From NCBI GenBank assembly GCA_902609885.1, contig CACLTT010000002.1, positions 115,661 through 179,660 on the forward strand: a DNA stretch of 64,000 bases, given 5' to 3'. A model generated the notes under the pieces. The model was given only the letters and a program-made list of their open reading frames with translations. It was not told the DNA's origin and searched no databases. The position numbers were made by a program, and so were the translations under genes. The stretch comes from an uncultured Candidatus Hydrogenedens sp. GTDB taxonomy: Bacteria; Desulfobacterota_D; UBA1144. Positions 1-64,000 of this stretch are shown piece by piece; position 1 is the stretch's first letter; each line of letters opens with the position of its first letter.

Positions 1-146
1 AGATGAATAAAAAAAGAACTCCGAATTTAATGGAGTTTAACAAAATATTATCTAAAATTAAAAAAAATCAGCCAATCCTCTTTTTAATTCAAAGACCTTC
101 AGGAGGAAAATATTCAACAATATATAGGTCTATAAAATCTAATTAA
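1..146 (+). CDS. C-terminal end of a DegP/HtrA-like serine protease (partial)
   Basis: The window opens inside a plus-strand frame whose last 47 or so codons are visible and which ends at TAA 144-146. The residues MEFNKILSKIKKNQPILFLIQR followed by a GGKY turn resemble the end of the last PDZ domain in periplasmic Do/DegP proteases, where a buried strand of the form 'LLxxR' precedes a Gly-rich turn and a final strand. The catalytic domain lies upstream of the window, so protease identity is inferred only from this tail. The ATG at base 3 is probably internal. The gene converges on thiG with a 1-nt gap. Confidence 0.5.
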   Translation, partial: MNKKRTPNLMEFNKILSKIKKNQPILFLIQRPSGGKYSTIYRSIKSN

Positions 147-147
147 T

Positions 148-909
148 TTATTTTCTAAAAGGAATACCTTTTGAAGAAGTTGATGCAATAGGTTTTTTTG
201 AGACAGAAATTGGTCCCGCTTTAATTGATTCGATCGTTGAATTTACTCCATTATATATTGACTCAGCAAATTTAGGAGGGTTTTTTGATAGAGCAACAGC
301 TGAGTTAAGAAGTATTCCATCATATCCTAATTCAATAACCTGACATGCATGTGATACCCTACCTATTCCAGCATCTATTATAAGAGTTGTATCCGGCAAA
401 GATTTTCTAATAAGTTTTAATTTATTAATATTAACAAGACCTTGACCGGTTCCGATAGGGGAGCCCCATGGCATTACAACTTTGCAACCAACTTCCACAA
501 GCCTCCTAGCAAACTTAATGTCGTCTGTTGCATAAGGTAAAACTTTGAAGCCCAATTTTAATAATGTTTCAGACGCCTTTATTGTTCCTCTAACAGAGGG
601 GGCTAGGTTCTTTTCATTTTCAATAACTTCAAGTTTTATAAAATCAGTTTCAAAAATATCTCGACACATAAGAGCTGTGTTTACGGCTTCTTTAACATTA
701 AAACATCCCGCAGTATTTGGCAAAATTTTACAATTAGTTTTAGCTAAAGTTTTATAAAATTTTTCTGGCTTATCTCCTATTTTCCTGAGAGCTACTGTGA
801 TCATTTCGGTTTTTATATTTCTAACACATTTCAAAAATATATTTGGAGATGGATATTTTGATGATCCTAAAATGATATTATTTTTTAACTTTATATTATA
901 AATTTGCAT
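148..909 (-). CDS. thiG: Thiazole synthase ThiG
   Basis: ThiG forms the thiazole phosphate moiety of thiamine from 1-deoxy-D-xylulose 5-phosphate, dehydroglycine and the ThiS thiocarboxylate in the cytoplasm. The protein is 253 aa, the usual length. It has the TIM-barrel features of the family: an 'FIKLEVI' strand carrying the Schiff-base lysine, 'VMPWGSPIGTGQG' and 'IIDAGIGRVSHA' phosphate-binding loops, and 'GILLNSAVA' near the end. It lies directly downstream of thiS on the same strand with no gap, so the two are almost certainly co-transcribed. ThiD and ThiC are encoded elsewhere in this window, giving most of the pathway. Confidence 0.95.
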   Translation of the reverse strand: MQIYNIKLKNNIILGSSKYPSPNIFLKCVRNIKTEMITVALRKIGDKPEKFYKTLAKTNCKILPNTAGCFNVKEAVNTALMCRDIFETDFIKLEVIENEKNLAPSVRGTIKASETLLKLGFKVLPYATDDIKFARRLVEVGCKVVMPWGSPIGTGQGLVNINKLKLIRKSLPDTTLIIDAGIGRVSHACQVIELGYDGILLNSAVALSKNPPKFAESIYNGVNSTIESIKAGPISVSKKPIASTSSKGIPFRK

Positions 910-1110
910 TTATCCTCCAGGATGAGGCGAAACTACCTCAACCACATCACCATCGTGTAAAAAAATTTTAGTGTAATTTCTTTTTGAAATAAACTCTCCA
1001 TTAATTGCCACAGCTATAAATTTACTATCTATTTTTAATAATCCAATTAAATCAATAACATTCTGATCAGAATTTAGTTTCTTGCTTTTACCATTGAGGA
1101 TGATTTTCAC
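910..1110 (-). CDS. thiS: Sulfur carrier protein ThiS
   Basis: This is a 66-aa ubiquitin-fold sulfur carrier ending in the diagnostic Gly-Gly tail (SPHPGG). That tail is adenylated and thiocarboxylated before donating sulfur to ThiG. The start is GTG at 1108-1110; no earlier in-frame start gives a better fit to the beta-grasp N-terminus (MKIILNG). It is the first gene of a thiS-thiG pair, and its stop abuts the thiG start. The upstream spacer to the divergent PpiD-like gene is only 58 nt. I see no THI-box-like sequence in that spacer. Confidence 0.93.
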   Translation of the reverse strand: MKIILNGKSKKLNSDQNVIDLIGLLKIDSKFIAVAINGEFISKRNYTKIFLHDGDVVEVVSPHPGG

Positions 1111-1168
1111 AATTTTTATTATAAATGAAAGGAAAAAAAATTACATTAATTATGATATGATTGAATGA

Positions 1169-2650
1169 ATGTATTCGTTTATATCCAAACTTATTATATT
1201 TATTTTAACTGCAGGACTGATAATAAGTCTAGGTGCAGGGACAGAGTTTATCTCCTTTGGAATGGGGAAAGATGTTGTAGCAAAAGTCGACAATATGAAA
1301 ATTTCCAAACAGGAGTTTGATTTTTTTAAGAATAAAAAAATATCAGAATTATCACTTTCTGCTAACTATAAATCTGAAAAAGCCTTTAGAGATATACTTG
1401 ATCTTCAAATAGTTCAAATGATAGCTTCTAGAAAAATATTAGCTGACTATGCAGATGAAATTGGTTTATATGTATCAGATAAAGAGATAAGAGATAAAAT
1501 ATTAGCTGATAATTTTCTTGGTGGTATTAAAGAAATAGAGGACCCTGAAATATATAAGAAAGTTATTAAAAAAAACTTTAACTTAGATTGGAACATATTT
1601 GAGGAAATTATAAAAGAAGAGGCCCTAAATGATAAGTTGTCATTATTCTTTAAAGAAACAATTTTAATAACTAATGATGAGGCATATGAGGAATTTTTGA
1701 GCCTTGAAACTAAATTTAACTATATAAAAATATCATTGAATGAAGATCTTGAAATTAATGATAATTTTACAGAAAAAGAGATTAAAGCTTACTTAAAAGA
1801 AAACAAAGAAAGTTTTGAAAGGAAATTGGAATATTTAGATTTTATAATAATATCAGGTGAGGATTTAATAAAAAATATCACTATAAGCCTTAATGATGTT
1901 AGATCTTATCATGAGAACTATCTTTCTAATCAACCATTTGATGAAATAAGTATAAGAAAAATAATCAAAGATGAGATAGCGAAGAAAAGTATATTAAGTG
2001 AACTCGATATAATAAATGAATTAATAATAGACAGCTCATTTGAACAAATTTCAAAAAAGTATGGTGCTAAAGTTTTAACCATATCTAAAGACTCATATAA
2101 ATTACCAGATTCTATAAAAGCAAAAGCGATAAGCTTAAATGATATTCAGTTTACATATTATAATGATAAGATATGGATTTTTAGGAATTCTAAAGACCTG
2201 ATCTCACAAAGAGAGCTAATAATTTCAATGATGAAAAAAGATCGGCAAAATGTTGCTAAAAACAATTTTTTCACAAAATTGATAGGTCTTTATAATGCTA
2301 ATCCTTCAAAATTTAATTCGGTAATAAAATCCGATAGTAATTTAGATTTGCAATTCTATTATGATGAAAGCAAAAAGTATAATCCTAATATTAATAGTTT
2401 TGTGGAATCTGTAGATTTAGAAAATTATGGAAGTTTTCTCATTGATAAAGTTTTCATAGATTCAAATTATTATCTTATTTTTATTGAAAAAATTAGATTA
2501 CCTAATGATGATTTATTTATTTTAGAGAAGGAAAGAATTACTAGGAGTTTATATATTGAAAAATCAGAAAATTTTATAAATTCTATAAAAAAAGAATTAG
2601 TTTCTAATGCAGAAGTAAAATTAAATAATAAATACTTTAGTGATAAATAA
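1169..2650 (+). CDS. PpiD/SurA-like membrane-anchored peptidyl-prolyl isomerase family protein
   Basis: The 493-aa protein has one N-terminal membrane helix (about residues 5-28) followed by a SurA_N-type chaperone domain with the typical 'VAKVDNMKISKQEFD' entry motif. The rest is a long helical periplasmic region. The architecture matches the PpiD family (about 600 aa in E. coli), which assists folding of proteins leaving the Sec translocon. I cannot clearly see the parvulin catalytic signature, so activity as a prolyl isomerase is doubtful and a pure chaperone role is possible. It precedes smc and secA on the same strand. The ATG at 1169 fits the signal-anchor start. Confidence 0.75.
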   Translation: MYSFISKLIIFILTAGLIISLGAGTEFISFGMGKDVVAKVDNMKISKQEFDFFKNKKISELSLSANYKSEKAFRDILDLQIVQMIASRKILADYADEIGLYVSDKEIRDKILADNFLGGIKEIEDPEIYKKVIKKNFNLDWNIFEEIIKEEALNDKLSLFFKETILITNDEAYEEFLSLETKFNYIKISLNEDLEINDNFTEKEIKAYLKENKESFERKLEYLDFIIISGEDLIKNITISLNDVRSYHENYLSNQPFDEISIRKIIKDEIAKKSILSELDIINELIIDSSFEQISKKYGAKVLTISKDSYKLPDSIKAKAISLNDIQFTYYNDKIWIFRNSKDLISQRELIISMMKKDRQNVAKNNFFTKLIGLYNANPSKFNSVIKSDSNLDLQFYYDESKKYNPNINSFVESVDLENYGSFLIDKVFIDSNYYLIFIEKIRLPNDDLFILEKERITRSLYIEKSENFINSIKKELVSNAEVKLNNKYFSDK

Positions 2651-2700
2651 GAAACATATTTTCTTTACTAAGCTAATATATTGTTTTATTATTGCCTAAA

Positions 2701-5700
2701 ATGAGAATAAAGTCCTTATCATTAAAAGGTTTTAAAACATTTTATGAGAAATCTGTAGTTAATTTCAATAATAAAATTTCGGCAATTGTTGGCCCAAATG
2801 GATGTGGAAAAACTAATTTGCTAGATGCATTACGATGGGTTCTTGGTGAGCAGAATCCTAGACTATTGAGGACTGACTCAATGATGCAGCTTATTTCTGA
2901 TGGGAATGATAAGCTTCCTAAGCAAGGTTTCGCTGAAATCTCATTAATTATAGATACCCATGACAATAAAGACCTACCAGAAGAAATTGAAATAAAAAGA
3001 AAGCTAACAAGAAGTGGTGAAAGTCTATATTTCTTAAATGGTGAAAACTGTAAGCTCAAGGATATCACTGACTTAGTTATTACAATTGGTGCTGGTTCAC
3101 GCACGTTTACAGTAATACCTCAAGGTCAAATTGAAAGTTATATCACTGCAAAAGCTGAAGATAAAAGACAATTGATTGATGAAGCAGCAGGATTGGGAAA
3201 ATATAAAATTAGAAGACACGAAACTGAAAGAAAAATAATTTTAACTAAAGATAATTTGGATCGAATTAATGATATTAAAGAAGAAGTAGGATCACAAAGA
3301 GAATCTTTAAGACAGCAGGCTGAAAAATCTAATGAATATAATATGCTTATTGATAAATACAAGAAAATTGAAAAACTCTTTTATAAAAAAAGATTTAAAG
3401 ATTTAAACCAAAAACTTGAGACTGCAGTAAAAGATAAAGAGGATTTTCAGCAAACTATTGTAGCTATCGAAGAGTCCAAATTTTTGAAAAATATGGAGCT
3501 TGAAGATTTAGAAGAAAATATCAAATCCAATAAACTAGAGTACGATTCTCTAAATTCAAAAATTCTATCCGAGAAAGAAAAACTTTTTAAAGTTGACTCT
3601 GAAATTAAAACAATTGCCTCTGAGAACGATCTTATCAAGCAAGGCTTAGAAAGCTCAAAAATTTTTAAGACAGAGACAGTTCAAGAGCTCGAGGATATTT
3701 TAATTGAGAAAGAAAAAAAACAGAAACTTCTCAATTCAACTACTTTAAACTACAATAAGATTACCTCTGATATAAATAATAAAGATTCTGAACCAGAAGA
3801 TGAATTAAGTATTAAAAAGAGATTATTTGATGCAGTTGAGAGGCTTTCATCTCAGAAAACAAGTGCTAACCTCTTGGATAATGAGTTAGAACAATTGAAA
3901 ATAAAGAAATTAGATTATGGTGAGCTATCTTCTAAATCAGAGTTACAAATTTCTGATTTAATGACTGGCATGAAAAAAATAGAAGATGATATTTATAATC
4001 TTGAAGCAATAAGAGATAAGTGCGAAATTAATAAGAAAGAAGAAATTGAAAATTTAAAAAATGTTCAAAAAAATCTTGAGCAAATTAATACTAAACATAT
4101 TGAAATAAATTCGGAAATTGAAGCAACCAAATCAAAAGTTAAAGTTCTTGAAAATATAGAGCTTAACTATGAATGGCTTCCAGAAGGAATCAGGGAGTTT
4201 GTCAATAAACTTAAAGGTAAAAATATTGAAGGTATACTTTCAGACTTTATAAAACCGATGCCAGGCTTTGAGAAAGCCGTCGAATCTTTTCTGGGAGAAA
4301 AACTAAAGTGGATACTGATTAAAAATAGTGATAATACAATCGGTGCGATTGAAGAATTCAAACAAAGTTCAAGCGGCCGTGGAACTTTTGTCCCTTTAGA
4401 CTATAGAACACATAGTGGCGCAAGTTCAGCACTCGGGTTTAAAAATATAATTGATTGTATTGAATGTAGTACGGAAAATAGACCTTTTCTTGCAAGTATT
4501 TTTGGCGAGACATATGTTGTGGATACAATAAAAGATGCCATAAGTTCAAAAAAAGATTATCCCAGTTTAAATTTTGTCACCAAAGATGGTGAGTATTTTG
4601 ATTCAAATGGCTCAATAACAGTTGGATCAGCACCAGACAATATCATACAAATTAAAGAAGAGATTAAAAAATTAAACGTTTCGAGAGGTAAATACGATAC
4701 TGAAATTGATCAATTGGTAATGGATAGAAAAAAAATTGAAGATGAGATATTTGATATTAATAGTAGAATAAAACTTTTTGATTCAGAAATTGAGTCACAG
4801 AATATTAATTATTTAAAATTATCAAATTCCATAAACGAAATAAAAACAAATCTTGCCTCAGAAATGTCTTCAAAATCCAACACAGAGAATCAAATTTTGG
4901 ACTTAGAATCTGAAATCAGTGATAAAGTTTTAAGAATTGAAAAAATTAAAAATGAAATCAGCGACATTGTTTTACAAAAAAAATCCTATGAAGATAAGTT
5001 TAATCAAATAACAGTTAGCGATAATGAGAATATTAAAAATATCATCAATGAAAAGAATAATGAAGAAAGAGAAAGGCTAGATTCTCAAAGAAATTCTATA
5101 TTGCTTGAGATACAAAGTATTACATCTAAGATTAACAAATTTAAAAGTAAGATCGATGAAATTTCAAATAAAATAATTTTTGATGAAGAAAAGTTTGAAA
5201 AAAATTTAAATCTAACAGGTTCGACAAATAATAAAAAATCAGAAATTGAGCAAAATATAAATGTTTTGAATACAGAGGTTAATGATATTAAATCATCAAT
5301 AATTGCAAATGAGTCAAAATCCAATAAAGTCAAAGAGCAAATCAAAGATTTTATTAAAAAAATTGATTTAAAAAGATCTGAGTTAGAAGAATATGATTCC
5401 AAATTACATAAAGCAAAAATTGAAATTGATCAATTATTGGAGCAGCTTTCAGATATGGAATATAATGAGGATATTAAGAATATTTCAGATTCAGAAAATG
5501 ATGAGATAAGTGCAATAGGTGAAAACGAACTAGCTAAATCTAGGTTTTATAAATTACAAAGAACAATTGATAATTTTGGACCTGTAAATTTGCTAGCTCC
5601 AGAGGAATTTAAAAAATTGGATGAAAGATTTGAGTTCTTGGATTCTCAAATTATTGATCTTCAGAATTCTTTAAATAATTTGAGTAAAACAATAAGTAAG

Positions 5701-6171
5701 ATTGATCAGGAGTCAGAATCTGTTTTTCTTGATACATTTAATCGTATAAGTTCCAAATATGATGAATATGTTAAAAGGCTATTTGGAGGTGGTGAAGGGA
5801 AGCTTATTTTAACAAATCCTGATTCACCAAAAGACTCCGGAATTGAGGTTATGTTAAAAATAGGTCTAAAAAAATATAGAAATTTGAAATCATATTCAGG
5901 TGGAGAGAGAGCTTTAGCCGGAATATCACTTTTACTATCAGCTTATTTCGTAAGGCCAGCTCCTTTCTTACTCTTAGATGAAGTGGACGCTCCGTTAGAT
6001 GATAAGAATATTTTAAAGTTCGGAGAAATGTTGGATGAAATTTCTAATCTATCTCAAGTTGCTATTATTACTCATAATAAAACCACAATGAAGTTTGCAA
6101 AGCAATTAATAGGAGTGACATCTAGATTGGAAGGTATAAGTGAGGTTGTTCCAATTGATCTATCAAATTAA
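2701..6171 (+). CDS. smc: Chromosome segregation ATPase SMC
   Basis: SMC is a condensin-type ATPase that organises and segregates the chromosome. The protein is about 1156 aa. The N-terminal Walker A motif is GPNGCGKTN with the ABC-like 'RWVLGE' helix. Two long coiled coils flank a hinge near residues 480-640 ('EGILSDFIKP...', then 'RGTFVPLDYR'). The C-terminal head carries the signature YSGGERALAG and Walker B FLLLDEVDAPLDD. The ORF track starts at TTG 2692, but ATG 2701 (MRIKSLSLKGFKTF) matches the conserved family N-terminus better, so I use it. No scpA/scpB is adjacent. It is followed 25 nt later by secA. Confidence 0.96.
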   Translation: MRIKSLSLKGFKTFYEKSVVNFNNKISAIVGPNGCGKTNLLDALRWVLGEQNPRLLRTDSMMQLISDGNDKLPKQGFAEISLIIDTHDNKDLPEEIEIKRKLTRSGESLYFLNGENCKLKDITDLVITIGAGSRTFTVIPQGQIESYITAKAEDKRQLIDEAAGLGKYKIRRHETERKIILTKDNLDRINDIKEEVGSQRESLRQQAEKSNEYNMLIDKYKKIEKLFYKKRFKDLNQKLETAVKDKEDFQQTIVAIEESKFLKNMELEDLEENIKSNKLEYDSLNSKILSEKEKLFKVDSEIKTIASENDLIKQGLESSKIFKTETVQELEDILIEKEKKQKLLNSTTLNYNKITSDINNKDSEPEDELSIKKRLFDAVERLSSQKTSANLLDNELEQLKIKKLDYGELSSKSELQISDLMTGMKKIEDDIYNLEAIRDKCEINKKEEIENLKNVQKNLEQINTKHIEINSEIEATKSKVKVLENIELNYEWLPEGIREFVNKLKGKNIEGILSDFIKPMPGFEKAVESFLGEKLKWILIKNSDNTIGAIEEFKQSSSGRGTFVPLDYRTHSGASSALGFKNIIDCIECSTENRPFLASIFGETYVVDTIKDAISSKKDYPSLNFVTKDGEYFDSNGSITVGSAPDNIIQIKEEIKKLNVSRGKYDTEIDQLVMDRKKIEDEIFDINSRIKLFDSEIESQNINYLKLSNSINEIKTNLASEMSSKSNTENQILDLESEISDKVLRIEKIKNEISDIVLQKKSYEDKFNQITVSDNENIKNIINEKNNEERERLDSQRNSILLEIQSITSKINKFKSKIDEISNKIIFDEEKFEKNLNLTGSTNNKKSEIEQNINVLNTEVNDIKSSIIANESKSNKVKEQIKDFIKKIDLKRSELEEYDSKLHKAKIEIDQLLEQLSDMEYNEDIKNISDSENDEISAIGENELAKSRFYKLQRTIDNFGPVNLLAPEEFKKLDERFEFLDSQIIDLQNSLNNLSKTISKIDQESESVFLDTFNRISSKYDEYVKRLFGGGEGKLILTNPDSPKDSGIEVMLKIGLKKYRNLKSYSGGERALAGISLLLSAYFVRPAPFLLLDEVDAPLDDKNILKFGEMLDEISNLSQVAIITHNKTTMKFAKQLIGVTSRLEGISEVVPIDLSN

Positions 6172-6196
6172 ATCTTTTAACGACATAAATATTTAA

Positions 6197-8773
6197 ATGT
6201 TAAATGTTATAAAAAAAATTTTTGGTTCGGGAAACGAAAGAGAAATCTCAAGAATTTTAAAAATTGTAGAAAAAATAAATTCTCTAGAAAAAAATTTTAC
6301 AAATCTCTCTTTAGAACATTTAAAAAATCAATATTTGCAAATAAAGACTAGATATGAGCAAATTGGGCAACTCGACAATTTTATAATTGATGTTTTTGCG
6401 TTAACAAGAGAAGTTTCTAAAAAAACTTTAAAGCTCAGACCTTTTGATGTTCAGCTTATAGGTGGAATAGTTCTTCATGAGGGAAAGATAGCAGAAATGA
6501 AAACTGGTGAAGGTAAGACTTTGGTCGCCACATTACCAGTAATCTTAAATTCATTAGATCCATATCCTGTCCATGTAATAACTGTTAATGATTACTTAGC
6601 AAGAAGAGATGCGCTATGGATGGCACCTATATATTTATCTCTAGATCTAAAAGTAGGTGTATTGAATAATGGAATATCCTACACTGTGAAAATTAACTCT
6701 ACTAAGTATGAATTGGTTGAAGCTGAAAGATCAACCGTTTATGAATGTGATGTTATTTATGGAACAAATAGTGAATTCGGTTTTGATTATTTGAGAGATA
6801 ACATGAAATATTCAAATGATGAGATTTGCCAATCAAGCCATTCCTTTGCGATAGTTGATGAAGTTGATAGTATCCTTATAGACGAGGCAAGGACTCCATT
6901 AATAATATCAGGTCCTACTGATAGTTCACTTATTGACTATAAAAATATATATAGTTTATGTAAAAAGATTAATAAAGAGGATATTGCAATTGATGAAAAA
7001 ACTAGACAAGTATTTATCAATGATTCAGGCTCAGAAAAATTACAAAAATTATTTAATATAGACAATCTATATGATCCTAAAAATTTGTCTTTACTTCATT
7101 CAATAAATCAGTCATTAAGAGCAATTAATATTTATACTAGAGATAAAGATTATGTAGTACAAGACAACAAAGTGATAATTGTAGATGAGTTCACAGGAAG
7201 ACTTATGCCGTCAAGAAGGTGGAGTGAGGGATTACATCAGGCTGTTGAAGCCAAAGAAAACGTAAAAATCGAGGAAGAAAATCAAACTTTTGCATCTATC
7301 ACTATCCAAAATTATTTTAGAATGTATGAGAAACTATCTGGAATGACAGGAACTGCTGATACCGAAGCACTTGAATTCCAGAATATATATAAATTAAGAG
7401 TTGTAGTAATACCGACCAATTTACCAATGATGAGAAAAGATTTAAATGATTTAATTTATAGAACTGAAAAAGAAAAAATAGATGCAATTGTTTCATATAT
7501 AAAAAAATATAATAGAATTGGAAATCCTGTACTGATTGGAACTGTCTCAGTCGAAAAATCCGAACAGCTCAGTAGATATTTATCAACTTTGGGGATTAAG
7601 CATAATGTATTAAATGCCAAAAATCATGAAAGTGAAGCTGAAGTAATTTCAAAAGCGGGAGAAATAGGTGCAGTTACAATTGCTACTAACATGGCTGGAA
7701 GAGGCACCGATATCAAGCTTGGTGGCGCAATAAATGATGATATAAAGCAAAGAGAGGAAATATTAAAGATCGAGGGATTAGTAGTTCTGGGTAGTGAGAG
7801 ACACGAGTCACGAAGAATTGATAATCAATTAAGAGGTAGATCAGGTAGACAAGGAGATCCAGGGTTAACACAATTCTTTGTTTCTATGGAAGACGAATTA
7901 ATGAGACTTTTTGGATCTGAAAGAATCTCTAACATGATGGCAAAGCTTGGCTGGAAAGAAGGTGAGCCTATAGAGCACAAAATGATAACCAATTCACTTG
8001 AAAATGCTCAGAAAAAAGTTGAATCTCGAAATTTTGAGATTAGAAAACATCTATTGGAGTATGATGATGTTCAAAATAAACAAAGAGAAATAATTTATAA
8101 ATTAAGAAACAGATTATTAAGAAATAGTGAGATTGATGAAGTTTTAAAAGAAATAAAAGATGATGCAATTTATTCATTTCAGCCTTTATGGGATGATGAA
8201 GTTTCATTTGATGAGAAGAAGAGTATGTTTAATTTTTTAACAGAAGATGAGGTTCTAAAGCTTAAAGACAATAGTCAGCTTGAATTAATTATTGATAAAA
8301 AAATTGAAAACAAAAAAACACTTTTAGGCGATATGTTTCAGCCTATTGGTAAGTTTGTCCTTCTTTCGACAATAGATATGAAATGGAAAGATCATTTATT
8401 ATCAATGGATTATCTGAGAGAAAGTGTTAGCTTAAGGGGCTATGGTCAGCAAAACCCCTTAAGAGAATATAAGAAGGAAGGCTTTGATATGTTTGATGAA
8501 ATGATTGATAATTTTAATATAGATGCTCTTGTAAATTTTTTAGAAGTTGTACCAATAAAAGATGAAGATCTTAAAGAAATAGAGAAATCCAAAGGTGTCG
8601 ATGAAAATTTTTCATACAATGACAATGACAATGATAATGATAAAGTAGGTAAAAACAATTCTGATGAAATAAAGAAGCAAAATAATTTTAAAATTTCGGA
8701 AATTAAAGCAAAAGAGAAGCGTCGTCAAATAGAAAAAAAGAAAAGGAAGCAAAGAAAGAAACAAAGAAAATGA
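6197..8773 (+). CDS. secA: Preprotein translocase ATPase SecA
   Basis: SecA is the motor ATPase that drives preproteins through SecYEG at the inner membrane. The 858-aa product has Walker A 'MKTGEGKTLVA', the 'DEVDSILIDEARTPLIISG' DEAD motif, the PPXD region, and the 'NMAGRGTDIKL' and 'QLRGRSGRQGDPG' NBD2 motifs. It is somewhat shorter than the E. coli protein (901 aa). The usual C-terminal CxC...CH zinc finger that contacts SecB is absent. Instead there is an Asn-Asp run encoded by a short hexamer repeat (about 8618-8641) and a strongly basic Lys/Arg tail. The stop overlaps the next small membrane ORF by 4 nt (ATGA), implying translational coupling. Confidence 0.97.
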   Translation: MLNVIKKIFGSGNEREISRILKIVEKINSLEKNFTNLSLEHLKNQYLQIKTRYEQIGQLDNFIIDVFALTREVSKKTLKLRPFDVQLIGGIVLHEGKIAEMKTGEGKTLVATLPVILNSLDPYPVHVITVNDYLARRDALWMAPIYLSLDLKVGVLNNGISYTVKINSTKYELVEAERSTVYECDVIYGTNSEFGFDYLRDNMKYSNDEICQSSHSFAIVDEVDSILIDEARTPLIISGPTDSSLIDYKNIYSLCKKINKEDIAIDEKTRQVFINDSGSEKLQKLFNIDNLYDPKNLSLLHSINQSLRAINIYTRDKDYVVQDNKVIIVDEFTGRLMPSRRWSEGLHQAVEAKENVKIEEENQTFASITIQNYFRMYEKLSGMTGTADTEALEFQNIYKLRVVVIPTNLPMMRKDLNDLIYRTEKEKIDAIVSYIKKYNRIGNPVLIGTVSVEKSEQLSRYLSTLGIKHNVLNAKNHESEAEVISKAGEIGAVTIATNMAGRGTDIKLGGAINDDIKQREEILKIEGLVVLGSERHESRRIDNQLRGRSGRQGDPGLTQFFVSMEDELMRLFGSERISNMMAKLGWKEGEPIEHKMITNSLENAQKKVESRNFEIRKHLLEYDDVQNKQREIIYKLRNRLLRNSEIDEVLKEIKDDAIYSFQPLWDDEVSFDEKKSMFNFLTEDEVLKLKDNSQLELIIDKKIENKKTLLGDMFQPIGKFVLLSTIDMKWKDHLLSMDYLRESVSLRGYGQQNPLREYKKEGFDMFDEMIDNFNIDALVNFLEVVPIKDEDLKEIEKSKGVDENFSYNDNDNDNDKVGKNNSDEIKKQNNFKISEIKAKEKRRQIEKKKRKQRKKQRK

Positions 8774-9003
8774 TAAAAAAAATTAAATTTACATTGACTT
8801 CAATAATTAGTATCATCATTTTAATTGCTCTCGCATTCATTTTTACGGCAGGGTTTTTAGCAATATTAGGAATTTTCTTTCTTACTAGAGTTTATAAAAA
8901 AGTCACAAGTAACAAAAAAAATAAAAATAGTAATATTCCAGCAAGTAAAGACAGAAGTGATAAAGTTGTAGATGTTGATAAAGATAAATATAAGATTGAT
9001 TAA
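8770..9003 (+). CDS. Small membrane protein coupled to secA, unknown function
   Basis: I do not recognise this 77-aa protein. It has one long hydrophobic stretch (about residues 8-42, possibly two helices or a hairpin) followed by a highly charged Lys/Asp/Ser tail. Its ATG overlaps the secA stop as ATGA, so ribosomes finishing SecA could re-initiate here. The coupling makes a role near the translocon conceivable, but that is inference from position only. It ends 4 nt inside the convergent phhB gene. Confidence 0.65.
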   Translation: MIKKIKFTLTSIISIIILIALAFIFTAGFLAILGIFFLTRVYKKVTSNKKNKNSNIPASKDRSDKVVDVDKDKYKID

Positions 9004-9278
9004 ATATTATCTATTTCATTAGAGAGCTTAATATCTAAATTAGTTAACCCATTTACAGAATGTGTATCGAGCCATATTTCTACCTTATTATATGTATTAG
9101 AAATAGTTGGATGATGGTTAATTTTCTCTGATTCGATGCCAACCTGTACAATAAAAGATAATGCGTCTGAAAAATTTATAAAAATAAACTTTTTATATAA
9201 TTTATTTTTTTTAATCGACCATGTAGGTGCTAATTTTTTGGCTTGTTTAACTGTAATTTTTTTTAACTTTGATGGCAT
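9000..9278 (-). CDS. phhB: Pterin-4a-carbinolamine dehydratase
   Basis: This 92-aa enzyme dehydrates 4a-hydroxytetrahydropterins, normally recycling the cofactor of aromatic amino acid hydroxylases. It shows the family signature 'EKINHHPTI', then 'YNKVEIWLDTHSVNGLT', which holds the catalytic histidines. No phenylalanine hydroxylase is visible in the window, so the enzyme may act in another pterin route or a distant one. It sits tail to tail with the small secA-linked ORF (4-nt overlap) and head to head with folK across a 54-nt spacer. Confidence 0.92.
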   Translation of the reverse strand: MPSKLKKITVKQAKKLAPTWSIKKNKLYKKFIFINFSDALSFIVQVGIESEKINHHPTISNTYNKVEIWLDTHSVNGLTNLDIKLSNEIDNI

Positions 9279-9332
9279 ATAAAGAAAATAATCAAATTTG
9301 TAATATAAGTCAAAAATAATCTAATATATTTA

Positions 9333-9830
9333 ATGGCCGAAATTTATTTATCCCTAGGAAGTAACATAGAACCCAAAGAATTATATTTAAATAAAGCTAT
9401 TATAGAACTTAAAAATAAAATAAATATAAAGAAAGTCTCATCCTTGTATAGTTCAGAATCTATAGGATATAAATCAAAAAATAATTTTTTAAATTTAGCC
9501 CTTAAAGCTGAAACCAGTATTAAACCAAAACTCTTACTAAAATTTATAAAAAGCATTGAATCTCAACTTGGAAGAACTGCCTCAAAAGTTTATATGGATA
9601 GAACTATTGATATTGATATCATTTTCTACGGATTAGAGATCATAAATTCAAAAGATTTAATAATACCCCATCCAAGTGCACACCAAAGAAGGTTTGTGCT
9701 AGAGCCTGTAATGGAAATCGATAACGACCTTATTTTTCCAAGCTCTAATAGTAAAATTGCTGATCTCTTGGATGAAGTTAAAATTCAAAAAATTAAAAAA
9801 ATTAAAAACTTTAACATTGAAAATATTTAA
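9333..9830 (+). CDS. folK: 2-amino-4-hydroxy-6-hydroxymethyldihydropteridine pyrophosphokinase
   Basis: FolK transfers pyrophosphate from ATP to hydroxymethyl-dihydropterin in folate synthesis. The 165-aa sequence opens with 'YLSLGSNIEPKE' and contains 'TIDIDIIFYG', with the two Mg-binding aspartates. It also has the 'IPHPSAHQRRFVLEP' segment typical of the family. Length is normal. It stands alone (no folP or folB beside it) and is followed 20 nt later by hspQ on the same strand. Confidence 0.95.
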   Translation: MAEIYLSLGSNIEPKELYLNKAIIELKNKINIKKVSSLYSSESIGYKSKNNFLNLALKAETSIKPKLLLKFIKSIESQLGRTASKVYMDRTIDIDIIFYGLEIINSKDLIIPHPSAHQRRFVLEPVMEIDNDLIFPSSNSKIADLLDEVKIQKIKKIKNFNIENI

Positions 9831-9850
9831 TCAATGTTTATATTAAAAAT

Positions 9851-10180
9851 ATGAGTCATGAAGCAAAGTTTAAGTTAGGTCAAATTGTCAAACATAGGCT
9901 TTTTGACTTTAGAGGAATAATTTTTGATGTTGATCCAGAATTTAATAATACGGATGAATGGTATGAAAGAATTCCAGAAGATAGAAGACCCAGAAAGGAT
10001 CAGCCATTTTATCATTTATTGGCTGAAAATGATGACAAAACGACCTATATTGCTTATGTGTCTCAACAAAATCTTGAAAAAGATGAATCAAAATTACCTT
10101 TTGAGCATCCTTCAGTAAAGCTATTATTTGATGGTAACGATAGTGAAGGGAATTACATAGTTAAACAATCAACTAATTGA
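9851..10180 (+). CDS. hspQ: Heat shock protein HspQ (YccV-like hemimethylated-DNA-binding fold)
   Basis: This 109-aa protein matches HspQ through 'FKLGQIVKHRLFDFRGIIFDVDPEF' (family core, quoted only in part here) and 'RPRKDQPFYHLLAEN', followed by 'YVSQQNL'. HspQ affects stability of mutant DnaA and acts as a specificity factor for Lon in enterobacteria (established for E. coli and Yersinia). The sequence flavour is closest in my memory to alphaproteobacterial homologues, one of the reasons for the taxonomic guess. The last 12 nt overlap the convergent folD stop region. Confidence 0.9.
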   Translation: MSHEAKFKLGQIVKHRLFDFRGIIFDVDPEFNNTDEWYERIPEDRRPRKDQPFYHLLAENDDKTTYIAYVSQQNLEKDESKLPFEHPSVKLLFDGNDSEGNYIVKQSTN

Positions 10181-11023
10181 TTTTTTAAATGACTCTAAAG
10201 TATTCCATAACAACATAGTTATTGTCATAGGGCCTACACCGCCAGGCACAGGCGTTATCATTGAACATTTAGAAATAACATTTTCAAAGTCAACATCACC
10301 GACAAGTTTTCCAGAATCAAGTCTATTGATACCAACATCTATTATTACCGCACCTTCTTTGACCATAGATTCTTTTACAAAATTTGCCCTTCCAATTGCT
10401 GCAACAATTATATCGGCCTCTTTTAATAGCCCATCTAGATTTTGGGTTCTTGAATGACAAATAGTTACAGTAGCATTCTTTTGAAGTAAAAGTATTGATG
10501 CTGGTTTTCCAACTATGTTACTCCTACCCAAAACTACAGCATTTTTTCCTTCTATCTCTAAATTGTAGTGTTCTAGCATTTTAATAATCCCATGAGGAGT
10601 ACATGCAATGAAAGAAGGTTTCCCTTCAAAAAGATTTCCTGCGTTAACGGGATGGAATCCATCTACATCCTTATCTGGATTAACTGAATTTAAAATTTTT
10701 GTTTCATCTATATGATTAGGCAAAGGTAATTGAATTAAAATTCCATTAATATTTTCTTGATTATTAAGTTTGTCAATTAAGTTTAAAAGATCACTCTCAG
10801 TAGTATTCTCAGGTAATTTATGCTCTTCTGAATATATTCCAACATTCTCACAAGCTTTTCTTTTGTTTCTAACATAAATCTGTGAAGGACCGTCTTCCCC
10901 TACTAAAACTGCTGCTAAGCCAGGCATAGCTGAAGATTGTTTTTTAAGATCATCAACTTGATTTTTTATCTGACCCCTTATTTTTTCTGAAACAATTTTT
11001 CCATCTATAATTTTTTTATCCAT
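10169..11023 (-). CDS. folD: Bifunctional methylenetetrahydrofolate dehydrogenase/cyclohydrolase FolD
   Basis: FolD interconverts 5,10-methylene-THF and 10-formyl-THF with NADP. Visible motifs are 'SQIYVRNKRKACENVGI' with the catalytic lysine, 'ILIQLPLP', 'VVLGRSNIVGKP' (nucleotide-binding turn) and 'TPVPGGVGPMT'. The ORF track begins 12 codons earlier, inside thiD. I choose ATG 11023 (MDKKIIDGKIV) because an AAGGAG ribosome binding site lies just upstream and it gives the normal family N-terminus. ThiD lies immediately upstream in the same transcription unit, its stop 2 nt before this start. Product length is about 284 aa. Confidence 0.95.
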   Translation of the reverse strand: MDKKIIDGKIVSEKIRGQIKNQVDDLKKQSSAMPGLAAVLVGEDGPSQIYVRNKRKACENVGIYSEEHKLPENTTESDLLNLIDKLNNQENINGILIQLPLPNHIDETKILNSVNPDKDVDGFHPVNAGNLFEGKPSFIACTPHGIIKMLEHYNLEIEGKNAVVLGRSNIVGKPASILLLQKNATVTICHSRTQNLDGLLKEADIIVAAIGRANFVKESMVKEGAVIIDVGINRLDSGKLVGDVDFENVISKCSMITPVPGGVGPMTITMLLWNTLESFKKSIS

Positions 11024-11025
11024 GA

Positions 11026-11823
11026 TTAGCTCCTTGGAAAATGATTTAGAGGCCCACATCCGCTACCAATATCTAATGACTTTTTTATACTAAATGAAAC
11101 AAACTCCTTAGCTTTCTTTACAGCATTTGGCAAAGAATAATTTTTAGCAAGGTAACCCGATATGGCTGCTGAAAGCGTACATCCTGTTCCATGAGTATTT
11201 ATTGTATTATACCTTTTTGATTCATACTTATAAATTTTGTTATTAAATATAAGATAGTCATTTGAATATTTATTATTTGATAGGTGGCCGCCTTTTATTA
11301 AAATATTAATTGAGAATTGCTCATTAATTTTCTTAATATATTTTAGTAAATTTTCTTCATTAGTTATCTTGCAATTAAATAATTTATTTGCCTCATGAAT
11401 GTTTGGTGTAATTAAATAACAATATGGAAGGATATTCTTTTTATAAAAATTAATTGCATTTTCTTTTAATAAATAATCACCAGATTTAGATATCATTACA
11501 GGGTCGGAAATAATTTGTAAATTTTTATATTTTTTTAAAGTATTGATAACTACTTTCATTATTTTTGAATCATATAACATTCCTAGTTTTATATTTTTAA
11601 TTTTAAAATCAGACATTACTGTATTTATTTGATTTTCAATAGTTTTATCAGGAATCCTGAGTATTTCATTAACAAATTTACTATTTTGTGCGGTAACACA
11701 TGTTATTACAGAGGAACCATAAACTGATATCGAATTTAATGTTTTTATATCAGCTTGAATTCCTGCACCACCACATGAGTCTGATCCGGCAATTGTCATA
11801 ACCTGAGGAACTGTTTTTTTCAT
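11026..11823 (-). CDS. thiD: Hydroxymethylpyrimidine/phosphomethylpyrimidine kinase ThiD
   Basis: ThiD phosphorylates HMP and HMP-P to the pyrophosphate used to make thiamine phosphate. The 265-aa ribokinase-fold protein has 'TIAGSDSCGGAGIQADIKT' at the N-terminus, 'KLGML', 'DPVMISKSG', 'ITPNIHEA' and the anion-hole motif 'NTHGTGCTLSAA'. It forms a thiD-folD pair. The divergent spacer to the PrmA-like gene is only 28 nt between start codons, so any promoters must overlap. With ThiC, ThiG and ThiS in this window the cell can probably make both halves of thiamine. Confidence 0.95.
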   Translation of the reverse strand: MKKTVPQVMTIAGSDSCGGAGIQADIKTLNSISVYGSSVITCVTAQNSKFVNEILRIPDKTIENQINTVMSDFKIKNIKLGMLYDSKIMKVVINTLKKYKNLQIISDPVMISKSGDYLLKENAINFYKKNILPYCYLITPNIHEANKLFNCKITNEENLLKYIKKINEQFSINILIKGGHLSNNKYSNDYLIFNNKIYKYESKRYNTINTHGTGCTLSAAISGYLAKNYSLPNAVKKAKEFVSFSIKKSLDIGSGCGPLNHFPRS

Positions 11824-11851
11824 AATAATAATAATATAATAATTTATTAAT

Positions 11852-12436
11852 ATGAAAAATTTTGAGATTTATATCGAAGATAGATTTGAGGATAGATCTT
11901 TGGAATTTTTTATTGATTCCAAACAACTTAAAATATTTTTAAATCAAGGAACATCTTTTGGATCAAGTCATGATACAACTACACTTACAATCGAAGCCAT
12001 AAAATACGTTTATGAAAAAATAGGCCCAGTCGCTGATTGTCTAGACTTAGGCTCAGGATCAGGCATTTTATCTATTTTTCTTTCTAAACTTAATTATTTA
12101 AATATTTATGTATGTGAGAACGATCACCATGCTATCGAAGAATCGCTTTTAAATTTTAGATCTAATTTAAATAATTATTTTCCAAAATTCATAAAAAAAC
12201 CTTTTCATAAGAATGATTTTTATAATCTAATTGTTTGTAATATATCTGGAGGTTTCATACCAAATAATATTAATAATTTCTCACTTTCATTGAAAAAGGA
12301 CGGTTTGTTGATAGTCTCTGGCTTCAACTCAGAAAAAAAACTTCAGATAATTGATATTTGCATGAAAAATAATCTAAAATTTGTTAAATCTTTTGAGAAT
12401 CAGCCATGGATATCAATAATTTTTCAAAAATCTTAG
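11852..12436 (+). CDS. PrmA-like class I SAM-dependent methyltransferase
   Basis: The 194-aa protein has 'GTSFGSSHDTTTLTIEA', recalling the 'GTGxHxTT' substrate loop of ribosomal protein L11 methyltransferase. The SAM-binding glycine loop 'CLDLGSGSGILSIF' follows, then 'IVCNISGGFI' in the position of the family's NPP-like motif. It lacks the N-terminal substrate-recognition domain of PrmA (about 290 aa in E. coli). It is therefore a short or divergent PrmA, or a methyltransferase for another protein. I am confident of the fold but not of the substrate. Confidence 0.7.
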   Translation: MKNFEIYIEDRFEDRSLEFFIDSKQLKIFLNQGTSFGSSHDTTTLTIEAIKYVYEKIGPVADCLDLGSGSGILSIFLSKLNYLNIYVCENDHHAIEESLLNFRSNLNNYFPKFIKKPFHKNDFYNLIVCNISGGFIPNNINNFSLSLKKDGLLIVSGFNSEKKLQIIDICMKNNLKFVKSFENQPWISIIFQKS

Positions 12437-12440
12437 AATC

Positions 12441-12468
12441 TTGCGGGAATTTAGTTAAAATATATACT
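12441..12468 (+). promoter_or_regulatory. Candidate sigma70-type promoter for gltB
   Basis: TTGCGG and TATACT are separated by 16 nt just after the upstream methyltransferase stop. The -35 is weak (3/6), the -10 good (5/6). Initiation near 12475 would give a gltB leader of about 100 nt. The call rests on pattern only. Confidence 0.4.
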
Positions 12469-12474
12469 TATATA

Positions 12475-12584
12475 TACCATAGAGCATGGTTAAAAAGCTT
12501 CTCATAGCTCATGAGTTAAAAGAGCAAGTGAGGTGTTTTAAACTTATCAAGAACTCCCTAGACCAAGAGTGTAATTATGATTAA
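12475..12584 (+). promoter_or_regulatory. Structured gltB leader with two small hairpins and a 32-codon uORF
   Basis: Two hairpins follow each other: ACCAT-AGAGC-ATGGT and CTCAT-AGCTC-ATGAG, each a 5-bp stem with a 5-nt loop. A possible TTAAAA/TTTTAA stem comes next. A small ORF begins at ATG 12486 and ends at TAA 12584, overlapping the gltB start in another frame. It has no obvious Shine-Dalgarno, so it may be a chance ORF. A regulatory role such as attenuation or translational coupling is inferred. I do not recognise a known glutamine or glycine riboswitch. Confidence 0.35.
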
Positions 12585-15500
12585 GAAAACTTTGTATGAA
12601 AAGAGTTATGAACATGATGCTTGTGGCGTAGGATTCGTAGCTAATATAGATGGAATTAGATCCAATAAAGTTCTGAAAAAAGGACTCGAAGCTGTTATTA
12701 ATCTCACACATCGTGGCGCAGTTGGTGGAGATAAAAAAACCGGGGATGGCGCGGGTGTTCTGACCCAACTACCTTTTGAATTATTTGATGAATTTCTATC
12801 AAAAGAAGATATAGGTCAAATTACCATTGGAAATTTTGCTGTTGGTATGTATTTCTTACCAAAAAAAGAGAATTTAGCTCACAAGTCAAGTCTGAATTTG
12901 ATTAGTGAAGCTTTAAAGGATCATGATTTAAAATTAATATCATCAAGAGAAGTTCCAACCAATGATTCAGCATTAGGTGAAAGAGCTTTAGATGCTAAGC
13001 CAGGAATTTTCCAATTTTTTGTTAAAGATAATAATTTCACCGATCAAACTGATTTCGAAAGAAAGCTATATATATTAAGAAAAACAATAGCAAAAGCTGC
13101 AGACAAAAATAAAATTAACGATCTTTATTGTTGTTCCTTTTCAAGTAAATCCATTGTATACAAAGGCATGTTGCAAGCTCATCAACTTGATCAATTTTAT
13201 CTTGATCTCAGAAATCCAAATTATAAAACCAATAAGGTTATTTTCCATCAAAGATATAGCACAAATACTTTCCCCGAGTGGAAATTAGCTCAACCATTTA
13301 GATTTTTGGCTCACAATGGGGAAATTAACACTATTAAAGGTAATACAAACTGGATGAAAGCTAGAGAGATGGAATGTAGTTCAAAAGTATGGAAATCAGA
13401 TATAGATAAAATCAAACCTTTTATTATGCCTGGCGGGAGCGATTCGGCAGAGCTTGATAATGCATTGGAACTTATGGGATTAAGTAGTGATGCTGTATTA
13501 AGATCAATTTCAAGATTAATACCTGAAGCTTATGAAAAAGATTCTAGTTTTAATTCAGATCTGAAAAGTTTTTATGAGAATTCCTCATGTTTTTTAGAAC
13601 CCTGGGATGGACCCGCGGCACTAGTCTTTACTAATGGGAATATTATTGGAGCCGCTTTGGATAGGAATGGTTTGAGACCCTTGAGATATCATATAACAAA
13701 AGACAATATGATTATACTTGGTTCTGAAGCTGGGATGGTCAGCATAGATCCCTCCGATATTATCCGATCTGGAAGGATTGCACCAGGCAAAATGATCGCC
13801 GTAGATTCTGAAAGAAAAATATTATTAAGTGATACTGAGATCAAATCCGAAATATGTAGTACTCATGATTATAATAAATGGTGTGAAAATAACATTCACT
13901 CAATAAGTGAGATAATTAAAAGTGAAAATATTGAAAATGAAGGCTCACAAATTAAATCTGAGGATTTATTAACTCTTCAAAAAGCATTTGGATATTCTCT
14001 TGAAGATCTAGAAAGACTTTTTGAACCAATGAGTTTGACCGGCAAGGAGCCCATTGGCTCAATGGGAGATGATACTCCGATTGCAGCACTTTCATCTAAA
14101 CCTCAATCTGTTTTTAATTACTTCAAACAAAGTTTTGCTCAAGTTACTAATCCACCAATTGATCCTTACAGAGAAGATAGCGTAATGTCTTTGAGAGTAA
14201 TTTTAGGAGACAAGTCTTCTTTTTTTGATTTTGAAGATAATAAAAATAAATTTTTCTATCTAGATTCACCTGTTTTGACAAACAATGAAATAAATTTCTT
14301 ATGTAGTTTTAAAGAAACGGAATTTAAAGTATCCAAAATTGATACAACATATTTTATTTCAAAAAGGTCAGATCTATCAAAGTCTATTGATCAAATTACA
14401 GAGAAAGTTCTTGATTCTGTAAGAGATGGATCCAATGTTGTAATACTGAGTGACAAAGCTATCAACAATGAAAAAGCGGTAGTCCCAATTCAAATACTAG
14501 TTTCTAATATTCATAATTCTTTAATTGAGAATGGTTTAAGAATGAAAACATCTATAATTGTAGAGTCTGGTGAAGTTAAGGAGGACCATCATGTTTGTTG
14601 CCTTCTTGGATACGGAGCATCTGCTGTTCATCCTTATTTAGCTTTCGAAAGTGCTAAAGATTGGATGAAAAAATTTGATGGTGATTCAAAAGAATATGAG
14701 GCTAATTACAAGCTAGGCCTAGAAAGAGGGATATTAAAAGTTTTATCTAAAATGGGTATTAGCACGGTTGCAAGCTATACAGGATCTCAAATTTTTGAAA
14801 TAATTGGAATTGATTCAAAAACAACTCGTAAATATTTTCCTGGAACTGTTACAAGGATAGAGGGAGTATCTATTAAGAATATTGAGAAAGATATTCTTTC
14901 CTTACATTCTAATGCATTTTTGAAGAACGAAGATGATAAATTAAAAGAAGAGGGAATATATAGGTTTAGAAAGGACGGTGAATACCATTCTCTTAACCCC
15001 CCAATATTTAAAGCTATAAGGAAAGTATCAAAGACTGCCTCATATGATGACTATTTAAAATTTAATGCTTTACACGAATCTAGGCCTCCATCATTAATAA
15101 GAGATCTTTTTGAATTTTCATCTATCGGTGAAATACCAATCGATCAGGTTGAATCTGAGGAAGAGATAATGAAAAGATTTAGGACCGGTGCTATGTCTCA
15201 TGGTGCTTTAAGTACAGAAGCTCATGAAGTAGTTGCGGTAGCCATGAATAGAATCGGTGGAAAAAGTAACAGTGGAGAAGGTGGAGAAAATTCTGAAAGA
15301 TTTAAAGTTGAAACAAATGGTGATTCAAAGAACAGTGCAATAAAGCAGGTAGCTTCGGGAAGGTTCGGAGTTACGCCTGAATATCTGTCCTCAGCAGAGC
15401 AAATTGAGATTAAAATGGCTCAAGGGGCAAAACCCGGTGAAGGTGGGCAAATTCCTGGAAACAAAGTTACTGAGGAAATTGCTTCACAAAGAAACTCTAT

Positions 15501-17079
15501 CCCTGGTGTGGGTTTAATTTCACCTCCGCCTCATCATGATATTTATAGCATTGAAGATTTGGCTCAATTAATTTATGACTTAAAACATTCAAATGTTAGT
15601 GCCAAAGTTGGAGTAAAGCTTGTTTCAGAAGTTGGTGTAGGAACTGTTGCTGCTGGTGTTGCAAAGGGATACGCGGACTATATTCAAATCAGCGGATGTG
15701 AAGGTGGCACAGGAGCGTCACCGCTTGGATCAATTAAGCATGCTGGAATACCATGGGAAATGGGTCTTTCAGAAACACATCAGGTTTTAGTTATGAATGA
15801 TTTAAGAGGTAAGGTTACATTGACAGTGGATGGTGGATTTCAAAGAGGTTTTGATGTTGTTGTAGCCGCCATATTAGGTGCTGAAGAATTTGGATTTGGT
15901 ACGTCTGTTTTAGTAGCCTTAGGGTGTGTAATGGCAAGACAGTGTCATTTAAATACATGTCCTGTTGGAATTGCTTCACAAAAACCTGAATTAAGAAAAA
16001 AATTCCCTGGCATACCTGAGCAGGCGGTAAACTATCTCTTTTCTATCGCACATGATATAAGAAAAATTTTGTCCGAAATTGGTGTTAGATCCTTAGATGA
16101 TATCATAGGAAGAACCGAATTTATGAAACAAAAAAAGGATGTAGATTTTAATAAAACAAAAAATATCGATTTATCTCGAATAATTGCTGATCCTGATCCA
16201 TCAAACTCCAAACCAAGAAAGCGAATATTAGAACGAAATAATAGGAACGAAGATCCTATAGATTTTGAATTAATTAACTATTTCAGGAAAAGTATTGACG
16301 AGCTTGTTCCTAATCAATTACACCTAAACATTACAACTGTTGACAGAACAGTTGGTGCTATTCTATCAGGAGCAATAGCGAAAAAATATGGAAACAAAGG
16401 TCTGCCTGATGACACTATAAATGTTAATTTTAAAGGTATTGCTGGCCAGTCTTTTGGTGGTTACTTAATAAATGGTATTAATTTAACTTTAGAGGGTGAG
16501 GCTAATGACTATGTAGGCAAATCTATGAATGGTGGCTCCATAACAATATATCCAAATACCAAAACGAATTTTGAAATTGAAGGTAATTCAATTATTGGTA
16601 ATACAGTACTTTATGGTGCTACTGGCGGATCTCTTTTTGCCTCAGGATCGGCAGGTGAAAGATTTTGTGTTAGAAATAGCGGAGCTTTAACTGTTGTTGA
16701 GGGAGTTGGTGATCATGCATGTGAATATATGACAGGAGGCGAAGTCTATATTATTGGACCCGTTGGTAAAAATTTAGGCGCTGGAATGTCGGGCGGAATA
16801 GCATATATATATAATCAAAATAAAGATATTATTGACCAAGTTAATGACGAAATGGTTTATATTGATAAAATAAGTAAAAAAGATGAAAGTAAAATTAAAG
16901 ATATTTTAGAAAAACATTATGATTTAACTAAAAGTAAAAAGGCAAAGTATATTCTGGATAATTTTGATTCCGAGGTAAGTTCATTTGTAAGAATAATACC
17001 CAAAGAGATTGAAAGAATATTAAGTTTAAACGGTATAAACATTGATGACTTTGATTTCTTAAATCCAAAGCTAAACTAA
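12577..17079 (+). CDS. gltB: Glutamate synthase large (alpha) subunit
   Basis: GltB makes two glutamates from glutamine and 2-oxoglutarate, the main ammonium assimilation route with glutamine synthetase. The 1500-aa protein has a very short propeptide before the N-terminal nucleophile cysteine (HDA-CGVGFVA, Cys about 16). It then has a class II amidotransferase domain, a central domain, the FMN-binding synthase domain, the 3Fe-4S motif 'CHLNTCPVGIASQ', and a C-terminal beta-helix rich in GG turns ('GATGGSLFASGSAGERF'). No gltD small subunit lies beside it; it must be elsewhere or a ferredoxin-type donor is used. The 3' end overlaps convergent tsaD by 9 nt. Confidence 0.97.
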   Translation: MIKKTLYEKSYEHDACGVGFVANIDGIRSNKVLKKGLEAVINLTHRGAVGGDKKTGDGAGVLTQLPFELFDEFLSKEDIGQITIGNFAVGMYFLPKKENLAHKSSLNLISEALKDHDLKLISSREVPTNDSALGERALDAKPGIFQFFVKDNNFTDQTDFERKLYILRKTIAKAADKNKINDLYCCSFSSKSIVYKGMLQAHQLDQFYLDLRNPNYKTNKVIFHQRYSTNTFPEWKLAQPFRFLAHNGEINTIKGNTNWMKAREMECSSKVWKSDIDKIKPFIMPGGSDSAELDNALELMGLSSDAVLRSISRLIPEAYEKDSSFNSDLKSFYENSSCFLEPWDGPAALVFTNGNIIGAALDRNGLRPLRYHITKDNMIILGSEAGMVSIDPSDIIRSGRIAPGKMIAVDSERKILLSDTEIKSEICSTHDYNKWCENNIHSISEIIKSENIENEGSQIKSEDLLTLQKAFGYSLEDLERLFEPMSLTGKEPIGSMGDDTPIAALSSKPQSVFNYFKQSFAQVTNPPIDPYREDSVMSLRVILGDKSSFFDFEDNKNKFFYLDSPVLTNNEINFLCSFKETEFKVSKIDTTYFISKRSDLSKSIDQITEKVLDSVRDGSNVVILSDKAINNEKAVVPIQILVSNIHNSLIENGLRMKTSIIVESGEVKEDHHVCCLLGYGASAVHPYLAFESAKDWMKKFDGDSKEYEANYKLGLERGILKVLSKMGISTVASYTGSQIFEIIGIDSKTTRKYFPGTVTRIEGVSIKNIEKDILSLHSNAFLKNEDDKLKEEGIYRFRKDGEYHSLNPPIFKAIRKVSKTASYDDYLKFNALHESRPPSLIRDLFEFSSIGEIPIDQVESEEEIMKRFRTGAMSHGALSTEAHEVVAVAMNRIGGKSNSGEGGENSERFKVETNGDSKNSAIKQVASGRFGVTPEYLSSAEQIEIKMAQGAKPGEGGQIPGNKVTEEIASQRNSIPGVGLISPPPHHDIYSIEDLAQLIYDLKHSNVSAKVGVKLVSEVGVGTVAAGVAKGYADYIQISGCEGGTGASPLGSIKHAGIPWEMGLSETHQVLVMNDLRGKVTLTVDGGFQRGFDVVVAAILGAEEFGFGTSVLVALGCVMARQCHLNTCPVGIASQKPELRKKFPGIPEQAVNYLFSIAHDIRKILSEIGVRSLDDIIGRTEFMKQKKDVDFNKTKNIDLSRIIADPDPSNSKPRKRILERNNRNEDPIDFELINYFRKSIDELVPNQLHLNITTVDRTVGAILSGAIAKKYGNKGLPDDTINVNFKGIAGQSFGGYLINGINLTLEGEANDYVGKSMNGGSITIYPNTKTNFEIEGNSIIGNTVLYGATGGSLFASGSAGERFCVRNSGALTVVEGVGDHACEYMTGGEVYIIGPVGKNLGAGMSGGIAYIYNQNKDIIDQVNDEMVYIDKISKKDESKIKDILEKHYDLTKSKKAKYILDNFDSEVSSFVRIIPKEIERILSLNGINIDDFDFLNPKLN

Positions 17080-18072
17080 CTTTTTTATAGAACTAAAAAC
17101 TCCAAATCCTTTTTCATAACTATCTGAATTCTTTAACTGGAGCCCTCTCATAGCAATCATTGCGGCATTATCAGTGCAGTATTCCAAAGATGGAATTATT
17201 ATTTTTGAATTATTACTGAATTTTTTAGTAACTTTGTTTCTAAGCCTTGAATTACAGGCAACACCACCACAAATCAATATTGATGAAGTTTTATGTATTT
17301 TATTTGCCAAAAAAATCTTTTCAATTAATGAATCAACAATTGCTTCTTGATAACTAGCAGCTATGGACTCCTTATTTTTAATCCAATTATTATTTTTTTC
17401 TACGAAATATTTTAAAGATGTTTTGAGTCCGCTGAAGCTAAAATTTAACGAGTTTTTGCCCAAATTTGCAATAGGGAACTTATGAAAATTACTGTTTCCA
17501 TTTTTTGATATTTGATCTATTTTCACCCCACCTGGATACCCAAGACCTAAAATTTTCGCTCCTTTGTCAAAAGCTTCACCCGCAGCGTCATCAATCGTAT
17601 TTCCAATTAGTTGAAAATTTATTTCATTTTTTAAAATATATAGACTTGTATGGCCCCCTGAAACAACTAGGCACAACGCCGGAAACGCAATTTTAGATTC
17701 TAAAAAACAGGATGCTATATGTCCTTCAATATGATTGATGGGATAAATCGGTATATTATTTATTAAAGATATAGTTTTAGCTGCAATCACCCCTATCATC
17801 AAACAATTTACTAGCCCTGGACCATTAGTAACAAAAACTTTTTTTATATCTGTTAAAGATAATCCACTGTCTTTTAAAGACTTATCTATAACATAAGTAA
17901 TTTTTTCTGAATGATTTTTTGAAGCAATATCTGGTAAAACACCTCCAAACTCACTATGAATAGCAGCTTGACTAAATACTGTGTTTGATAAAACTCTACC
18001 TGCCTGATTAATGATTGCACAACAGGTCTCATCACATGAAGTTTCAATAGCTAAATAATGTTCCTTAATCAT
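17071..18072 (-). CDS. tsaD: tRNA N6-threonylcarbamoyladenosine synthase TsaD
   Basis: TsaD transfers threonylcarbamoyl to A37 of ANN-decoding tRNAs together with TsaB, TsaE and TsaC. The 333-aa protein begins 'LAIETSCDETC' and holds the metal-binding pair in 'NHIEGHIAS'. It also has the ASKHA nucleotide-binding elements 'VSGGHTSLY' and 'ICGGVACNSRLR', with 'DNAAMIA' near the end. All are diagnostic of the Kae1/TsaD family. It is transcribed alone on the minus strand, sharing a 72-nt divergent spacer with thiC. Confidence 0.97.
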   Translation of the reverse strand: MIKEHYLAIETSCDETCCAIINQAGRVLSNTVFSQAAIHSEFGGVLPDIASKNHSEKITYVIDKSLKDSGLSLTDIKKVFVTNGPGLVNCLMIGVIAAKTISLINNIPIYPINHIEGHIASCFLESKIAFPALCLVVSGGHTSLYILKNEINFQLIGNTIDDAAGEAFDKGAKILGLGYPGGVKIDQISKNGNSNFHKFPIANLGKNSLNFSFSGLKTSLKYFVEKNNNWIKNKESIAASYQEAIVDSLIEKIFLANKIHKTSSILICGGVACNSRLRNKVTKKFSNNSKIIIPSLEYCTDNAAMIAMRGLQLKNSDSYEKGFGVFSSIKKLV

Positions 18073-18123
18073 ATATGAGATTATAATAATTTTTTATAAT
18101 TTAAAAAATATATATTATGGTAA

Positions 18124-20001
<1,878 letters not shown>

Positions 20002-20009
20002 TATTATTT

Positions 20010-23000
20010 ATGCCAAAAAGAAATGATATTAAATCTATTTTAATAATAGGTTCTGGGCCAATAATAATAGGCCAGGCTTGTGAATTTGATTACTCTGGAA
20101 CTCAAGCATGTAAAGCTTTAAAAGAAGAAGGCTATAAAGTAATTTTAGTTAATAGCAATCCTGCCACAATAATGACAGACCCAGATTTTTCACATAGGAC
20201 TTATGTTGAGCCGCTGACAACAGAAGTTATAGAGAAAATTATAGTAAATGAAAAACCCGATGCACTTCTTCCTACTATTGGGGGCCAAACTGCTTTAAAC
20301 CTAGCTATGAGTTTAGACGAACTTGGTATTTTAAAGAAGTATAATGTCGAATTAATTGGTGCTAGCGTTGAATCAATCGATAAGGCTGAAAAAAGAGAAA
20401 AATTCAAACAGGCTATGGAAAAGATAGGTCTTAGGGTCCCAAAAAGTATTATAGTTAATAATTTAGAACAAGGTTTGAATGATATTTCTAAAATCGGGTT
20501 TCCTGCAATTCTTCGCCCGTCCTTTACCCTAGGCGGTACTGGTGGAAGTATTTCTTATAATCAAAAAGATTTTGAATCATTATTAAAATCTGCGCTTGAT
20601 TCTTCTCCTGTATCAGAGGTTCAAGTTGATGAATCAATAGTGGGTTGGAAAGAATATGAATTAGAGGTAGTCAGGGATAAAAATGATAATGTAATTATTA
20701 TTTGCTCAATAGAAAATTTTGACCCAATGGGAATCCATACAGGTGATAGTATTACTGTAGCTCCTGCACAAACACTTACTGATAAGCAATATCAAAAACT
20801 AAGGAACTACTCAATAGATATTATTAGGGAAATAGGTGTTGACACAGGAGGCTCAAACATTCAATTCGGTGTTAATCCAGACAACGGAGATGTAGTTGTA
20901 ATAGAAATGAATCCAAGAGTTTCACGGAGCTCTGCTTTGGCATCAAAGGCAACAGGATATCCAATTGCAAAAATTGCTGCAAAACTTGCAATTGGATACA
21001 CACTTGATGAATTACCAAATGATATAACTCGAGATACTCCTGCATCATTTGAACCAACGCTAGATTATGTGGTCGTTAAAATACCAAGGTTTACTTTTGA
21101 AAAATTTCCTCAAACACGACCTGAATTAGGAACACAGATGAAATCTGTTGGAGAGGTTATGTCAATTGGTAGTAATTTTAAAGAGGCTTTGGGGAAAGCC
21201 TTAAGATCACTTGAAACGGATACTTCTGGTTTTGATGATTTTACCATAGATAAAAACTTAGTTTTAGAAACACTGAATTCTAATAATCCTAAGAAGCTTT
21301 GGTTTCTAGCAAATGCTTTCAGGCTAGGTATGTCAGTTGATGAAATTTTTGATATAACAAAAATTGATAGGTGGTTTCTAAATAATATTAAAGAGATTAT
21401 GATTATAGAGAAAGAGCTTGCTGATGAAGAGATTAATGTTGACGGAATATTGAATGCAAAGAAAAATGGAATTTCTGATAAGTTTATAGCTTACTTAAAA
21501 AAATGTGATGAAGATGAAATAAGAGCATTTAGGATGAAAAATAAAATTCAACCCACTTTTAAAATGGTTGATACTTGCGCTGCAGAATTTGAAGCATTTA
21601 CTCCATATTTATATTCCACATATCAGGATGAAGATGAATCAAGTCCTGATAAATTAAAAAAAATAATGATTTTAGGTGGTGGTCCTAATCGAATAGGCCA
21701 AGGAATTGAATTTGATTATTGTTGTGTACATGCATCTTTTGCACTTAAGGAAGATGGATTTCAAACAATTATGGTTAATTGTAATCCTGAGACAGTCAGC
21801 ACTGATTACGATACATCCGATAAACTATATTTTGAACCACTAACGATAGAAGATACTTTATCTATTATAAATAAAGAGAATCCTGATGGTATTATTGTAC
21901 ATTTTGGTGGACAAACTCCACTAAAACTTTCTTTAGATATTGAATCATCTGGTGGAAAAATAATTGGTACCTCACCAGATAGTATAGATTTGGCCGAGGA
22001 TAGAGAAAGATTTAATAAATTGATGAAAGAATTATCTGTGCGTCAGCCAGATTCTGTGATTGCAAAATCTTCTGATGATGCAATTTCAAAGTCATCAAAG
22101 CTAGGATTTCCTATAATTGTGAGGCCCTCATATGTTTTGGGTGGAAGAGCAATGGAAATAGTATATTCTGAGAAAGATTTGGAAAGGTATTTGAATGAGG
22201 CTGTTAAAGTATCAAATGAGAGACCAGTATTGATGGATAGATTTCTCAATGATGCAAAAGAAGTAGATGTTGATGCCATTTCAGATGGAAAAAGAGTAAC
22301 AATTTGTGGAATTTTAGAGCATATTGAAGAAGCAGGTATACATTCAGGTGATAGTACAATGGTTTTACCACCCCATACCCTTTCAAATAGTATTTTAAAT
22401 GAGATAAAGGATAAAACTCGAGATATTGCTCTTAAAATTAAAGTGAAAGGTTTTTTAAATATTCAGTATGCAATAAAGGATGAAAAACTTTACATAATCG
22501 AAGTTAATCCAAGGGCAAGTAGAACAATACCTTTTATTTCTAAGGCAATCGGAGTTCCACTAGCAAAATTATCTGCTAGAATTATGGCAGGCAAGACTTT
22601 AGACGAACTAGAAATGCCTGATGATTTTAAAATTGATCATTACTGTGTAAAAGAATCTGTTTTCCCGTTTATTAAGTTCCCTAATGTAGATACGATTCTA
22701 GGTCCCGAAATGAAATCAACAGGTGAGGTAATGGGAATTGATAAAGATTTAAAAGCAGCATTTGCAAAAGCACAAATCGCAGCAGGTAATAAATTACCTC
22801 TTACAGGAACAGCTTTTATTAGCGTTAAGGATGATGATAAAAGTAAAATAGTTAATGTTGCTAAAAAATTGATTGAATTGGGATTTAATTTGATTACTAC
22901 CGCGGGTACAAATGATTTTCTTAATAAAAATGAACTAAAATCAAATATGGTAAAAAAAGTTAAAGATGGAAGCCCGAATATAATTAATCTTATCAAAGAT

Positions 23001-23195
23001 AATAAAATAGATTTAGTTATTAATACAACTTCAAGCAGTAAAGAAATTATAGAATCATTCTCGATCAGAAGAACTTCTCTTGTTAAACAAATCCCATATT
23101 TTACTACTCTGTCTGGAGCTATAGCTGGAGTGGATGCTATTGAATATATGATTAAAGATGATATTAAAGTAAAACCACTGCAGGATTATTTTTAG
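20010..23195 (+). CDS. carB: Carbamoyl-phosphate synthase large subunit
   Basis: CarB makes carbamoyl phosphate for arginine and pyrimidine synthesis from bicarbonate, two ATP and ammonia supplied by CarA. The 1061-aa protein shows both homologous halves. The first starts '[22 protein letters not shown]' (phosphorylation site for bicarbonate) and the second '[19 protein letters not shown]'. Each half has an ATP-grasp domain ('[11 protein letters not shown]', '[11 protein letters not shown]'), and a C-terminal MGS-like allosteric domain follows from about residue 935. CarA is not adjacent, unlike in many proteobacteria. greA follows after 14 nt, an order I associate with alphaproteobacteria. 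Confidence 0.97.
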
Positions 23196-23209
23196 AGGTA
23201 TAATTATTT

Positions 23210-23680
23210 ATGGATAAAATACCAATTTCTTCGAATGGTTTTGAATTTCTTCAAAAAGAACTTAAAAGATTAAAGAATGAAGAAAGACCTAAAATTATTA
23301 AAATGATTGAGTTTGCAAGATCATTAGGTGATCTATCCGAAAATGCAGAATATGAAACTGCCAAAGATAGACAGGCTTTTATAGACAAAAGAATTGGAGA
23401 ATTAGAAACAAAGCTTGCGTCTTGTAATGTTATTGATATAAGTAAAATCACAAATAAATCAAAGATTATTTTTGGTCTATCTTTTGAAATTGAAGATATT
23501 CAAACAGGCGAAATAAAGAAATATCAACTTTTGGGGCCTGAGGAATCAGATCCAGATAAAGGCTCAATTTCTATTGAATCTCCTCTAGGAAGAGGCGTCA
23601 TTGGTAAAATGGAAGGTGATGAGTTTTCTATTAAAACTCCCTCCGGAGTTAAGGAATATTTACTAAATAAAATTTTCTAA
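23210..23680 (+). CDS. greA: Transcription elongation factor GreA
   Basis: GreA rescues backtracked RNA polymerase by stimulating transcript cleavage. The 156-aa sequence has the N-terminal coiled coil with the conserved tip region 'GDLSENAEYETAKDRQAF', which carries the catalytic acidic residues. The C-terminal FKBP-like domain includes 'SPLGRGVIGKMEGDEFSI'. Length is standard. The stop overlaps the lspA start (TAATG). Confidence 0.97.
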   Translation: MDKIPISSNGFEFLQKELKRLKNEERPKIIKMIEFARSLGDLSENAEYETAKDRQAFIDKRIGELETKLASCNVIDISKITNKSKIIFGLSFEIEDIQTGEIKKYQLLGPEESDPDKGSISIESPLGRGVIGKMEGDEFSIKTPSGVKEYLLNKIF

Positions 23681-24141
23681 TGAAGTTTTTTTTTATTTCA
23701 TTTCTTTTTTTTGCGCTTGATACAGTATCTAAATATATTGTTAATTTAAAACTCTCGATTGGTGATAAAATAGAAATTACTTCTTTTTTTAATATAGTGA
23801 ATTATAAAAATACAGGTTTTATTTTTGGTATTTTTTCTGAAATTCCCTACATGCTATATTTAATTATAAACATTTTTTTATTCATTATAGTTTTGTATAT
23901 TTTGCTCAAACTTTATTTTGAAAATAGCAGATTACTTATGCCTTTGTCATTGATTACTGGTGGGGGCATTGGAAATTTAATTGAAAGATTTTTTTATCAT
24001 GGTGTTACAGACTTTATAGACATATATTATAAATTTTATCATTGGCCAGCTTTTAATTTTGCAGATCTATTTATTTCATCTGGTATTATTATTTTTATTT
24101 TATTAAATGTTACGGAGAATAGGAATTGTTCACAGGCATAG
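23680..24141 (+). CDS. lspA: Lipoprotein signal peptidase LspA
   Basis: LspA cleaves the signal peptide of prolipoproteins after diacylglyceryl modification in the inner membrane. The 153-aa protein has four hydrophobic segments and the family blocks 'NYKNTGFIFGIF', 'GGGIGNLIERF', 'GVTDFIDIYY' and 'FNFADLFISSGII'. The last two contain the catalytic aspartates. It overlaps both greA (1 nt) and ribE (16 nt). Several lipoproteins in the window (for example at 38151 and 47538) are plausible substrates. Confidence 0.95.
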   Translation: MKFFFISFLFFALDTVSKYIVNLKLSIGDKIEITSFFNIVNYKNTGFIFGIFSEIPYMLYLIINIFLFIIVLYILLKLYFENSRLLMPLSLITGGGIGNLIERFFYHGVTDFIDIYYKFYHWPAFNFADLFISSGIIIFILLNVTENRNCSQA

Positions 24142-24719
24142 TAGAAGAAATTGGAACTTTAAGTAAGATTGAAAATATTAATTCGGGTGAAAAATTAATT
24201 ACTATTAAATGTAAAAAAATTCTTAAACCAAAATTAAAATTGGGTGACTCAATATCTATTAACGGAACATGTTTAACAGTTACTAAACTAGGCAAAACCT
24301 TTTTTAGTATTTTGACCTCGCTAGAAACCTTATCAAAAACTAACCTCGGCGAAAGAAAGGTTGGAGATATAATTAATCTTGAAAGGGCGATGAAAGCAAA
24401 TAGTAGATTCGGCGGCCATATTGTTAGTGGCCATATTGATAGTATTGGGGAGATTCTATCTGCAAAAAAATCAGGTAAATCTACTGAGTATTGGTTTAAA
24501 ATTAAATCAAAATATAAGAAATATTTAATTGATAAAGGTTCTATTTGTATAGATGGAATTAGCTTGACGGTGAATGAAGTTAAGAAAAATACTTTTTCAG
24601 TTAATATTATTCCACACACTGATTCTGAAACCAATTCTAAAGCTTGGAAAAGAAACCAAAAAGTAAATTTAGAATTTGACCAAGTAGCTAAGTATCTAGA
24701 AAGATTGGTGAAAAGTTGA
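24126..24719 (+). CDS. ribE: Riboflavin synthase alpha chain
   Basis: This enzyme dismutates two 6,7-dimethyl-8-ribityllumazine molecules to riboflavin. The 197-aa protein is the usual tandem of two lumazine-binding beta-barrels. The first opens with the invariant MFTGIVEEIG and the second around 'GGHIVSGHIDSIG'. Translation must start at TTG 24126 to give that conserved N-terminus. It lies inside the lspA 3' end and its stop overlaps the aroK start (TTGA), so this is a tightly coupled operon. Other rib genes are not in the window. Confidence 0.96.
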   Translation: MFTGIVEEIGTLSKIENINSGEKLITIKCKKILKPKLKLGDSISINGTCLTVTKLGKTFFSILTSLETLSKTNLGERKVGDIINLERAMKANSRFGGHIVSGHIDSIGEILSAKKSGKSTEYWFKIKSKYKKYLIDKGSICIDGISLTVNEVKKNTFSVNIIPHTDSETNSKAWKRNQKVNLEFDQVAKYLERLVKS

Positions 24720-25216
24720 AAAGTATTTTTTTAGTTGGTTTTATGGGTGCAGGAAAAACTACTGTTGGTATAGAACTAGCTAAAAAATTAAGTTATAAAC
24801 TCATAGATACTGATCAGTCTATAGAAAATGATCAATCAAGGAAAATTAAAGATATTTTTTCTGAAGATGGTGAACCTTTTTTTAGGAATTTAGAAACTCT
24901 TAAATTAAAACAATTAATTAACGAGGAAAACGCCATCATTTCCACAGGTGGTGGAATAATTCTCAAGGATGAAAACAGATCAATTCTCAATGATCTTTTT
25001 ACAATATACCTCAAAGCAGATTTTGAAAATATCTTTAATCGTATTAAGCAAGATACCTCTAGACCATTACTACTAACCGATGATCCATATAATACTGCGA
25101 AAGATATTTTTAAATCACGCCAAAACATTTATGAGTCTTTTAAAGTACATGTTTGTACGGACAACATGTCCCCACAGCAAGTTGTTAATGAAATAATCGA
25201 TTTATATAATGCATAA
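24716..25216 (+). CDS. aroK: Shikimate kinase
   Basis: AroK phosphorylates shikimate in the pathway to chorismate. The 166-aa P-loop kinase shows Walker A 'GFMGAGKTTVG', the shikimate-binding 'LIDTDQSIE' and 'FFRNLE', and the 'ISTGGGIIL' loop. The start is TTG 24716, embedded in the ribE stop. The usual partner aroB does not follow; instead queG overlaps its end by 8 nt. Confidence 0.95.
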   Translation: MKSIFLVGFMGAGKTTVGIELAKKLSYKLIDTDQSIENDQSRKIKDIFSEDGEPFFRNLETLKLKQLINEENAIISTGGGIILKDENRSILNDLFTIYLKADFENIFNRIKQDTSRPLLLTDDPYNTAKDIFKSRQNIYESFKVHVCTDNMSPQQVVNEIIDLYNA

Positions 25217-26246
25217 TTCAAATTTATCCGATTCTATCAAAGACTTATTTAAATCAAAAGGTATTGATTTAGTAGGATTTTCAAAAATCCAGAACATTAA
25301 AGATTTTGACTATATGAATGATTGGTTAAGAAATGGATTTCATGCTGAAATGAAGTATCTAGAGAACCCAAAAAGACAAGAGCCTGCCTCGTCGATTGAT
25401 TCATCATATGTAAGCGTAATATCATGTGCAATAAATTATAATTTATTTGATATCAGAGAAAATTCTTTGAATTCAAAAAAAAATAATATGGCTTGGATCG
25501 CAAGATATGCTGTAATCGATGACTATCATAAAATTTTAAAAAAATTAATAGATAATCTTATGCAAGAAGTATTAAAAATACATAAACTTAATTATAAAGT
25601 TTATATTGATACGGGCCCACTTCTTGAACGTGCTTACTCAAAATATGCCGGAATAGGTTGGGTAGGAAAGAATTCTTGTATTATCAATAAAGAGCTAGGA
25701 TCTTTTTTCTTTTTATCTGAAATATTAATTGATAAGCCTTTAATTTATGACAACCCAGTCAGAGAAATGTGTGGAACTTGTACAAAATGTATAGACAGCT
25801 GTCCTACAAATGCAATTGTCAAAGATAAGCAAATTGATTCTAATAAATGCATATCTTACCTGACTATTGAGAATAAAAATATTATAGATAATGATCTTGC
25901 TTCACAAATTTCAAATAATGTTTATGGTTGTGATATATGTCAGGAAGTTTGTCCATGGAATAGAAAGGTTAAAATAAAAGAAAATTTTAATTGGAATATT
26001 AGGAATTATTTTATCTCACCTGATCTAAACGAATTACTAGACTTAATAGAAAATAATTGGGAAGAAATTAAGATAAATAGCCCTTTAAAAAGAGCAAAGA
26101 AACAGGGGCTAATTAGAAATATTTTGCTTGCTATGGCTAATACTAAAGATAAAAAATATATCAAAAGAATTAAATATTATCTAACTAATGAAAATCAGGT
26201 ACTAGCAACAACAGCAAAACAAGCTATATTTATAATTGATAAATAG
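25209..26246 (+). CDS. queG: Epoxyqueuosine reductase QueG
   Basis: QueG performs the last step of queuosine synthesis, reducing epoxyqueuosine at position 34 of GUN tRNAs. It is an iron-sulfur and cobalamin enzyme. The 345-aa protein carries two 4Fe-4S motifs, 'CGTCTKCIDSCPTNAI' and 'CDICQEVCPWN', plus the family blocks 'YIDTGPLLERAYS' and 'GIGWVGKNSCII'. Its need for cobalamin fits the B12-dependent ethylmalonyl-CoA mutase encoded at 38.8 kb. It ends the overlapping greA-lspA-ribE-aroK-queG run. Confidence 0.95.
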   Translation: MHNSNLSDSIKDLFKSKGIDLVGFSKIQNIKDFDYMNDWLRNGFHAEMKYLENPKRQEPASSIDSSYVSVISCAINYNLFDIRENSLNSKKNNMAWIARYAVIDDYHKILKKLIDNLMQEVLKIHKLNYKVYIDTGPLLERAYSKYAGIGWVGKNSCIINKELGSFFFLSEILIDKPLIYDNPVREMCGTCTKCIDSCPTNAIVKDKQIDSNKCISYLTIENKNIIDNDLASQISNNVYGCDICQEVCPWNRKVKIKENFNWNIRNYFISPDLNELLDLIENNWEEIKINSPLKRAKKQGLIRNILLAMANTKDKKYIKRIKYYLTNENQVLATTAKQAIFIIDK

Positions 26247-26280
26247 TTTTAATTAATTTCTAATTTTAGGGAGAGTTGTT

Positions 26281-26799
26281 ATGAGTAATGAAAGAGAAGG
26301 TGCAGTAACTTTAAAAGGCAATCCCATAACTCTTGTGGGACCAGAATTAAAAGTCGGCGACAAAGCCCCTGATTTCGTCTGTAATCAAGGCCTTATGCCA
26401 GAAGTTGGACTCGCTGATATGGGAGAGTCGATAAAAGTTTTTAATGTTATTTTGTCTGTTGATACGCCTGTATGTTCTGCACAAACAAGGAAGTTTAATG
26501 AGGCTGCTGCAGAGTTTTCTGGAAATTTAAAGATTTATACTGTTAGTGCTGACTTGCCATTTGCCCAAAAAAGATTTTGTGGAGCTGAAGGGATAGATAA
26601 AGTTGAAAATATCTCTGATTATTTGGGAAACAGTTTTGGTGAAGCTTATGGAATTTTAATCAAGGACAAAGGTCTTCTCGCAAGGGCAATCTTTGTTGCA
26701 GATAAAGATAACACTCTAAAGCATGTTGAGTATGTTTCGGAAATTTCAGAAGAGCCTAATTATGAAACAGCGTTAAGCGTTATCAAGGACTTATTATAG
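26281..26799 (+). CDS. tpx: Thiol peroxidase Tpx
   Basis: Tpx is an atypical 2-Cys peroxiredoxin reducing organic hydroperoxides with thioredoxin. The 172-aa protein has 'VTLKGNPITLVGPELKVG' at the N-terminus, the peroxidatic cysteine in 'DTPVCSAQTRKF' and the resolving cysteine in 'AQKRFCGAEG'. It is preceded by a good Shine-Dalgarno (AGGGAGAG) and a 34-nt gap after queG, so it may start its own unit. Its codon use looks less AT-biased than neighbours, consistent with high expression. The thioredoxin reductase at 56 kb could supply the reductant pathway. Confidence 0.96.
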   Translation: MSNEREGAVTLKGNPITLVGPELKVGDKAPDFVCNQGLMPEVGLADMGESIKVFNVILSVDTPVCSAQTRKFNEAAAEFSGNLKIYTVSADLPFAQKRFCGAEGIDKVENISDYLGNSFGEAYGILIKDKGLLARAIFVADKDNTLKHVEYVSEISEEPNYETALSVIKDLL

Positions 26800-26801
26800 T
26801 T

Positions 26802-27104
26802 ATGGCAATAACCAAAGAAAAAGTACTTGAAGCTTTATCTCACGTTTACGATCCAGAGATACCGATTGATATTGTTAATTTAGGATTAGTATATGATGTA
26901 GAAATTGATGGCGATATAGTGAATTTAAAAATGACTATGACATCACCTGGCTGTCCTTCAGCTCGTGAAATAATCCTTGAGTCTCAAACTCTTGTAAGTG
27001 AACTTGAGGAAGTTAAAGAGGCAAATGTTGAAGTGGTATGGGACCCACCGTGGACACCAGAAAAAATGAGCGATGAAGCCCGTGCAAGTATGGGAATTGA
27101 TTAA
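26802..27104 (+). CDS. MIP18/DUF59 family iron-sulfur assembly factor (SufT-like)
   Basis: This 100-aa protein contains the DUF59 core: 'VYDPEIPIDIVNLGLVYDV' and the conserved cysteine in 'MTSPGCPSAREI', ending with 'WDPPWTPEKMSDEAR'. Such proteins (SufT, PaaD-like, CIA2) help mature Fe-S proteins. No suf genes are adjacent. It sits between two peroxiredoxin genes, 2 nt after tpx and 1 nt overlapping bcp, which suggests a redox or Fe-S protection unit. SufT-like is my best guess; PaaD is less likely without paa genes. Confidence 0.85.
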   Translation: MAITKEKVLEALSHVYDPEIPIDIVNLGLVYDVEIDGDIVNLKMTMTSPGCPSAREIILESQTLVSELEEVKEANVEVVWDPPWTPEKMSDEARASMGID

Positions 27105-27547
27105 TGGCTAAATTGCTTGAAGGGAAAAAAGCACCATCTTTTGAATATACCAATCTAAGGGGCAAAAAAATATTTTTAAATGATTTTTTGGGCTCTAAGG
27201 TTTTGATTTATTTTTATCCAAGAGATAATACTCCTGGTTGTACAAAACAAGCATGTTCCTTAAGAGATTCAATGAATTTACTCAAAAAGATGAATATTAA
27301 AGTGATTGGAGTTAGTAAAGATTCTGAAAAATCTCACAACAATTTTACATCAAAATATGATTTAAACTTCGACTTAGTTTCAGACGAAAGTAAAAAAATA
27401 ATTAAATTGTATGGGGTTCTTAATGAAAAAGGCTCAGCTTCAAGAAAAAGTTTTTTACTAGATGAGAAACATACAATTTTAAAAATTTGGGATAAAGTTA
27501 AGACTGCTGAGCATGCTGAAGAAGTTCTAGAATTTTTAAACAGTTAA
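27104..27547 (+). CDS. bcp: Bacterioferritin comigratory protein-type peroxiredoxin
   Basis: Bcp (PrxQ) reduces hydrogen peroxide and lipid hydroperoxides with thioredoxin. The 147-aa protein shows the signature 'FYPRDNTPGCTKQACSLRD', with peroxidatic and resolving cysteines five residues apart. 'VIGVSKDSEKSHNNF' follows, typical of the family. It overlaps the preceding DUF59 gene by one base, and bioD follows after 1 nt, so the four genes tpx to bioD are very likely one transcript. Confidence 0.95.
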   Translation: MAKLLEGKKAPSFEYTNLRGKKIFLNDFLGSKVLIYFYPRDNTPGCTKQACSLRDSMNLLKKMNIKVIGVSKDSEKSHNNFTSKYDLNFDLVSDESKKIIKLYGVLNEKGSASRKSFLLDEKHTILKIWDKVKTAEHAEEVLEFLNS

Positions 27548-27548
27548 T

Positions 27549-28286
27549 ATGATTATTTATATAACTGCAAATGATACTGAAATCGGGAAAACTTTTGTTA
27601 CTTCTTTAATTCTAAATTCTTTATCAAAAAAAAATAAGTTTTCGAAAATCGCTATGATAAAACCAATTGAATCAGGTGTAAAAAACTATAAGGATTCAGA
27701 TCTAGGAGCAATTAATCATAATAATAAAAATTTAAAAAATATAGATTATTTTAATTTTTATTCATTTAAAGAACCTATATCTCCTTATACAGCTAGCCTT
27801 ATAGAAAATAAAAAGGTTAATTACAAAAGTTTAATAAAAAAAATTAACTTAATTAATCAGGATTACGATATAACCATTGTTGAAGGAGCGGGGGGCTTGA
27901 TGGTGCCAATAACAAGTAGCAAAAAGATTATTGATATGATAAAAGATCTAAATTCAAACTGCTACCTTGTAGTGAATCCAAATCTAGGAACTATAAATCA
28001 CACATGCTTATCTATTCAGTCAATTAAAGAATATAATATTAAATTTAAAGGCATAATTATTAATAGTTACCCTAATAGCCCTGGAATTTCTGAAATATAT
28101 AATCCAATATTTTTTTCAAACAATAAAATCAAAATTCATGGCGTTATCCCAAGCATTAAAAAAAGCGAAATAAAAAAGCTTTATCTTAAATCGAGCAGTT
28201 GTTTATCGAAGGATTTAGGTGGAAAATTTTTAGAAGATAATTTTATAAAATCTTGTAAAAAGCTTTTTAAAGAAAGACATTTATAG
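27549..28286 (+). CDS. bioD: Dethiobiotin synthetase BioD
   Basis: BioD closes the ureido ring of dethiobiotin from DAPA, CO2 and ATP. The 245-aa protein carries a modified P-loop 'TANDTEIGKTFVTS', 'IKPIESG', and the 'VEGAGGLMVPI' substrate and nucleotide loop. It is separated from other biotin genes. The last gene before the ACIII operon, it has no clear terminator after it, so some read-through into actA is possible. Confidence 0.93.
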   Translation: MIIYITANDTEIGKTFVTSLILNSLSKKNKFSKIAMIKPIESGVKNYKDSDLGAINHNNKNLKNIDYFNFYSFKEPISPYTASLIENKKVNYKSLIKKINLINQDYDITIVEGAGGLMVPITSSKKIIDMIKDLNSNCYLVVNPNLGTINHTCLSIQSIKEYNIKFKGIIINSYPNSPGISEIYNPIFFSNNKIKIHGVIPSIKKSEIKKLYLKSSSCLSKDLGGKFLEDNFIKSCKKLFKERHL

Positions 28287-28291
28287 GCAGT

Positions 28292-28319
28292 TTGACTGCA
28301 TATTTTGCTATGATATTAT
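28292..28319 (+). promoter_or_regulatory. Sigma70-like promoter of the ACIII operon
   Basis: TTGACT and TATTAT lie 16 nt apart in the 82-nt gap after bioD. The -35 matches the consensus in 5 of 6 positions and the -10 in 5 of 6. It is one of the best promoter matches in the window and would give a leader of about 43 nt before the TTG start of actA. Confidence 0.6.
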
Positions 28320-28368
28320 TATTCTGACCCGTGTAAAGTCGCAAAAAAAACAAGGGATATTTAGAGAG

Positions 28369-29157
28369 TTGTCAAAGAAATTAATCTTAATTACACTTGG
28401 TACGTTTATAGCTACGCTTGTGATAGTTTATTTTGGTTTTATTAAGGAATATGAACCACATCAACCTATAGCTTTTAGCCATAAAATTCATTCGGGCGTG
28501 AACAATATTCCATGTACATATTGTCATTCCTATGTTGCTAAGTCATCTCAGCCAGGAATTCCCTCAGTCCAGCAATGTATGGGCTGTCATACTTATGTTA
28601 ATGCAAAGTATGACTCCAATGATCCTGATAGAATGTATGAGTATAATGGAGAACAAATTGATCCAAATAATTATCTTTATGATGGCAGAAAAAGAATAGT
28701 ATTTGAAAATGAAATAAAAAAACTAACAGGTTATTGGGATAGAAAAGAGCCTATTGTATGGGTCAATTATCACTATGTTGCCGAGCATGCTAAATTTCCT
28801 CATAAACCACATATTAGATATGGGCTTGAGTGTACGACCTGTCATGGAAATGTTGAAAACATTGATCAACCTAGACCTATTGTTAAAATGCAAATGGGAT
28901 GGTGTATAAGTTGCCATGAAGAAAAATTAGATATTAACTTTAAAAAAATTGCTGAGAAACACCCTGGTATGGAAGACCTATCAGATTTTGATAAAAGAAT
29001 TATGTCATACACTGGAAGGATTAGAGCAGATAAACTATATAAAAATTATGATCATCAGCTCGGTGATAAGCACACTGATGAAGACGGAGCGCCTAAGCTA
29101 ATAAATATTAATCAGGAGGTAGCATGGCTAAAAGACTGTGGAACATGTCATTATTAG
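28369..29157 (+). CDS. actA: Alternative Complex III pentaheme cytochrome c subunit ActA
   Basis: ActA is the multiheme c-type cytochrome of ACIII, a membrane quinol:electron-acceptor oxidoreductase. The 262-aa protein has an N-terminal membrane anchor (about residues 5-24) and exactly five CxxCH haem motifs: CTYCH, CMGCH, CTTCH, CISCH and CGTCH. 'QPIAFSHKIHSG' supplies a likely distal His ligand. Translation starts at TTG 28369, preceded by an AGAGAG stretch. It is the first gene of a complete actABCDEF operon and faces the periplasm. Confidence 0.95.
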   Translation: MSKKLILITLGTFIATLVIVYFGFIKEYEPHQPIAFSHKIHSGVNNIPCTYCHSYVAKSSQPGIPSVQQCMGCHTYVNAKYDSNDPDRMYEYNGEQIDPNNYLYDGRKRIVFENEIKKLTGYWDRKEPIVWVNYHYVAEHAKFPHKPHIRYGLECTTCHGNVENIDQPRPIVKMQMGWCISCHEEKLDINFKKIAEKHPGMEDLSDFDKRIMSYTGRIRADKLYKNYDHQLGDKHTDEDGAPKLININQEVAWLKDCGTCHY

Positions 29158-29170
29158 TTATTAATTCATA

Positions 29171-32137
29171 ATGAATAAAGAAAAGCAAAAAAATAACACT
29201 GGAACTTTAAATAGAAGAGATTTCTTAAAAGCCTTAAGCGCCATTGGTGGAGCTGCTGTAATTTCTTCAGGATGTACACCGGAACCTCTAGATAAATTAG
29301 TTTCATATGCAGTTCCCCCAGATAACGTGATTCCTGGAATTGCCAATTATTATACGTCTGTAATTCCAAATTCTCCTGTTGGAACCCCTGTTGTTGTAAG
29401 AGTTAGAGAGGGAAGGGCTATTAAAGTTGAAGGAAATACTAATGATCCAATTACATCTGGTAGCACCTCAGCTGAAGATCAGGCTACATTACAAACACTA
29501 TATGATCCTGATAGAATTAAACAACCATTATTTAGAAATAATAGAGAAAATTTGACTGCAATAACCTATGTTGCGGCAACGGATATTTTAGTTGAGAACA
29601 TAAAAGATAGTTCAAAAAAAGGATATATTATCTCAAATAATACAACGGGCTGTTGTGATGATCTTCTAAATTCTCTTGCTGAAAAAATTAATGCAAAAAG
29701 AATAAAATATGAACCACTAAGCTATGAAAATATCAAGTATGCAAATCAAATATCATATGGAGAAAATAAATTACCTACATACCATATTGAAAAAGCAGAT
29801 TATCTATTGAACTTCGGCGCCGATTTTTTAGAGACTTGGCTTTCCTCATCTGAATATTCAAAAAGATTCACTGAAATGCATGCTTTTGATGGAAAAACTC
29901 GTGGCACGTTTGTTCATATTGATCCCAAATTGACTTTAACTGGATCTATGGCCGACGAATGGGTTCCAATTTCTCCATACAAAAATCTTTATTTGGTCCT
30001 AGGGATCATAAATTATATAAAATTAAATAAATTAAATGTGAATCCAATTCCAAATGTTTTTCCAAATTTGTATATGTATTCTATAAGCGAAACATCTAGA
30101 CTTACTGGGGTTCCTGAAGAAACTATAATTAAAATTGCAAAAGATTTTACTTCTTCCAAGTCTTCTATAGCAATTGGTGGTGGTTATGCCTCCTCCGCAT
30201 CAAATGATTATAAAACTATTGTGGCAATCAACCTTCTAAATGAAATAACAGGCAATGGAGATAAGATTGATTTTGATAATACATTAAAGTTATCAGATGC
30301 CTCAAAATTTTCAGAGATAAAATCTTTTATTCAAGATGCAAAATCTGGAAATGTAGATTTCGTTTTAGTTTATAATTGTAATCCAGTCTACAATGTTCCC
30401 AAGTCTTTTGGATTTGAGAAAGCTTTTAAAAAAATTAACCATAGAGTTTCTACATCTATGTTATCTGATGAAACAACAGAACTATGTGATCTGATAATTC
30501 CAGATCTTCACTCTTTTGAAAAATGGGGAGATTATGAAGGTAAAACAGGAAATAGATATATAATGCAGCCTGTAATGAAACCTCTCTATGATGGTGTGTC
30601 AGTTGAGCAAACTCTTATCAATGTTATTAATAGAATTGTAGTTGATGATTCTAATAAAATTGATTCTGACTTTTATAATTATTTAAGAAATAAATGGATG
30701 GAATATAGCTCTGAAGTGGAAAATTTTGAAAATTTCTGGAATAAAATTGTAAAAGATGGAGGAATTTTTAACAAAAATGAAAGTTATTCTATTGCATCTT
30801 TTAACAGTGACTTATCTTTAGGAAGTAACATTGAATCAGAAACAAAATCTTCTAATGACGCTCTTAGTTTATATATAACTCCTTCTTATAAGTTTTATGA
30901 TGGTAGAAGTTCAAATAATTCTTGGTTACAGGAGCTCCCAGATTTACTAACAACTGCTGTATGGGATTCTTGGGTTGAGATAAATTCTAATCTTGCAAAA
31001 AAATTAAATATTAAAGAAGGTGATTATCTAGAAATTTCCGCAAATGGTAGGAAAATTATAACTCAGGCTTATCTAACACCTGCAATTAGTCCTGAAACTT
31101 TATCAATATCAATGGGCCAAGGCCATACATCTATGGGTAGATATGCAAAAGATCGAGGGGTTAATCCAATAGATTTAATATCTGACTCGATCGATAGTAA
31201 GACTGGTGGATTAGATGTATCTACAAAAGTTAAAATTAAAAAGACTGGTGACTGGGAAAAGTTAGTAAAAGTTCAACACTCTTTTTCTCAAGAAAATAGA
31301 GATATAGTCCAGACTATACCAATGTCTAAATTGCTGAGTAAGGATGACCATCATCACGATCACCATGGTGGACATAAAGAATATGACATGTATAGAGAGT
31401 ATGATTATTTTGTCCATAAATGGGGAATGACCATTGATTTAGATAAATGTACTGGTTGCGGTGCATGTGTAGTTGCCTGCTATGCAGAGAATAATATTCC
31501 AGTAGTTGGGAAAGAGCAAGTTGGAAATGGTAGATACATGTCATGGCTTACGCTAGAAAGATTTCAAGATGAAATTAAAGACGAATCTACTGGGATAACA
31601 AGAATTGATACCAGAATTCTTCCACAAATGTGTCAACATTGTGAAAATGCACCTTGCGAACCCGTTTGTCCCGTATTTGCAACCTATCATAACCCTGAAG
31701 GAATAAATCTTATGGTATACAGCAGATGTGTTGGAACTAGATATTGTTCAAATAACTGTTCCTATAAAGTTAGAAGATTCAACTGGTTTACCTATGCAGC
31801 TCCTGAGCCATTAAATTTACAGCTAAATCCTGATGTTACGGTTAGGTCAAAAGGGGTAATGGAAAAATGTAATTTTTGTTTCCATAAAATAGGGATTGCT
31901 AAAGATAAGGCAAAAGATGAGAAAAGAAAAATGACAAATGATGAGATTGCAACAATCACTGCTTGTCAAACAGCATGTGGATGTGGAGCTATAGAATTTG
32001 GTGATCTAAATGATCCTGAAAGTAAAGTTACTAAATTATCACATGATAAAAGGGCATATTCACTTTTAGGTGAGCTAAATACAAGACCATCAGTAAAATA
32101 TCTTAAAAAAATTGAAAAGGATAATGCAAAAGCATGA
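29171..32137 (+). CDS. actB: ACIII iron-sulfur/molybdopterin-like subunit ActB
   Basis: ActB (988 aa) fuses a molybdopterin-oxidoreductase-like domain (about residues 60-700) to a ferredoxin-like domain (about 745-970). The N-terminus has a Tat-type 'NRRDFLKAL' motif and a lipobox-like 'SSGC'. The first domain lacks the usual N-terminal cluster cysteines, as expected of ACIII where no Mo cofactor is bound (family knowledge). The second carries 'CTGCGACVVAC', 'CQHCENAPCEPVCP', 'CVGTRYCSNNC', 'CNFC' and 'CQTACGCGAI', enough for three 4Fe-4S and one 3Fe-4S clusters. A His-rich linker (DDHHHDHHGGH) joins the domains. Its ATG follows actA by 13 nt; its end overlaps actC by 4 nt. Confidence 0.96.
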   Translation: MNKEKQKNNTGTLNRRDFLKALSAIGGAAVISSGCTPEPLDKLVSYAVPPDNVIPGIANYYTSVIPNSPVGTPVVVRVREGRAIKVEGNTNDPITSGSTSAEDQATLQTLYDPDRIKQPLFRNNRENLTAITYVAATDILVENIKDSSKKGYIISNNTTGCCDDLLNSLAEKINAKRIKYEPLSYENIKYANQISYGENKLPTYHIEKADYLLNFGADFLETWLSSSEYSKRFTEMHAFDGKTRGTFVHIDPKLTLTGSMADEWVPISPYKNLYLVLGIINYIKLNKLNVNPIPNVFPNLYMYSISETSRLTGVPEETIIKIAKDFTSSKSSIAIGGGYASSASNDYKTIVAINLLNEITGNGDKIDFDNTLKLSDASKFSEIKSFIQDAKSGNVDFVLVYNCNPVYNVPKSFGFEKAFKKINHRVSTSMLSDETTELCDLIIPDLHSFEKWGDYEGKTGNRYIMQPVMKPLYDGVSVEQTLINVINRIVVDDSNKIDSDFYNYLRNKWMEYSSEVENFENFWNKIVKDGGIFNKNESYSIASFNSDLSLGSNIESETKSSNDALSLYITPSYKFYDGRSSNNSWLQELPDLLTTAVWDSWVEINSNLAKKLNIKEGDYLEISANGRKIITQAYLTPAISPETLSISMGQGHTSMGRYAKDRGVNPIDLISDSIDSKTGGLDVSTKVKIKKTGDWEKLVKVQHSFSQENRDIVQTIPMSKLLSKDDHHHDHHGGHKEYDMYREYDYFVHKWGMTIDLDKCTGCGACVVACYAENNIPVVGKEQVGNGRYMSWLTLERFQDEIKDESTGITRIDTRILPQMCQHCENAPCEPVCPVFATYHNPEGINLMVYSRCVGTRYCSNNCSYKVRRFNWFTYAAPEPLNLQLNPDVTVRSKGVMEKCNFCFHKIGIAKDKAKDEKRKMTNDEIATITACQTACGCGAIEFGDLNDPESKVTKLSHDKRAYSLLGELNTRPSVKYLKKIEKDNAKA

Positions 32138-33486
32138 GCAACTTTGATTCACTATCAGCATCAGAAAAATATTCTCATCTAAATGAGACTGTTATGAATA
32201 TGCTTAATAAACCTGGTTGGGGTTGGTGGGCAATTTTTGCAGTTGATATGATGTTTTTAGCTTTTGGAATTTATTGTTTCATATACCAAATATATACAGG
32301 ACTGGGTGTTGCTGGTTATAGTCATCCAGTTTTATGGGGAGTATATATTACAAACTTTGTTTTTTGGGTTGGTATCGCTCACTCTGGGACTTTAATCTCA
32401 GCGGTGCTTTTTTTATTTAGAGCAAGATTCAGAATGTCAATTTATAGAATTGCTGAGGCTATGACAGTATTTGCAGTTGCAACTGCAGGACTATTTCCAA
32501 TCATCCATTTAGGTAGACCTTGGAATTTTTATTGGCTTTTACCATATCCAAACCAAAGGGGTTTATGGGTTAACTTTGACTCTCCACTTTTATGGGATGT
32601 TTTTGCAGTAAGTACTTATGCAACCATTAGTTCAGTCTTCTTTTTTATTGGTATGATTCCTGATATTGCAGCTATTAGAGACACTGTAGTAGGAAAAGCA
32701 AAAAAGGTTTTTTATTCTGTAGCTTCTTTGGGATGGAAAGGATCTAGTTGGGAGTGGGGTCATTATACTAGGGCTTATTTTTATTTTGCCTGTTTCGCAA
32801 CTCCATTGGTAATATCAGTCCATAGTGTTGTTTCGTGGGATTTTGCAATGGCAAATACTCCAGGATGGCATACTACAATTTTTCCACCCTATTTTGTAGC
32901 GGGTGCTATTTTTTCTGGTTTAGCAATGGTTATAACTTTATGTATACCACTGAGATATATTTTTAAACTCGAAGATTATATTACAATGGATAATTTTGAT
33001 GGAATGTCAAAAATGATTATTTTGACTTCAAGCATTGTTTTTTATGCTTATTTAATTGAATTTTTTATTGCTTGGTATAGCGGAAATAAATATGAATATG
33101 ATCAATTTATTTACAGAGCTGTTGGCGATTACGCTTTATTTTATTGGATTATGATGTTTTGTAATGGGATTGTTCCACATTTATTATGGTTTAAAAAAAT
33201 AAGACAAAATCTCATGATTCTCTTTATTATTACGTTATTAATTAATATTGGAATGTGGTTTGAAAGATTTAATATCATTGTCATTTCACTTTCAAAAGAA
33301 TTTGAGCCTGGTTCTTGGGGATTGTACAAGCCCTCCTGGGTTGAGATTGGAATTACGGTCGGAAGTTTTGCATGGTTCTTTATGTTTTTCTTGATATTTG
33401 TTAGAACTCTTCCTGCTCTTTCTATTGCGGAGATAAAAGAAATATTACCTGTCCCTAAAAAGAATGGAGGCAGTTCTCATGAGTAA
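32134..33486 (+). CDS. actC: ACIII NrfD-like membrane subunit ActC
   Basis: ActC is a polytopic NrfD/PsrC-family protein (450 aa, about 10 helices). In ACIII it binds quinol and contributes a proton path (established for Rhodothermus marinus and Flavobacterium enzymes). Visible family features are 'NKPGWGWWAIFAVDM' entering helix 1, 'FWVGIAHSGTLISAVLFLFRA', 'PIIHLGRPW' and 'VISVHSVVSWDFA'. It is a paralogue of ActF in the same operon. The start overlaps actB (ATGA) and the 3' end overlaps actD by 8 nt. Confidence 0.96.
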   Translation: MSNFDSLSASEKYSHLNETVMNMLNKPGWGWWAIFAVDMMFLAFGIYCFIYQIYTGLGVAGYSHPVLWGVYITNFVFWVGIAHSGTLISAVLFLFRARFRMSIYRIAEAMTVFAVATAGLFPIIHLGRPWNFYWLLPYPNQRGLWVNFDSPLLWDVFAVSTYATISSVFFFIGMIPDIAAIRDTVVGKAKKVFYSVASLGWKGSSWEWGHYTRAYFYFACFATPLVISVHSVVSWDFAMANTPGWHTTIFPPYFVAGAIFSGLAMVITLCIPLRYIFKLEDYITMDNFDGMSKMIILTSSIVFYAYLIEFFIAWYSGNKYEYDQFIYRAVGDYALFYWIMMFCNGIVPHLLWFKKIRQNLMILFIITLLINIGMWFERFNIIVISLSKEFEPGSWGLYKPSWVEIGITVGSFAWFFMFFLIFVRTLPALSIAEIKEILPVPKKNGGSSHE

Positions 33487-34171
33487 AAGCAATCAAAATA
33501 TTCTTGGTATTTATACTTATGTGGATGTTCTTGTTGATGCAATAAAAAAATTAAGAGCTGAAGGTTTTGAGAATTTAAGAGTATTCTCTCCAGTTCCTAA
33601 CCATGAAATAGAAGATGCTCTCGATACCGGAAAAGAGCCTAGTAAAATAAAATATTTTACTTTTTGTGGTGCAATTTTAGGAGCCTTGGTTGGAGTATGC
33701 TTTACTGTTTTGACTTCGATAGACTGGCCAATAGTTACCAGCGCAAAACCGATTGTTTCAATTCCTCCTTATATGATTATTATATTTGAGTGTATGATCT
33801 TGATAGGAGGCCTTTCAACATTTCTAGGTCTCATAATTAATTCTCGATTAAGAAAAGATACTTCTCCAGAGCTTTATGATGAAAGATTTAGTGATAATAA
33901 GTTTGGGATTTTAGTCAATTGCAACCCAGATGATTTAGAAAAAATTGAAAATATACTTCGTGATTTTGGTACTGATGAAGTTCAGGTAAATGGAGTTTTA
34001 AAAGTGGAAGCCAAAGAGGAAGAAATAAAAGAGGAAGCCAAAGAGGAAGAAATAAAAGAGGAAGCCAAAGTTGAAGAAGTAAAAGAGGAAGAAGTAAAAG
34101 AGGAAGCCAAAGTTGAAGAAGTAAAAGAGGAAGAAGCCAACCCCGATATTACGGAGGTTAAGAATGATTAA
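33479..34171 (+). CDS. actD: ACIII subunit ActD (DUF3341) with repeat-expanded charged tail
   Basis: ActD is a two-helix membrane subunit with a cytoplasmic DUF3341 domain. Here residues 1-50 start 'ILGIYTYVDVLVDAIKKLR', two hydrophobic helices follow (about 57-78 and 95-118), then 'FGILVNCNPDDLEKIENIL'. I start at ATG 33479 because GGAGG lies 8 nt upstream; the ORF track begins five codons earlier. The last 55 residues are a low-complexity Lys/Glu/Ala tail made by in-frame DNA repeats (34010-34135), which I do not recall from characterised ActD proteins. The stop overlaps actE by 8 nt. Confidence 0.9.
   Translation: MSKSNQNILGIYTYVDVLVDAIKKLRAEGFENLRVFSPVPNHEIEDALDTGKEPSKIKYFTFCGAILGALVGVCFTVLTSIDWPIVTSAKPIVSIPPYMIIIFECMILIGGLSTFLGLIINSRLRKDTSPELYDERFSDNKFGILVNCNPDDLEKIENILRDFGTDEVQVNGVLKVEAKEEEIKEEAKEEEIKEEAKVEEVKEEEVKEEAKVEEVKEEEANPDITEVKND
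34010..34135 (+). repeat. In-frame minisatellite in actD
   Basis: Units begin with GCC-AAA and end with GAG-GAA. Two perfect 27-bp copies (34010-34036 and 34037-34063) precede a 42-bp and a 30-bp variant copy (34064-34105, 34106-34135), in which AAAGAGGAA becomes AAAGTTGAA. They encode AKEEEIKEE and AKVEEVKEE-type repeats. The multiple-of-three lengths preserve the frame, so copy number could change without disrupting the protein. Confidence 0.9.
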
Positions 34172-34673
34172 TAATTTTTTTAAATTTTTTTCTATAATGT
34201 TTTTAATAACATCTTTAAGTGTCAATGCACTCCCCTGGTCAACAGATATGTGGGACCACCCTAGTATCAAACCCTATGAAGAGGCTAGACCTTATCCTGA
34301 AAACAATATAAGAAGAGAAGAGACCGTAAGAGAGCTAAGCAGGGAAGAATATGAAGGAATTGCTACAGGACCTAATAGAGGTTCGGTTTCAATTGAAAAA
34401 GGAAAAGAGTTGTATGGAACATATTGTTACTCATGTCATGGCATGGACGGTGGTGGTTATGGTCCTGTTATCAAAAATGATTTAAGGAAAAATGCATATT
34501 TTTATCCAGTAAATTTAAAACAAGCTCAAACTCAAGGTAGAACCGATGGGTACATATTTGCATATATAAGGTATGGTGGAAAAGTTATGATGCCGGCATA
34601 TGGAAGAATAAATGAGCAAGAAGCCTGGGATATAGTTTATTATGTCAGATATCTACAAGGAAAAGTAAAATAA
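34164..34673 (+). CDS. actE: ACIII monohaem cytochrome c subunit ActE
   Basis: ActE is the single-haem cytochrome c of ACIII, likely passing electrons to the terminal oxidase or a soluble carrier. The 169-aa protein has an N-terminal signal or anchor segment (about residues 4-22), one haem motif CYSCH followed by 'GMDGGGYGP', and an axial Met in 'VMMPAYGRI' before the helix 'AWDIVYYVRYLQ'. There is no lipobox cysteine at the signal end, although ActE is often described as a lipoprotein, so an uncleaved anchor or a soluble form is possible. It overlaps actD. Confidence 0.93.
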   Translation: MINNFFKFFSIMFLITSLSVNALPWSTDMWDHPSIKPYEEARPYPENNIRREETVRELSREEYEGIATGPNRGSVSIEKGKELYGTYCYSCHGMDGGGYGPVIKNDLRKNAYFYPVNLKQAQTQGRTDGYIFAYIRYGGKVMMPAYGRINEQEAWDIVYYVRYLQGKVK

Positions 34674-34691
34674 TTTGGTGATATTTTAAAA

Positions 34692-35921
34692 ATGAGTCAA
34701 GATTTAAATAAAATATTAGTCTTTCCAAGTAAATTAACTTTATTCTTATATTCTGGAATTTTAATAGGACTGTTATCTTTTATATCTTATTTAATTTCAG
34801 GCCATGCGGACTTAGCTTGGTCTGCTTTCCATGTTAATTTTCTTTTTTGGGCAGGAGTTAGCCATGGGGGAATACTGTTTGCTGCTGCAATGAGAATTAC
34901 ACAATCAAGTTGGGGAAGGCCCATGATGAGAATTTTTGAATCTTTTGGTTCATTTATCCCAATTGTTTTTATTTTTATAATTTTTCTATATATAGGCGGC
35001 GAGTATACACTTCCGTATATGACAAAGGATTATGTTTATACCCAAAAAGTTCTTTGGTTAGGCGAGGGTTTTGTTTTTGGTAGAACTTTCTTAATGATAG
35101 GTGGACTACATTTATTAATATATTTTTATCTATATAATTCATTGAGACAAGATTTAGCAGGATCAACAATGACCCAAGGATTTTTTTCTTTTTTATCTAA
35201 GCCTCTCTTAGAGAATGAGAATAATTTTGATTCAAAACTATATAAGTTATCTATAGCGATTGCTTTTATATATGCTTTATCAATGAGTTTTATCGCATTT
35301 GATTTTATAATGTCATTAGATACGCATTTTTACAGTACACTATTTGGCATTTACTATTTTATGGCTTCAGTTTTGGCGGCTTTAATGCTGACAGTAATAA
35401 TATCCTCAATGTTAACCTTAAAGTTTAATTTACAAAAAGTTATTACTGAAATGCAATTTTATGATTGTGGAAAACTGATGTTTGGATTGTCAGTATTTTG
35501 GTTATACAGTATGTATTCCCAGTTTCTCCCAATTTGGTATGCGAATATGCCTGAAGAGACGGGATTTGTTGGATTAAGAGTTTTTGAAGAGCCATATAAA
35601 ACTTTCATTTGGGCTATTTTGACTTGCGTCTTTATAATTCCTTTTGTTTCATTGATTCCTAGAACAACTAAATTAGTAAAACCTATAATAGCTTCTATAG
35701 CATCTGTATCATTTTTTGGATTATTCTTGGAAAAAATATGGTTGGTTTATCCTTCCTTAATGCATGATCATTTCCATATAGGATTGGAAATTATTCTTAT
35801 AACTTTTGGATTTTTATGTTTATTCTTATTATGTGTTACAAAATTTCTATCAATTTTTCCTGTTTATGTTTCAAAAGATAAATATTTATTAAAAAAGCTT
35901 GAGAATGGAGATCACCATTAA
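34692..35921 (+). CDS. actF: ACIII NrfD-like membrane subunit ActF
   Basis: ActF is the second NrfD/PsrC-like polytopic subunit of ACIII (409 aa, about 10 helices). It shares with ActC the 'HVNFLFWAGVSHGGILFAA' helix and mid-protein Trp/Tyr-rich helices such as 'FWLYSMYSQFLPIWYANMPEETG'. The C-terminal part includes 'YPSLMHDHFHIGLEI'. ActC and ActF together form the membrane core. It is followed with a TAATG overlap by a 51-codon membrane ORF absent from the supplied track. No cytochrome oxidase genes follow. Confidence 0.95.
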   Translation: MSQDLNKILVFPSKLTLFLYSGILIGLLSFISYLISGHADLAWSAFHVNFLFWAGVSHGGILFAAAMRITQSSWGRPMMRIFESFGSFIPIVFIFIIFLYIGGEYTLPYMTKDYVYTQKVLWLGEGFVFGRTFLMIGGLHLLIYFYLYNSLRQDLAGSTMTQGFFSFLSKPLLENENNFDSKLYKLSIAIAFIYALSMSFIAFDFIMSLDTHFYSTLFGIYYFMASVLAALMLTVIISSMLTLKFNLQKVITEMQFYDCGKLMFGLSVFWLYSMYSQFLPIWYANMPEETGFVGLRVFEEPYKTFIWAILTCVFIIPFVSLIPRTTKLVKPIIASIASVSFFGLFLEKIWLVYPSLMHDHFHIGLEIILITFGFLCLFLLCVTKFLSIFPVYVSKDKYLLKKLENGDHH

Positions 35922-36076
35922 TGGATAAAAAAAGTAATATTCTTGGTAAAGCCGGTGCCGTTGGTTTTGCATTGGGAGTTTTTGGTTTTATATCACTTTT
36001 GATAACAATTTCATTCTTAGGCCCCTTTATTCCTCATCTAATCCGTATAGTATTTAATATATATTATGGCGGATAA
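35921..36076 (+). CDS. Small single-helix membrane protein coupled to actF (possible accessory ACIII subunit)
   Basis: This 51-codon ORF is too short for the supplied track. ATG 35921 overlaps the actF stop (TAATG) and TAA 36074-36076 lies 11 nt inside purM. The product is MDKKSNILGK followed by a Gly/Phe/Leu-rich hydrophobic helix (about residues 11-35) and a short tail ending NIYYGG. One predicted helix with a charged N-terminus suits an accessory respiratory-complex subunit. Translational coupling to actF supports that, but no homology is claimed. Confidence 0.7.
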   Translation: MDKKSNILGKAGAVGFALGVFGFISLLITISFLGPFIPHLIRIVFNIYYGG

Positions 36077-37085
36077 AAAAATAACTTATAAAAATTCTGG
36101 TGTAAATATTGATGAAGGTAATTTATTTGTAAAAAAAATTCAACCATTTGTTAAAAGTACATCTACAAAAAATGTTCTTTCTGGAACTTCCTCATTTGCG
36201 GCATTATACAAATTAGATATTAATAAGATAAAAGATCCAGTTCTAGTATCATGTACTGATGGAGTTGGAACTAAAGTTCAGATAGGTGTTAAAACAAATA
36301 AAATTGATGGTTTGGGCATAGACTTAGTTGCCATGTGCATCAATGATCTTATTTGCACTGGAGCCAAACCTTTATTTTTTTTAGATTATATCTCAACATC
36401 TAAATTATCTGCAATTTATCATTCGAGAATTGTAAAAAGTATAAGCATAGGGTGTAACCAAGCAAAATGTTCAATTGTTGGAGGTGAGACAGCTGAGATG
36501 CCTAACATGTATAAGAAAGGTGAGTTTGATATTGCCGGCTTTAGTATTGGAGTAGTTGATAAAAAGAATATTATTAAAAAAAATAATGTTAGAAAAGGGG
36601 ATATCCTTATAGGTTTAGCTTCATCTGGCCCCCACTCGAATGGCTATTCTTTGATTAGAAAAATATACTCTACCAAAAAATTAAATGATTCATCTAATAA
36701 AAAACTTTTAAATGCAATAATGAAACCAACTAAAATATATTCAGAAATTATTAGTAAAATAAATAGACCAAATTGTGGAATTACGGGAATTGCACATATT
36801 ACAGGTGGTGGATTGTCTGAAAATATCCCAAGAATAATGAGTAATGATCTAGGAATTATTATCAACAAGAATAATTGGAAATTACCCAGCCTTTTTTTAG
36901 ATATAATGGATAAGTCCAAATTAAATTTTCAAGAAATGTCTAGAGTTTTTAATATGGGAATTGGCATGGTTTTGAGTGTAAAGAAAAAACATGTTCAATC
37001 AGTTAAAAAATCATTGAATAGTATTAATGAAAAATATTATATTATTGGCGAAGTTGTTCCAAAAAAAGGATTTAAAATTATCTAA
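36066..37085 (+). CDS. purM: Phosphoribosylformylglycinamidine cyclo-ligase (AIR synthase)
   Basis: PurM closes the imidazole ring in purine synthesis, giving AIR, which is also the ThiC substrate. The 339-aa protein begins 'ITYKNSGVNIDEGN' and has 'LVSCTDGVGTKVQIG', 'MCINDLICTGAKPLFFLDY', 'VGGETAEMPNMY' and 'GLASSGPHSNGYSLIR', all diagnostic. It overlaps the preceding small ORF by 11 nt, so it is apparently read as the last gene of the ACIII operon. purN, its usual partner, is absent. It converges with the TonB-like gene with an 8-nt overlap. Confidence 0.96.
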   Translation: MADKKITYKNSGVNIDEGNLFVKKIQPFVKSTSTKNVLSGTSSFAALYKLDINKIKDPVLVSCTDGVGTKVQIGVKTNKIDGLGIDLVAMCINDLICTGAKPLFFLDYISTSKLSAIYHSRIVKSISIGCNQAKCSIVGGETAEMPNMYKKGEFDIAGFSIGVVDKKNIIKKNNVRKGDILIGLASSGPHSNGYSLIRKIYSTKKLNDSSNKKLLNAIMKPTKIYSEIISKINRPNCGITGIAHITGGGLSENIPRIMSNDLGIIINKNNWKLPSLFLDIMDKSKLNFQEMSRVFNMGIGMVLSVKKKHVQSVKKSLNSINEKYYIIGEVVPKKGFKII

Positions 37086-37875
37086 ACCCCCAAGAACCAA
37101 GAGTATATAAAAATGCAACTCTGATATTGAGCTTTTCTAGGCTACCCCATGAATTAGGAAAAGGTGGATATGGTGCTGCATCTATTATGGAGTCTTTAGC
37201 CTCATTATCTAATAATTCATATCCTGATGAATTCAAAATTTTTATATCAACTAATTTGCCATTTTTATTTAAAGACATTAATACTCTAACTTTTCCTGAG
37301 TGACCTTTTAAATAAGATTCCCTAGGATAAGACCATACCATTTCAATTTTTCTTTTAATTTTAATAAAATAAGAAATGTATTTAAATTCTTTGGTATTAA
37401 GGTCAACTGTTTCTTCGTTCTTTAAAGTATCTTTAGATGAAATTTTTGGTTTAAAAATACTTTCTTGAGATTCTATTAAGTCTTTAGATTCCTTTGCAAC
37501 TTGCTTATTTTTCCTTTTAGGTAAATCACCTAAATCATCTATGTTCCTCTTTTTTTCTTCATCCATAGACTCTTCATTGTTCTTAGATAGTTTAGACTTT
37601 TTACTTTCTAGCTGGGGTTTTTGGAAATTATCAATTTTATCTTTCGGGGCAGACTCTTTTTCCGATTTATTATTTTTAGTTGCAAACTTATTTGAATCAT
37701 TCAGGATTTCATTATCATCTTGAATAATCTCAGTAATTTCAATGTATTTTAAAGGTTTTTTATATTTAAATTCAAAATCTGAGAGTATTATTGCAACAGC
37801 AAATACAAGCAAATGTATTATTATCGAAAGAAATAAAAAAATATCTTTTCTAATTTTTTGAAGTAAATTCTTCAT
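37078..37875 (-). CDS. TonB/TolA-like energy transducer
   Basis: The 265-aa protein has a short cytoplasmic start, one membrane helix (about residues 12-33), a long Lys/Glu/Ser-rich linker and a C-terminal TonB-type domain. That domain reads 'VWSYPRESYLKGHSGKVRVLMSLNKNG', then 'AAPYPPFP' and a final beta strand. The linker is charged rather than Pro-rich, so it resembles TolA-like linkers more than classical TonB. An ExbB/ExbD-type pair is encoded at 50.6 kb, unlinked. It could energise outer-membrane receptors or the Tol system; the C-terminal domain favours TonB. Confidence 0.8.
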   Translation of the reverse strand: MKNLLQKIRKDIFLFLSIIIHLLVFAVAIILSDFEFKYKKPLKYIEITEIIQDDNEILNDSNKFATKNNKSEKESAPKDKIDNFQKPQLESKKSKLSKNNEESMDEEKKRNIDDLGDLPKRKNKQVAKESKDLIESQESIFKPKISSKDTLKNEETVDLNTKEFKYISYFIKIKRKIEMVWSYPRESYLKGHSGKVRVLMSLNKNGKLVDIKILNSSGYELLDNEAKDSIIDAAPYPPFPNSWGSLEKLNIRVAFLYTLGSWGFR

Positions 37876-37910
37876 TTATTTTAACTCAATAAAATGTATC
37901 ATTAGTATAG

Positions 37911-38150
37911 ATGTTTTTAGCCAGAGTTTCTCTTTTTTTGCTTATTTTTGTTGGATTTAGTTTAAATTCTTTTTCTTCTCCAAGAGAAAATTGGAATTAT
38001 GGAAAAAAAGGAAAAGAAATAAAACATCATACAGAAAATATCAGAGTTAGAGATCTAACTAAAAAAAATGAAGACTCATCCGATAATAAAACTATCAACA
38101 GTAAAGAAGAAAAAGTATATAAGCCTGGAACCCCTAGGGATAGATATTAA
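37911..38150 (+). CDS. Small exported protein of unknown function
   Basis: This 79-aa product has a hydrophobic N-terminal signal sequence (about residues 5-22, SLFLLIFVGFSLNSFSS) and a short polar, Lys-rich mature part ending PGTPRDRY. I recognise no domain. It is divergent from the TonB-like gene across 35 nt and immediately precedes a lipoprotein gene with no gap, so the pair is likely co-expressed. Both are envelope proteins. Confidence 0.65.
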   Translation: MFLARVSLFLLIFVGFSLNSFSSPRENWNYGKKGKEIKHHTENIRVRDLTKKNEDSSDNKTINSKEEKVYKPGTPRDRY

Positions 38151-38813
38151 ATGAATATAAAATTTTTTATTATAATTGCATTTTGCATAAACATAATTTC
38201 ATGTTCATGGGTTTCCGATACATGGGATAAAAGGCCTGACTGGGTTATGCCAGAAGATGAAGAAGAAAAAATTGAATTAGTAAATCAACAGCTTTTTTCA
38301 GGTTTTAATTCTACTATTTCAAGTGGCAAGCTAGAAAAAAAATTAGACAATAAAAAAATTGAATATGCTGAATCTAGAGATTCAAAAAAAGATTTAAGAT
38401 TATACATCATTAAAGGAAGTTTGATAGACACAAAAAATGCTTTTTCATATAAGCAAATTGAGTCAAATGTGGATTTCTTTGATGGTGATTTCTTGTCATC
38501 TAAAATTTTCATCGATGCATTAAATTCTACAAATCTTGAAGAAATAGTATCCATTCTCTACGCTTTTTTGGTCGATCTTTATTCAGAACCCTCATCTGAA
38601 TCTACAATTTATTCATATCAAACTTTTGAATGGAAAAAAGGCGAGATTGAAACTTTTTTATCTATTGATAAAGAATCTAACACTATAATCCTATCAGAGG
38701 TTAATTCAGTTTTGGAAGAGTCTAGAAGATTTAAAGAATTTAAAGATAAATATATTGACCAATATCAAACTTATGAAGAAGAAATTAGATATGGAAAAAA
38801 TAGAAGAAGATAA
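38151..38813 (+). CDS. Putative lipoprotein, unknown function
   Basis: The 220-aa protein has a signal peptide with a lipobox-like end (NIISC) and a cysteine at about residue 19. The mature chain is acidic and mixed in charge and ends with Arg-rich residues (GKNRRR). No family is recognised. Position directly after the small exported protein and opposite a TonB-like gene suggests an outer-envelope role, which is inference only. The 3' end is 3 nt from the convergent ethylmalonyl-CoA mutase gene. Confidence 0.65.
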   Translation: MNIKFFIIIAFCINIISCSWVSDTWDKRPDWVMPEDEEEKIELVNQQLFSGFNSTISSGKLEKKLDNKKIEYAESRDSKKDLRLYIIKGSLIDTKNAFSYKQIESNVDFFDGDFLSSKIFIDALNSTNLEEIVSILYAFLVDLYSEPSSESTIYSYQTFEWKKGEIETFLSIDKESNTIILSEVNSVLEESRRFKEFKDKYIDQYQTYEEEIRYGKNRRR

Positions 38814-38816
38814 TGT

Positions 38817-40781
38817 TTAAATATTATTTTCAACTAGCGAAGCAAAATCAGTCATTATTTGATTTAATGAATAATCTTTTGGTGTATAAACAGCTTTTAC
38901 ACCATTATTTTTAAGGATAATATGATCTTCATCTGGGATTATTCCTCCAACAATCAAAGGTGTATTTCCAAATCCTCTTTCTTTAATCATATCTATAATT
39001 TTTGGAACAATAGATAAATGGGACCCGGATAATATGCTTAGTCCTACTAAATCAACATTTTCTTGTTCAATAGTACTAACAATTTCATCAGGTGTTAGTC
39101 TTATACCATGATAAATTACTTCCATTCCTACGTCTCTTGCTCTGACTGCAATTTGCTCAGCTCCATTTGAGTGCCCATCTAGACCAGGCTTGCCTATTAG
39201 TATCTTTATAGGTCTTCCAAGTTTTTCTGAAACACTAGACACTTTAGATCTTACTTTATTTATTTCATCATCATCTAAACCGGTGGAAATGGATGTGCCA
39301 GTGGGAGGTCTATACTCTCCAAAAACCTCTCTAAGTTTTTCAGCCCATTCCCCAGTAGTAACACCATTAATAACACATTCTATAGTTGCATCCATTATGT
39401 TTTGAGAATTTACAACTGATTCTTTTAATTTTTCCAGAGAATCTAAAACTTTTCTATTATCCCGATTTTTTTTAAAATTAATTAGTGATTCTATTTTTTT
39501 TGTTACGGTGGTTTCATCAATTTTATGTATAGCTTCATTTGCACCTAATTCAGAGTCTTCTGTTTCCGTATAACAATTTACGCCAACAACTTTTTTAAAA
39601 CCATCTTCAATTTCTTTAGATCTTCTGGAAAGAGAAGCAACAAGAGCCTCTTTCATATAACCATTTTCTAATGCTACAGCTGCACCACCCATACCATCTA
39701 TTTTTTTAATTTCCTCATATGCCTCTTTTTTCAAACTTTTTACTTTATCGTCAATAACCTTTGATCCCTCGAATAGATCCTCATATTCAAGTAAGTCTGT
39801 TTCGAATGCCAATATTTGTTGAAATCTAAGTGACCATTGTTGATCCCATGGCCTTGGTAGTCCAAGCGCCTCATTCCATCCTGGAAGTTGAATGGCTCTA
39901 GCTCTTGAGCTTTTACTAAGGGTCACAGCCAACATTTCAATAATTATTCTTGCAACATTATTCTCAGGTTGCTGTGCAGTAAGTCCTAGTGAATTAACTT
40001 GTACACCATATCTAAATCTTTTGTATTTTGGGTCTTTTACGCCATATCTTTTTGTACATATTTCTTCCCACATTTCTGTAAACGCTCGCATCTTACATAA
40101 TTCTTCTATAAATCTGATACCCGCATTTACAAAAAAAGATATCCTACCAACCACCTTTTGAAAATCATCCTCAGGAATTTGACCGGAATCCTTAACAGAA
40201 TCCAAAATACAAATAGCATTACATAGGGCAAAAGCTAGTTCTTGAACTGGGGTTGCACCAGCTTCTTGGAGATGATAGCTACAGATATTTGTTGGATTCC
40301 ATTTTGGTATATTTTTAAAACAAAAAATAATCATATCGGAAATAATTTTTATAGACTCTTTTGGTGGAAAAATATAAGTACCTCTAGATAGATATTCCTT
40401 AAGGAGATCATTCTGGGTTGTACCTTGTAAAAGGTTTAAATCAATATTGTTTTTCTTAGCCACACCACAGTATAATGCTAGAAGCCAAGCTGCTGTGGAA
40501 TTTATAGTCATAGATGTATTCATTTTATCTAATGGAATATCGTCAAATAGTTTTTCCATATCAGAAAGATTTGAAATAGGAACACCAACTTTTCCGACCT
40601 CACCACTGGCAAGCACATGATCAGAGTCATAACCAGTTTGTGTAGGTAAATCAAAAGCTACACTTAATCCCGTTTGACCTTTTGATAGGTTAGTTTTGAA
40701 TAGTTTATTTGTATCTTCAGCAGTAGTGTGACCAGCATAAGTTCTCATAATCCATGGTCTATCTTGTTTCTTTTCGCTCAT
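38817..40781 (-). CDS. ecm: Ethylmalonyl-CoA mutase (B12-dependent, MeaA/Ecm type)
   Basis: Ecm converts (2R)-ethylmalonyl-CoA to (2S)-methylsuccinyl-CoA, a dedicated step of the ethylmalonyl-CoA pathway for acetyl-CoA assimilation. The protein has the Ecm N-terminus 'WIMRTYAGHTTAEDTNKLF' and 'GLSVAFDLPTQTGYDSDHV', and the block 'QLPGWNEALGLPRPWDQQW'. The C-terminal B12 domain has the DxHxxG motif (DGHSNG), 'LSILSGSH' and 'GGIIPDED'. These match Ecm as I remember it better than methylmalonyl-CoA mutase, and the catalytic and B12 domains are fused in one chain of about 654 aa. I start at ATG 40781 (MSEKKQDRPW), 4 nt after the lyase stop. It is the last gene of mcd-mcl-ecm. Confidence 0.93.
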   Translation of the reverse strand: MSEKKQDRPWIMRTYAGHTTAEDTNKLFKTNLSKGQTGLSVAFDLPTQTGYDSDHVLASGEVGKVGVPISNLSDMEKLFDDIPLDKMNTSMTINSTAAWLLALYCGVAKKNNIDLNLLQGTTQNDLLKEYLSRGTYIFPPKESIKIISDMIIFCFKNIPKWNPTNICSYHLQEAGATPVQELAFALCNAICILDSVKDSGQIPEDDFQKVVGRISFFVNAGIRFIEELCKMRAFTEMWEEICTKRYGVKDPKYKRFRYGVQVNSLGLTAQQPENNVARIIIEMLAVTLSKSSRARAIQLPGWNEALGLPRPWDQQWSLRFQQILAFETDLLEYEDLFEGSKVIDDKVKSLKKEAYEEIKKIDGMGGAAVALENGYMKEALVASLSRRSKEIEDGFKKVVGVNCYTETEDSELGANEAIHKIDETTVTKKIESLINFKKNRDNRKVLDSLEKLKESVVNSQNIMDATIECVINGVTTGEWAEKLREVFGEYRPPTGTSISTGLDDDEINKVRSKVSSVSEKLGRPIKILIGKPGLDGHSNGAEQIAVRARDVGMEVIYHGIRLTPDEIVSTIEQENVDLVGLSILSGSHLSIVPKIIDMIKERGFGNTPLIVGGIIPDEDHIILKNNGVKAVYTPKDYSLNQIMTDFASLVENNI

Positions 40782-40785
40782 TGCA

Positions 40786-41817
40786 CTAGTTGTTACCAAG
40801 TATATCATAGCCAGTAATAGATTTACTTTTTTCGGCCATTGAATCTAAATAATCTTTATCAACTAAACCAGCAAGATATGCTTTAGATACCCTCATAAGT
40901 GCAATTTTTGCAGTCGCTTCATCAATCATTTCTCCGGTTTCAGGATCGAACATTGATCCACCACCCATTTCATGATAGAAATCTAATTGATGTTTTGCAG
41001 CTTTGACTTGTTGCTCATTAGGCGTAAACGCTTCGTTTGATATTACAGCTTGTTGTGGATGAATAACCCATGTTCCATCCATTCCTATTAAAGCAGATCC
41101 TTGAACTTTTTTTCTTAATCCGTCTTCCACCTCTTTAATTCTCTCTGGAGTATCATCTTTTCTCCAAAGACCTAAATATACATTATCAATTGCATGAAGA
41201 CCTGCAGCTTTAGCGGCAGTTATAACCGCCTTTTTTTCATAATAAAAAACTTCATTTTGTATATCTAAACATGCGCTAGGGTCAACACCTAGCTCAGCTG
41301 TATAGTCTGCTATTCCAAAGATTAATCCCGCCATCCTGGGAGATGCTTTTGCCATATCGAGTGCAGATTCAAGTGCTCCTGGTCTTTCAATTAAAGCTTC
41401 AATGGCAAGCTTTGTTTTCCATCCATTTTTTTTCTCTAATTCATCTAGTGTATCGGATACAAGCTTCACATCTTCAGGCCCATTACATTTTGGAATTATT
41501 ATCCCATGAAATTTATCTACGGCACTACTAAGTATTGCTTCCATGTCACCTCTAAAAAATTCTGATCTTATATTATTTGGTCTTACAGTTATTACTTTTT
41601 TTCCAAAATCTAATGTATTGAGAGCTTCGACCATTGTAGCCCTACTTTTATCACCTTTAAATTCATAAGGACAAGCATCTTCAAGATCTGCCATTACATG
41701 ATCTACGGGTGTTTTTTCAGCACTTGCTGCATTTGTATGTAATTTCATATTATGACCCGGATAAGTCAATTCAGTTCTTGGCACTACAACTCTAGTTCCT
41801 CCATCTAATACAAACAT
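40786..41817 (-). CDS. HpcH/HpaI (CitE-family) CoA-ester lyase, probable malyl/beta-methylmalyl-CoA lyase
   Basis: The 343-aa TIM-barrel protein has the CitE-family landmarks 'HVMADLEDACPYEFK' (acidic metal ligand), 'ITVRPNNI', 'IIPKCNGPEDV', 'ALIERPGALESALDMA' and 'GTWVIHPQQA'. In the ethylmalonyl-CoA pathway such a lyase splits beta-methylmalyl-CoA to glyoxylate and propionyl-CoA, and malyl-CoA. Here it lies between Ecm and an acyl-CoA dehydrogenase, so that role is likely. The N-terminus and several loops differ from Rhodobacter Mcl1 as I remember it, so the exact substrate is uncertain. It has an excellent RBS (AGGAGG, 6 nt from ATG). Confidence 0.8.
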   Translation of the reverse strand: MFVLDGGTRVVVPRTELTYPGHNMKLHTNAASAEKTPVDHVMADLEDACPYEFKGDKSRATMVEALNTLDFGKKVITVRPNNIRSEFFRGDMEAILSSAVDKFHGIIIPKCNGPEDVKLVSDTLDELEKKNGWKTKLAIEALIERPGALESALDMAKASPRMAGLIFGIADYTAELGVDPSACLDIQNEVFYYEKKAVITAAKAAGLHAIDNVYLGLWRKDDTPERIKEVEDGLRKKVQGSALIGMDGTWVIHPQQAVISNEAFTPNEQQVKAAKHQLDFYHEMGGGSMFDPETGEMIDEATAKIALMRVSKAYLAGLVDKDYLDSMAEKSKSITGYDILGNN

Positions 41818-41839
41818 ATTTTTCCTCCTAATAATTTAA

Positions 41840-43006
41840 CTATTTACTTAATAAAGACTTCGCTATAACTTCATGCTGAATCTCGCTGGTACCTTCAAAA
41901 ATACTAATTACTCTAGCATCTCTCCAAAATCTTTCCACAGGAAATTCTTTTGAATATCCATATCCACCAAGTATTTGCATTGCTTCTCTAGTAATATATT
42001 CTCCAGCTTTTGCAGATTTTATCTTAGCCATTCCAGCTTCCAAATCACACCTTTTACCAGAGTCTTTCATCGAAGCGGCATAATAAACTAATTGTCTCGC
42101 AGCCTCCAACTCTGTTGCCATTTCTGACAACTTCATTCTAATTGCCTGATGTTCAGAAATGGGTTTACCAAATTGCTCTCTTTCTTTTGAATATTGTAGA
42201 GCAAAATCAAAAGCTGCTTGTGCAACTCCAACAGCCCTTGCAGCAGTTTGAAGTCTTGCGGCTTCATAAGTCTCCATAAGTTGATAGAAGCCTCTATTTT
42301 CTTCAGTTCCTATTAAATTTTCTTCGGGTACAAAAACATCTTCCAGAGATAAATTATATGACTTCATGCCATGATATCCAACTGTAGGAATAGGCTCGCC
42401 TTTAATATTTGGATGAACAATATCTTCTCCAGGTTCTTTTTCAACCATAAATATACTAAGCCCTTTATGTCTTTTGCTCAGATCCGCATCAGTTCTGGCT
42501 AGAACAGTTAAATAATTTGCTCTATTTGCAAAAGTACACCAAGCCTTAGATCCATTTAAAATATAACCCCCATCAACTTTTGTAGCTTTTGTTATCATCC
42601 CACCCGAATCAGAACCAAAATCTGGTTCTGTAAATGCAGCTGCAGTCATTAATTCTCCTGTGGCAATTCCTGGCAAAAAGCGCTTTTTTTGATCCTCAGT
42701 ACCATGAGCTAATAATAAGGTTCCTGTTAGAATTCCTCTAGTCATGACGCTCCCCACACTTAATAAACCTTTACTAAGTTCTTCAGAAACTATTGATAAT
42801 GTAATGTAGTCAAGACCCAAGCCGTCATATTCTTCTGGAAAAATAACACCAAAATAACCCTGTTCGGCCATTTTTTTAATAATTTCTTGAGGAATATCAG
42901 GATATTTATATGAGTCTATATCTGCTGCAATAGGAACTATTTCCTCATCTGTAAATTTTCTGACAGCCGATCTAAATTCTTCGTGATCATCCGTAATAAA
43001 AGACAT
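41840..43006 (-). CDS. Acyl-CoA dehydrogenase, probable (2S)-methylsuccinyl-CoA dehydrogenase
   Basis: This is a 388-aa FAD-dependent acyl-CoA dehydrogenase with 'AAFTEPDFGSDSGG', 'YILNGSKAWCTFA', 'ILGGYGYSKEFPVERFWRDARV' and the catalytic glutamate in 'IFEGTSEIQ'. The stretch 'QLMETYEAARLQTAARAVGVAQAA' closely recalls methylsuccinyl-CoA dehydrogenase. That reaction gives mesaconyl-C1-CoA, between Ecm and the lyase step. The protein lacks the roughly 150-residue N-terminal extension of Rhodobacter Mcd (about 550 aa), so a generic short-chain dehydrogenase remains possible. It leads the mcd-mcl-ecm operon and has a GGAGGT Shine-Dalgarno. Confidence 0.78.
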   Translation of the reverse strand: MSFITDDHEEFRSAVRKFTDEEIVPIAADIDSYKYPDIPQEIIKKMAEQGYFGVIFPEEYDGLGLDYITLSIVSEELSKGLLSVGSVMTRGILTGTLLLAHGTEDQKKRFLPGIATGELMTAAAFTEPDFGSDSGGMITKATKVDGGYILNGSKAWCTFANRANYLTVLARTDADLSKRHKGLSIFMVEKEPGEDIVHPNIKGEPIPTVGYHGMKSYNLSLEDVFVPEENLIGTEENRGFYQLMETYEAARLQTAARAVGVAQAAFDFALQYSKEREQFGKPISEHQAIRMKLSEMATELEAARQLVYYAASMKDSGKRCDLEAGMAKIKSAKAGEYITREAMQILGGYGYSKEFPVERFWRDARVISIFEGTSEIQHEVIAKSLLSK

Positions 43007-43029
43007 ATTAAGACCTCCAATATAATTAT

Positions 43030-43073
43030 ATTTAATAAGTCATATAAGGGTGCGACCTTATTAAATAATTATA
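43030..43073 (-). promoter_or_regulatory. Inverted-repeat control region with perfect -10 upstream of the mcd-like gene
   Basis: ATTTAATAAG (43030-43039) and CTTATTAAAT (43057-43066) form a perfect 10-bp inverted repeat with 17 nt between. Inside it ATAAGG (43044-43049) pairs with CCTTAT (43056-43061). The two pairings share bases and exclude each other. On the minus strand a perfect TATAAT lies at 43068-43073, so transcription would start about where the repeat begins and the repeat would be in the 5' leader or an operator. I find no good -35. Confidence 0.5.
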
Positions 43074-43166
43074 CTATGGTATGCACTAAATTAAAGTGAA
43101 AAAAGCCTTTTAAAATGTGTGAAAAAAATATATATTTAATTATTATTTTATTATATAGAGGTAGAA

Positions 43167-43634
43167 ATGGATTATTCACATATTGTAATTGAACTAGAAA
43201 CGGGAAAAGTAAAAATTAAACTTAGACCAGACTTAGCTCCAAATCATGTAGGAAGAATAGTAGAGCTATCAGAGGAGGGTTTCTATGACGGAGTCGTCTT
43301 TCACCGAGTAATTCCCGATTTTATGGCTCAGACAGGCGATCCTACTGGAACAGGAACTGGATCCTCAGAAAAGCCAAATTTAAAACAGGAATTTAGTAAT
43401 GAAAAACATACCAGAGGAATAGCATCTATGGCACGCTCAGGTGATCCAAACAGTGCAAATTCACAATTTTTTATTTGTTATAATGATGCTAGTTGGCTTG
43501 ATGGGCAGTATACAATTTGGGGTGAGGTAGTTGAAGGAATGGAGCATATTGATTCTTTAAAAAAGGGAACTGACCAGAGTGGAATTGTTGAAAATCCTGA
43601 TAAAATGATTACTGTAAGACCAGTTAAAGAGTAG
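43167..43634 (+). CDS. ppiB: Cyclophilin-type peptidyl-prolyl cis-trans isomerase
   Basis: The 155-aa single-domain cyclophilin accelerates prolyl isomerisation. It has 'DGVVFHRVIPDFMAQTGDPTGTGTG' features (Arg and Phe of the active site), 'ASMARSGDPNSANSQFFI' and 'WLDGQYTIWGEVVEGM'. There is no signal peptide, so it is the cytoplasmic PpiB type. It follows a 160-nt divergent regulatory spacer and is read with two unknown genes downstream (13 nt and 1 nt gaps). Confidence 0.96.
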   Translation: MDYSHIVIELETGKVKIKLRPDLAPNHVGRIVELSEEGFYDGVVFHRVIPDFMAQTGDPTGTGTGSSEKPNLKQEFSNEKHTRGIASMARSGDPNSANSQFFICYNDASWLDGQYTIWGEVVEGMEHIDSLKKGTDQSGIVENPDKMITVRPVKE

Positions 43635-43646
43635 GAGAGAGACCTA

Positions 43647-44189
43647 ATGAATTTAAAATATTTGATCCGAGAGTATAAATGGGCTACGACGCCTATTCTA
43701 TATATACTATTGATGGTCGTTGCTTCTTTAGTTTATACCAATAAAAATTCTAATCATGAAATTATCTCCGATAAAGAAAATAAAATTGATGAGATATTTA
43801 TTGGTTCTCAAATATCATTAGATGATATAACTAAGCCATCTGTAAAAGAAGCCCAAATTTTAAAAGAAATTTTACCTGGTGAATATTTTTTTGATTTAAA
43901 TCCCACAACTCTTGAGAACATTGATAATATAAAAAATATTTTTGCCATTAAAGACAATGGAAAAGTTGCAATGATTGGATACCTATCAACAGGCTCAAAA
44001 AATTGTAAAAAGCTTGAGTATTTCTCTTTAAGCCAGAATGGCAAACATTATGCTAAAAAAGAAAATAATACAATTAGTTATAAATTAGTATGGAATTCAA
44101 ATTCCAATCAATATGTTTACTACAATTTTTTCAAAGCCGACGGACTAGACGCCATAAACAATTGTATATATATGATAACGGCTAAATAA
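43647..44189 (+). CDS. Membrane-anchored protein of unknown function
   Basis: I do not recognise this 180-aa protein. It has a short basic cytoplasmic start, one helix (about residues 14-30), and a presumably periplasmic domain with two to three cysteines (GSKNCKKLEYF, INNCIYM) that could form a disulfide. It is preceded by GGAGAGA and lies 12 nt after ppiB. The next gene starts 1 nt after its stop, suggesting the two unknown proteins are made together. Confidence 0.7.
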   Translation: MNLKYLIREYKWATTPILYILLMVVASLVYTNKNSNHEIISDKENKIDEIFIGSQISLDDITKPSVKEAQILKEILPGEYFFDLNPTTLENIDNIKNIFAIKDNGKVAMIGYLSTGSKNCKKLEYFSLSQNGKHYAKKENNTISYKLVWNSNSNQYVYYNFFKADGLDAINNCIYMITAK

Positions 44190-44190
44190 A

Positions 44191-44922
44191 TTGAGTGAAC
44201 AATATATAAAATTCGAGTTACAACAAAATCATTATATTGATTCTGATAAAGAAAATTACTTTCCACCAACATTAATTTCTCCCAACTGCTTCTCGCGATA
44301 CATATTGATTAATAAATTTCTATCTACAAAAAAACCTTATTATTTGTTTTGGGCTATCGAAAGAGATACTAATGTACTAATGGATCCATTTGCCATCGAG
44401 ACCATAACTTATTGGAGAAACTTGATTAATGTGTCCCAAGATGATGAAAATTTATTCAATAATTTAAATAATATTGGGAAATCTTTGACAAATTTGAGAA
44501 ATAACTCAAATTTTTACCATTATGATACAGGTTTTGTTCATAGCTATGATGGTAAAACTGAATTAATAACTTTTGAGGTTCATCCTCCTAGGAGATGTTT
44601 TAGGGTTATTGATAATTTTAATTATATTCTAAATTTTTTGAATGATGCGTTGAGTTCAAAAAATAATGTTGAGAAACTCATTAAAAAAAAATTCAAATTA
44701 GATAATTTTGATTTTAATCCAGCTGATTTAAAAATGACTGCTGCAGAAATAATATCTCGTGTACACAATAATATTAAAAAGATTGATTCTGGGAATTTAA
44801 TTCTATCCGCAAATATAGCTTTAAATATTTATGATCAAGCCAAAGAATTTACTCATAATTTAAATTATATTGTAGACACTTTTAGAACGGTTGACTATTG
44901 GGATCCTGACAAAAAAAGGTAA
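44191..44922 (+). CDS. Conserved-looking soluble protein of unknown function
   Basis: The 243-aa product starts at TTG 44191 directly after the preceding stop. No signal peptide or membrane helix is visible. It is rich in Asn, Phe and Tyr, with a central 'FEVHPPRRCFRVIDNF' segment and a helical C-terminal half ending YWDPDKKR. I cannot place it in a family. Tight coupling to the membrane-anchored ORF upstream is the only functional hint. Confidence 0.65.
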   Translation: MSEQYIKFELQQNHYIDSDKENYFPPTLISPNCFSRYILINKFLSTKKPYYLFWAIERDTNVLMDPFAIETITYWRNLINVSQDDENLFNNLNNIGKSLTNLRNNSNFYHYDTGFVHSYDGKTELITFEVHPPRRCFRVIDNFNYILNFLNDALSSKNNVEKLIKKKFKLDNFDFNPADLKMTAAEIISRVHNNIKKIDSGNLILSANIALNIYDQAKEFTHNLNYIVDTFRTVDYWDPDKKR

Positions 44923-44929
44923 AAATTAT

Positions 44930-45490
44930 TTAAATAAACAAAGTGTAAAAAAACTTTTTAAATTTATCGACTCCGTAATATGTCCCAACAGTTATCAAAA
45001 ATAAAATTAACCTTGAAATAAAACCTAATCTTGAAAATAGAGTTTGTATCATTATAAATTGGCAGATCCACATCCAAAACATTAAAATAATTAATGCCCC
45101 CAATGATAGAGCCTTTGGGTAAAGTGTATTTAAGTTTGTTAGAATTGAAATTAATAACAATATTATTGAACCAAATATTACGGGAGATAATGTATATGAA
45201 TATGCTTTCATTACGGAATTGAATTGTGATATTCTTGCCCCCGCGCCCATAATCCTTCCAAAGAAACTCAATAAAGCTATTGATAAGATTATTTCACTAA
45301 AATAAAAAATAAAACTGAAATTGCTTAATAAATATTTATTATCAAAAAAATAATAAGCTATATCATCCAATAATGTTGCAACTATGATAATAGTAAAAGC
45401 CTTAAATGAAGTTATATAGTTTTTATTTGTAGATATTGATAAATAAAATTTATTTGAAAAAAAGAAGGTTGATAATAAATTAATTAACAA
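44930..45490 (-). CDS. Yip1-like polytopic membrane protein
   Basis: The 186-aa protein has about five hydrophobic segments. The layout resembles Yip1/YIF1-domain proteins: 'GARISQFNSVMKAYSYTLSPVIFGSII' is typical of the bacterial Yip1 family, where a polar loop precedes 'AYAxxP'. Function of bacterial members is unknown. It converges with the preceding unknown gene (7-nt gap) and shares a 137-nt divergent spacer with the flippase-like gene. Confidence 0.6.
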   Translation of the reverse strand: MLINLLSTFFFSNKFYLSISTNKNYITSFKAFTIIIVATLLDDIAYYFFDNKYLLSNFSFIFYFSEIILSIALLSFFGRIMGAGARISQFNSVMKAYSYTLSPVIFGSIILLLISILTNLNTLYPKALSLGALIILMFWMWICQFIMIQTLFSRLGFISRLILFLITVGTYYGVDKFKKFFYTLFI

Positions 45491-45627
45491 TTGAATTCTC
45501 CATGGGGCAAAGAGAGTAAAAACACAATATTATAATTTTATACAAAAAAAACGTAATTTTCATCAATTTATGTTTATTTTATAACTTATATATAGTATGA
45601 TTGAACAAAATTCTAAGGAATTAAAAT

Positions 45628-46590
45628 ATGTCAGAAAAAAAACCATTAAAGAAAAAAATTATTGAAATATTAGGTTGGATAATAAGTGTTGCAGCATTGT
45701 ATTTTGTATACAAGAACGTAATAAATATTGATTTAGAAGCCGCTAAGGCTAAGGTAAGCTATTCATGGATACCATATATAGTTATTTTTATTGCAATTTA
45801 TGTGGTCTTAATGGGTTTTTTGGCTACTGGATGGAGATATATGTTAGAACTTCTACATGGATCCGAACTTCCAAAATGGCGTATAATAGGTATCTATACT
45901 AAAACACAAATATATAAATATATTCCATCAAATCTTATGCATGTAATTGCTAGAATATACTTTGCTACTCAACTTGGCCCTTCCAAAAGTAACGTAGTTC
46001 AAAGCTACTTTCTAGAAATAGTTTTTATGGTTTTAATAGGAATACTAATAGTTTTAATTTCCACATTAACAGGTTCTTTTTCTCTATCAGATGAATTAAT
46101 TAATGAGATCAGAGATTTTTCAGGCGGTAAGTTAAAAGGATTCTCTTTAGGAATACTTGTTTTTGGTGCATTAGCAATTGGATTCTATTTGATAAAAGCT
46201 TTAAAAAATTACAAATCTTCATTGAATAGACAAAACTTAATGAGACTTCTAAAGCTAGCAATATTACTCTTGGGATTTTTCTATGGTATGGGATTAGTAG
46301 AATATTTTGTTTTCCATAGTTTGCTTGGAATGGATATTACCTTCTTGTACGTAATTGCTTTATTCACAATTACTTGGTTAGGAATGTTTGTAATTCCTGG
46401 TGCTCCAGGTGGCATAGGAGTTAGAGAGTTTATAGTAATAACCTTGTTATCTCCAATATATGGTCCTGACGATCCAACAATTGGTATTATTATTTTTAGG
46501 GTAATTACAGTATTAGGAGACGCGCTATTACTACCAATAGGAAGCATTTTTTTGCCTGAAGATATTTCTGAAGCTAAAGAGGTAAATTAA
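45628..46590 (+). CDS. Lysylphosphatidylglycerol synthase TM-region/flippase-like membrane protein
   Basis: The 320-aa protein has about eight membrane helices and the diagnostic loop 'PGAPGGIGVREF' of the LPG_synthase_TM (UPF0104/AglD2) family. These proteins are thought to move lipids or lipid-linked sugars; the soluble lysyl-transferase domain of MprF is absent. A plausible -10 (TATAGT) and an AAGGAA ribosome site precede the ATG. No linked glycosyltransferase gene is near, so the substrate is unknown. Confidence 0.8.
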   Translation: MSEKKPLKKKIIEILGWIISVAALYFVYKNVINIDLEAAKAKVSYSWIPYIVIFIAIYVVLMGFLATGWRYMLELLHGSELPKWRIIGIYTKTQIYKYIPSNLMHVIARIYFATQLGPSKSNVVQSYFLEIVFMVLIGILIVLISTLTGSFSLSDELINEIRDFSGGKLKGFSLGILVFGALAIGFYLIKALKNYKSSLNRQNLMRLLKLAILLLGFFYGMGLVEYFVFHSLLGMDITFLYVIALFTITWLGMFVIPGAPGGIGVREFIVITLLSPIYGPDDPTIGIIIFRVITVLGDALLLPIGSIFLPEDISEAKEVN

Positions 46591-46636
46591 ATAAATGCAA
46601 ATAAAGTACCCTTCTCAACTGGTATAATATCCTAGT

Positions 46637-47545
46637 ATGATTGAATATAAAATTATAAGTTTTTATAAATTTTTTGACATTAAATCTTCTGAAACTTTAA
46701 AAAACAAAATTCTTAAAGAGTTTAAAAAAAACTCAATCTTAGGGACATTAATTCTTTCTCAAGAAGGAATTAATGGCATGTTGTCTGGAAAAGAGCAAAA
46801 TTTATATAATATTATAAATTTTTTAATTCAAAATTTTAATCTTAAAATGCAAGATTTTAAATCTTTGAACTCTTCTAAAAAGCCATTTCATAGATTGAGA
46901 ATAAAAATAAAAGATGAAATCATTAGCCTAGGTAGGCCTAAATCTTCAAATCCAAATAAAAATGTTGGTAAATATTTACAACCTTATGAATGGAATGACT
47001 TTTTAGAAAAGGAAGACGTAATTTTAATAGATACCAGAAATTATTATGAAACTTCAATTGGAACATTTAAAAATTCTATTATACCAAATATGTCTAATTT
47101 CAAAGATTTTCCTAAGTTCGTGGATTCGTTAAGTAAGTATAAAAATAAGAATATCGCAATGTTTTGTACTGGAGGAATAAGATGTGAAAAGGCTAGCTCT
47201 TATATGATTGAGCAAGGCTTTAAAAACGTGTTTCACCTCAAGGGCGGAATTATTAATTATTTGGGGCAAATAAAAGAGAAAATATCAAAATGGCAAGGAG
47301 AGTGCTTTGTTTTTGATAATAGAGTCGCTGTTAAACATGATTTATCCCCTGGGGTTTATAAAATGTGCCATGCTTGCAATGAGCCAATATCATTATCAGA
47401 TACTAAAAGTCCAAAATACAAAGAAGGTGTACATTGTCACAAATGTTTTGGTAAATTAAATAAAAAACAGATTGAGAGGTTGTCGGAGAGACAGAAACAA
47501 ATTGACTTGGCAAAAAAAATAGGGAAGGTGCATTTAGGTGTATAA
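46637..47545 (+). CDS. trhO: tRNA uridine(34) hydroxylase TrhO (rhodanese-like)
   Basis: TrhO uses oxygen to hydroxylate U34 in some tRNAs on the way to cmo5U or mo5U. The 302-aa protein has the N-terminal UPF0176 domain ('GTLILSQEGINGMLSG'), a rhodanese domain ('VILIDTRNYYETSIGTF', active-site loop 'FCTGGIRCEKAS') and a C-terminal cysteine-rich end (CHACNEP...CHKC) that could bind zinc. All match YceA/TrhO. QueG in this window also modifies position 34 of other tRNAs. The last 8 nt overlap the next lipoprotein ORF. Confidence 0.92.
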   Translation: MIEYKIISFYKFFDIKSSETLKNKILKEFKKNSILGTLILSQEGINGMLSGKEQNLYNIINFLIQNFNLKMQDFKSLNSSKKPFHRLRIKIKDEIISLGRPKSSNPNKNVGKYLQPYEWNDFLEKEDVILIDTRNYYETSIGTFKNSIIPNMSNFKDFPKFVDSLSKYKNKNIAMFCTGGIRCEKASSYMIEQGFKNVFHLKGGIINYLGQIKEKISKWQGECFVFDNRVAVKHDLSPGVYKMCHACNEPISLSDTKSPKYKEGVHCHKCFGKLNKKQIERLSERQKQIDLAKKIGKVHLGV

Positions 47546-48014
47546 AATTATTTTTCTAATACTATTTCTACTCACTGTAGGATGTTCAGATGAAAAAGTT
47601 TTTATGGCAAAAGGGGAATTTATTGATAATCAGAATAACAAGATAGGATTCGTTGAAATTATGCAACAAGGTAACGGATCAAATATAAAAATCTTTATTA
47701 AGGGAATGTCCCCTGATGATTATTATTTTAACTTTCATGATAAAGCATCATGTAATTCTCCAGATTTTGATTCATCTGGCACTAGATTAATTTTTTTTGA
47801 TGATAGAGAGAATCTTTATAAATTTCGGGTTAGTAAGGAAATCAATAGGTATACAGGAAAAGTTAAAGATTTTAATAAAATATTGTTTATTGAAAATATA
47901 ATCCTAGACCCAAGTCAGTCTTCATCTTTATTAGATAGCAACTTATCATCAATCATAATAAGCAAAATTGATGGAACTAGAATTATATGTTCAGAAATAT
48001 ATCCTAGCTATTAG
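47538..48014 (+). CDS. Putative lipoprotein, unknown function
   Basis: The 158-aa product has a short signal peptide with a lipobox-like end ('LFLLTVGC', cysteine at about residue 16). The mature domain contains 'MQQGNGSNIKIFIKGMSPDDYYFNFHD', then 'CNSPDF'. This resembles the start of the Cu/Zn superoxide dismutase beta-barrel (a 'GLxPGxHGFHIHxxGDC'-like region), but the metal-binding histidines are largely missing. I treat it as a SOD_Cu-like fold at low confidence. The start overlaps trhO, and it converges with the glutaredoxin gene (11-nt overlap). Confidence 0.65.
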   Translation: MYKIIFLILFLLTVGCSDEKVFMAKGEFIDNQNNKIGFVEIMQQGNGSNIKIFIKGMSPDDYYFNFHDKASCNSPDFDSSGTRLIFFDDRENLYKFRVSKEINRYTGKVKDFNKILFIENIILDPSQSSSLLDSNLSSIIISKIDGTRIICSEIYPSY

Positions 48015-48261
48015 AATCAATCAAAATTGATAGCTTGTCTTCCATATGCAACTTATTGAGCTCGTCAAATCCGCCTACTAATTTTTCATTAATAATTATT
48101 ATTGGAACTGTTTTCCAATTATACTGACTAGAAATTTCGAGTCTTTCTTCTAATTTGTTAGTTAAATCGATTTCTTCATATTCAATATCTAGCGATTTAA
48201 ATAAATTTTTAGCTGCAATACAAAATGGACAATATTGAGTGCTATACATTTTTACATTCAT
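48004..48261 (-). CDS. grxC: Glutaredoxin
   Basis: The 85-aa protein has the dithiol active site in 'STQYCPFCIAAKNLF' and the GSH-binding 'TVPIIIINEKLVGGFDELN' segment. Both are characteristic of class I glutaredoxins such as Grx3 (grxC). It reduces disulfides and glutathionylated proteins. It overlaps the upstream membrane protein gene by 4 nt, so the two are probably co-translated. Confidence 0.92.
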   Translation of the reverse strand: MNVKMYSTQYCPFCIAAKNLFKSLDIEYEEIDLTNKLEERLEISSQYNWKTVPIIIINEKLVGGFDELNKLHMEDKLSILIDSNS

Positions 48262-48701
48262 TTCAATTCAATCCTTTTTTCCTTATAAAATATCGATAGT
48301 ACAACATAAAAAATTAAAAAAGCAAAAAAATCTTGAATTAAATATATGGTCATGAATTCTAGACGATTTAAACTGAATACAAAAAAAATAATTAGTATAT
48401 AAAAAACATATGATGACAAACATGCAAGTATACCAATCCATAATCTTTTAATTTTAAGATATTTATAAATAAATAAATAAACTAAACCTAATAAAAAACA
48501 AAAAATGTAATATTGAATTAGGCTGAAAAAAAATTCATATGGAAACAAAAAATTAATATATTCAAAATAAAAAATTATATTTACTGATTCAAATGGATAA
48601 GGAGCATAAATATAAAAACAAAAAACAGAAACTGAAGATATTAATATTGCAATGATATAGTCAAAAACTTTAACAATAAAATTATATAATAATTTAAACA
48701 T
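48258..48701 (-). CDS. Small polytopic membrane protein, unknown function
   Basis: The 147-aa product has about four hydrophobic helices with many Phe/Tyr/Ile residues and very few charges. No family is recognised. Its end overlaps the glutaredoxin start by 4 nt, and it begins about 18 nt downstream of the terminator of the 66-aa gene, so a separate promoter is needed. Confidence 0.6.
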   Translation of the reverse strand: MFKLLYNFIVKVFDYIIAILISSVSVFCFYIYAPYPFESVNIIFYFEYINFLFPYEFFFSLIQYYIFCFLLGLVYLFIYKYLKIKRLWIGILACLSSYVFYILIIFFVFSLNRLEFMTIYLIQDFFAFLIFYVVLSIFYKEKRIELK

Positions 48702-48718
48702 TCGATATGATAATAAAA

Positions 48719-48752
48719 AGAAAAAAGGTTAGGATGGTTACCCAACCTTTTT
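48719..48752 (-). terminator. Rho-independent terminator after the 66-aa gene
   Basis: On the minus strand AAGGTTGGG-TAACCAT-CCTAACCTT forms a 9-bp stem with one G-U pair and a 7-nt loop, followed by TTTTTT. The reverse orientation also ends in a T run. This is the clearest intrinsic terminator I found in the window. Confidence 0.85.
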
Positions 48753-48756
48753 AATG

Positions 48757-48957
48757 TTACTGATTAACAGCTCTTTTGTGCTTAGACTGGTTTTCAGGTC
48801 TTCCAAAATCTAAACCAACTTTAGCAGCCCAATTTTGATGACCTGCAACATGACCTGCATAGCCAAGTGCTTTTTGCGGATCGTGTGCTGTTTGAGCAAA
48901 ATCCTTACTAACTTGCCTAGCCCAATTACGCTGTGGTGAATTGTGATTATCTGGCAT
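48757..48957 (-). CDS. Small, probably highly expressed protein with an internal duplication
   Basis: I do not recognise this 66-aa soluble protein. It contains two related blocks, NWARQVSKDFAQ (about residues 11-22) and NWAAKVGLDFGR (about 42-53), separated by an Ala/Gly/His-rich stretch (ALGYAGHVAGHQ). The ends are rich in Asn, Gln, His and Lys, with no cysteine and no membrane segment. G+C is clearly higher than the surrounding DNA, suggesting selected codons. A near-consensus promoter, AGGAGGTG Shine-Dalgarno and strong terminator make it a one-gene unit. It might be a nucleic-acid or chaperone-like small protein, which is speculation. Confidence 0.8.
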   Translation of the reverse strand: MPDNHNSPQRNWARQVSKDFAQTAHDPQKALGYAGHVAGHQNWAAKVGLDFGRPENQSKHKRAVNQ

Positions 48958-48978
48958 AATGCACCTCCTGATATATAA

Positions 48979-49007
48979 ATTGTATCAAAAGGTAATTTTA
49001 AATTCAA
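48979..49007 (-). promoter_or_regulatory. Sigma70-like promoter of the 66-aa gene
   Basis: On the minus strand TTGAAT (49002-49007) and TACAAT (48979-48984) are separated by exactly 17 nt. Initiation near 48972 leaves a leader of about 15 nt that contains the AGGAGGTG ribosome site. The promoter lies between the ferredoxin stop and the small gene. Confidence 0.7.
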
Positions 49008-49016
49008 CTTATATGA

Positions 49017-49295
49017 TTAATCTTCAATTTCATCAATCAATAGGTCGCTTTCAGGGGTTGCAACACAGAGAAGAACTTTATTATTTTTTATATCTTCTTC
49101 AGATAAAGAATCTAGATCTGGTTCTTCAATATATGAGGTTTTTCCTTCCAAAATTGTAGCAATACATGTTGTACACATTCCTTGGAGACAAGCAAATGGT
49201 ATATCTAAGCCTTCATCATTAGATTTACTTAAAATTGATTCTCCTTTTTGAACTATTATTATTTTATCTTTATTTTTAAACTTAACTTTATACAT
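49017..49295 (-). CDS. Plant-type 2Fe-2S ferredoxin
   Basis: This 92-aa electron carrier has the cluster ligands in 'CLQGMCTTC' (CX4CX2C) with the fourth cysteine in 'LLCVATPESD'. The acidic C-terminus (LLIDEIED) is typical of oxygenase or reductase partner ferredoxins. No oxygenase is adjacent, so the partner is unknown. The start is divergent from lysA across 56 nt. Confidence 0.93.
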   Translation of the reverse strand: MYKVKFKNKDKIIIVQKGESILSKSNDEGLDIPFACLQGMCTTCIATILEGKTSYIEEPDLDSLSEEDIKNNKVLLCVATPESDLLIDEIED

Positions 49296-49351
49296 AATAA
49301 TTTTATACCTAATGATATAATAATCTCAATCAAGGTATATAATATAATTTA

Positions 49352-50602
49352 ATGTTAAAAACTAAAAATAATAATCAGGTCTATTTAGATGGAGTTCCAT
49401 TGCATAAGATTTCAGAATTGTATGGCACCCCCTGTTATGTATATAGTAAAAATTCTTTAATAAATGATTTTGAGGAATACAAGAAGGCATTTAAAACGAA
49501 AAAAGATATATTGATATGTTATTCAGTTAAAGCCTGTTCAAATATTAATATTTTAAAAATTTTTCATAATCTCGGCTCGGGCTTCGATATTGTTTCATTG
49601 GGAGAACTCGAAAGATTGAAGTATATTGGCGCTGATCCCAATAAAATAGTTTTCTCAGGAGTTGCTAAATCTGATGAGGAAATTCGAGCATCACTTGAAT
49701 ATGGGATTTTACTTTTTAATGTTGAATCAATAGCAGAACTTGAAAATATAAATTCTACTGCAAAGAAAATGGATACTACGGCGAATATTTCAATCAGAGT
49801 AAATCCTGATATAGATCCGATGACTCATCCATATATATCTACTGGATTGAAATCAAGTAAATTCGGAATAGCAATTGACCAGGCAATAGATGTATATGAA
49901 TATGCAAACAAAATGAAAAATGTAGTTCCCATTGGAATTGATGCACACATTGGGTCTCAAATTTTTGATATTATTCCATTTGTTGATTCTTTAGATAAAT
50001 TGATAGAACTTTATTCTAAATTGAAAGACAAAAATATAGATATTAAATTTATAGATATAGGTGGTGGCTTGGGTATTAAATATTCTGATGAGGACAATCC
50101 CCCTTCAAAAAAAGAGTTCGCCTCTAAAATTATTGATAGAATAAAAAATTTAGATTGTAATTTAATATTAGAGCCAGGAAGATCACTTGTTGGAAATTCA
50201 GGATATCTGTTGACATCTGTTTTATATGAAAAACAAAATTATGATAAAGATTTTTTAATAGTTGATGCGGGAATGAATGATTTATTAAGGCCTTCACTTT
50301 ATGATGCGTATCATAAAATCGAAGAAGTTAATAAAACTAGTGGAGAAAAGAAAAAGTATAATGTTGTTGGCCCAATATGTGAGACAGGCGATGTTCTAGG
50401 TAAAGATGTAGAGCTTACACGCTTAGTTAAAAATGATCTTTTAATAATTCATTCAGTTGGTGCATATGGTTACGTAATGTCGTCAAATTATAACACTCGT
50501 CCAAAAGCACCTGAAGTTTTAATTGAGGATGAAAAAATTAAATTAATAAGAAAGAAAGAAACAATCACTCAAATTATGGAGAATGAATTCAATAATGAAT
50601 GA
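49352..50602 (+). CDS. lysA: Diaminopimelate decarboxylase
   Basis: LysA decarboxylates meso-diaminopimelate to lysine with PLP. The 416-aa protein has the PLP lysine in 'ICYSVKACSN', 'GSGFDIVSLGELE', 'GLKSSKFGI', 'IGSQI', 'FIDIGGGLGI', 'LEPGRSLVGNSG' and the C-terminal 'VGPICETGDVLGKD'. All are typical of the fold III decarboxylase. It overlaps the ExbB-like gene by 20 nt. Confidence 0.96.
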   Translation: MLKTKNNNQVYLDGVPLHKISELYGTPCYVYSKNSLINDFEEYKKAFKTKKDILICYSVKACSNINILKIFHNLGSGFDIVSLGELERLKYIGADPNKIVFSGVAKSDEEIRASLEYGILLFNVESIAELENINSTAKKMDTTANISIRVNPDIDPMTHPYISTGLKSSKFGIAIDQAIDVYEYANKMKNVVPIGIDAHIGSQIFDIIPFVDSLDKLIELYSKLKDKNIDIKFIDIGGGLGIKYSDEDNPPSKKEFASKIIDRIKNLDCNLILEPGRSLVGNSGYLLTSVLYEKQNYDKDFLIVDAGMNDLLRPSLYDAYHKIEEVNKTSGEKKKYNVVGPICETGDVLGKDVELTRLVKNDLLIIHSVGAYGYVMSSNYNTRPKAPEVLIEDEKIKLIRKKETITQIMENEFNNE

Positions 50603-51209
50603 TTCCCTTATTATATCAATTTTTACAAAAGGCGGCTTTTTTGTATATCCAATTTTATTATGCTCTATCATTGCTTTAACAATTTTTCTTAAAAGATTTT
50701 ATCTATCTTCAAAAGATAAAATTATTTCGCGAAGTCTTTTAATTAAAATAAGTTCTTATTTAGATTCTAATAATTATGATAAGGCAATTGCTCTATGTGA
50801 AAGTGATAAGACAGTTTTTTCTAAGATAGTAATACTGATTTTAATTAATAGGAATGAAGATAGTTCTATAATAGAATCTATTGTTCAAGATGAAGGAGAA
50901 AGTCAAATTCATAAATTATCAAAATCAAATGAAATTCTTGGATCTTTGAGTAATATAAGTACTTTGTTGGGACTTCTAGGAACTATCTCGGGAATGATAA
51001 CCGTCTTCAAGGTTATTTCTACACAAACGGTAGTAGATCCACCAAGTTTGGCCGGTGGAATATCTGAGGCGCTGTATACAACTGCATTTGGATTGCTTGT
51101 AGCAATACCGTCTTATATTGGCTATAAATATCTTAATGCTCGTATAACCAATATTGCTGTTGAACTTCAAGAGGAATCCAAAAAGCTAATTGGAAGGATT
51201 AAGAATTAA
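50583..51209 (+). CDS. MotA/TolQ/ExbB proton channel protein
   Basis: The 208-aa inner-membrane protein has three helices. The family regions are 'LSNISTLLGLLGTISGMITVF' and 'GGISEALYTTAFGLLVAIPSYIGYKYL'. It forms a proton channel with the ExbD/TolR-type protein downstream (1-nt overlap) and energises a TonB or TolA protein. The start is either ATG 50583 or ATG 50595; the second gives a more usual N-terminus. No tolA, tolB or pal follows, so ExbB is slightly favoured over TolQ. Confidence 0.85.
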   Translation: MNSIMNDSLIISIFTKGGFFVYPILLCSIIALTIFLKRFYLSSKDKIISRSLLIKISSYLDSNNYDKAIALCESDKTVFSKIVILILINRNEDSSIIESIVQDEGESQIHKLSKSNEILGSLSNISTLLGLLGTISGMITVFKVISTQTVVDPPSLAGGISEALYTTAFGLLVAIPSYIGYKYLNARITNIAVELQEESKKLIGRIKN

Positions 51210-51610
51210 TGAACTTTAACAAAAATGTTAATGAGAGTTCAGAAGCAAACTTAGATCTTACCCCTATAGTAGATGTCGTATTTAATTTATTAATATTTTT
51301 TGCTCTTTCTTTAAATTTTAGTGAGATTACTTCTAGTCTTAATATAAAACTTCCTAAAGCAAAGAGCTCTGAAACATTATCTGAAATGCAGATTATTATT
51401 AGTATAGAAAAAGATAATAAAATTTATATAAACGATAAAGCTTTTTACTATGATGAAATCTCGAAATATCTATCCAATAGGGATAAGGATAAAACTATAG
51501 TAATTAAAGCTGATGAAAGTATTGACCATGGATTTGTTGTAAATATTATGGATATGGTCAAATCATCAGGTTTTCAGAAAATTGGAATTGCCGTCAAAAA
51601 ATCTGAATAA
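51209..51610 (+). CDS. ExbD/TolR-type protein
   Basis: The 133-aa protein has the hallmark membrane segment 'LDLTPIVDVVFNLLIFFAL', with the proton-carrying aspartate, and a small periplasmic domain ('IKADESIDHGFVVNIMDMVK'). It is coupled to the ExbB/TolQ-like gene by an ATG/TAA overlap. The pair may power the TonB-like protein at 37.1 kb. EamA follows after 11 nt. Confidence 0.88.
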   Translation: MNFNKNVNESSEANLDLTPIVDVVFNLLIFFALSLNFSEITSSLNIKLPKAKSSETLSEMQIIISIEKDNKIYINDKAFYYDEISKYLSNRDKDKTIVIKADESIDHGFVVNIMDMVKSSGFQKIGIAVKKSE

Positions 51611-51621
51611 ATATTCAAAAC

Positions 51622-52512
51622 ATGCGTAATAAAAATTTAATTGGTTATTTTTTCATTATTGGAACTGCTTTTTTTACAGCGTTTTCTTATATTTTTGGAA
51701 AGAAAGTTTCTGATGATCTATTTCCGGAAACTGTAGCTTTTTACTGGTTCCTAGGTGCCTTCATAGTTGCTGTATTGAAGAGAATTGTATTTACTGGGTT
51801 AGGATATAAGTTTAGCGTCCCTATTAATGAGCTAGGAAAGTACAAAAAAATAATGATATTGACTTCTCTTATAACTGTTTTCGGTGCAGCCTCTTGGGTT
51901 ATTGCTCTAAGGATCATTGGTCCACCATCAACATCTTTTTTAATGAAATTTCAAGTTTTATTTGCAGTTGTACTTGGAGTAATTTTTCTTGGTGAAAGAT
52001 TAGGGAAAATGGAAATAATAGGAATTTTCTTTACAATAATTGGTGGATTATTTATAACTTTTAATTCTACACAAATAGAGCTCATTGGTGCTTTTTATGC
52101 AATTTCTGCAGCGTTTTTCTATTCAATATTATTTATTTTAGTTAAGAAGATGGCAGGTGATTTAAATATGATTATGGTTGCAACTCTGAGATCGATGGGA
52201 GTGGTTATAATAGGATTTTTATATTTAATAATTTCTGGCAAATTCCAACTTCCTAATTCAGATGATTTTTTTATGATGCTCCTAGGAGGAACATGTGGAG
52301 CATATATTGGAAAAGCTTTCCAATTTCAAGCTATAAAATTAGTGGATGTTTCTAGAACAACTGCAATTACGCCATTAGAGGCGGTATTTGTAATATTTTT
52401 ATCATTTATCTTCTTTGATACTGTTCCAGATCTTTATAAATTAATTGGAGGTTTTTTAATTATTCTTGGAGTTATACTTCTTCTGGTTTTTAGAAAAAAT
52501 AATTTAAATTAG
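51622..52512 (+). CDS. EamA/DMT-family transporter
   Basis: This 296-aa protein has about ten helices in two EamA repeats. Family features are 'LRIIGPPSTSFLMKFQVLFAVVLGVIFLGERLG' in the first half and 'DVSRTTAITPLEAVFVIFLSFIFF' in the second. It would export or import small metabolites across the inner membrane; the substrate is unknown. The end overlaps convergent ddl by 4 nt. Confidence 0.88.
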   Translation: MRNKNLIGYFFIIGTAFFTAFSYIFGKKVSDDLFPETVAFYWFLGAFIVAVLKRIVFTGLGYKFSVPINELGKYKKIMILTSLITVFGAASWVIALRIIGPPSTSFLMKFQVLFAVVLGVIFLGERLGKMEIIGIFFTIIGGLFITFNSTQIELIGAFYAISAAFFYSILFILVKKMAGDLNMIMVATLRSMGVVIIGFLYLIISGKFQLPNSDDFFMMLLGGTCGAYIGKAFQFQAIKLVDVSRTTAITPLEAVFVIFLSFIFFDTVPDLYKLIGGFLIILGVILLLVFRKNNLN

Positions 52513-53600
52513 ATTAAACTTTTTGCCAATTTTTTCTCTTTTTTATATCTATATATAGCATATTGGATTAATTCATGAATGACGGAACCATATTTAATTC
52601 CATCATGCTCAAGTAGTTTTGGGAACATACTTATTTCTGTGAAACCAGGAATAGAATTTACTTCGCTTAAATATAGTCTTTTTGAACTTTTATTTATTGT
52701 TGAGCCATAAAGAAAATCAATCCTTGCCATACCTTCACAATTCAAAACTTTAAAAGCAAGAGCAGAGAAAGTTTTTATTTTTGAAATCATTTTTTCATTT
52801 TTGAAAATTTCTGTCGGTATCTTGAGTCTAGATTTATTGTCTATATATTTTGCATTATAATCATAAAATTCTGATGATGGCTCTATTTCGCCAGGGGTTG
52901 AAGTGAATATTTTTTCTTTAACCTGAAGGGCACTTACTTCAATTTCTGCGGCTTTTATAACAGCTTCTTCAACAAAAACATTATTTGTAAAATTTAAACT
53001 TTTTTTAATATTTAACTTCAATTCTCTTTCATTATTAGCTTTGTATACTCCTATACTAGATCCTAAATTTGCAGCTTTAACAAAACATGGGAAACCAATA
53101 TTTTTTTTTATCATTTTTATCTTTTTATCGCTCAAAGAATTTTCAATTATTTCATATTTAGTAATATTTATTCCTTCTTTTTTGACTAATTCTTTTGTTA
53201 AAATTTTATTCATTGTTATTGCCGAGCCAAGTATATCGCACCCCATAAATGGTCTGTCTAATGTTTTGATAAGCCCCTGAATTGATCCATCTTCACCACC
53301 GGTACCGTGAATGATTGGAAAAAAAACATCAACTTCTATACTCATGTTTTTATTAATTTGAATAGGTTTTTTAGTTCCTGGTTTAAAACTTATTAAATAT
53401 CCCTGAGGTGAAAATTGTTTTTTTCCGGACTTTGTTATTATTTTACAATATTTAAATATGCCTTTTTTAGTTAAATATAATCCAACCGGCTTATATTTTT
53501 TTAGATCAATGTTATTTAAAATTGAATTGGCCGAAATGATAGAAACTTCATGCTCAACTGAAATTCCCCCAAATATAATACAAATTGTTTTTTTCCTCAT
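52509..53600 (-). CDS. ddl: D-alanine--D-alanine ligase
   Basis: Ddl makes the D-Ala-D-Ala dipeptide of peptidoglycan. The 363-aa ATP-grasp protein has 'IIFGGISVEHEVSIISA', 'FFPIIHGTGGEDGSIQGL', 'FVKAANLGSSIGV', 'MARIDFLY' and 'LSEVNSIPGFTEISMFPK'. The length fits the DdlA-type enzymes. It is a stand-alone gene outside the mur/fts cluster. The divergent 113-nt spacer to the thiolase holds a direct repeat. Confidence 0.95.
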   Translation of the reverse strand: MRKKTICIIFGGISVEHEVSIISANSILNNIDLKKYKPVGLYLTKKGIFKYCKIITKSGKKQFSPQGYLISFKPGTKKPIQINKNMSIEVDVFFPIIHGTGGEDGSIQGLIKTLDRPFMGCDILGSAITMNKILTKELVKKEGINITKYEIIENSLSDKKIKMIKKNIGFPCFVKAANLGSSIGVYKANNERELKLNIKKSLNFTNNVFVEEAVIKAAEIEVSALQVKEKIFTSTPGEIEPSSEFYDYNAKYIDNKSRLKIPTEIFKNEKMISKIKTFSALAFKVLNCEGMARIDFLYGSTINKSSKRLYLSEVNSIPGFTEISMFPKLLEHDGIKYGSVIHELIQYAIYRYKKEKKLAKSLI

Positions 53601-53657
53601 TTATCAATAATACTCTTAAATTAATAAAATGTTTATTCTTTGAAAGATATTTGGTAC

Positions 53658-53693
53658 AATTTATAAGTTTTTGCTTTAAAAACCAATTTATAA
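53658..53693 (+). repeat. Direct repeat flanking a small hairpin upstream of the thiolase
   Basis: CAATTTATAA occurs at 53658-53667 and 53684-53693. Between the copies GTTTTT-GCTTT-AAAAAC can fold into a 6-bp hairpin. The element sits 20 nt upstream of the thiolase start and just ahead of a GGGGGA ribosome site. A control site is possible, but AT-rich DNA produces such patterns by chance. Confidence 0.35.
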
Positions 53694-53713
53694 AGACATA
53701 GGGGGATTAGATA

Positions 53714-54892
53714 ATGTCTAAAGTAGTTATAAGTGAGCCATTAAGAACTGCGATTGGAACTTTTGGAGGAGCTCTTCAAGATGTTTCCGCTGTAAATTTA
53801 GGTATCACTGTCGTTAAAGAAATTTTAAAAAGAACTGGAATAGAATCTACACAAATCGATGAGTGCGTAATGGGTAATATTCTTGGCGCTGGCCAGGGAC
53901 AGAACCCTGCTAGACAAGTTGCTCTAGGATCTGGGTTAGATTATGATACTCCATCTTACACTCTTAATAGAGTTTGTGCATCTGGAGTTCAATCTGTTGC
54001 TAACGCCGCTCAAGCAATTAAAGCTGGTGATGCCGATGTAGTATTAGCGGGTGGAATTGAGAATATGAACCTAGCACCATTTTTATTACCTAAAGCTCGA
54101 TACGGTTATAGGATGGCATTAGAGGCATCTGATAGTGTTTTAGATGGAATGGTTTACGATGGTTTATGGGATATTTTTAATAATTATCATATGGGCATGA
54201 CTGCCGAAAACCTTGCTGAAAAATATAATATATCAAGAGAAGATCAAGATAAATTTGCAATTGATAGTCAAGGCAAAGCTAAAAAAGCTATGAGAACAGG
54301 GGTATTTAAACCTGAGATCGTACCAGTAGAACTTAAAAAAGGTGTCTTTGATACGGATGAACATCCAAGAGAAGTATCTATGGCTGCGTTAAGTAGGTTG
54401 AAGCCTGTATTTACATCAGAGGGAACAGTAACTGCTGGTAATGCCTCTGGAATTAATGATGGAGCGGCTGCAATGATTGTTTCGTCAGAAGAAAAAGCTA
54501 AAGAATTAGGTTTAAAACCTGTAGGAGAGGTCATCTCTTATGCAGTTTCAGGAGTAGAGCCCTCCGTTATGGGTATTGGTCCAGTTCCAGCAATGAACAA
54601 AGCTCTTGCAAAGGCTGGATTAACAATTGACGATATTGATTTGGTTGAATTAAATGAAGCATTTGCAGTTCAATCATTAGCAGTATTAAGTGATTTTCCA
54701 ATTCCTTCTGAAAAGTTAAATGTCAATGGAGGAGCTGTTGCGCTTGGTCACCCAATTGGAGCATCTGGATCTATTTTAATTGTTAAACTTTTACATGAAA
54801 TGCAAAGAAGAAATGTTAAAAGGGGACTTGTCTCGTTATGTGTAGGGGGAGGACAGGGCATTGCAATGGTTATTGAAAACCCTAATGCCTAA
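53714..54892 (+). CDS. phaA: Acetyl-CoA acetyltransferase (thiolase)
   Basis: This 392-aa biosynthetic-type thiolase joins two acetyl-CoA to acetoacetyl-CoA. It has the nucleophile in 'LNRVCASGVQSVANA', 'GGIENMNLAPFLLPKARYGYRMG'-like substrate loop residues, the histidine in 'GGAVALGHPIGASG' and the second cysteine in 'SLCVGGGQGIAM'. It would feed the first step of the ethylmalonyl-CoA pathway whose later genes lie at 38.8-43 kb. The degradative role is also possible. Codon use and the GGGGGA Shine-Dalgarno suggest strong expression. Confidence 0.93.
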   Translation: MSKVVISEPLRTAIGTFGGALQDVSAVNLGITVVKEILKRTGIESTQIDECVMGNILGAGQGQNPARQVALGSGLDYDTPSYTLNRVCASGVQSVANAAQAIKAGDADVVLAGGIENMNLAPFLLPKARYGYRMALEASDSVLDGMVYDGLWDIFNNYHMGMTAENLAEKYNISREDQDKFAIDSQGKAKKAMRTGVFKPEIVPVELKKGVFDTDEHPREVSMAALSRLKPVFTSEGTVTAGNASGINDGAAAMIVSSEEKAKELGLKPVGEVISYAVSGVEPSVMGIGPVPAMNKALAKAGLTIDDIDLVELNEAFAVQSLAVLSDFPIPSEKLNVNGGAVALGHPIGASGSILIVKLLHEMQRRNVKRGLVSLCVGGGQGIAMVIENPNA

Positions 54893-54901
54893 TTTTCTAT
54901 T

Positions 54902-55123
54902 ATGCAAGATGATAAATCAAAACAGTCAAAGGATGTTTTTAGTAGTAAACTTGAGGTTGAAAACAAAAAGTTTTTCTTTGACTTAAAAGAAAACCATAAA
55001 GGCCATTATCTTAAAATTACTGAAGTTAGTGGTGGCAGGTCAAGTATTATAATTCCCGTAGATGGCTTAGGAGAATTTCAAGGTCATCTACTGGAAGTAA
55101 TAGATAAAGCTTCTTTGAGTTAA
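54902..55123 (+). CDS. PUR-domain (Pur-alpha-like) nucleic-acid-binding protein
   Basis: The 73-aa protein contains one PUR repeat: 'FSSKLEVENKKFFFDLKEN' with 'GHYLKITEVSGGRSSIIIP', the beta strands and basic/aromatic pattern of DUF3276/Pur-alpha proteins. Bacterial members bind single-stranded DNA or RNA and dimerise through the single repeat (known in Borrelia and Bacteroidetes). It lies 9 nt after the thiolase and converges with ygfZ (4-nt overlap). It may be an RNA-binding regulator; targets are unknown. Confidence 0.8.
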   Translation: MQDDKSKQSKDVFSSKLEVENKKFFFDLKENHKGHYLKITEVSGGRSSIIIPVDGLGEFQGHLLEVIDKASLS

Positions 55124-55965
55124 TAATTTTCGCTATAAGATTTAAATAAGTTTTCTAAAATCTCGCAGTAATATTCTTTTTCTCCATGTTGAATTCTTAA
55201 TCCGGTTTGTTTGTAGTTTTCATTGTGATTAATAAATGCAGAGCAATAACTTTCATTTTTGTTTATATAGTCTGTATGTATGATAGATCCAATTTCATTT
55301 TCACCTTTATATATTATCGCGTTTGTTATATCAATACCTTTATCAATTTTTACAAAAGAAAAGTTTCTTTTAACTTGTCCTTTATATTTAACTCTGGCTA
55401 CAATTTCTTGACCTAAATAACAGCCTTTATTAAAATCAATTGCACACCATAAATTTAGTTCCATTGGTGTTTTATTTCTGAAAATTTTTTTATTATATGA
55501 AATTCCCTGTAATATAAAATCCATCGGGTTAAAATTATTTATCAGTTCTAGTTTATTACTCGTACCAATAGCAAAATATTTATCAATTAATGAAATGGAA
55601 GATTTGATAAAATATACACCCTCAATATCTTTAGAATAAATATCTGATATTTTAGCTTGCAAGTTTGTTTTGATAATTTTTACATCCAAAGACATTTTAT
55701 ATTTAGAAATATTTTCTGTGAGTGATTCTGAGCTAAAATGATCAATCAGTAGAGCGTTTGAATCTGAATTATCAATCCAACCAATTGATAAATCATGAAT
55801 AATTCTACCTTTATTGTTTAGCCATAAAGTTCGAATCATTTTACTATCACTTTTAAATTCAATCTTGTTTGTTGTTATATTATTGAAAAACTTTATATAG
55901 TCTTTTCCTTCGACTCTATATATAATTTTTTTATAAAATCTTTCATGGATAGAATTAGACATCAT
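55120..55965 (-). CDS. ygfZ: YgfZ/GcvT-family folate-binding Fe-S maintenance protein
   Basis: YgfZ is a tetrahydrofolate-binding protein needed for some Fe-S enzymes. The diagnostic motif is 'NKGCYLGQEIVARVKYKGQVKR', in the KGCYxGQE form with the critical cysteine. The ORF track runs 20 codons further upstream, across the divergent trxB start. I place the start at ATG 55965 (MMSNSIHERF), giving 281 aa and leaving a 34-nt divergent spacer. It is a standalone gene. Confidence 0.9.
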   Translation of the reverse strand: MMSNSIHERFYKKIIYRVEGKDYIKFFNNITTNKIEFKSDSKMIRTLWLNNKGRIIHDLSIGWIDNSDSNALLIDHFSSESLTENISKYKMSLDVKIIKTNLQAKISDIYSKDIEGVYFIKSSISLIDKYFAIGTSNKLELINNFNPMDFILQGISYNKKIFRNKTPMELNLWCAIDFNKGCYLGQEIVARVKYKGQVKRNFSFVKIDKGIDITNAIIYKGENEIGSIIHTDYINKNESYCSAFINHNENYKQTGLRIQHGEKEYYCEILENLFKSYSENY

Positions 55966-55999
55966 GTTATTATCATAAATAATTCTAAGAGTGATATAA

Positions 56000-56935
56000 A
56001 TGAAAAATAATAAAATAATTATCATTGGATCTGGTCCAGCAGGTTTAACCGCTGCAATTTATGCTGCTCGAGCAAACCTATCCCCGATAGTTTTTGAAGG
56101 TTTTCAAGCTGGAGGTCAACTAACGATGACAACAGATGTGGAGAATTTTCCTGGATTTCCTGATGGGGTACAAGGCCCAGAATTGATGGATATGCTTAGA
56201 AATCAAGCAAAAAGATTTGGCGCAACATGTATTATGAAAAATGTCGATTCTGTTAATTTTTCATCTTATCCATATTCTATTCAAGTTGGGGAGGATGTTT
56301 ATAAAGCTCATTCTATAATAATTGCCACAGGAGCGTCTGCAAAGCTTTTAGGTATTAAGGGTGAAGAGATACTTATGGGTAGAGGGCTTTCAACTTGTGC
56401 AACTTGTGATGGCTTTTTTTATAAGGATAAAAACATCCATGTCATTGGAGGTGGAGATAGTGCTATGGAAGAATCGATTTTTCTGACTAAATTTGCAAAA
56501 AAGGTCACCATTATCCATAGGCGTGATAAGTTGAGAGCCTCAAAAATAATGGAAGATAGAGCTAGATCAAACCCCAAAATTGAATTTTTATTAAATAATT
56601 CGCCTATAGAGTTTTTAGGATCAGCCGATAAGGGCTTGAGTGGGATTAAAATTAAAAATATTATTACCTCTGAAACAAACCAAGTTGAATCAGATGGAGC
56701 ATTTATCGCAATTGGTCATAATCCAAATACGCAAATTTTTAAGAATTCTATTGAAATTGATACAAATGGTTATATTAATACTTTGGGAAAGTCATCAATG
56801 ACCAATTTGAAGGGTGTTTTTGCATGTGGAGATGTTCAAGACAGTATCTATAGACAAGCTATTACAGCAGCTGGATCTGGGTGTATGGCGGCTATTGATG
56901 CTGAAAGATTTTTAGAGGAGAATCAAAAAGAATGA
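56000..56935 (+). CDS. trxB: Thioredoxin reductase
   Basis: TrxB reduces thioredoxin with NADPH through FAD and a redox disulfide. The 311-aa protein has the FAD motif 'IIGSGPAGLTAAIYAARA', active site 'CATCDGFFYKDK', the NADPH motif 'VIGGGDSAMEES' and 'GVFACGDVQD'. This is the small bacterial type. It presumably serves Tpx, Bcp and ribonucleotide reductase. Its stop overlaps the aldo/keto reductase start by 4 nt. Confidence 0.96.
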   Translation: MKNNKIIIIGSGPAGLTAAIYAARANLSPIVFEGFQAGGQLTMTTDVENFPGFPDGVQGPELMDMLRNQAKRFGATCIMKNVDSVNFSSYPYSIQVGEDVYKAHSIIIATGASAKLLGIKGEEILMGRGLSTCATCDGFFYKDKNIHVIGGGDSAMEESIFLTKFAKKVTIIHRRDKLRASKIMEDRARSNPKIEFLLNNSPIEFLGSADKGLSGIKIKNIITSETNQVESDGAFIAIGHNPNTQIFKNSIEIDTNGYINTLGKSSMTNLKGVFACGDVQDSIYRQAITAAGSGCMAAIDAERFLEENQKE

Positions 56936-57954
56936 AATATAGAGTTTTTCCACAAAATCATGAAATTAAAGTTTCTGAGGTTGGATTCGGAGTTTGGTCA
57001 GTGGCAACTAAGTGGTGGGGAGTAACAGATGAATCCTTAGCGATTTCATTGCTTAGACATGGTTTAGACAATGGAATTAATTTCTATGATACTGCTGACG
57101 TTTATGGAAACGGTTATGGGGAAGAAATTGTCAATAAAGCTTTTAACGGATCTCGTCATGAAATTATATTGGCAACGAAATTTGGTTACGATATTTATTC
57201 AAATACCTCTGAGAGAAAGGGACATAAAGAACTACCGCAAAAATTTTCAAAGAAAGATATAAAATATTCATGTGAGCAGAGTCTAAAGAGGCTTAAAACC
57301 GATTATATTGATATTTATCAAATGCATAATCCAAGGTTTGACTTTATAAATAATGAAGAGGTTTTAGAAACTCTTAAAGAGTTAGTTGAAGAAGGAAAAA
57401 TTAGGTCTTGGGGTATGGCATTAGGCCCTGATATTGGATGGCTTGATGAGGGTCTGAATTCTATTGATAAAAATCCAGCAAGTATTCAAATAATTTATAA
57501 TCTTTTGGAACAAGAACCCTCCAAAACATTGCTTTCTAGGTCGCATGAAAGTGATATTGGTTTTATTGCTCGCGTACCTCATGCATCTGGTATTCTCGAT
57601 GGAAATTTTGATAAGGATAAAGTTTTTTCATCTGATGATCATAGAAGCCATAGAAGACAGAAATGGATGTTGAATGGATTAAAAGCTAAAGATGACCTAT
57701 CATTTTTATTTTCAAATAATGATAGAACAATAGGACAGACCGCAATTCTTTTCTCTTTATCCCAAAAAAATATTTGCACTGTTTTACCAAATTTCACAAA
57801 CAAAGATGAAATCCTTGAATATTCAAAATGTAGTTATTTGGAACCTATATCTGATGATGATATAGATAAAATTAACAATTTGTGGGTCGATTCACATTCT
57901 AAACTTTTAGACCAGCCTTTTTCAAATTCTGAAACTAAGCCTACACCTAAATAG
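56932..57954 (+). CDS. Aldo/keto reductase
   Basis: This 340-aa NADPH-dependent TIM-barrel oxidoreductase carries the catalytic set: Asp/Tyr in 'FYDTADVYGNGYGEEIV', Lys in 'ATKFGYD' and His in 'YQMHNPR'. It belongs to the AKR class that includes bacterial L-glyceraldehyde 3-phosphate or sugar reductases; the substrate cannot be told. Co-translation with trxB suggests a redox-stress or detoxification role. Its end overlaps the convergent flippase by 8 nt. Confidence 0.9.
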   Translation: MKYRVFPQNHEIKVSEVGFGVWSVATKWWGVTDESLAISLLRHGLDNGINFYDTADVYGNGYGEEIVNKAFNGSRHEIILATKFGYDIYSNTSERKGHKELPQKFSKKDIKYSCEQSLKRLKTDYIDIYQMHNPRFDFINNEEVLETLKELVEEGKIRSWGMALGPDIGWLDEGLNSIDKNPASIQIIYNLLEQEPSKTLLSRSHESDIGFIARVPHASGILDGNFDKDKVFSSDDHRSHRRQKWMLNGLKAKDDLSFLFSNNDRTIGQTAILFSLSQKNICTVLPNFTNKDEILEYSKCSYLEPISDDDIDKINNLWVDSHSKLLDQPFSNSETKPTPK

Positions 57955-59254
57955 CTTTGGGTTTTATATACTTCTTTATAAATATTATTCCAAAAATAAG
58001 AACGCATATTGCCCTAAGCACTCCAGAGTAGGCTGCACCTTCATGTTCTAAGTTAATTACCAAAGGATACAGAGTTAATATGTATATACTTGATACAAAA
58101 ATAGTCTGAACCAATAAATATTTTGGATTATTCATTGCCAGAATTAGGGGTGTAATCCAGTATGAAATGTTGTTTATAAGTGCCGCGAAGATAAGTAAAT
58201 TTAGTGCAATGGTTGCATCTATATACTCAGGTCCAAAAAATAATCTAATAATATCTTGTGAAAAAACAAATATTAATAAACCCAATGTAATTGAAGCTAA
58301 CCCTAGAATTTTAGTTGAATTTAGAATTAATTTTTTTAAATCCCCCAATCTTTTCTGATTTACTAATGATACAAATTCTGGAAATGCAATATCTAATAAT
58401 GGATCCATAATCCTTCTGATAATTTTTACAGTACTTCTTGCAGCTTTAAATAAACCTGCATAAAAGGGGCCAACAAGATATCCTACCAAAAGAACACCCA
58501 GATTTTTTTCATTTGCCAAATTTATCATATTAGCGAAATGACTGGAGATAGAAAACTTAAGAAATTTTATTTTATACTGTTTTATTGCTGAATATTTATA
58601 AAAAAACTTAAATTTTAGCTCCTTAAATACCTTATTAGTAAAAAATATCCTAACAAAAAAACCAATGAAAATTGATGAGCCCATAGCCATAATTATAAAA
58701 TTTATATTGTATGAATAATTAAGTAAAAAATATACAATTATTAATCTTGCAAAGTTTGAAATAATGTTGTTTATTAAAATTAATTTATATTTATTATATG
58801 TTCTTAAAAAACTATCCAAAATTTCGTTACTTGTTTGAAAAATATAAAATAGACAATAACTAATAATTAAATTGTGAATTTCTATATCAAAATTGAAGAA
58901 ATTTTCTATAAAATAAAATGATATTAGACATATTATAAAATTTGATATAAAAGAAAACTTTATAGATAAACTTAATGACCATAGTAAAACTTGAGAACAT
59001 TTATCTACATCACTTTGGAAATCTCCTAAAAATTTTGTAGTTGCTTCCCAAATTCTTAGATTTAATATTATATTCATGACCTCAACTATTGAAATCGCGA
59101 TTGCTATAATACCAAAAATCTCAACGCCTAAATATTGAGCAAGAATAAATATTGTCAAAGCTGAACATAGACCAGCAAAAATTTTACCCAAGCCTAAAAT
59201 TTTAAAATTGCTGAAGATCCTTTTATAAATTTCTTCTACTGTCATAATAAACAA
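57947..59254 (-). CDS. Polysaccharide/oligosaccharide flippase (MOP superfamily, Wzx-like)
   Basis: The 435-aa protein has 12 or more membrane helices and the Wzx-type N-terminus 'GLGKIFAGLCSALTIFILAQYLG'. The mid-region 'LLVGYLVGPFYAGLFKAARS' and 'FPEFVSLVNQKRL' are typical of the polysaccharide exporter family. It would flip undecaprenyl-linked repeat units to the periplasm. The real start may be ATG 59245 (MTVEEI). No Wzy or glycosyltransferase is next to it, but an epimerase and aldolase-domain gene are divergent across 71 nt, suggesting a small surface-sugar locus. Confidence 0.85.
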   Translation of the reverse strand: MFIMTVEEIYKRIFSNFKILGLGKIFAGLCSALTIFILAQYLGVEIFGIIAIAISIVEVMNIILNLRIWEATTKFLGDFQSDVDKCSQVLLWSLSLSIKFSFISNFIICLISFYFIENFFNFDIEIHNLIISYCLFYIFQTSNEILDSFLRTYNKYKLILINNIISNFARLIIVYFLLNYSYNINFIIMAMGSSIFIGFFVRIFFTNKVFKELKFKFFYKYSAIKQYKIKFLKFSISSHFANMINLANEKNLGVLLVGYLVGPFYAGLFKAARSTVKIIRRIMDPLLDIAFPEFVSLVNQKRLGDLKKLILNSTKILGLASITLGLLIFVFSQDIIRLFFGPEYIDATIALNLLIFAALINNISYWITPLILAMNNPKYLLVQTIFVSSIYILTLYPLVINLEHEGAAYSGVLRAICVLIFGIIFIKKYIKPKAI

Positions 59255-59325
59255 TAACTATATCAGAATTTTATTATTCAACTATATTTTTTAATATAGA
59301 TAATCTAGGTTATATTTATGCATCA

Positions 59326-60312
59326 ATGAATAAAAAAGTTATTATTTCAGGGGTTGCAGGATTTATAGGCTTCCATACATCTTTATTTTTTTTGAAAAAA
59401 GGATATGAAATATTAGGAATTGACAACTTAAATGACAGTTATGATATAAAAATTAAAAAAAAAAGAATATCATTTTTGATATCAGATAAAAAATTCACTT
59501 TTAAAAAAACTGATATTTCTGATTATAGTGCTTTAAAAAAAATCTTCATAAATTTTTGTAAAAAAACTTCTCCAAAGTTAGTTATAAATCTTGCAGCAAA
59601 AACCGGAGTTAGAAAATCTACTTCCGATCCAAATTCATACTATGAGTCTAATGTGATCGGATGTTTAAATATTGCTAGATTAGCAAGTCTTTATAAAATT
59701 AATAACCTTATTCATGCTTCAACCTCTAGTGTTTATGGTAACTCACCAAAAAAAAGTTTTGACATTGAGGATCAAACAGATAAACCATATTCAAATTATG
59801 CGGCCTCAAAAAAATCATCAGAGGTTTTATTGTATGCTTTTCAAAAGTTAAATAAAATTAATATAACAATTCTGAGATTTTTTACTGTTTATGGTCCATA
59901 TGGTAGACCCGATATGAGTCCATTTATTTTTATTGAATCTAATTTGAGAAAAAATAAAATTAATCTTTTCGGAACAGGTAATCAAAAAAGAGATTTTACT
60001 TATATAGATGATATAGTTTTAGGAATTTATAAATCTAGAAATTTGAAGAAATATAATATCCTAAATTTGGGTAATAATAAGCCTATAAAAATAAATCTTT
60101 TATTAGAAAATATTGAAAAATTTTCAAATTTTAAAAATTTAGTTATTAAATTACCTGCACTGATAGAAGATGTTGAATATACTTCAGCAAATATAAATAA
60201 AACTATATCATTAATTAATTGGGAGCCAGTTACAAAATTTGAAAATGGTATTAAAAAGACTTTTGATTGGCATGTTGAGAATGGAAGATGGTTAAGAAAG
60301 ATAAAAATATAG
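59326..60312 (+). CDS. NAD-dependent sugar epimerase, probable UDP-glucuronate 4-epimerase
   Basis: The 328-aa SDR-family protein has the NAD motif 'GVAGFIGFHTSLFFLKKG', 'NLAAKTGVRKS', the catalytic 'SNYAASKKSSEVL' Tyr-X3-Lys and 'RFFTVYGPYGRPDM'. The 'AAKTGVR' and 'YGRPDM' blocks are typical of UDP-glucuronate 4-epimerases feeding capsule or O-antigen. The overlap with the following gene is 25 nt. The DNA is very A+T rich, in keeping with a variable surface locus. Confidence 0.88.
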   Translation: MNKKVIISGVAGFIGFHTSLFFLKKGYEILGIDNLNDSYDIKIKKKRISFLISDKKFTFKKTDISDYSALKKIFINFCKKTSPKLVINLAAKTGVRKSTSDPNSYYESNVIGCLNIARLASLYKINNLIHASTSSVYGNSPKKSFDIEDQTDKPYSNYAASKKSSEVLLYAFQKLNKINITILRFFTVYGPYGRPDMSPFIFIESNLRKNKINLFGTGNQKRDFTYIDDIVLGIYKSRNLKKYNILNLGNNKPIKINLLLENIEKFSNFKNLVIKLPALIEDVEYTSANINKTISLINWEPVTKFENGIKKTFDWHVENGRWLRKIKI

Positions 60313-61400
60313 TTATAAATCTTGCAAAATTATCAAAATATTTTGGACAACGTTACGATCTGATTCAAGCTGCAGGTGGTAATTCATCTATAAAATTTAA
60401 TAAGCAAATGTTCATAAAATCAAGTGGATACTCACTTGCAGAACTAAGTATTTCAAATGGATATTCAAAAGTTAATAATCAAATCCTGGTTGATTATTTA
60501 TCAAAAGTAAAAAACAAAAAAATTTCTAAATATGAGGAAGATAGATCTTTTAAAATTTTAAAAAACTCATTATTATATGGAGGTAATCCATCAATCGAAA
60601 CATTAGCTCATTCAATATTGAAAAAATATACAATTCATCTTCATCCAATTGCATTCAATATGATTACAGTTCAGAAAAATTCAGATTTAAAAATAAATAA
60701 AATTTTTAAACGTGAAATAGACTTAAATCAAATTTATTATATCGAATATAAAACTCCCGGTGTTGCATTAGCTAAGGAGATATTTAATAAATTAAATGGC
60801 AAGTCTCCAAAAAATAATGAATGTTGTTTTATTCTTGAAAATCATGGAATTATAACTTCTGCATCTTCAATAAATAAATTAATTTCTTTTACAGAATTAA
60901 TTACACAAAAAGCAGAGAAAAGTCTAAATGTAAATTTTGAACGCTACAAAAAAACCACCAAAATTTCTAACGAGCTGGATCTTGCCGGTTTTAAAAATAT
61001 GTCTGTTTTATATTCTGAAGATTTGATAATTAATAATTTTTTAAAAAAATTCAATTTCTCCAAAATTAATGAACCCTTGAACCCAGACAGTCTTTTATAT
61101 TGTGGATTAAGTTTAATGGGTTCAAATGGTAATTTGAAAAGATCTTTAGAAAAATATAAATATAAATATAGAAGTTATCCAAGAGTCATAAAAATAAAAG
61201 ATAAAATTTATTTTGTTGCTGAAAATATTTTAAAAGCAAAAGAAATTGAGGATGTATTTAAATCACATTTATATTTATATTCCGGAGCTTCACAAAAAAG
61301 ATCTTTGTCTAAAGATGATATTAAAAGACTTGAATCTTATAATCCTCAAAAAAATAGACTTAGGTTTTGGTTTGATTATGAGGGAAAAAAAGAGAGATAA
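60288..61400 (+). CDS. Class II aldolase/adducin-domain protein
   Basis: The 370-aa protein starts with the class II aldolase/adducin region: 'IQAAGGNSSIKF', 'MFIKSSGYSLAEL', 'IETLAHSIL', 'TIHLHPIAFNMIT' (metal-binding His pair) and 'ILENHGIITSAS'. The C-terminal third is of unknown function, with 'YLYSGASQKRSL' near the end. Such proteins cleave or dehydrate sugar phosphates (for example fuculose or rhamnulose phosphate). With the upstream epimerase it may handle a nucleotide or phosphorylated sugar. The final 41 nt overlap the convergent DCC gene. Confidence 0.78.
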   Translation: MVKKDKNIVINLAKLSKYFGQRYDLIQAAGGNSSIKFNKQMFIKSSGYSLAELSISNGYSKVNNQILVDYLSKVKNKKISKYEEDRSFKILKNSLLYGGNPSIETLAHSILKKYTIHLHPIAFNMITVQKNSDLKINKIFKREIDLNQIYYIEYKTPGVALAKEIFNKLNGKSPKNNECCFILENHGIITSASSINKLISFTELITQKAEKSLNVNFERYKKTTKISNELDLAGFKNMSVLYSEDLIINNFLKKFNFSKINEPLNPDSLLYCGLSLMGSNGNLKRSLEKYKYKYRSYPRVIKIKDKIYFVAENILKAKEIEDVFKSHLYLYSGASQKRSLSKDDIKRLESYNPQKNRLRFWFDYEGKKER

Positions 61401-61674
61401 TCTTTCTATTTTTTGATAGTATTTTATATAAAATTTTTTGAATTTTATATGGTAATTTTAACACTATATTAAGTATTATATTTTTTTTTCCCGCAAGTGA
61501 TAAAGCATGGTAAATGGCATCGAATTCATAATAAACTCCATTACCATCCTCAAATAATATTGATTCTATACCTTTATCTCTGTAATCCATAATTTCTATC
61601 ATATTATTATTTTCTTTAATTACATTTCCAAAATTCTCACAAATTTTACATTTTTTATCTATATATAATTTCAT
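61360..61674 (-). CDS. DCC-family thiol-disulfide oxidoreductase-like protein
   Basis: The 104-aa protein begins 'MKLYIDKKCKICENFGNVI', matching the D-x-x-C-x-x-C signature of the DUF393/DCC thioredoxin-like family. It keeps the downstream 'AIYHALSLAG' helix and a membrane-like C-terminal helix pattern (LPYKIQKILYKIL). Function in bacteria is not settled. It overlaps the aldolase-domain gene by 41 nt and sits 7 nt before ptsI on the same strand. Confidence 0.75.
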   Translation of the reverse strand: MKLYIDKKCKICENFGNVIKENNNMIEIMDYRDKGIESILFEDGNGVYYEFDAIYHALSLAGKKNIILNIVLKLPYKIQKILYKILSKNRKIISLFFPHNQTKT

Positions 61675-61681
61675 AAAATAT

Positions 61682-63424
61682 TTATATCCCGTATTTAATT
61701 ATGGACTTAGCTTTTTTGATTTTTTGATTAATTAATTGTTTCAAAATAGCATTTATGTCTTCAGATTTTTTCATCTGCAAGCACTTATCAAATGCTATTT
61801 TACATTCATTATGGTCTAGCTCATTGATTACGCTTTTTATAATTGGAATTGAATGGCAATTCATACTTAATTCATTTATTTTAAGTGCAACAAATAATGG
61901 CAAACTCAAAATATCATTCGCCATCTCTCCACAAATAGAAACATATGTACCTCTCTCAACTTTTTTGACTATATCTTTTATTATTCTTATAACAGCAGGC
62001 TGATAATAGTTTAGGATCGGTCTTAGATCCTCATTATTCCTATCGGCTGCTAAAATATATTGAACTAAATCATTAGTCCCAATACTGATAAAATCAACAA
62101 TTTCACTTATTTCTTTTGACATTATAGCTGCAGAAGGAGTTTCAATTACAACTCCAATTTCAAATAACCCATTTGCACCAGCTTGATTACCCAAATCCTC
62201 TATTATTGACTTGGCTTCAATGATTTCATCTAGAATTGATACCATAGGCAATAAAATTCTTATTTTCTTATTAGTATCTATACACACTCTGAAAATTGCT
62301 TTTATTTGTTCAATGAAAGTCTCTTTATTAGTTAAGGAAAATCTTATACCTCTTAATCCCATCGCAGGATTAATTTCATCTTTTTGAAAGAGATTTTTAT
62401 CTCCCCCAATATCAAGCGTTCTAATTGTAACGCTATCAAAACTGTTACTAATAAAAAGCTTCTTATAGTCTTCAAACTGCTCATCTTCAGTCGGAAATCT
62501 TTCGTTGGTTGTATATAAAAATTCCGTTCTATACATTCCAATTCCTTGGGCACCATATCTAATGGCAGAGCTAAGTTCAGAGGTGATTTCAATATTTGCT
62601 TTAATTAAAATTTCTAAACCATCTTTAGTTTTTGATGGTAGTTTTGAAAATTCTAGTAAATTCTCTTCAATCACATTATATTCATCCTTTAATTTAAGAA
62701 TTTCATCTTTTTCATCTTTTTTTAATTGCCAAGTAGCTATGCCCTTATATCCATCCATATAAACTTTTTTACCTGGCTGTAGGACCTGACTTATATCTCC
62801 TAAAGACATTATTGCAGGAACGCTCAAAGATTTTGCAATTATAGCTGTATGGGTAGTTGCCCCGCCCAAATCCATTAAAAGTCCTATAACATTTTTATTT
62901 TTACAATATTTTAATGCATCAACCGGTGACAAGTCATGTGCGACAAGGATTGAATTTTTTGAGAGTTCTAATAAATTATCAGTGCTCCCTCTTAAGTTTT
63001 TTATTATTCTTTCCCCTATATAATAAAAGTCAGCTAGTCTTTCTTGCATATAAATATCTTTAACCTTTGAATAATTTTTACTTTTCTCAGTTAAAATACT
63101 GTTTAAAGCCCATTCAGCATTAATTAATTCCTTTTTTATTTTTTGAATTACTTCTGATGCAAGTATTTCGTCTTCTAAAATTAAAATATTAAAATCAAGT
63201 ATATCTATGTGTTCAGATTTCAATTTATAATTAGAACCTTTTTTTAATTCACTTATTTCTTGAATTGAATCTTCAACAGCTTTCTGCAACCTGTTTATTT
63301 CATAATATATTTTATTTTTTTTTATTTTTTTCTTGTCAACAATAGTTCTGGCTTGATTAATTAAAACCACATTGCCTTCAGCAAAACCTGGCGAAACAGC
63401 AATTCCTTTTTTAGATATACTCAT
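61682..63424 (-). CDS. ptsI: Phosphoenolpyruvate-protein phosphotransferase (PTS enzyme I)
   Basis: Enzyme I phosphorylates HPr from PEP. The 580-aa protein has the phospho-histidine loop 'DLGGATTHTAIIAKSLSVPA', the PEP-binding 'FRTEFLYT'-type region, 'DFISIGTNDLVQYILAADRN' and the dimer/active-site loop 'SICGEMAND'. There is no N-terminal GAF domain, so it is not PtsP. It overlaps ptsH by 4 nt. No sugar-specific EIIBC gene is visible, pointing to a regulatory PTS, as in many alphaproteobacteria (inference). Confidence 0.95.
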   Translation of the reverse strand: MSISKKGIAVSPGFAEGNVVLINQARTIVDKKKIKKNKIYYEINRLQKAVEDSIQEISELKKGSNYKLKSEHIDILDFNILILEDEILASEVIQKIKKELINAEWALNSILTEKSKNYSKVKDIYMQERLADFYYIGERIIKNLRGSTDNLLELSKNSILVAHDLSPVDALKYCKNKNVIGLLMDLGGATTHTAIIAKSLSVPAIMSLGDISQVLQPGKKVYMDGYKGIATWQLKKDEKDEILKLKDEYNVIEENLLEFSKLPSKTKDGLEILIKANIEITSELSSAIRYGAQGIGMYRTEFLYTTNERFPTEDEQFEDYKKLFISNSFDSVTIRTLDIGGDKNLFQKDEINPAMGLRGIRFSLTNKETFIEQIKAIFRVCIDTNKKIRILLPMVSILDEIIEAKSIIEDLGNQAGANGLFEIGVVIETPSAAIMSKEISEIVDFISIGTNDLVQYILAADRNNEDLRPILNYYQPAVIRIIKDIVKKVERGTYVSICGEMANDILSLPLFVALKINELSMNCHSIPIIKSVINELDHNECKIAFDKCLQMKKSEDINAILKQLINQKIKKAKSIIKYGI

Positions 63425-63687
63425 TCAGATTCACCAAACTTATTTCTTATTAGATCATTTATTTCATTTAGTGCCTTATCTTCATCTTCTCCTTCAACAA
63501 ATATTTCAAATTCGTCATTGAATGAAATTGCAAGTGATAATAATCCCAATATGCTTTTAGCATTGACTTTAATATCATTAAATTCAATAAATATCTCAGA
63601 TTTATATTTATTTGTAATTTCAACAAATTTTGATGATGCTCTTGCATGTAATCCAAGCTTATTAATTATTTTCAGTTTTTTTCTCAT
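63421..63687 (-). CDS. ptsH: Phosphocarrier protein HPr
   Basis: The 88-aa protein has the active histidine in 'KLGLHARASSKFVEI' and the regulatory serine region 'NAKSILGLLSLAI', followed by the usual acidic C-terminal helix. It receives phosphate from the downstream enzyme I. Its start overlaps the upstream partial gene by 4 nt, so at least three genes are co-translated. No HPr kinase is visible here. Confidence 0.94.
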   Translation of the reverse strand: MRKKLKIINKLGLHARASSKFVEITNKYKSEIFIEFNDIKVNAKSILGLLSLAISFNDEFEIFVEGEDEDKALNEINDLIRNKFGESE

Positions 63688-64000
63688 TTATTTGTAACCA
63701 CTACACTTTTATGATTTATAGTCATTGTGAAATTTTCTGTCTTAAGATAAATATTAAAAGGTATTCTGTATATCGAATTTTCTATATCTCGATAGTCAGA
63801 ATATTTTATATAAGTATTTCTACCATCTTGAATTATTATTTTTTCAATCTCCATTCTTGCATTCAAAATAAAATCTATTTTATCCTCTGATATTAATAAT
63901 AATGAATCACTTTTCTGAACAATTCTCGCTGATTGAAGAGGCGTGAAAATATTTGAACTAATTATTTGAATTAGTTCATTTGTTTTAATAGGAAGATCAA
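63684..64000 (-). CDS. C-terminal part of an unknown protein (partial, continues off the window)
   Basis: The supplied ORF starts at TTG 63866, but the frame is open without stop to base 64000 on the minus strand. At least 35-44 more residues ('ARIVQKSDSLLLISEDKIDF...') therefore belong to the gene. The visible 105 residues have an alternating beta-strand pattern (NTYIKYSDYRDIENSIYRIP, FNIYLKTENFTMTINH), as in outer-membrane lipoprotein carrier-like folds (LolA/LolB/DUF4292-type); this is a loose resemblance. The gene overlaps ptsH. Confidence 0.5.
   Translation of the reverse strand, partial: DLPIKTNELIQIISSNIFTPLQSARIVQKSDSLLLISEDKIDFILNARMEIEKIIIQDGRNTYIKYSDYRDIENSIYRIPFNIYLKTENFTMTINHKSVVVTNK

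Follow-up and report, generated by a model that had tools for sequence, protein, structure and literature searches.

A conserved promoter-to-terminator unit for a 66-residue basic orphan protein in a family of pelagic Dadabacteria

In the 64,000-nucleotide stretch of DNA that was analysed (hereafter, the window), chosen open reading frames (ORFs) cover about 98% of the sequence and the median gap between them is 1 nt. Within it, a first-pass annotation had described a 66-codon gene as a self-contained transcription unit. The questions raised by this locus are whether such signals are real in DNA of this kind, and what the encoded protein might do.

The transcription unit and its conservation

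All of the described features, namely TTGAAT-17-TACAAT, a leader of about 15 nt, a Shine-Dalgarno sequence and a terminator, were present, and were located on the minus strand, which the annotation had omitted (Table 1). The -35 and -10 elements were separated by 17 nt, and the leader length was obtained from the 21 nt between the -10 element and the ATG, assuming a start about 7 nt past the -10. The match to the anti-Shine-Dalgarno sequence was 8 nt long, compared with 6 nt for the runner-up among the 66 ORFs of the window.

Table 1. Positions of the 66-aa unit, its elements and neighbouring genes in the window
Feature	Position	Strand	Remarks
Transcription unit, 66-aa gene	49007-48719	-	
-35 element TTGAAT	49002..49007	-	Identical in 14/14 genomes
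Extended -10 element TGATACAAT	48979..48987	-	TACAAT at 48984-48979, preceded by TG
Shine-Dalgarno sequence AGGAGGTG	48961..48968	-	Longest among 66 window ORFs; GGAGGTG near-invariant across the family
66-aa ORF, basic orphan protein MPDNHNSPQRNWARQVSKDFAQTAHDPQKALGYAGHVAGHQNWAAKVGLDFGRPENQSKHKRAVNQ	48757..48957	-	Orthologues in 14/14 family genomes
Repeat block 1 NWARQVSKDFAQ	48892..48927	-	Residues 11-22
Repeat block 2 NWAAKVGLDFGR	48799..48834	-	Residues 42-53
Intrinsic terminator	48719..48752	-	12-bp stem, 7-nt loop and U tract; stem 48752-48722, T tail
Plant-type 2Fe-2S ferredoxin gene	49017-49295		Upstream neighbour of the 66-aa gene
Hydrophobic 135-147-aa protein	48258-48701		
SodC-like lipoprotein	47538-48014		Weak PF00080 match

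A consensus scan of a 2.5-kb region returned 12 promoter-like sites, compared with 18.8 in shuffled sequences, and one terminator-like site, compared with 0.8 expected from shuffles; since the window is AT-rich (30% G+C), such a scan cannot separate signal from noise. The promoter and terminator were therefore judged real by their conservation across 14 genomes and not by consensus matching. In the alignment of the orthologous loci from these genomes, TTGAATT, TTTG and TACAATT were each 100% conserved, with values of 82% for the spacer and about 55% for the DNA upstream of the -35 element. The spacer was 17 nt wherever the first TTGAAT match was the true promoter; odd values at three loci (L005, L008 and L012) came from chance upstream TTGAAT or TACAAT matches, and the aligned promoters were regular. 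Elsewhere in the genome only matches with two mismatches were found, the pattern itself occurring once. Judged by its sequence, the promoter resembles those used by housekeeping sigma-70, and no conserved upstream operator was seen near it in the 14-genome alignment. Terminator pairing was judged by folding the sequence of each genome. A hairpin was located directly 3' of the stop codon in 13 of the 14 genomes, and both arms of its stem had changed in sequence from genus to genus (GGTTGGG/CCTAACC, GGTCCAACT/AGTTTGACC and ATGACCAG/CTGGTCAT). For AT-rich genomes, in which a consensus scan breaks down, phylogenetic footprinting can reveal genuine promoters.

A short leader, a compact 250-nt unit and a terminator would also suit a functional small RNA in which the ORF is incidental, but the substitutions were mostly synonymous (pairwise omega against the window copy, 0 to 0.22 in the 14 genomes), the length was 66-67 aa throughout and the Shine-Dalgarno sequence was strong. 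By its substitution pattern this alternative appears largely refuted already, and it is considered very improbable. No Rfam match to the unit was obtained. Thirty residues were invariant, including W12, W43, N11, N42, H25 and H36. At the locus of one genome (G008, L013), the coding sequence contained several N bases, by which the amino-acid differences are slightly underestimated.

Neighbouring genes

The conserved order at the locus was lysA < > fer2 - 66aa - membrane protein - grx - (SodC-like, opposite strand), and the order around the 66-aa gene was kept in most genomes read. Between the window and its most distant relative (G006), identity was 67% for the 66-aa protein, 59% for Grx, 51% for Fer2, 40% for the SodC-like lipoprotein and 35% for the membrane protein. 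In two genomes, G003 (genus g1) and G011 (genus g2), fer2 was absent at the locus and genome-wide (E ≤ 0.001), which suggests two independent losses. The 66-aa unit, including its promoter, was unchanged in both despite the missing ferredoxin gene, and therefore stands alone. The unit is genuine and conserved, encodes a protein and does not depend on the genes beside it; the self-contained transcription unit of the first-pass annotation was borne out.

The conserved gene order, together with the two invariant histidines H25 and H36, could point to a redox or metal accessory of the adjacent 2Fe-2S ferredoxin, glutaredoxin and SodC-like lipoprotein, in which the conserved His bind metal. This is doubtful, however, because the 66-aa gene has its own promoter and terminator and outlasts the ferredoxin gene, those clade I members that were read lack the Cu/Zn ligands of the SodC-like lipoprotein while their 66-aa protein is conserved, and the 66-aa protein contains no Cys.

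The ligand motifs of the SodC-like lipoprotein (MHIHEKG and GHHG) were lost in those genera with rhodopsin that were read (window, L005 and L007) and kept in members of g2, g3 and g5; the lipoprotein of the surface clade is, from its sequence, possibly a pseudo-enzyme. A conserved hydrophobic protein of 135-147 aa was always encoded between the 66-aa gene and the glutaredoxin gene, and gave no match in Pfam, NCBIfam or PHROG. Synteny was also used to look for a remote homologue in a sister family, where no small counterpart stood alongside the nearest Fer2 gene, that of G041.

Composition and distribution of the protein

The local score of the 12-residue duplication was beaten by at most 1 of 5000 shuffles, and the duplication was significant in all 14 orthologues (p ≤ 0.018), in agreement with the duplicated protein described earlier. 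The protein consists of two related amphipathic W-x3-V-x3-(F/T) segments, a linker of H-[DN]-P-Q-x-A-x-G-Y-A-G-H-V between them and a basic tail, with a pI of about 10. Its tryptic peptides include ALGYAGHVAGHQNWAAK and DFAQTAHDPQK.

The higher G+C content noted for the coding DNA was confirmed, at 41.8% the first of the 66 window ORFs (mean, 29.4%). As an argument for expression it failed, since the raised G+C is due to amino-acid composition and not to codon choice (GC3, 0.224, 13th of 66; mean, 0.197). The codon adaptation index relative to four ribosomal genes, a weak test for so short a gene, ranked 52nd of 66, without a codon-usage sign of high expression, and the suggestion of an abundant protein was accordingly not upheld. 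The promoter, Shine-Dalgarno sequence and terminator are compatible with strong expression, and the longest Shine-Dalgarno sequence fits efficient translation.

In streamlined ocean bacteria, few genes persist without a purpose. Side-chain nitrogen amounted to 0.64 per residue, the top of the window (median, 0.31; four ribosomal proteins, 0.42-0.57), and the proteomes of the host's group have been reported to be nitrogen-saving (PMC8115339). A nitrogen-costly orphan kept in every genome of the family with its promoter unchanged is probably important to physiology.

Relatives carrying the gene include the metagenome-assembled genomes NAT430, SP78 and TMED58, and the genus TMED58 has been assigned to the phylum Dadabacteria (PMC10978986); the host itself belongs to the streamlined pelagic Dadabacteria. 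Rhodopsin was present in its own genus (g1) and in g4, and absent from g2, g3 and g5, a pattern that appears to correspond to the pelagic clades I and II that Graham and Tully described (PMC8115339), to which the genera were assigned by inference. Each of the 14 family genomes carried the 66-aa gene, and it was missing from the remaining 44 genomes of the class, profile search included. A peptide-pattern scan of 84,980 GTDB species, the sole test of specificity against other phyla, gave matches in the own family only, and no match was found in viral contigs, phages or plasmids.

Searches of Pfam (all 14 members), NCBIfam, PHROGs and PADLOC with the protein returned no family. In the PDB, the best sequence match was methanol dehydrogenase (domain i-Evalue, 4.1), taken as chance, and the best profile match had a chance-level E of 1.5. 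The earlier statement that no family is recognised therefore stood, and a clear match to a known family, named there as the outcome that would count against it, was looked for and was absent from the libraries searched. The monomer structure prediction that had been asked for was run with AlphaFold2 on the 14 sequences and on the single sequence, at low confidence (pLDDT, 52 and 56), with low-confidence helices at about residues 8-22, 27-36 and 41-46; a Foldseek comparison of the second model with the PDB gave none.

Possible function and relation to known systems

From its composition, its invariant W, N, H and R residues and its two similar segments, the product may be a constitutive RNA- or ribosome-associated small protein with incidental redox neighbours, a reading that is preferred tentatively as a real possibility. 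The monocistronic, putatively sigma-70-transcribed gene would give an mRNA of about 250 nt and from it a cytoplasmic, basic, lineage-restricted small protein. Alone, this protein would be largely disordered or weakly folded, and its two similar sites would bind nucleic acid or a ribonucleoprotein, most likely the ribosome; the adjacent redox genes are probably neighbours only. Owing to the poor structure prediction no binding surface could be read, and the profile and sequence searches yielded no homologue among ribosomal or nucleic-acid-binding proteins. HU, considered as a protein for which the product might stand in, was itself present in all 14 family genomes, so that a replacement of HU was rejected.

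Hydrophilins are defined by a glycine content above 6% and a hydrophilicity index above 1.0 (PMC7448490), and all 14 members had such a composition (Gly, 7.6-11.9%; -GRAVY, 1.0-1.34, the minimum printing as 1.0), this being a compositional class whose membership implies no homology. A disordered, LEA/KGG-like hydrophilin that protects under stress without a specific partner would agree with this composition and the low pLDDT, and DPQKALGYAGHV loosely resembles, by eye, the KGG repeat of YciG. It is nevertheless rather unlikely, because the thirty invariant residues exceed the conservation usual for a bulk protectant, the promoter appears constitutive, and the KGG profile and direct comparisons were negative.

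The ribosome hibernation factor HPF/RaiA (PF02482) was distributed as the exact complement of the 66-aa gene: none of the 14 family genomes had it, and each of the 44 others in the class did. Since the family forms one branch, this complementarity counts as one event, and as evidence of function it is suggestive but weak. The surroundings of hpf were read in two sister genomes, where it was located elsewhere and not at the 66-aa locus; the genes after it resemble what we take to be ptsN, hprK and rapZ, with rpoN presumably before it in G030. Because hpf lies in a cluster of this rpoN/hpf/ptsN/hprK/rapZ type, it was perhaps lost as a cluster, and its loss may be general streamlining. The 66-aa protein might, as a new kind of bacterial hibernation factor, have replaced the lost HPF/RaiA during genome streamlining, its two aromatic-basic segments clamping the ribosome in starved cells. 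The complementary distribution and an RMF-like size, charge and hydrophilin composition would favour such a replacement, as would the structural diversity of hibernation factors between lineages (PMC10901736). It is nonetheless improbable, given that the pattern reflects just one evolutionary change, on a branch where gene loss was massive, and given a gene away from the hpf locus, no similarity to RMF, and a promoter of housekeeping sigma-70 appearance in which no conserved upstream operator was seen. Should the protein prove to be a ribosome factor, this would account for ribosome management in starvation by a lineage that lacks HPF.

Among known systems, RMF, which is counted among the hydrophilins (PMC7448490) and occurs in some gammaproteobacteria (PMC10901736), is likewise small and basic with hydrophilin composition, but has no detectable homology with the 66-aa protein (hhalign probability, 0.3%; no RMF match in the PDB profile search). 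The KGG/YciG/con-10 stress proteins (PF10685) share small size, hydrophilicity, short internal repeats and, by eye, a DPQ-A motif; the 66-aa protein, however, lacks their glycine-pair KGG core, and no match above the cut-off was obtained in any genome, hhalign and BLASTP also being negative. HPF/RaiA, by its complementary distribution, is a possible functional analogue, but differs in size and locus and has no sequence relation, the Pfam scan of the 14 members being without a match. Also comparable are the synapomorphic FESNov families of uncultivated taxa (PMC10849945), which are near-universal in a clade, absent outside it, under purifying selection, conserved in gene order and without a known family. 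Against FESNov-type thresholds (at least 90% clade coverage, 100% specificity and dN/dS below 0.5), the 66-aa gene gave 14/14, 0/44 and omega ≤ 0.22. Those families were reported at the level of phylum, class and order, whereas the 66-aa gene is restricted at the family level; it is an orphan that defines its clade, like those in that catalogue.
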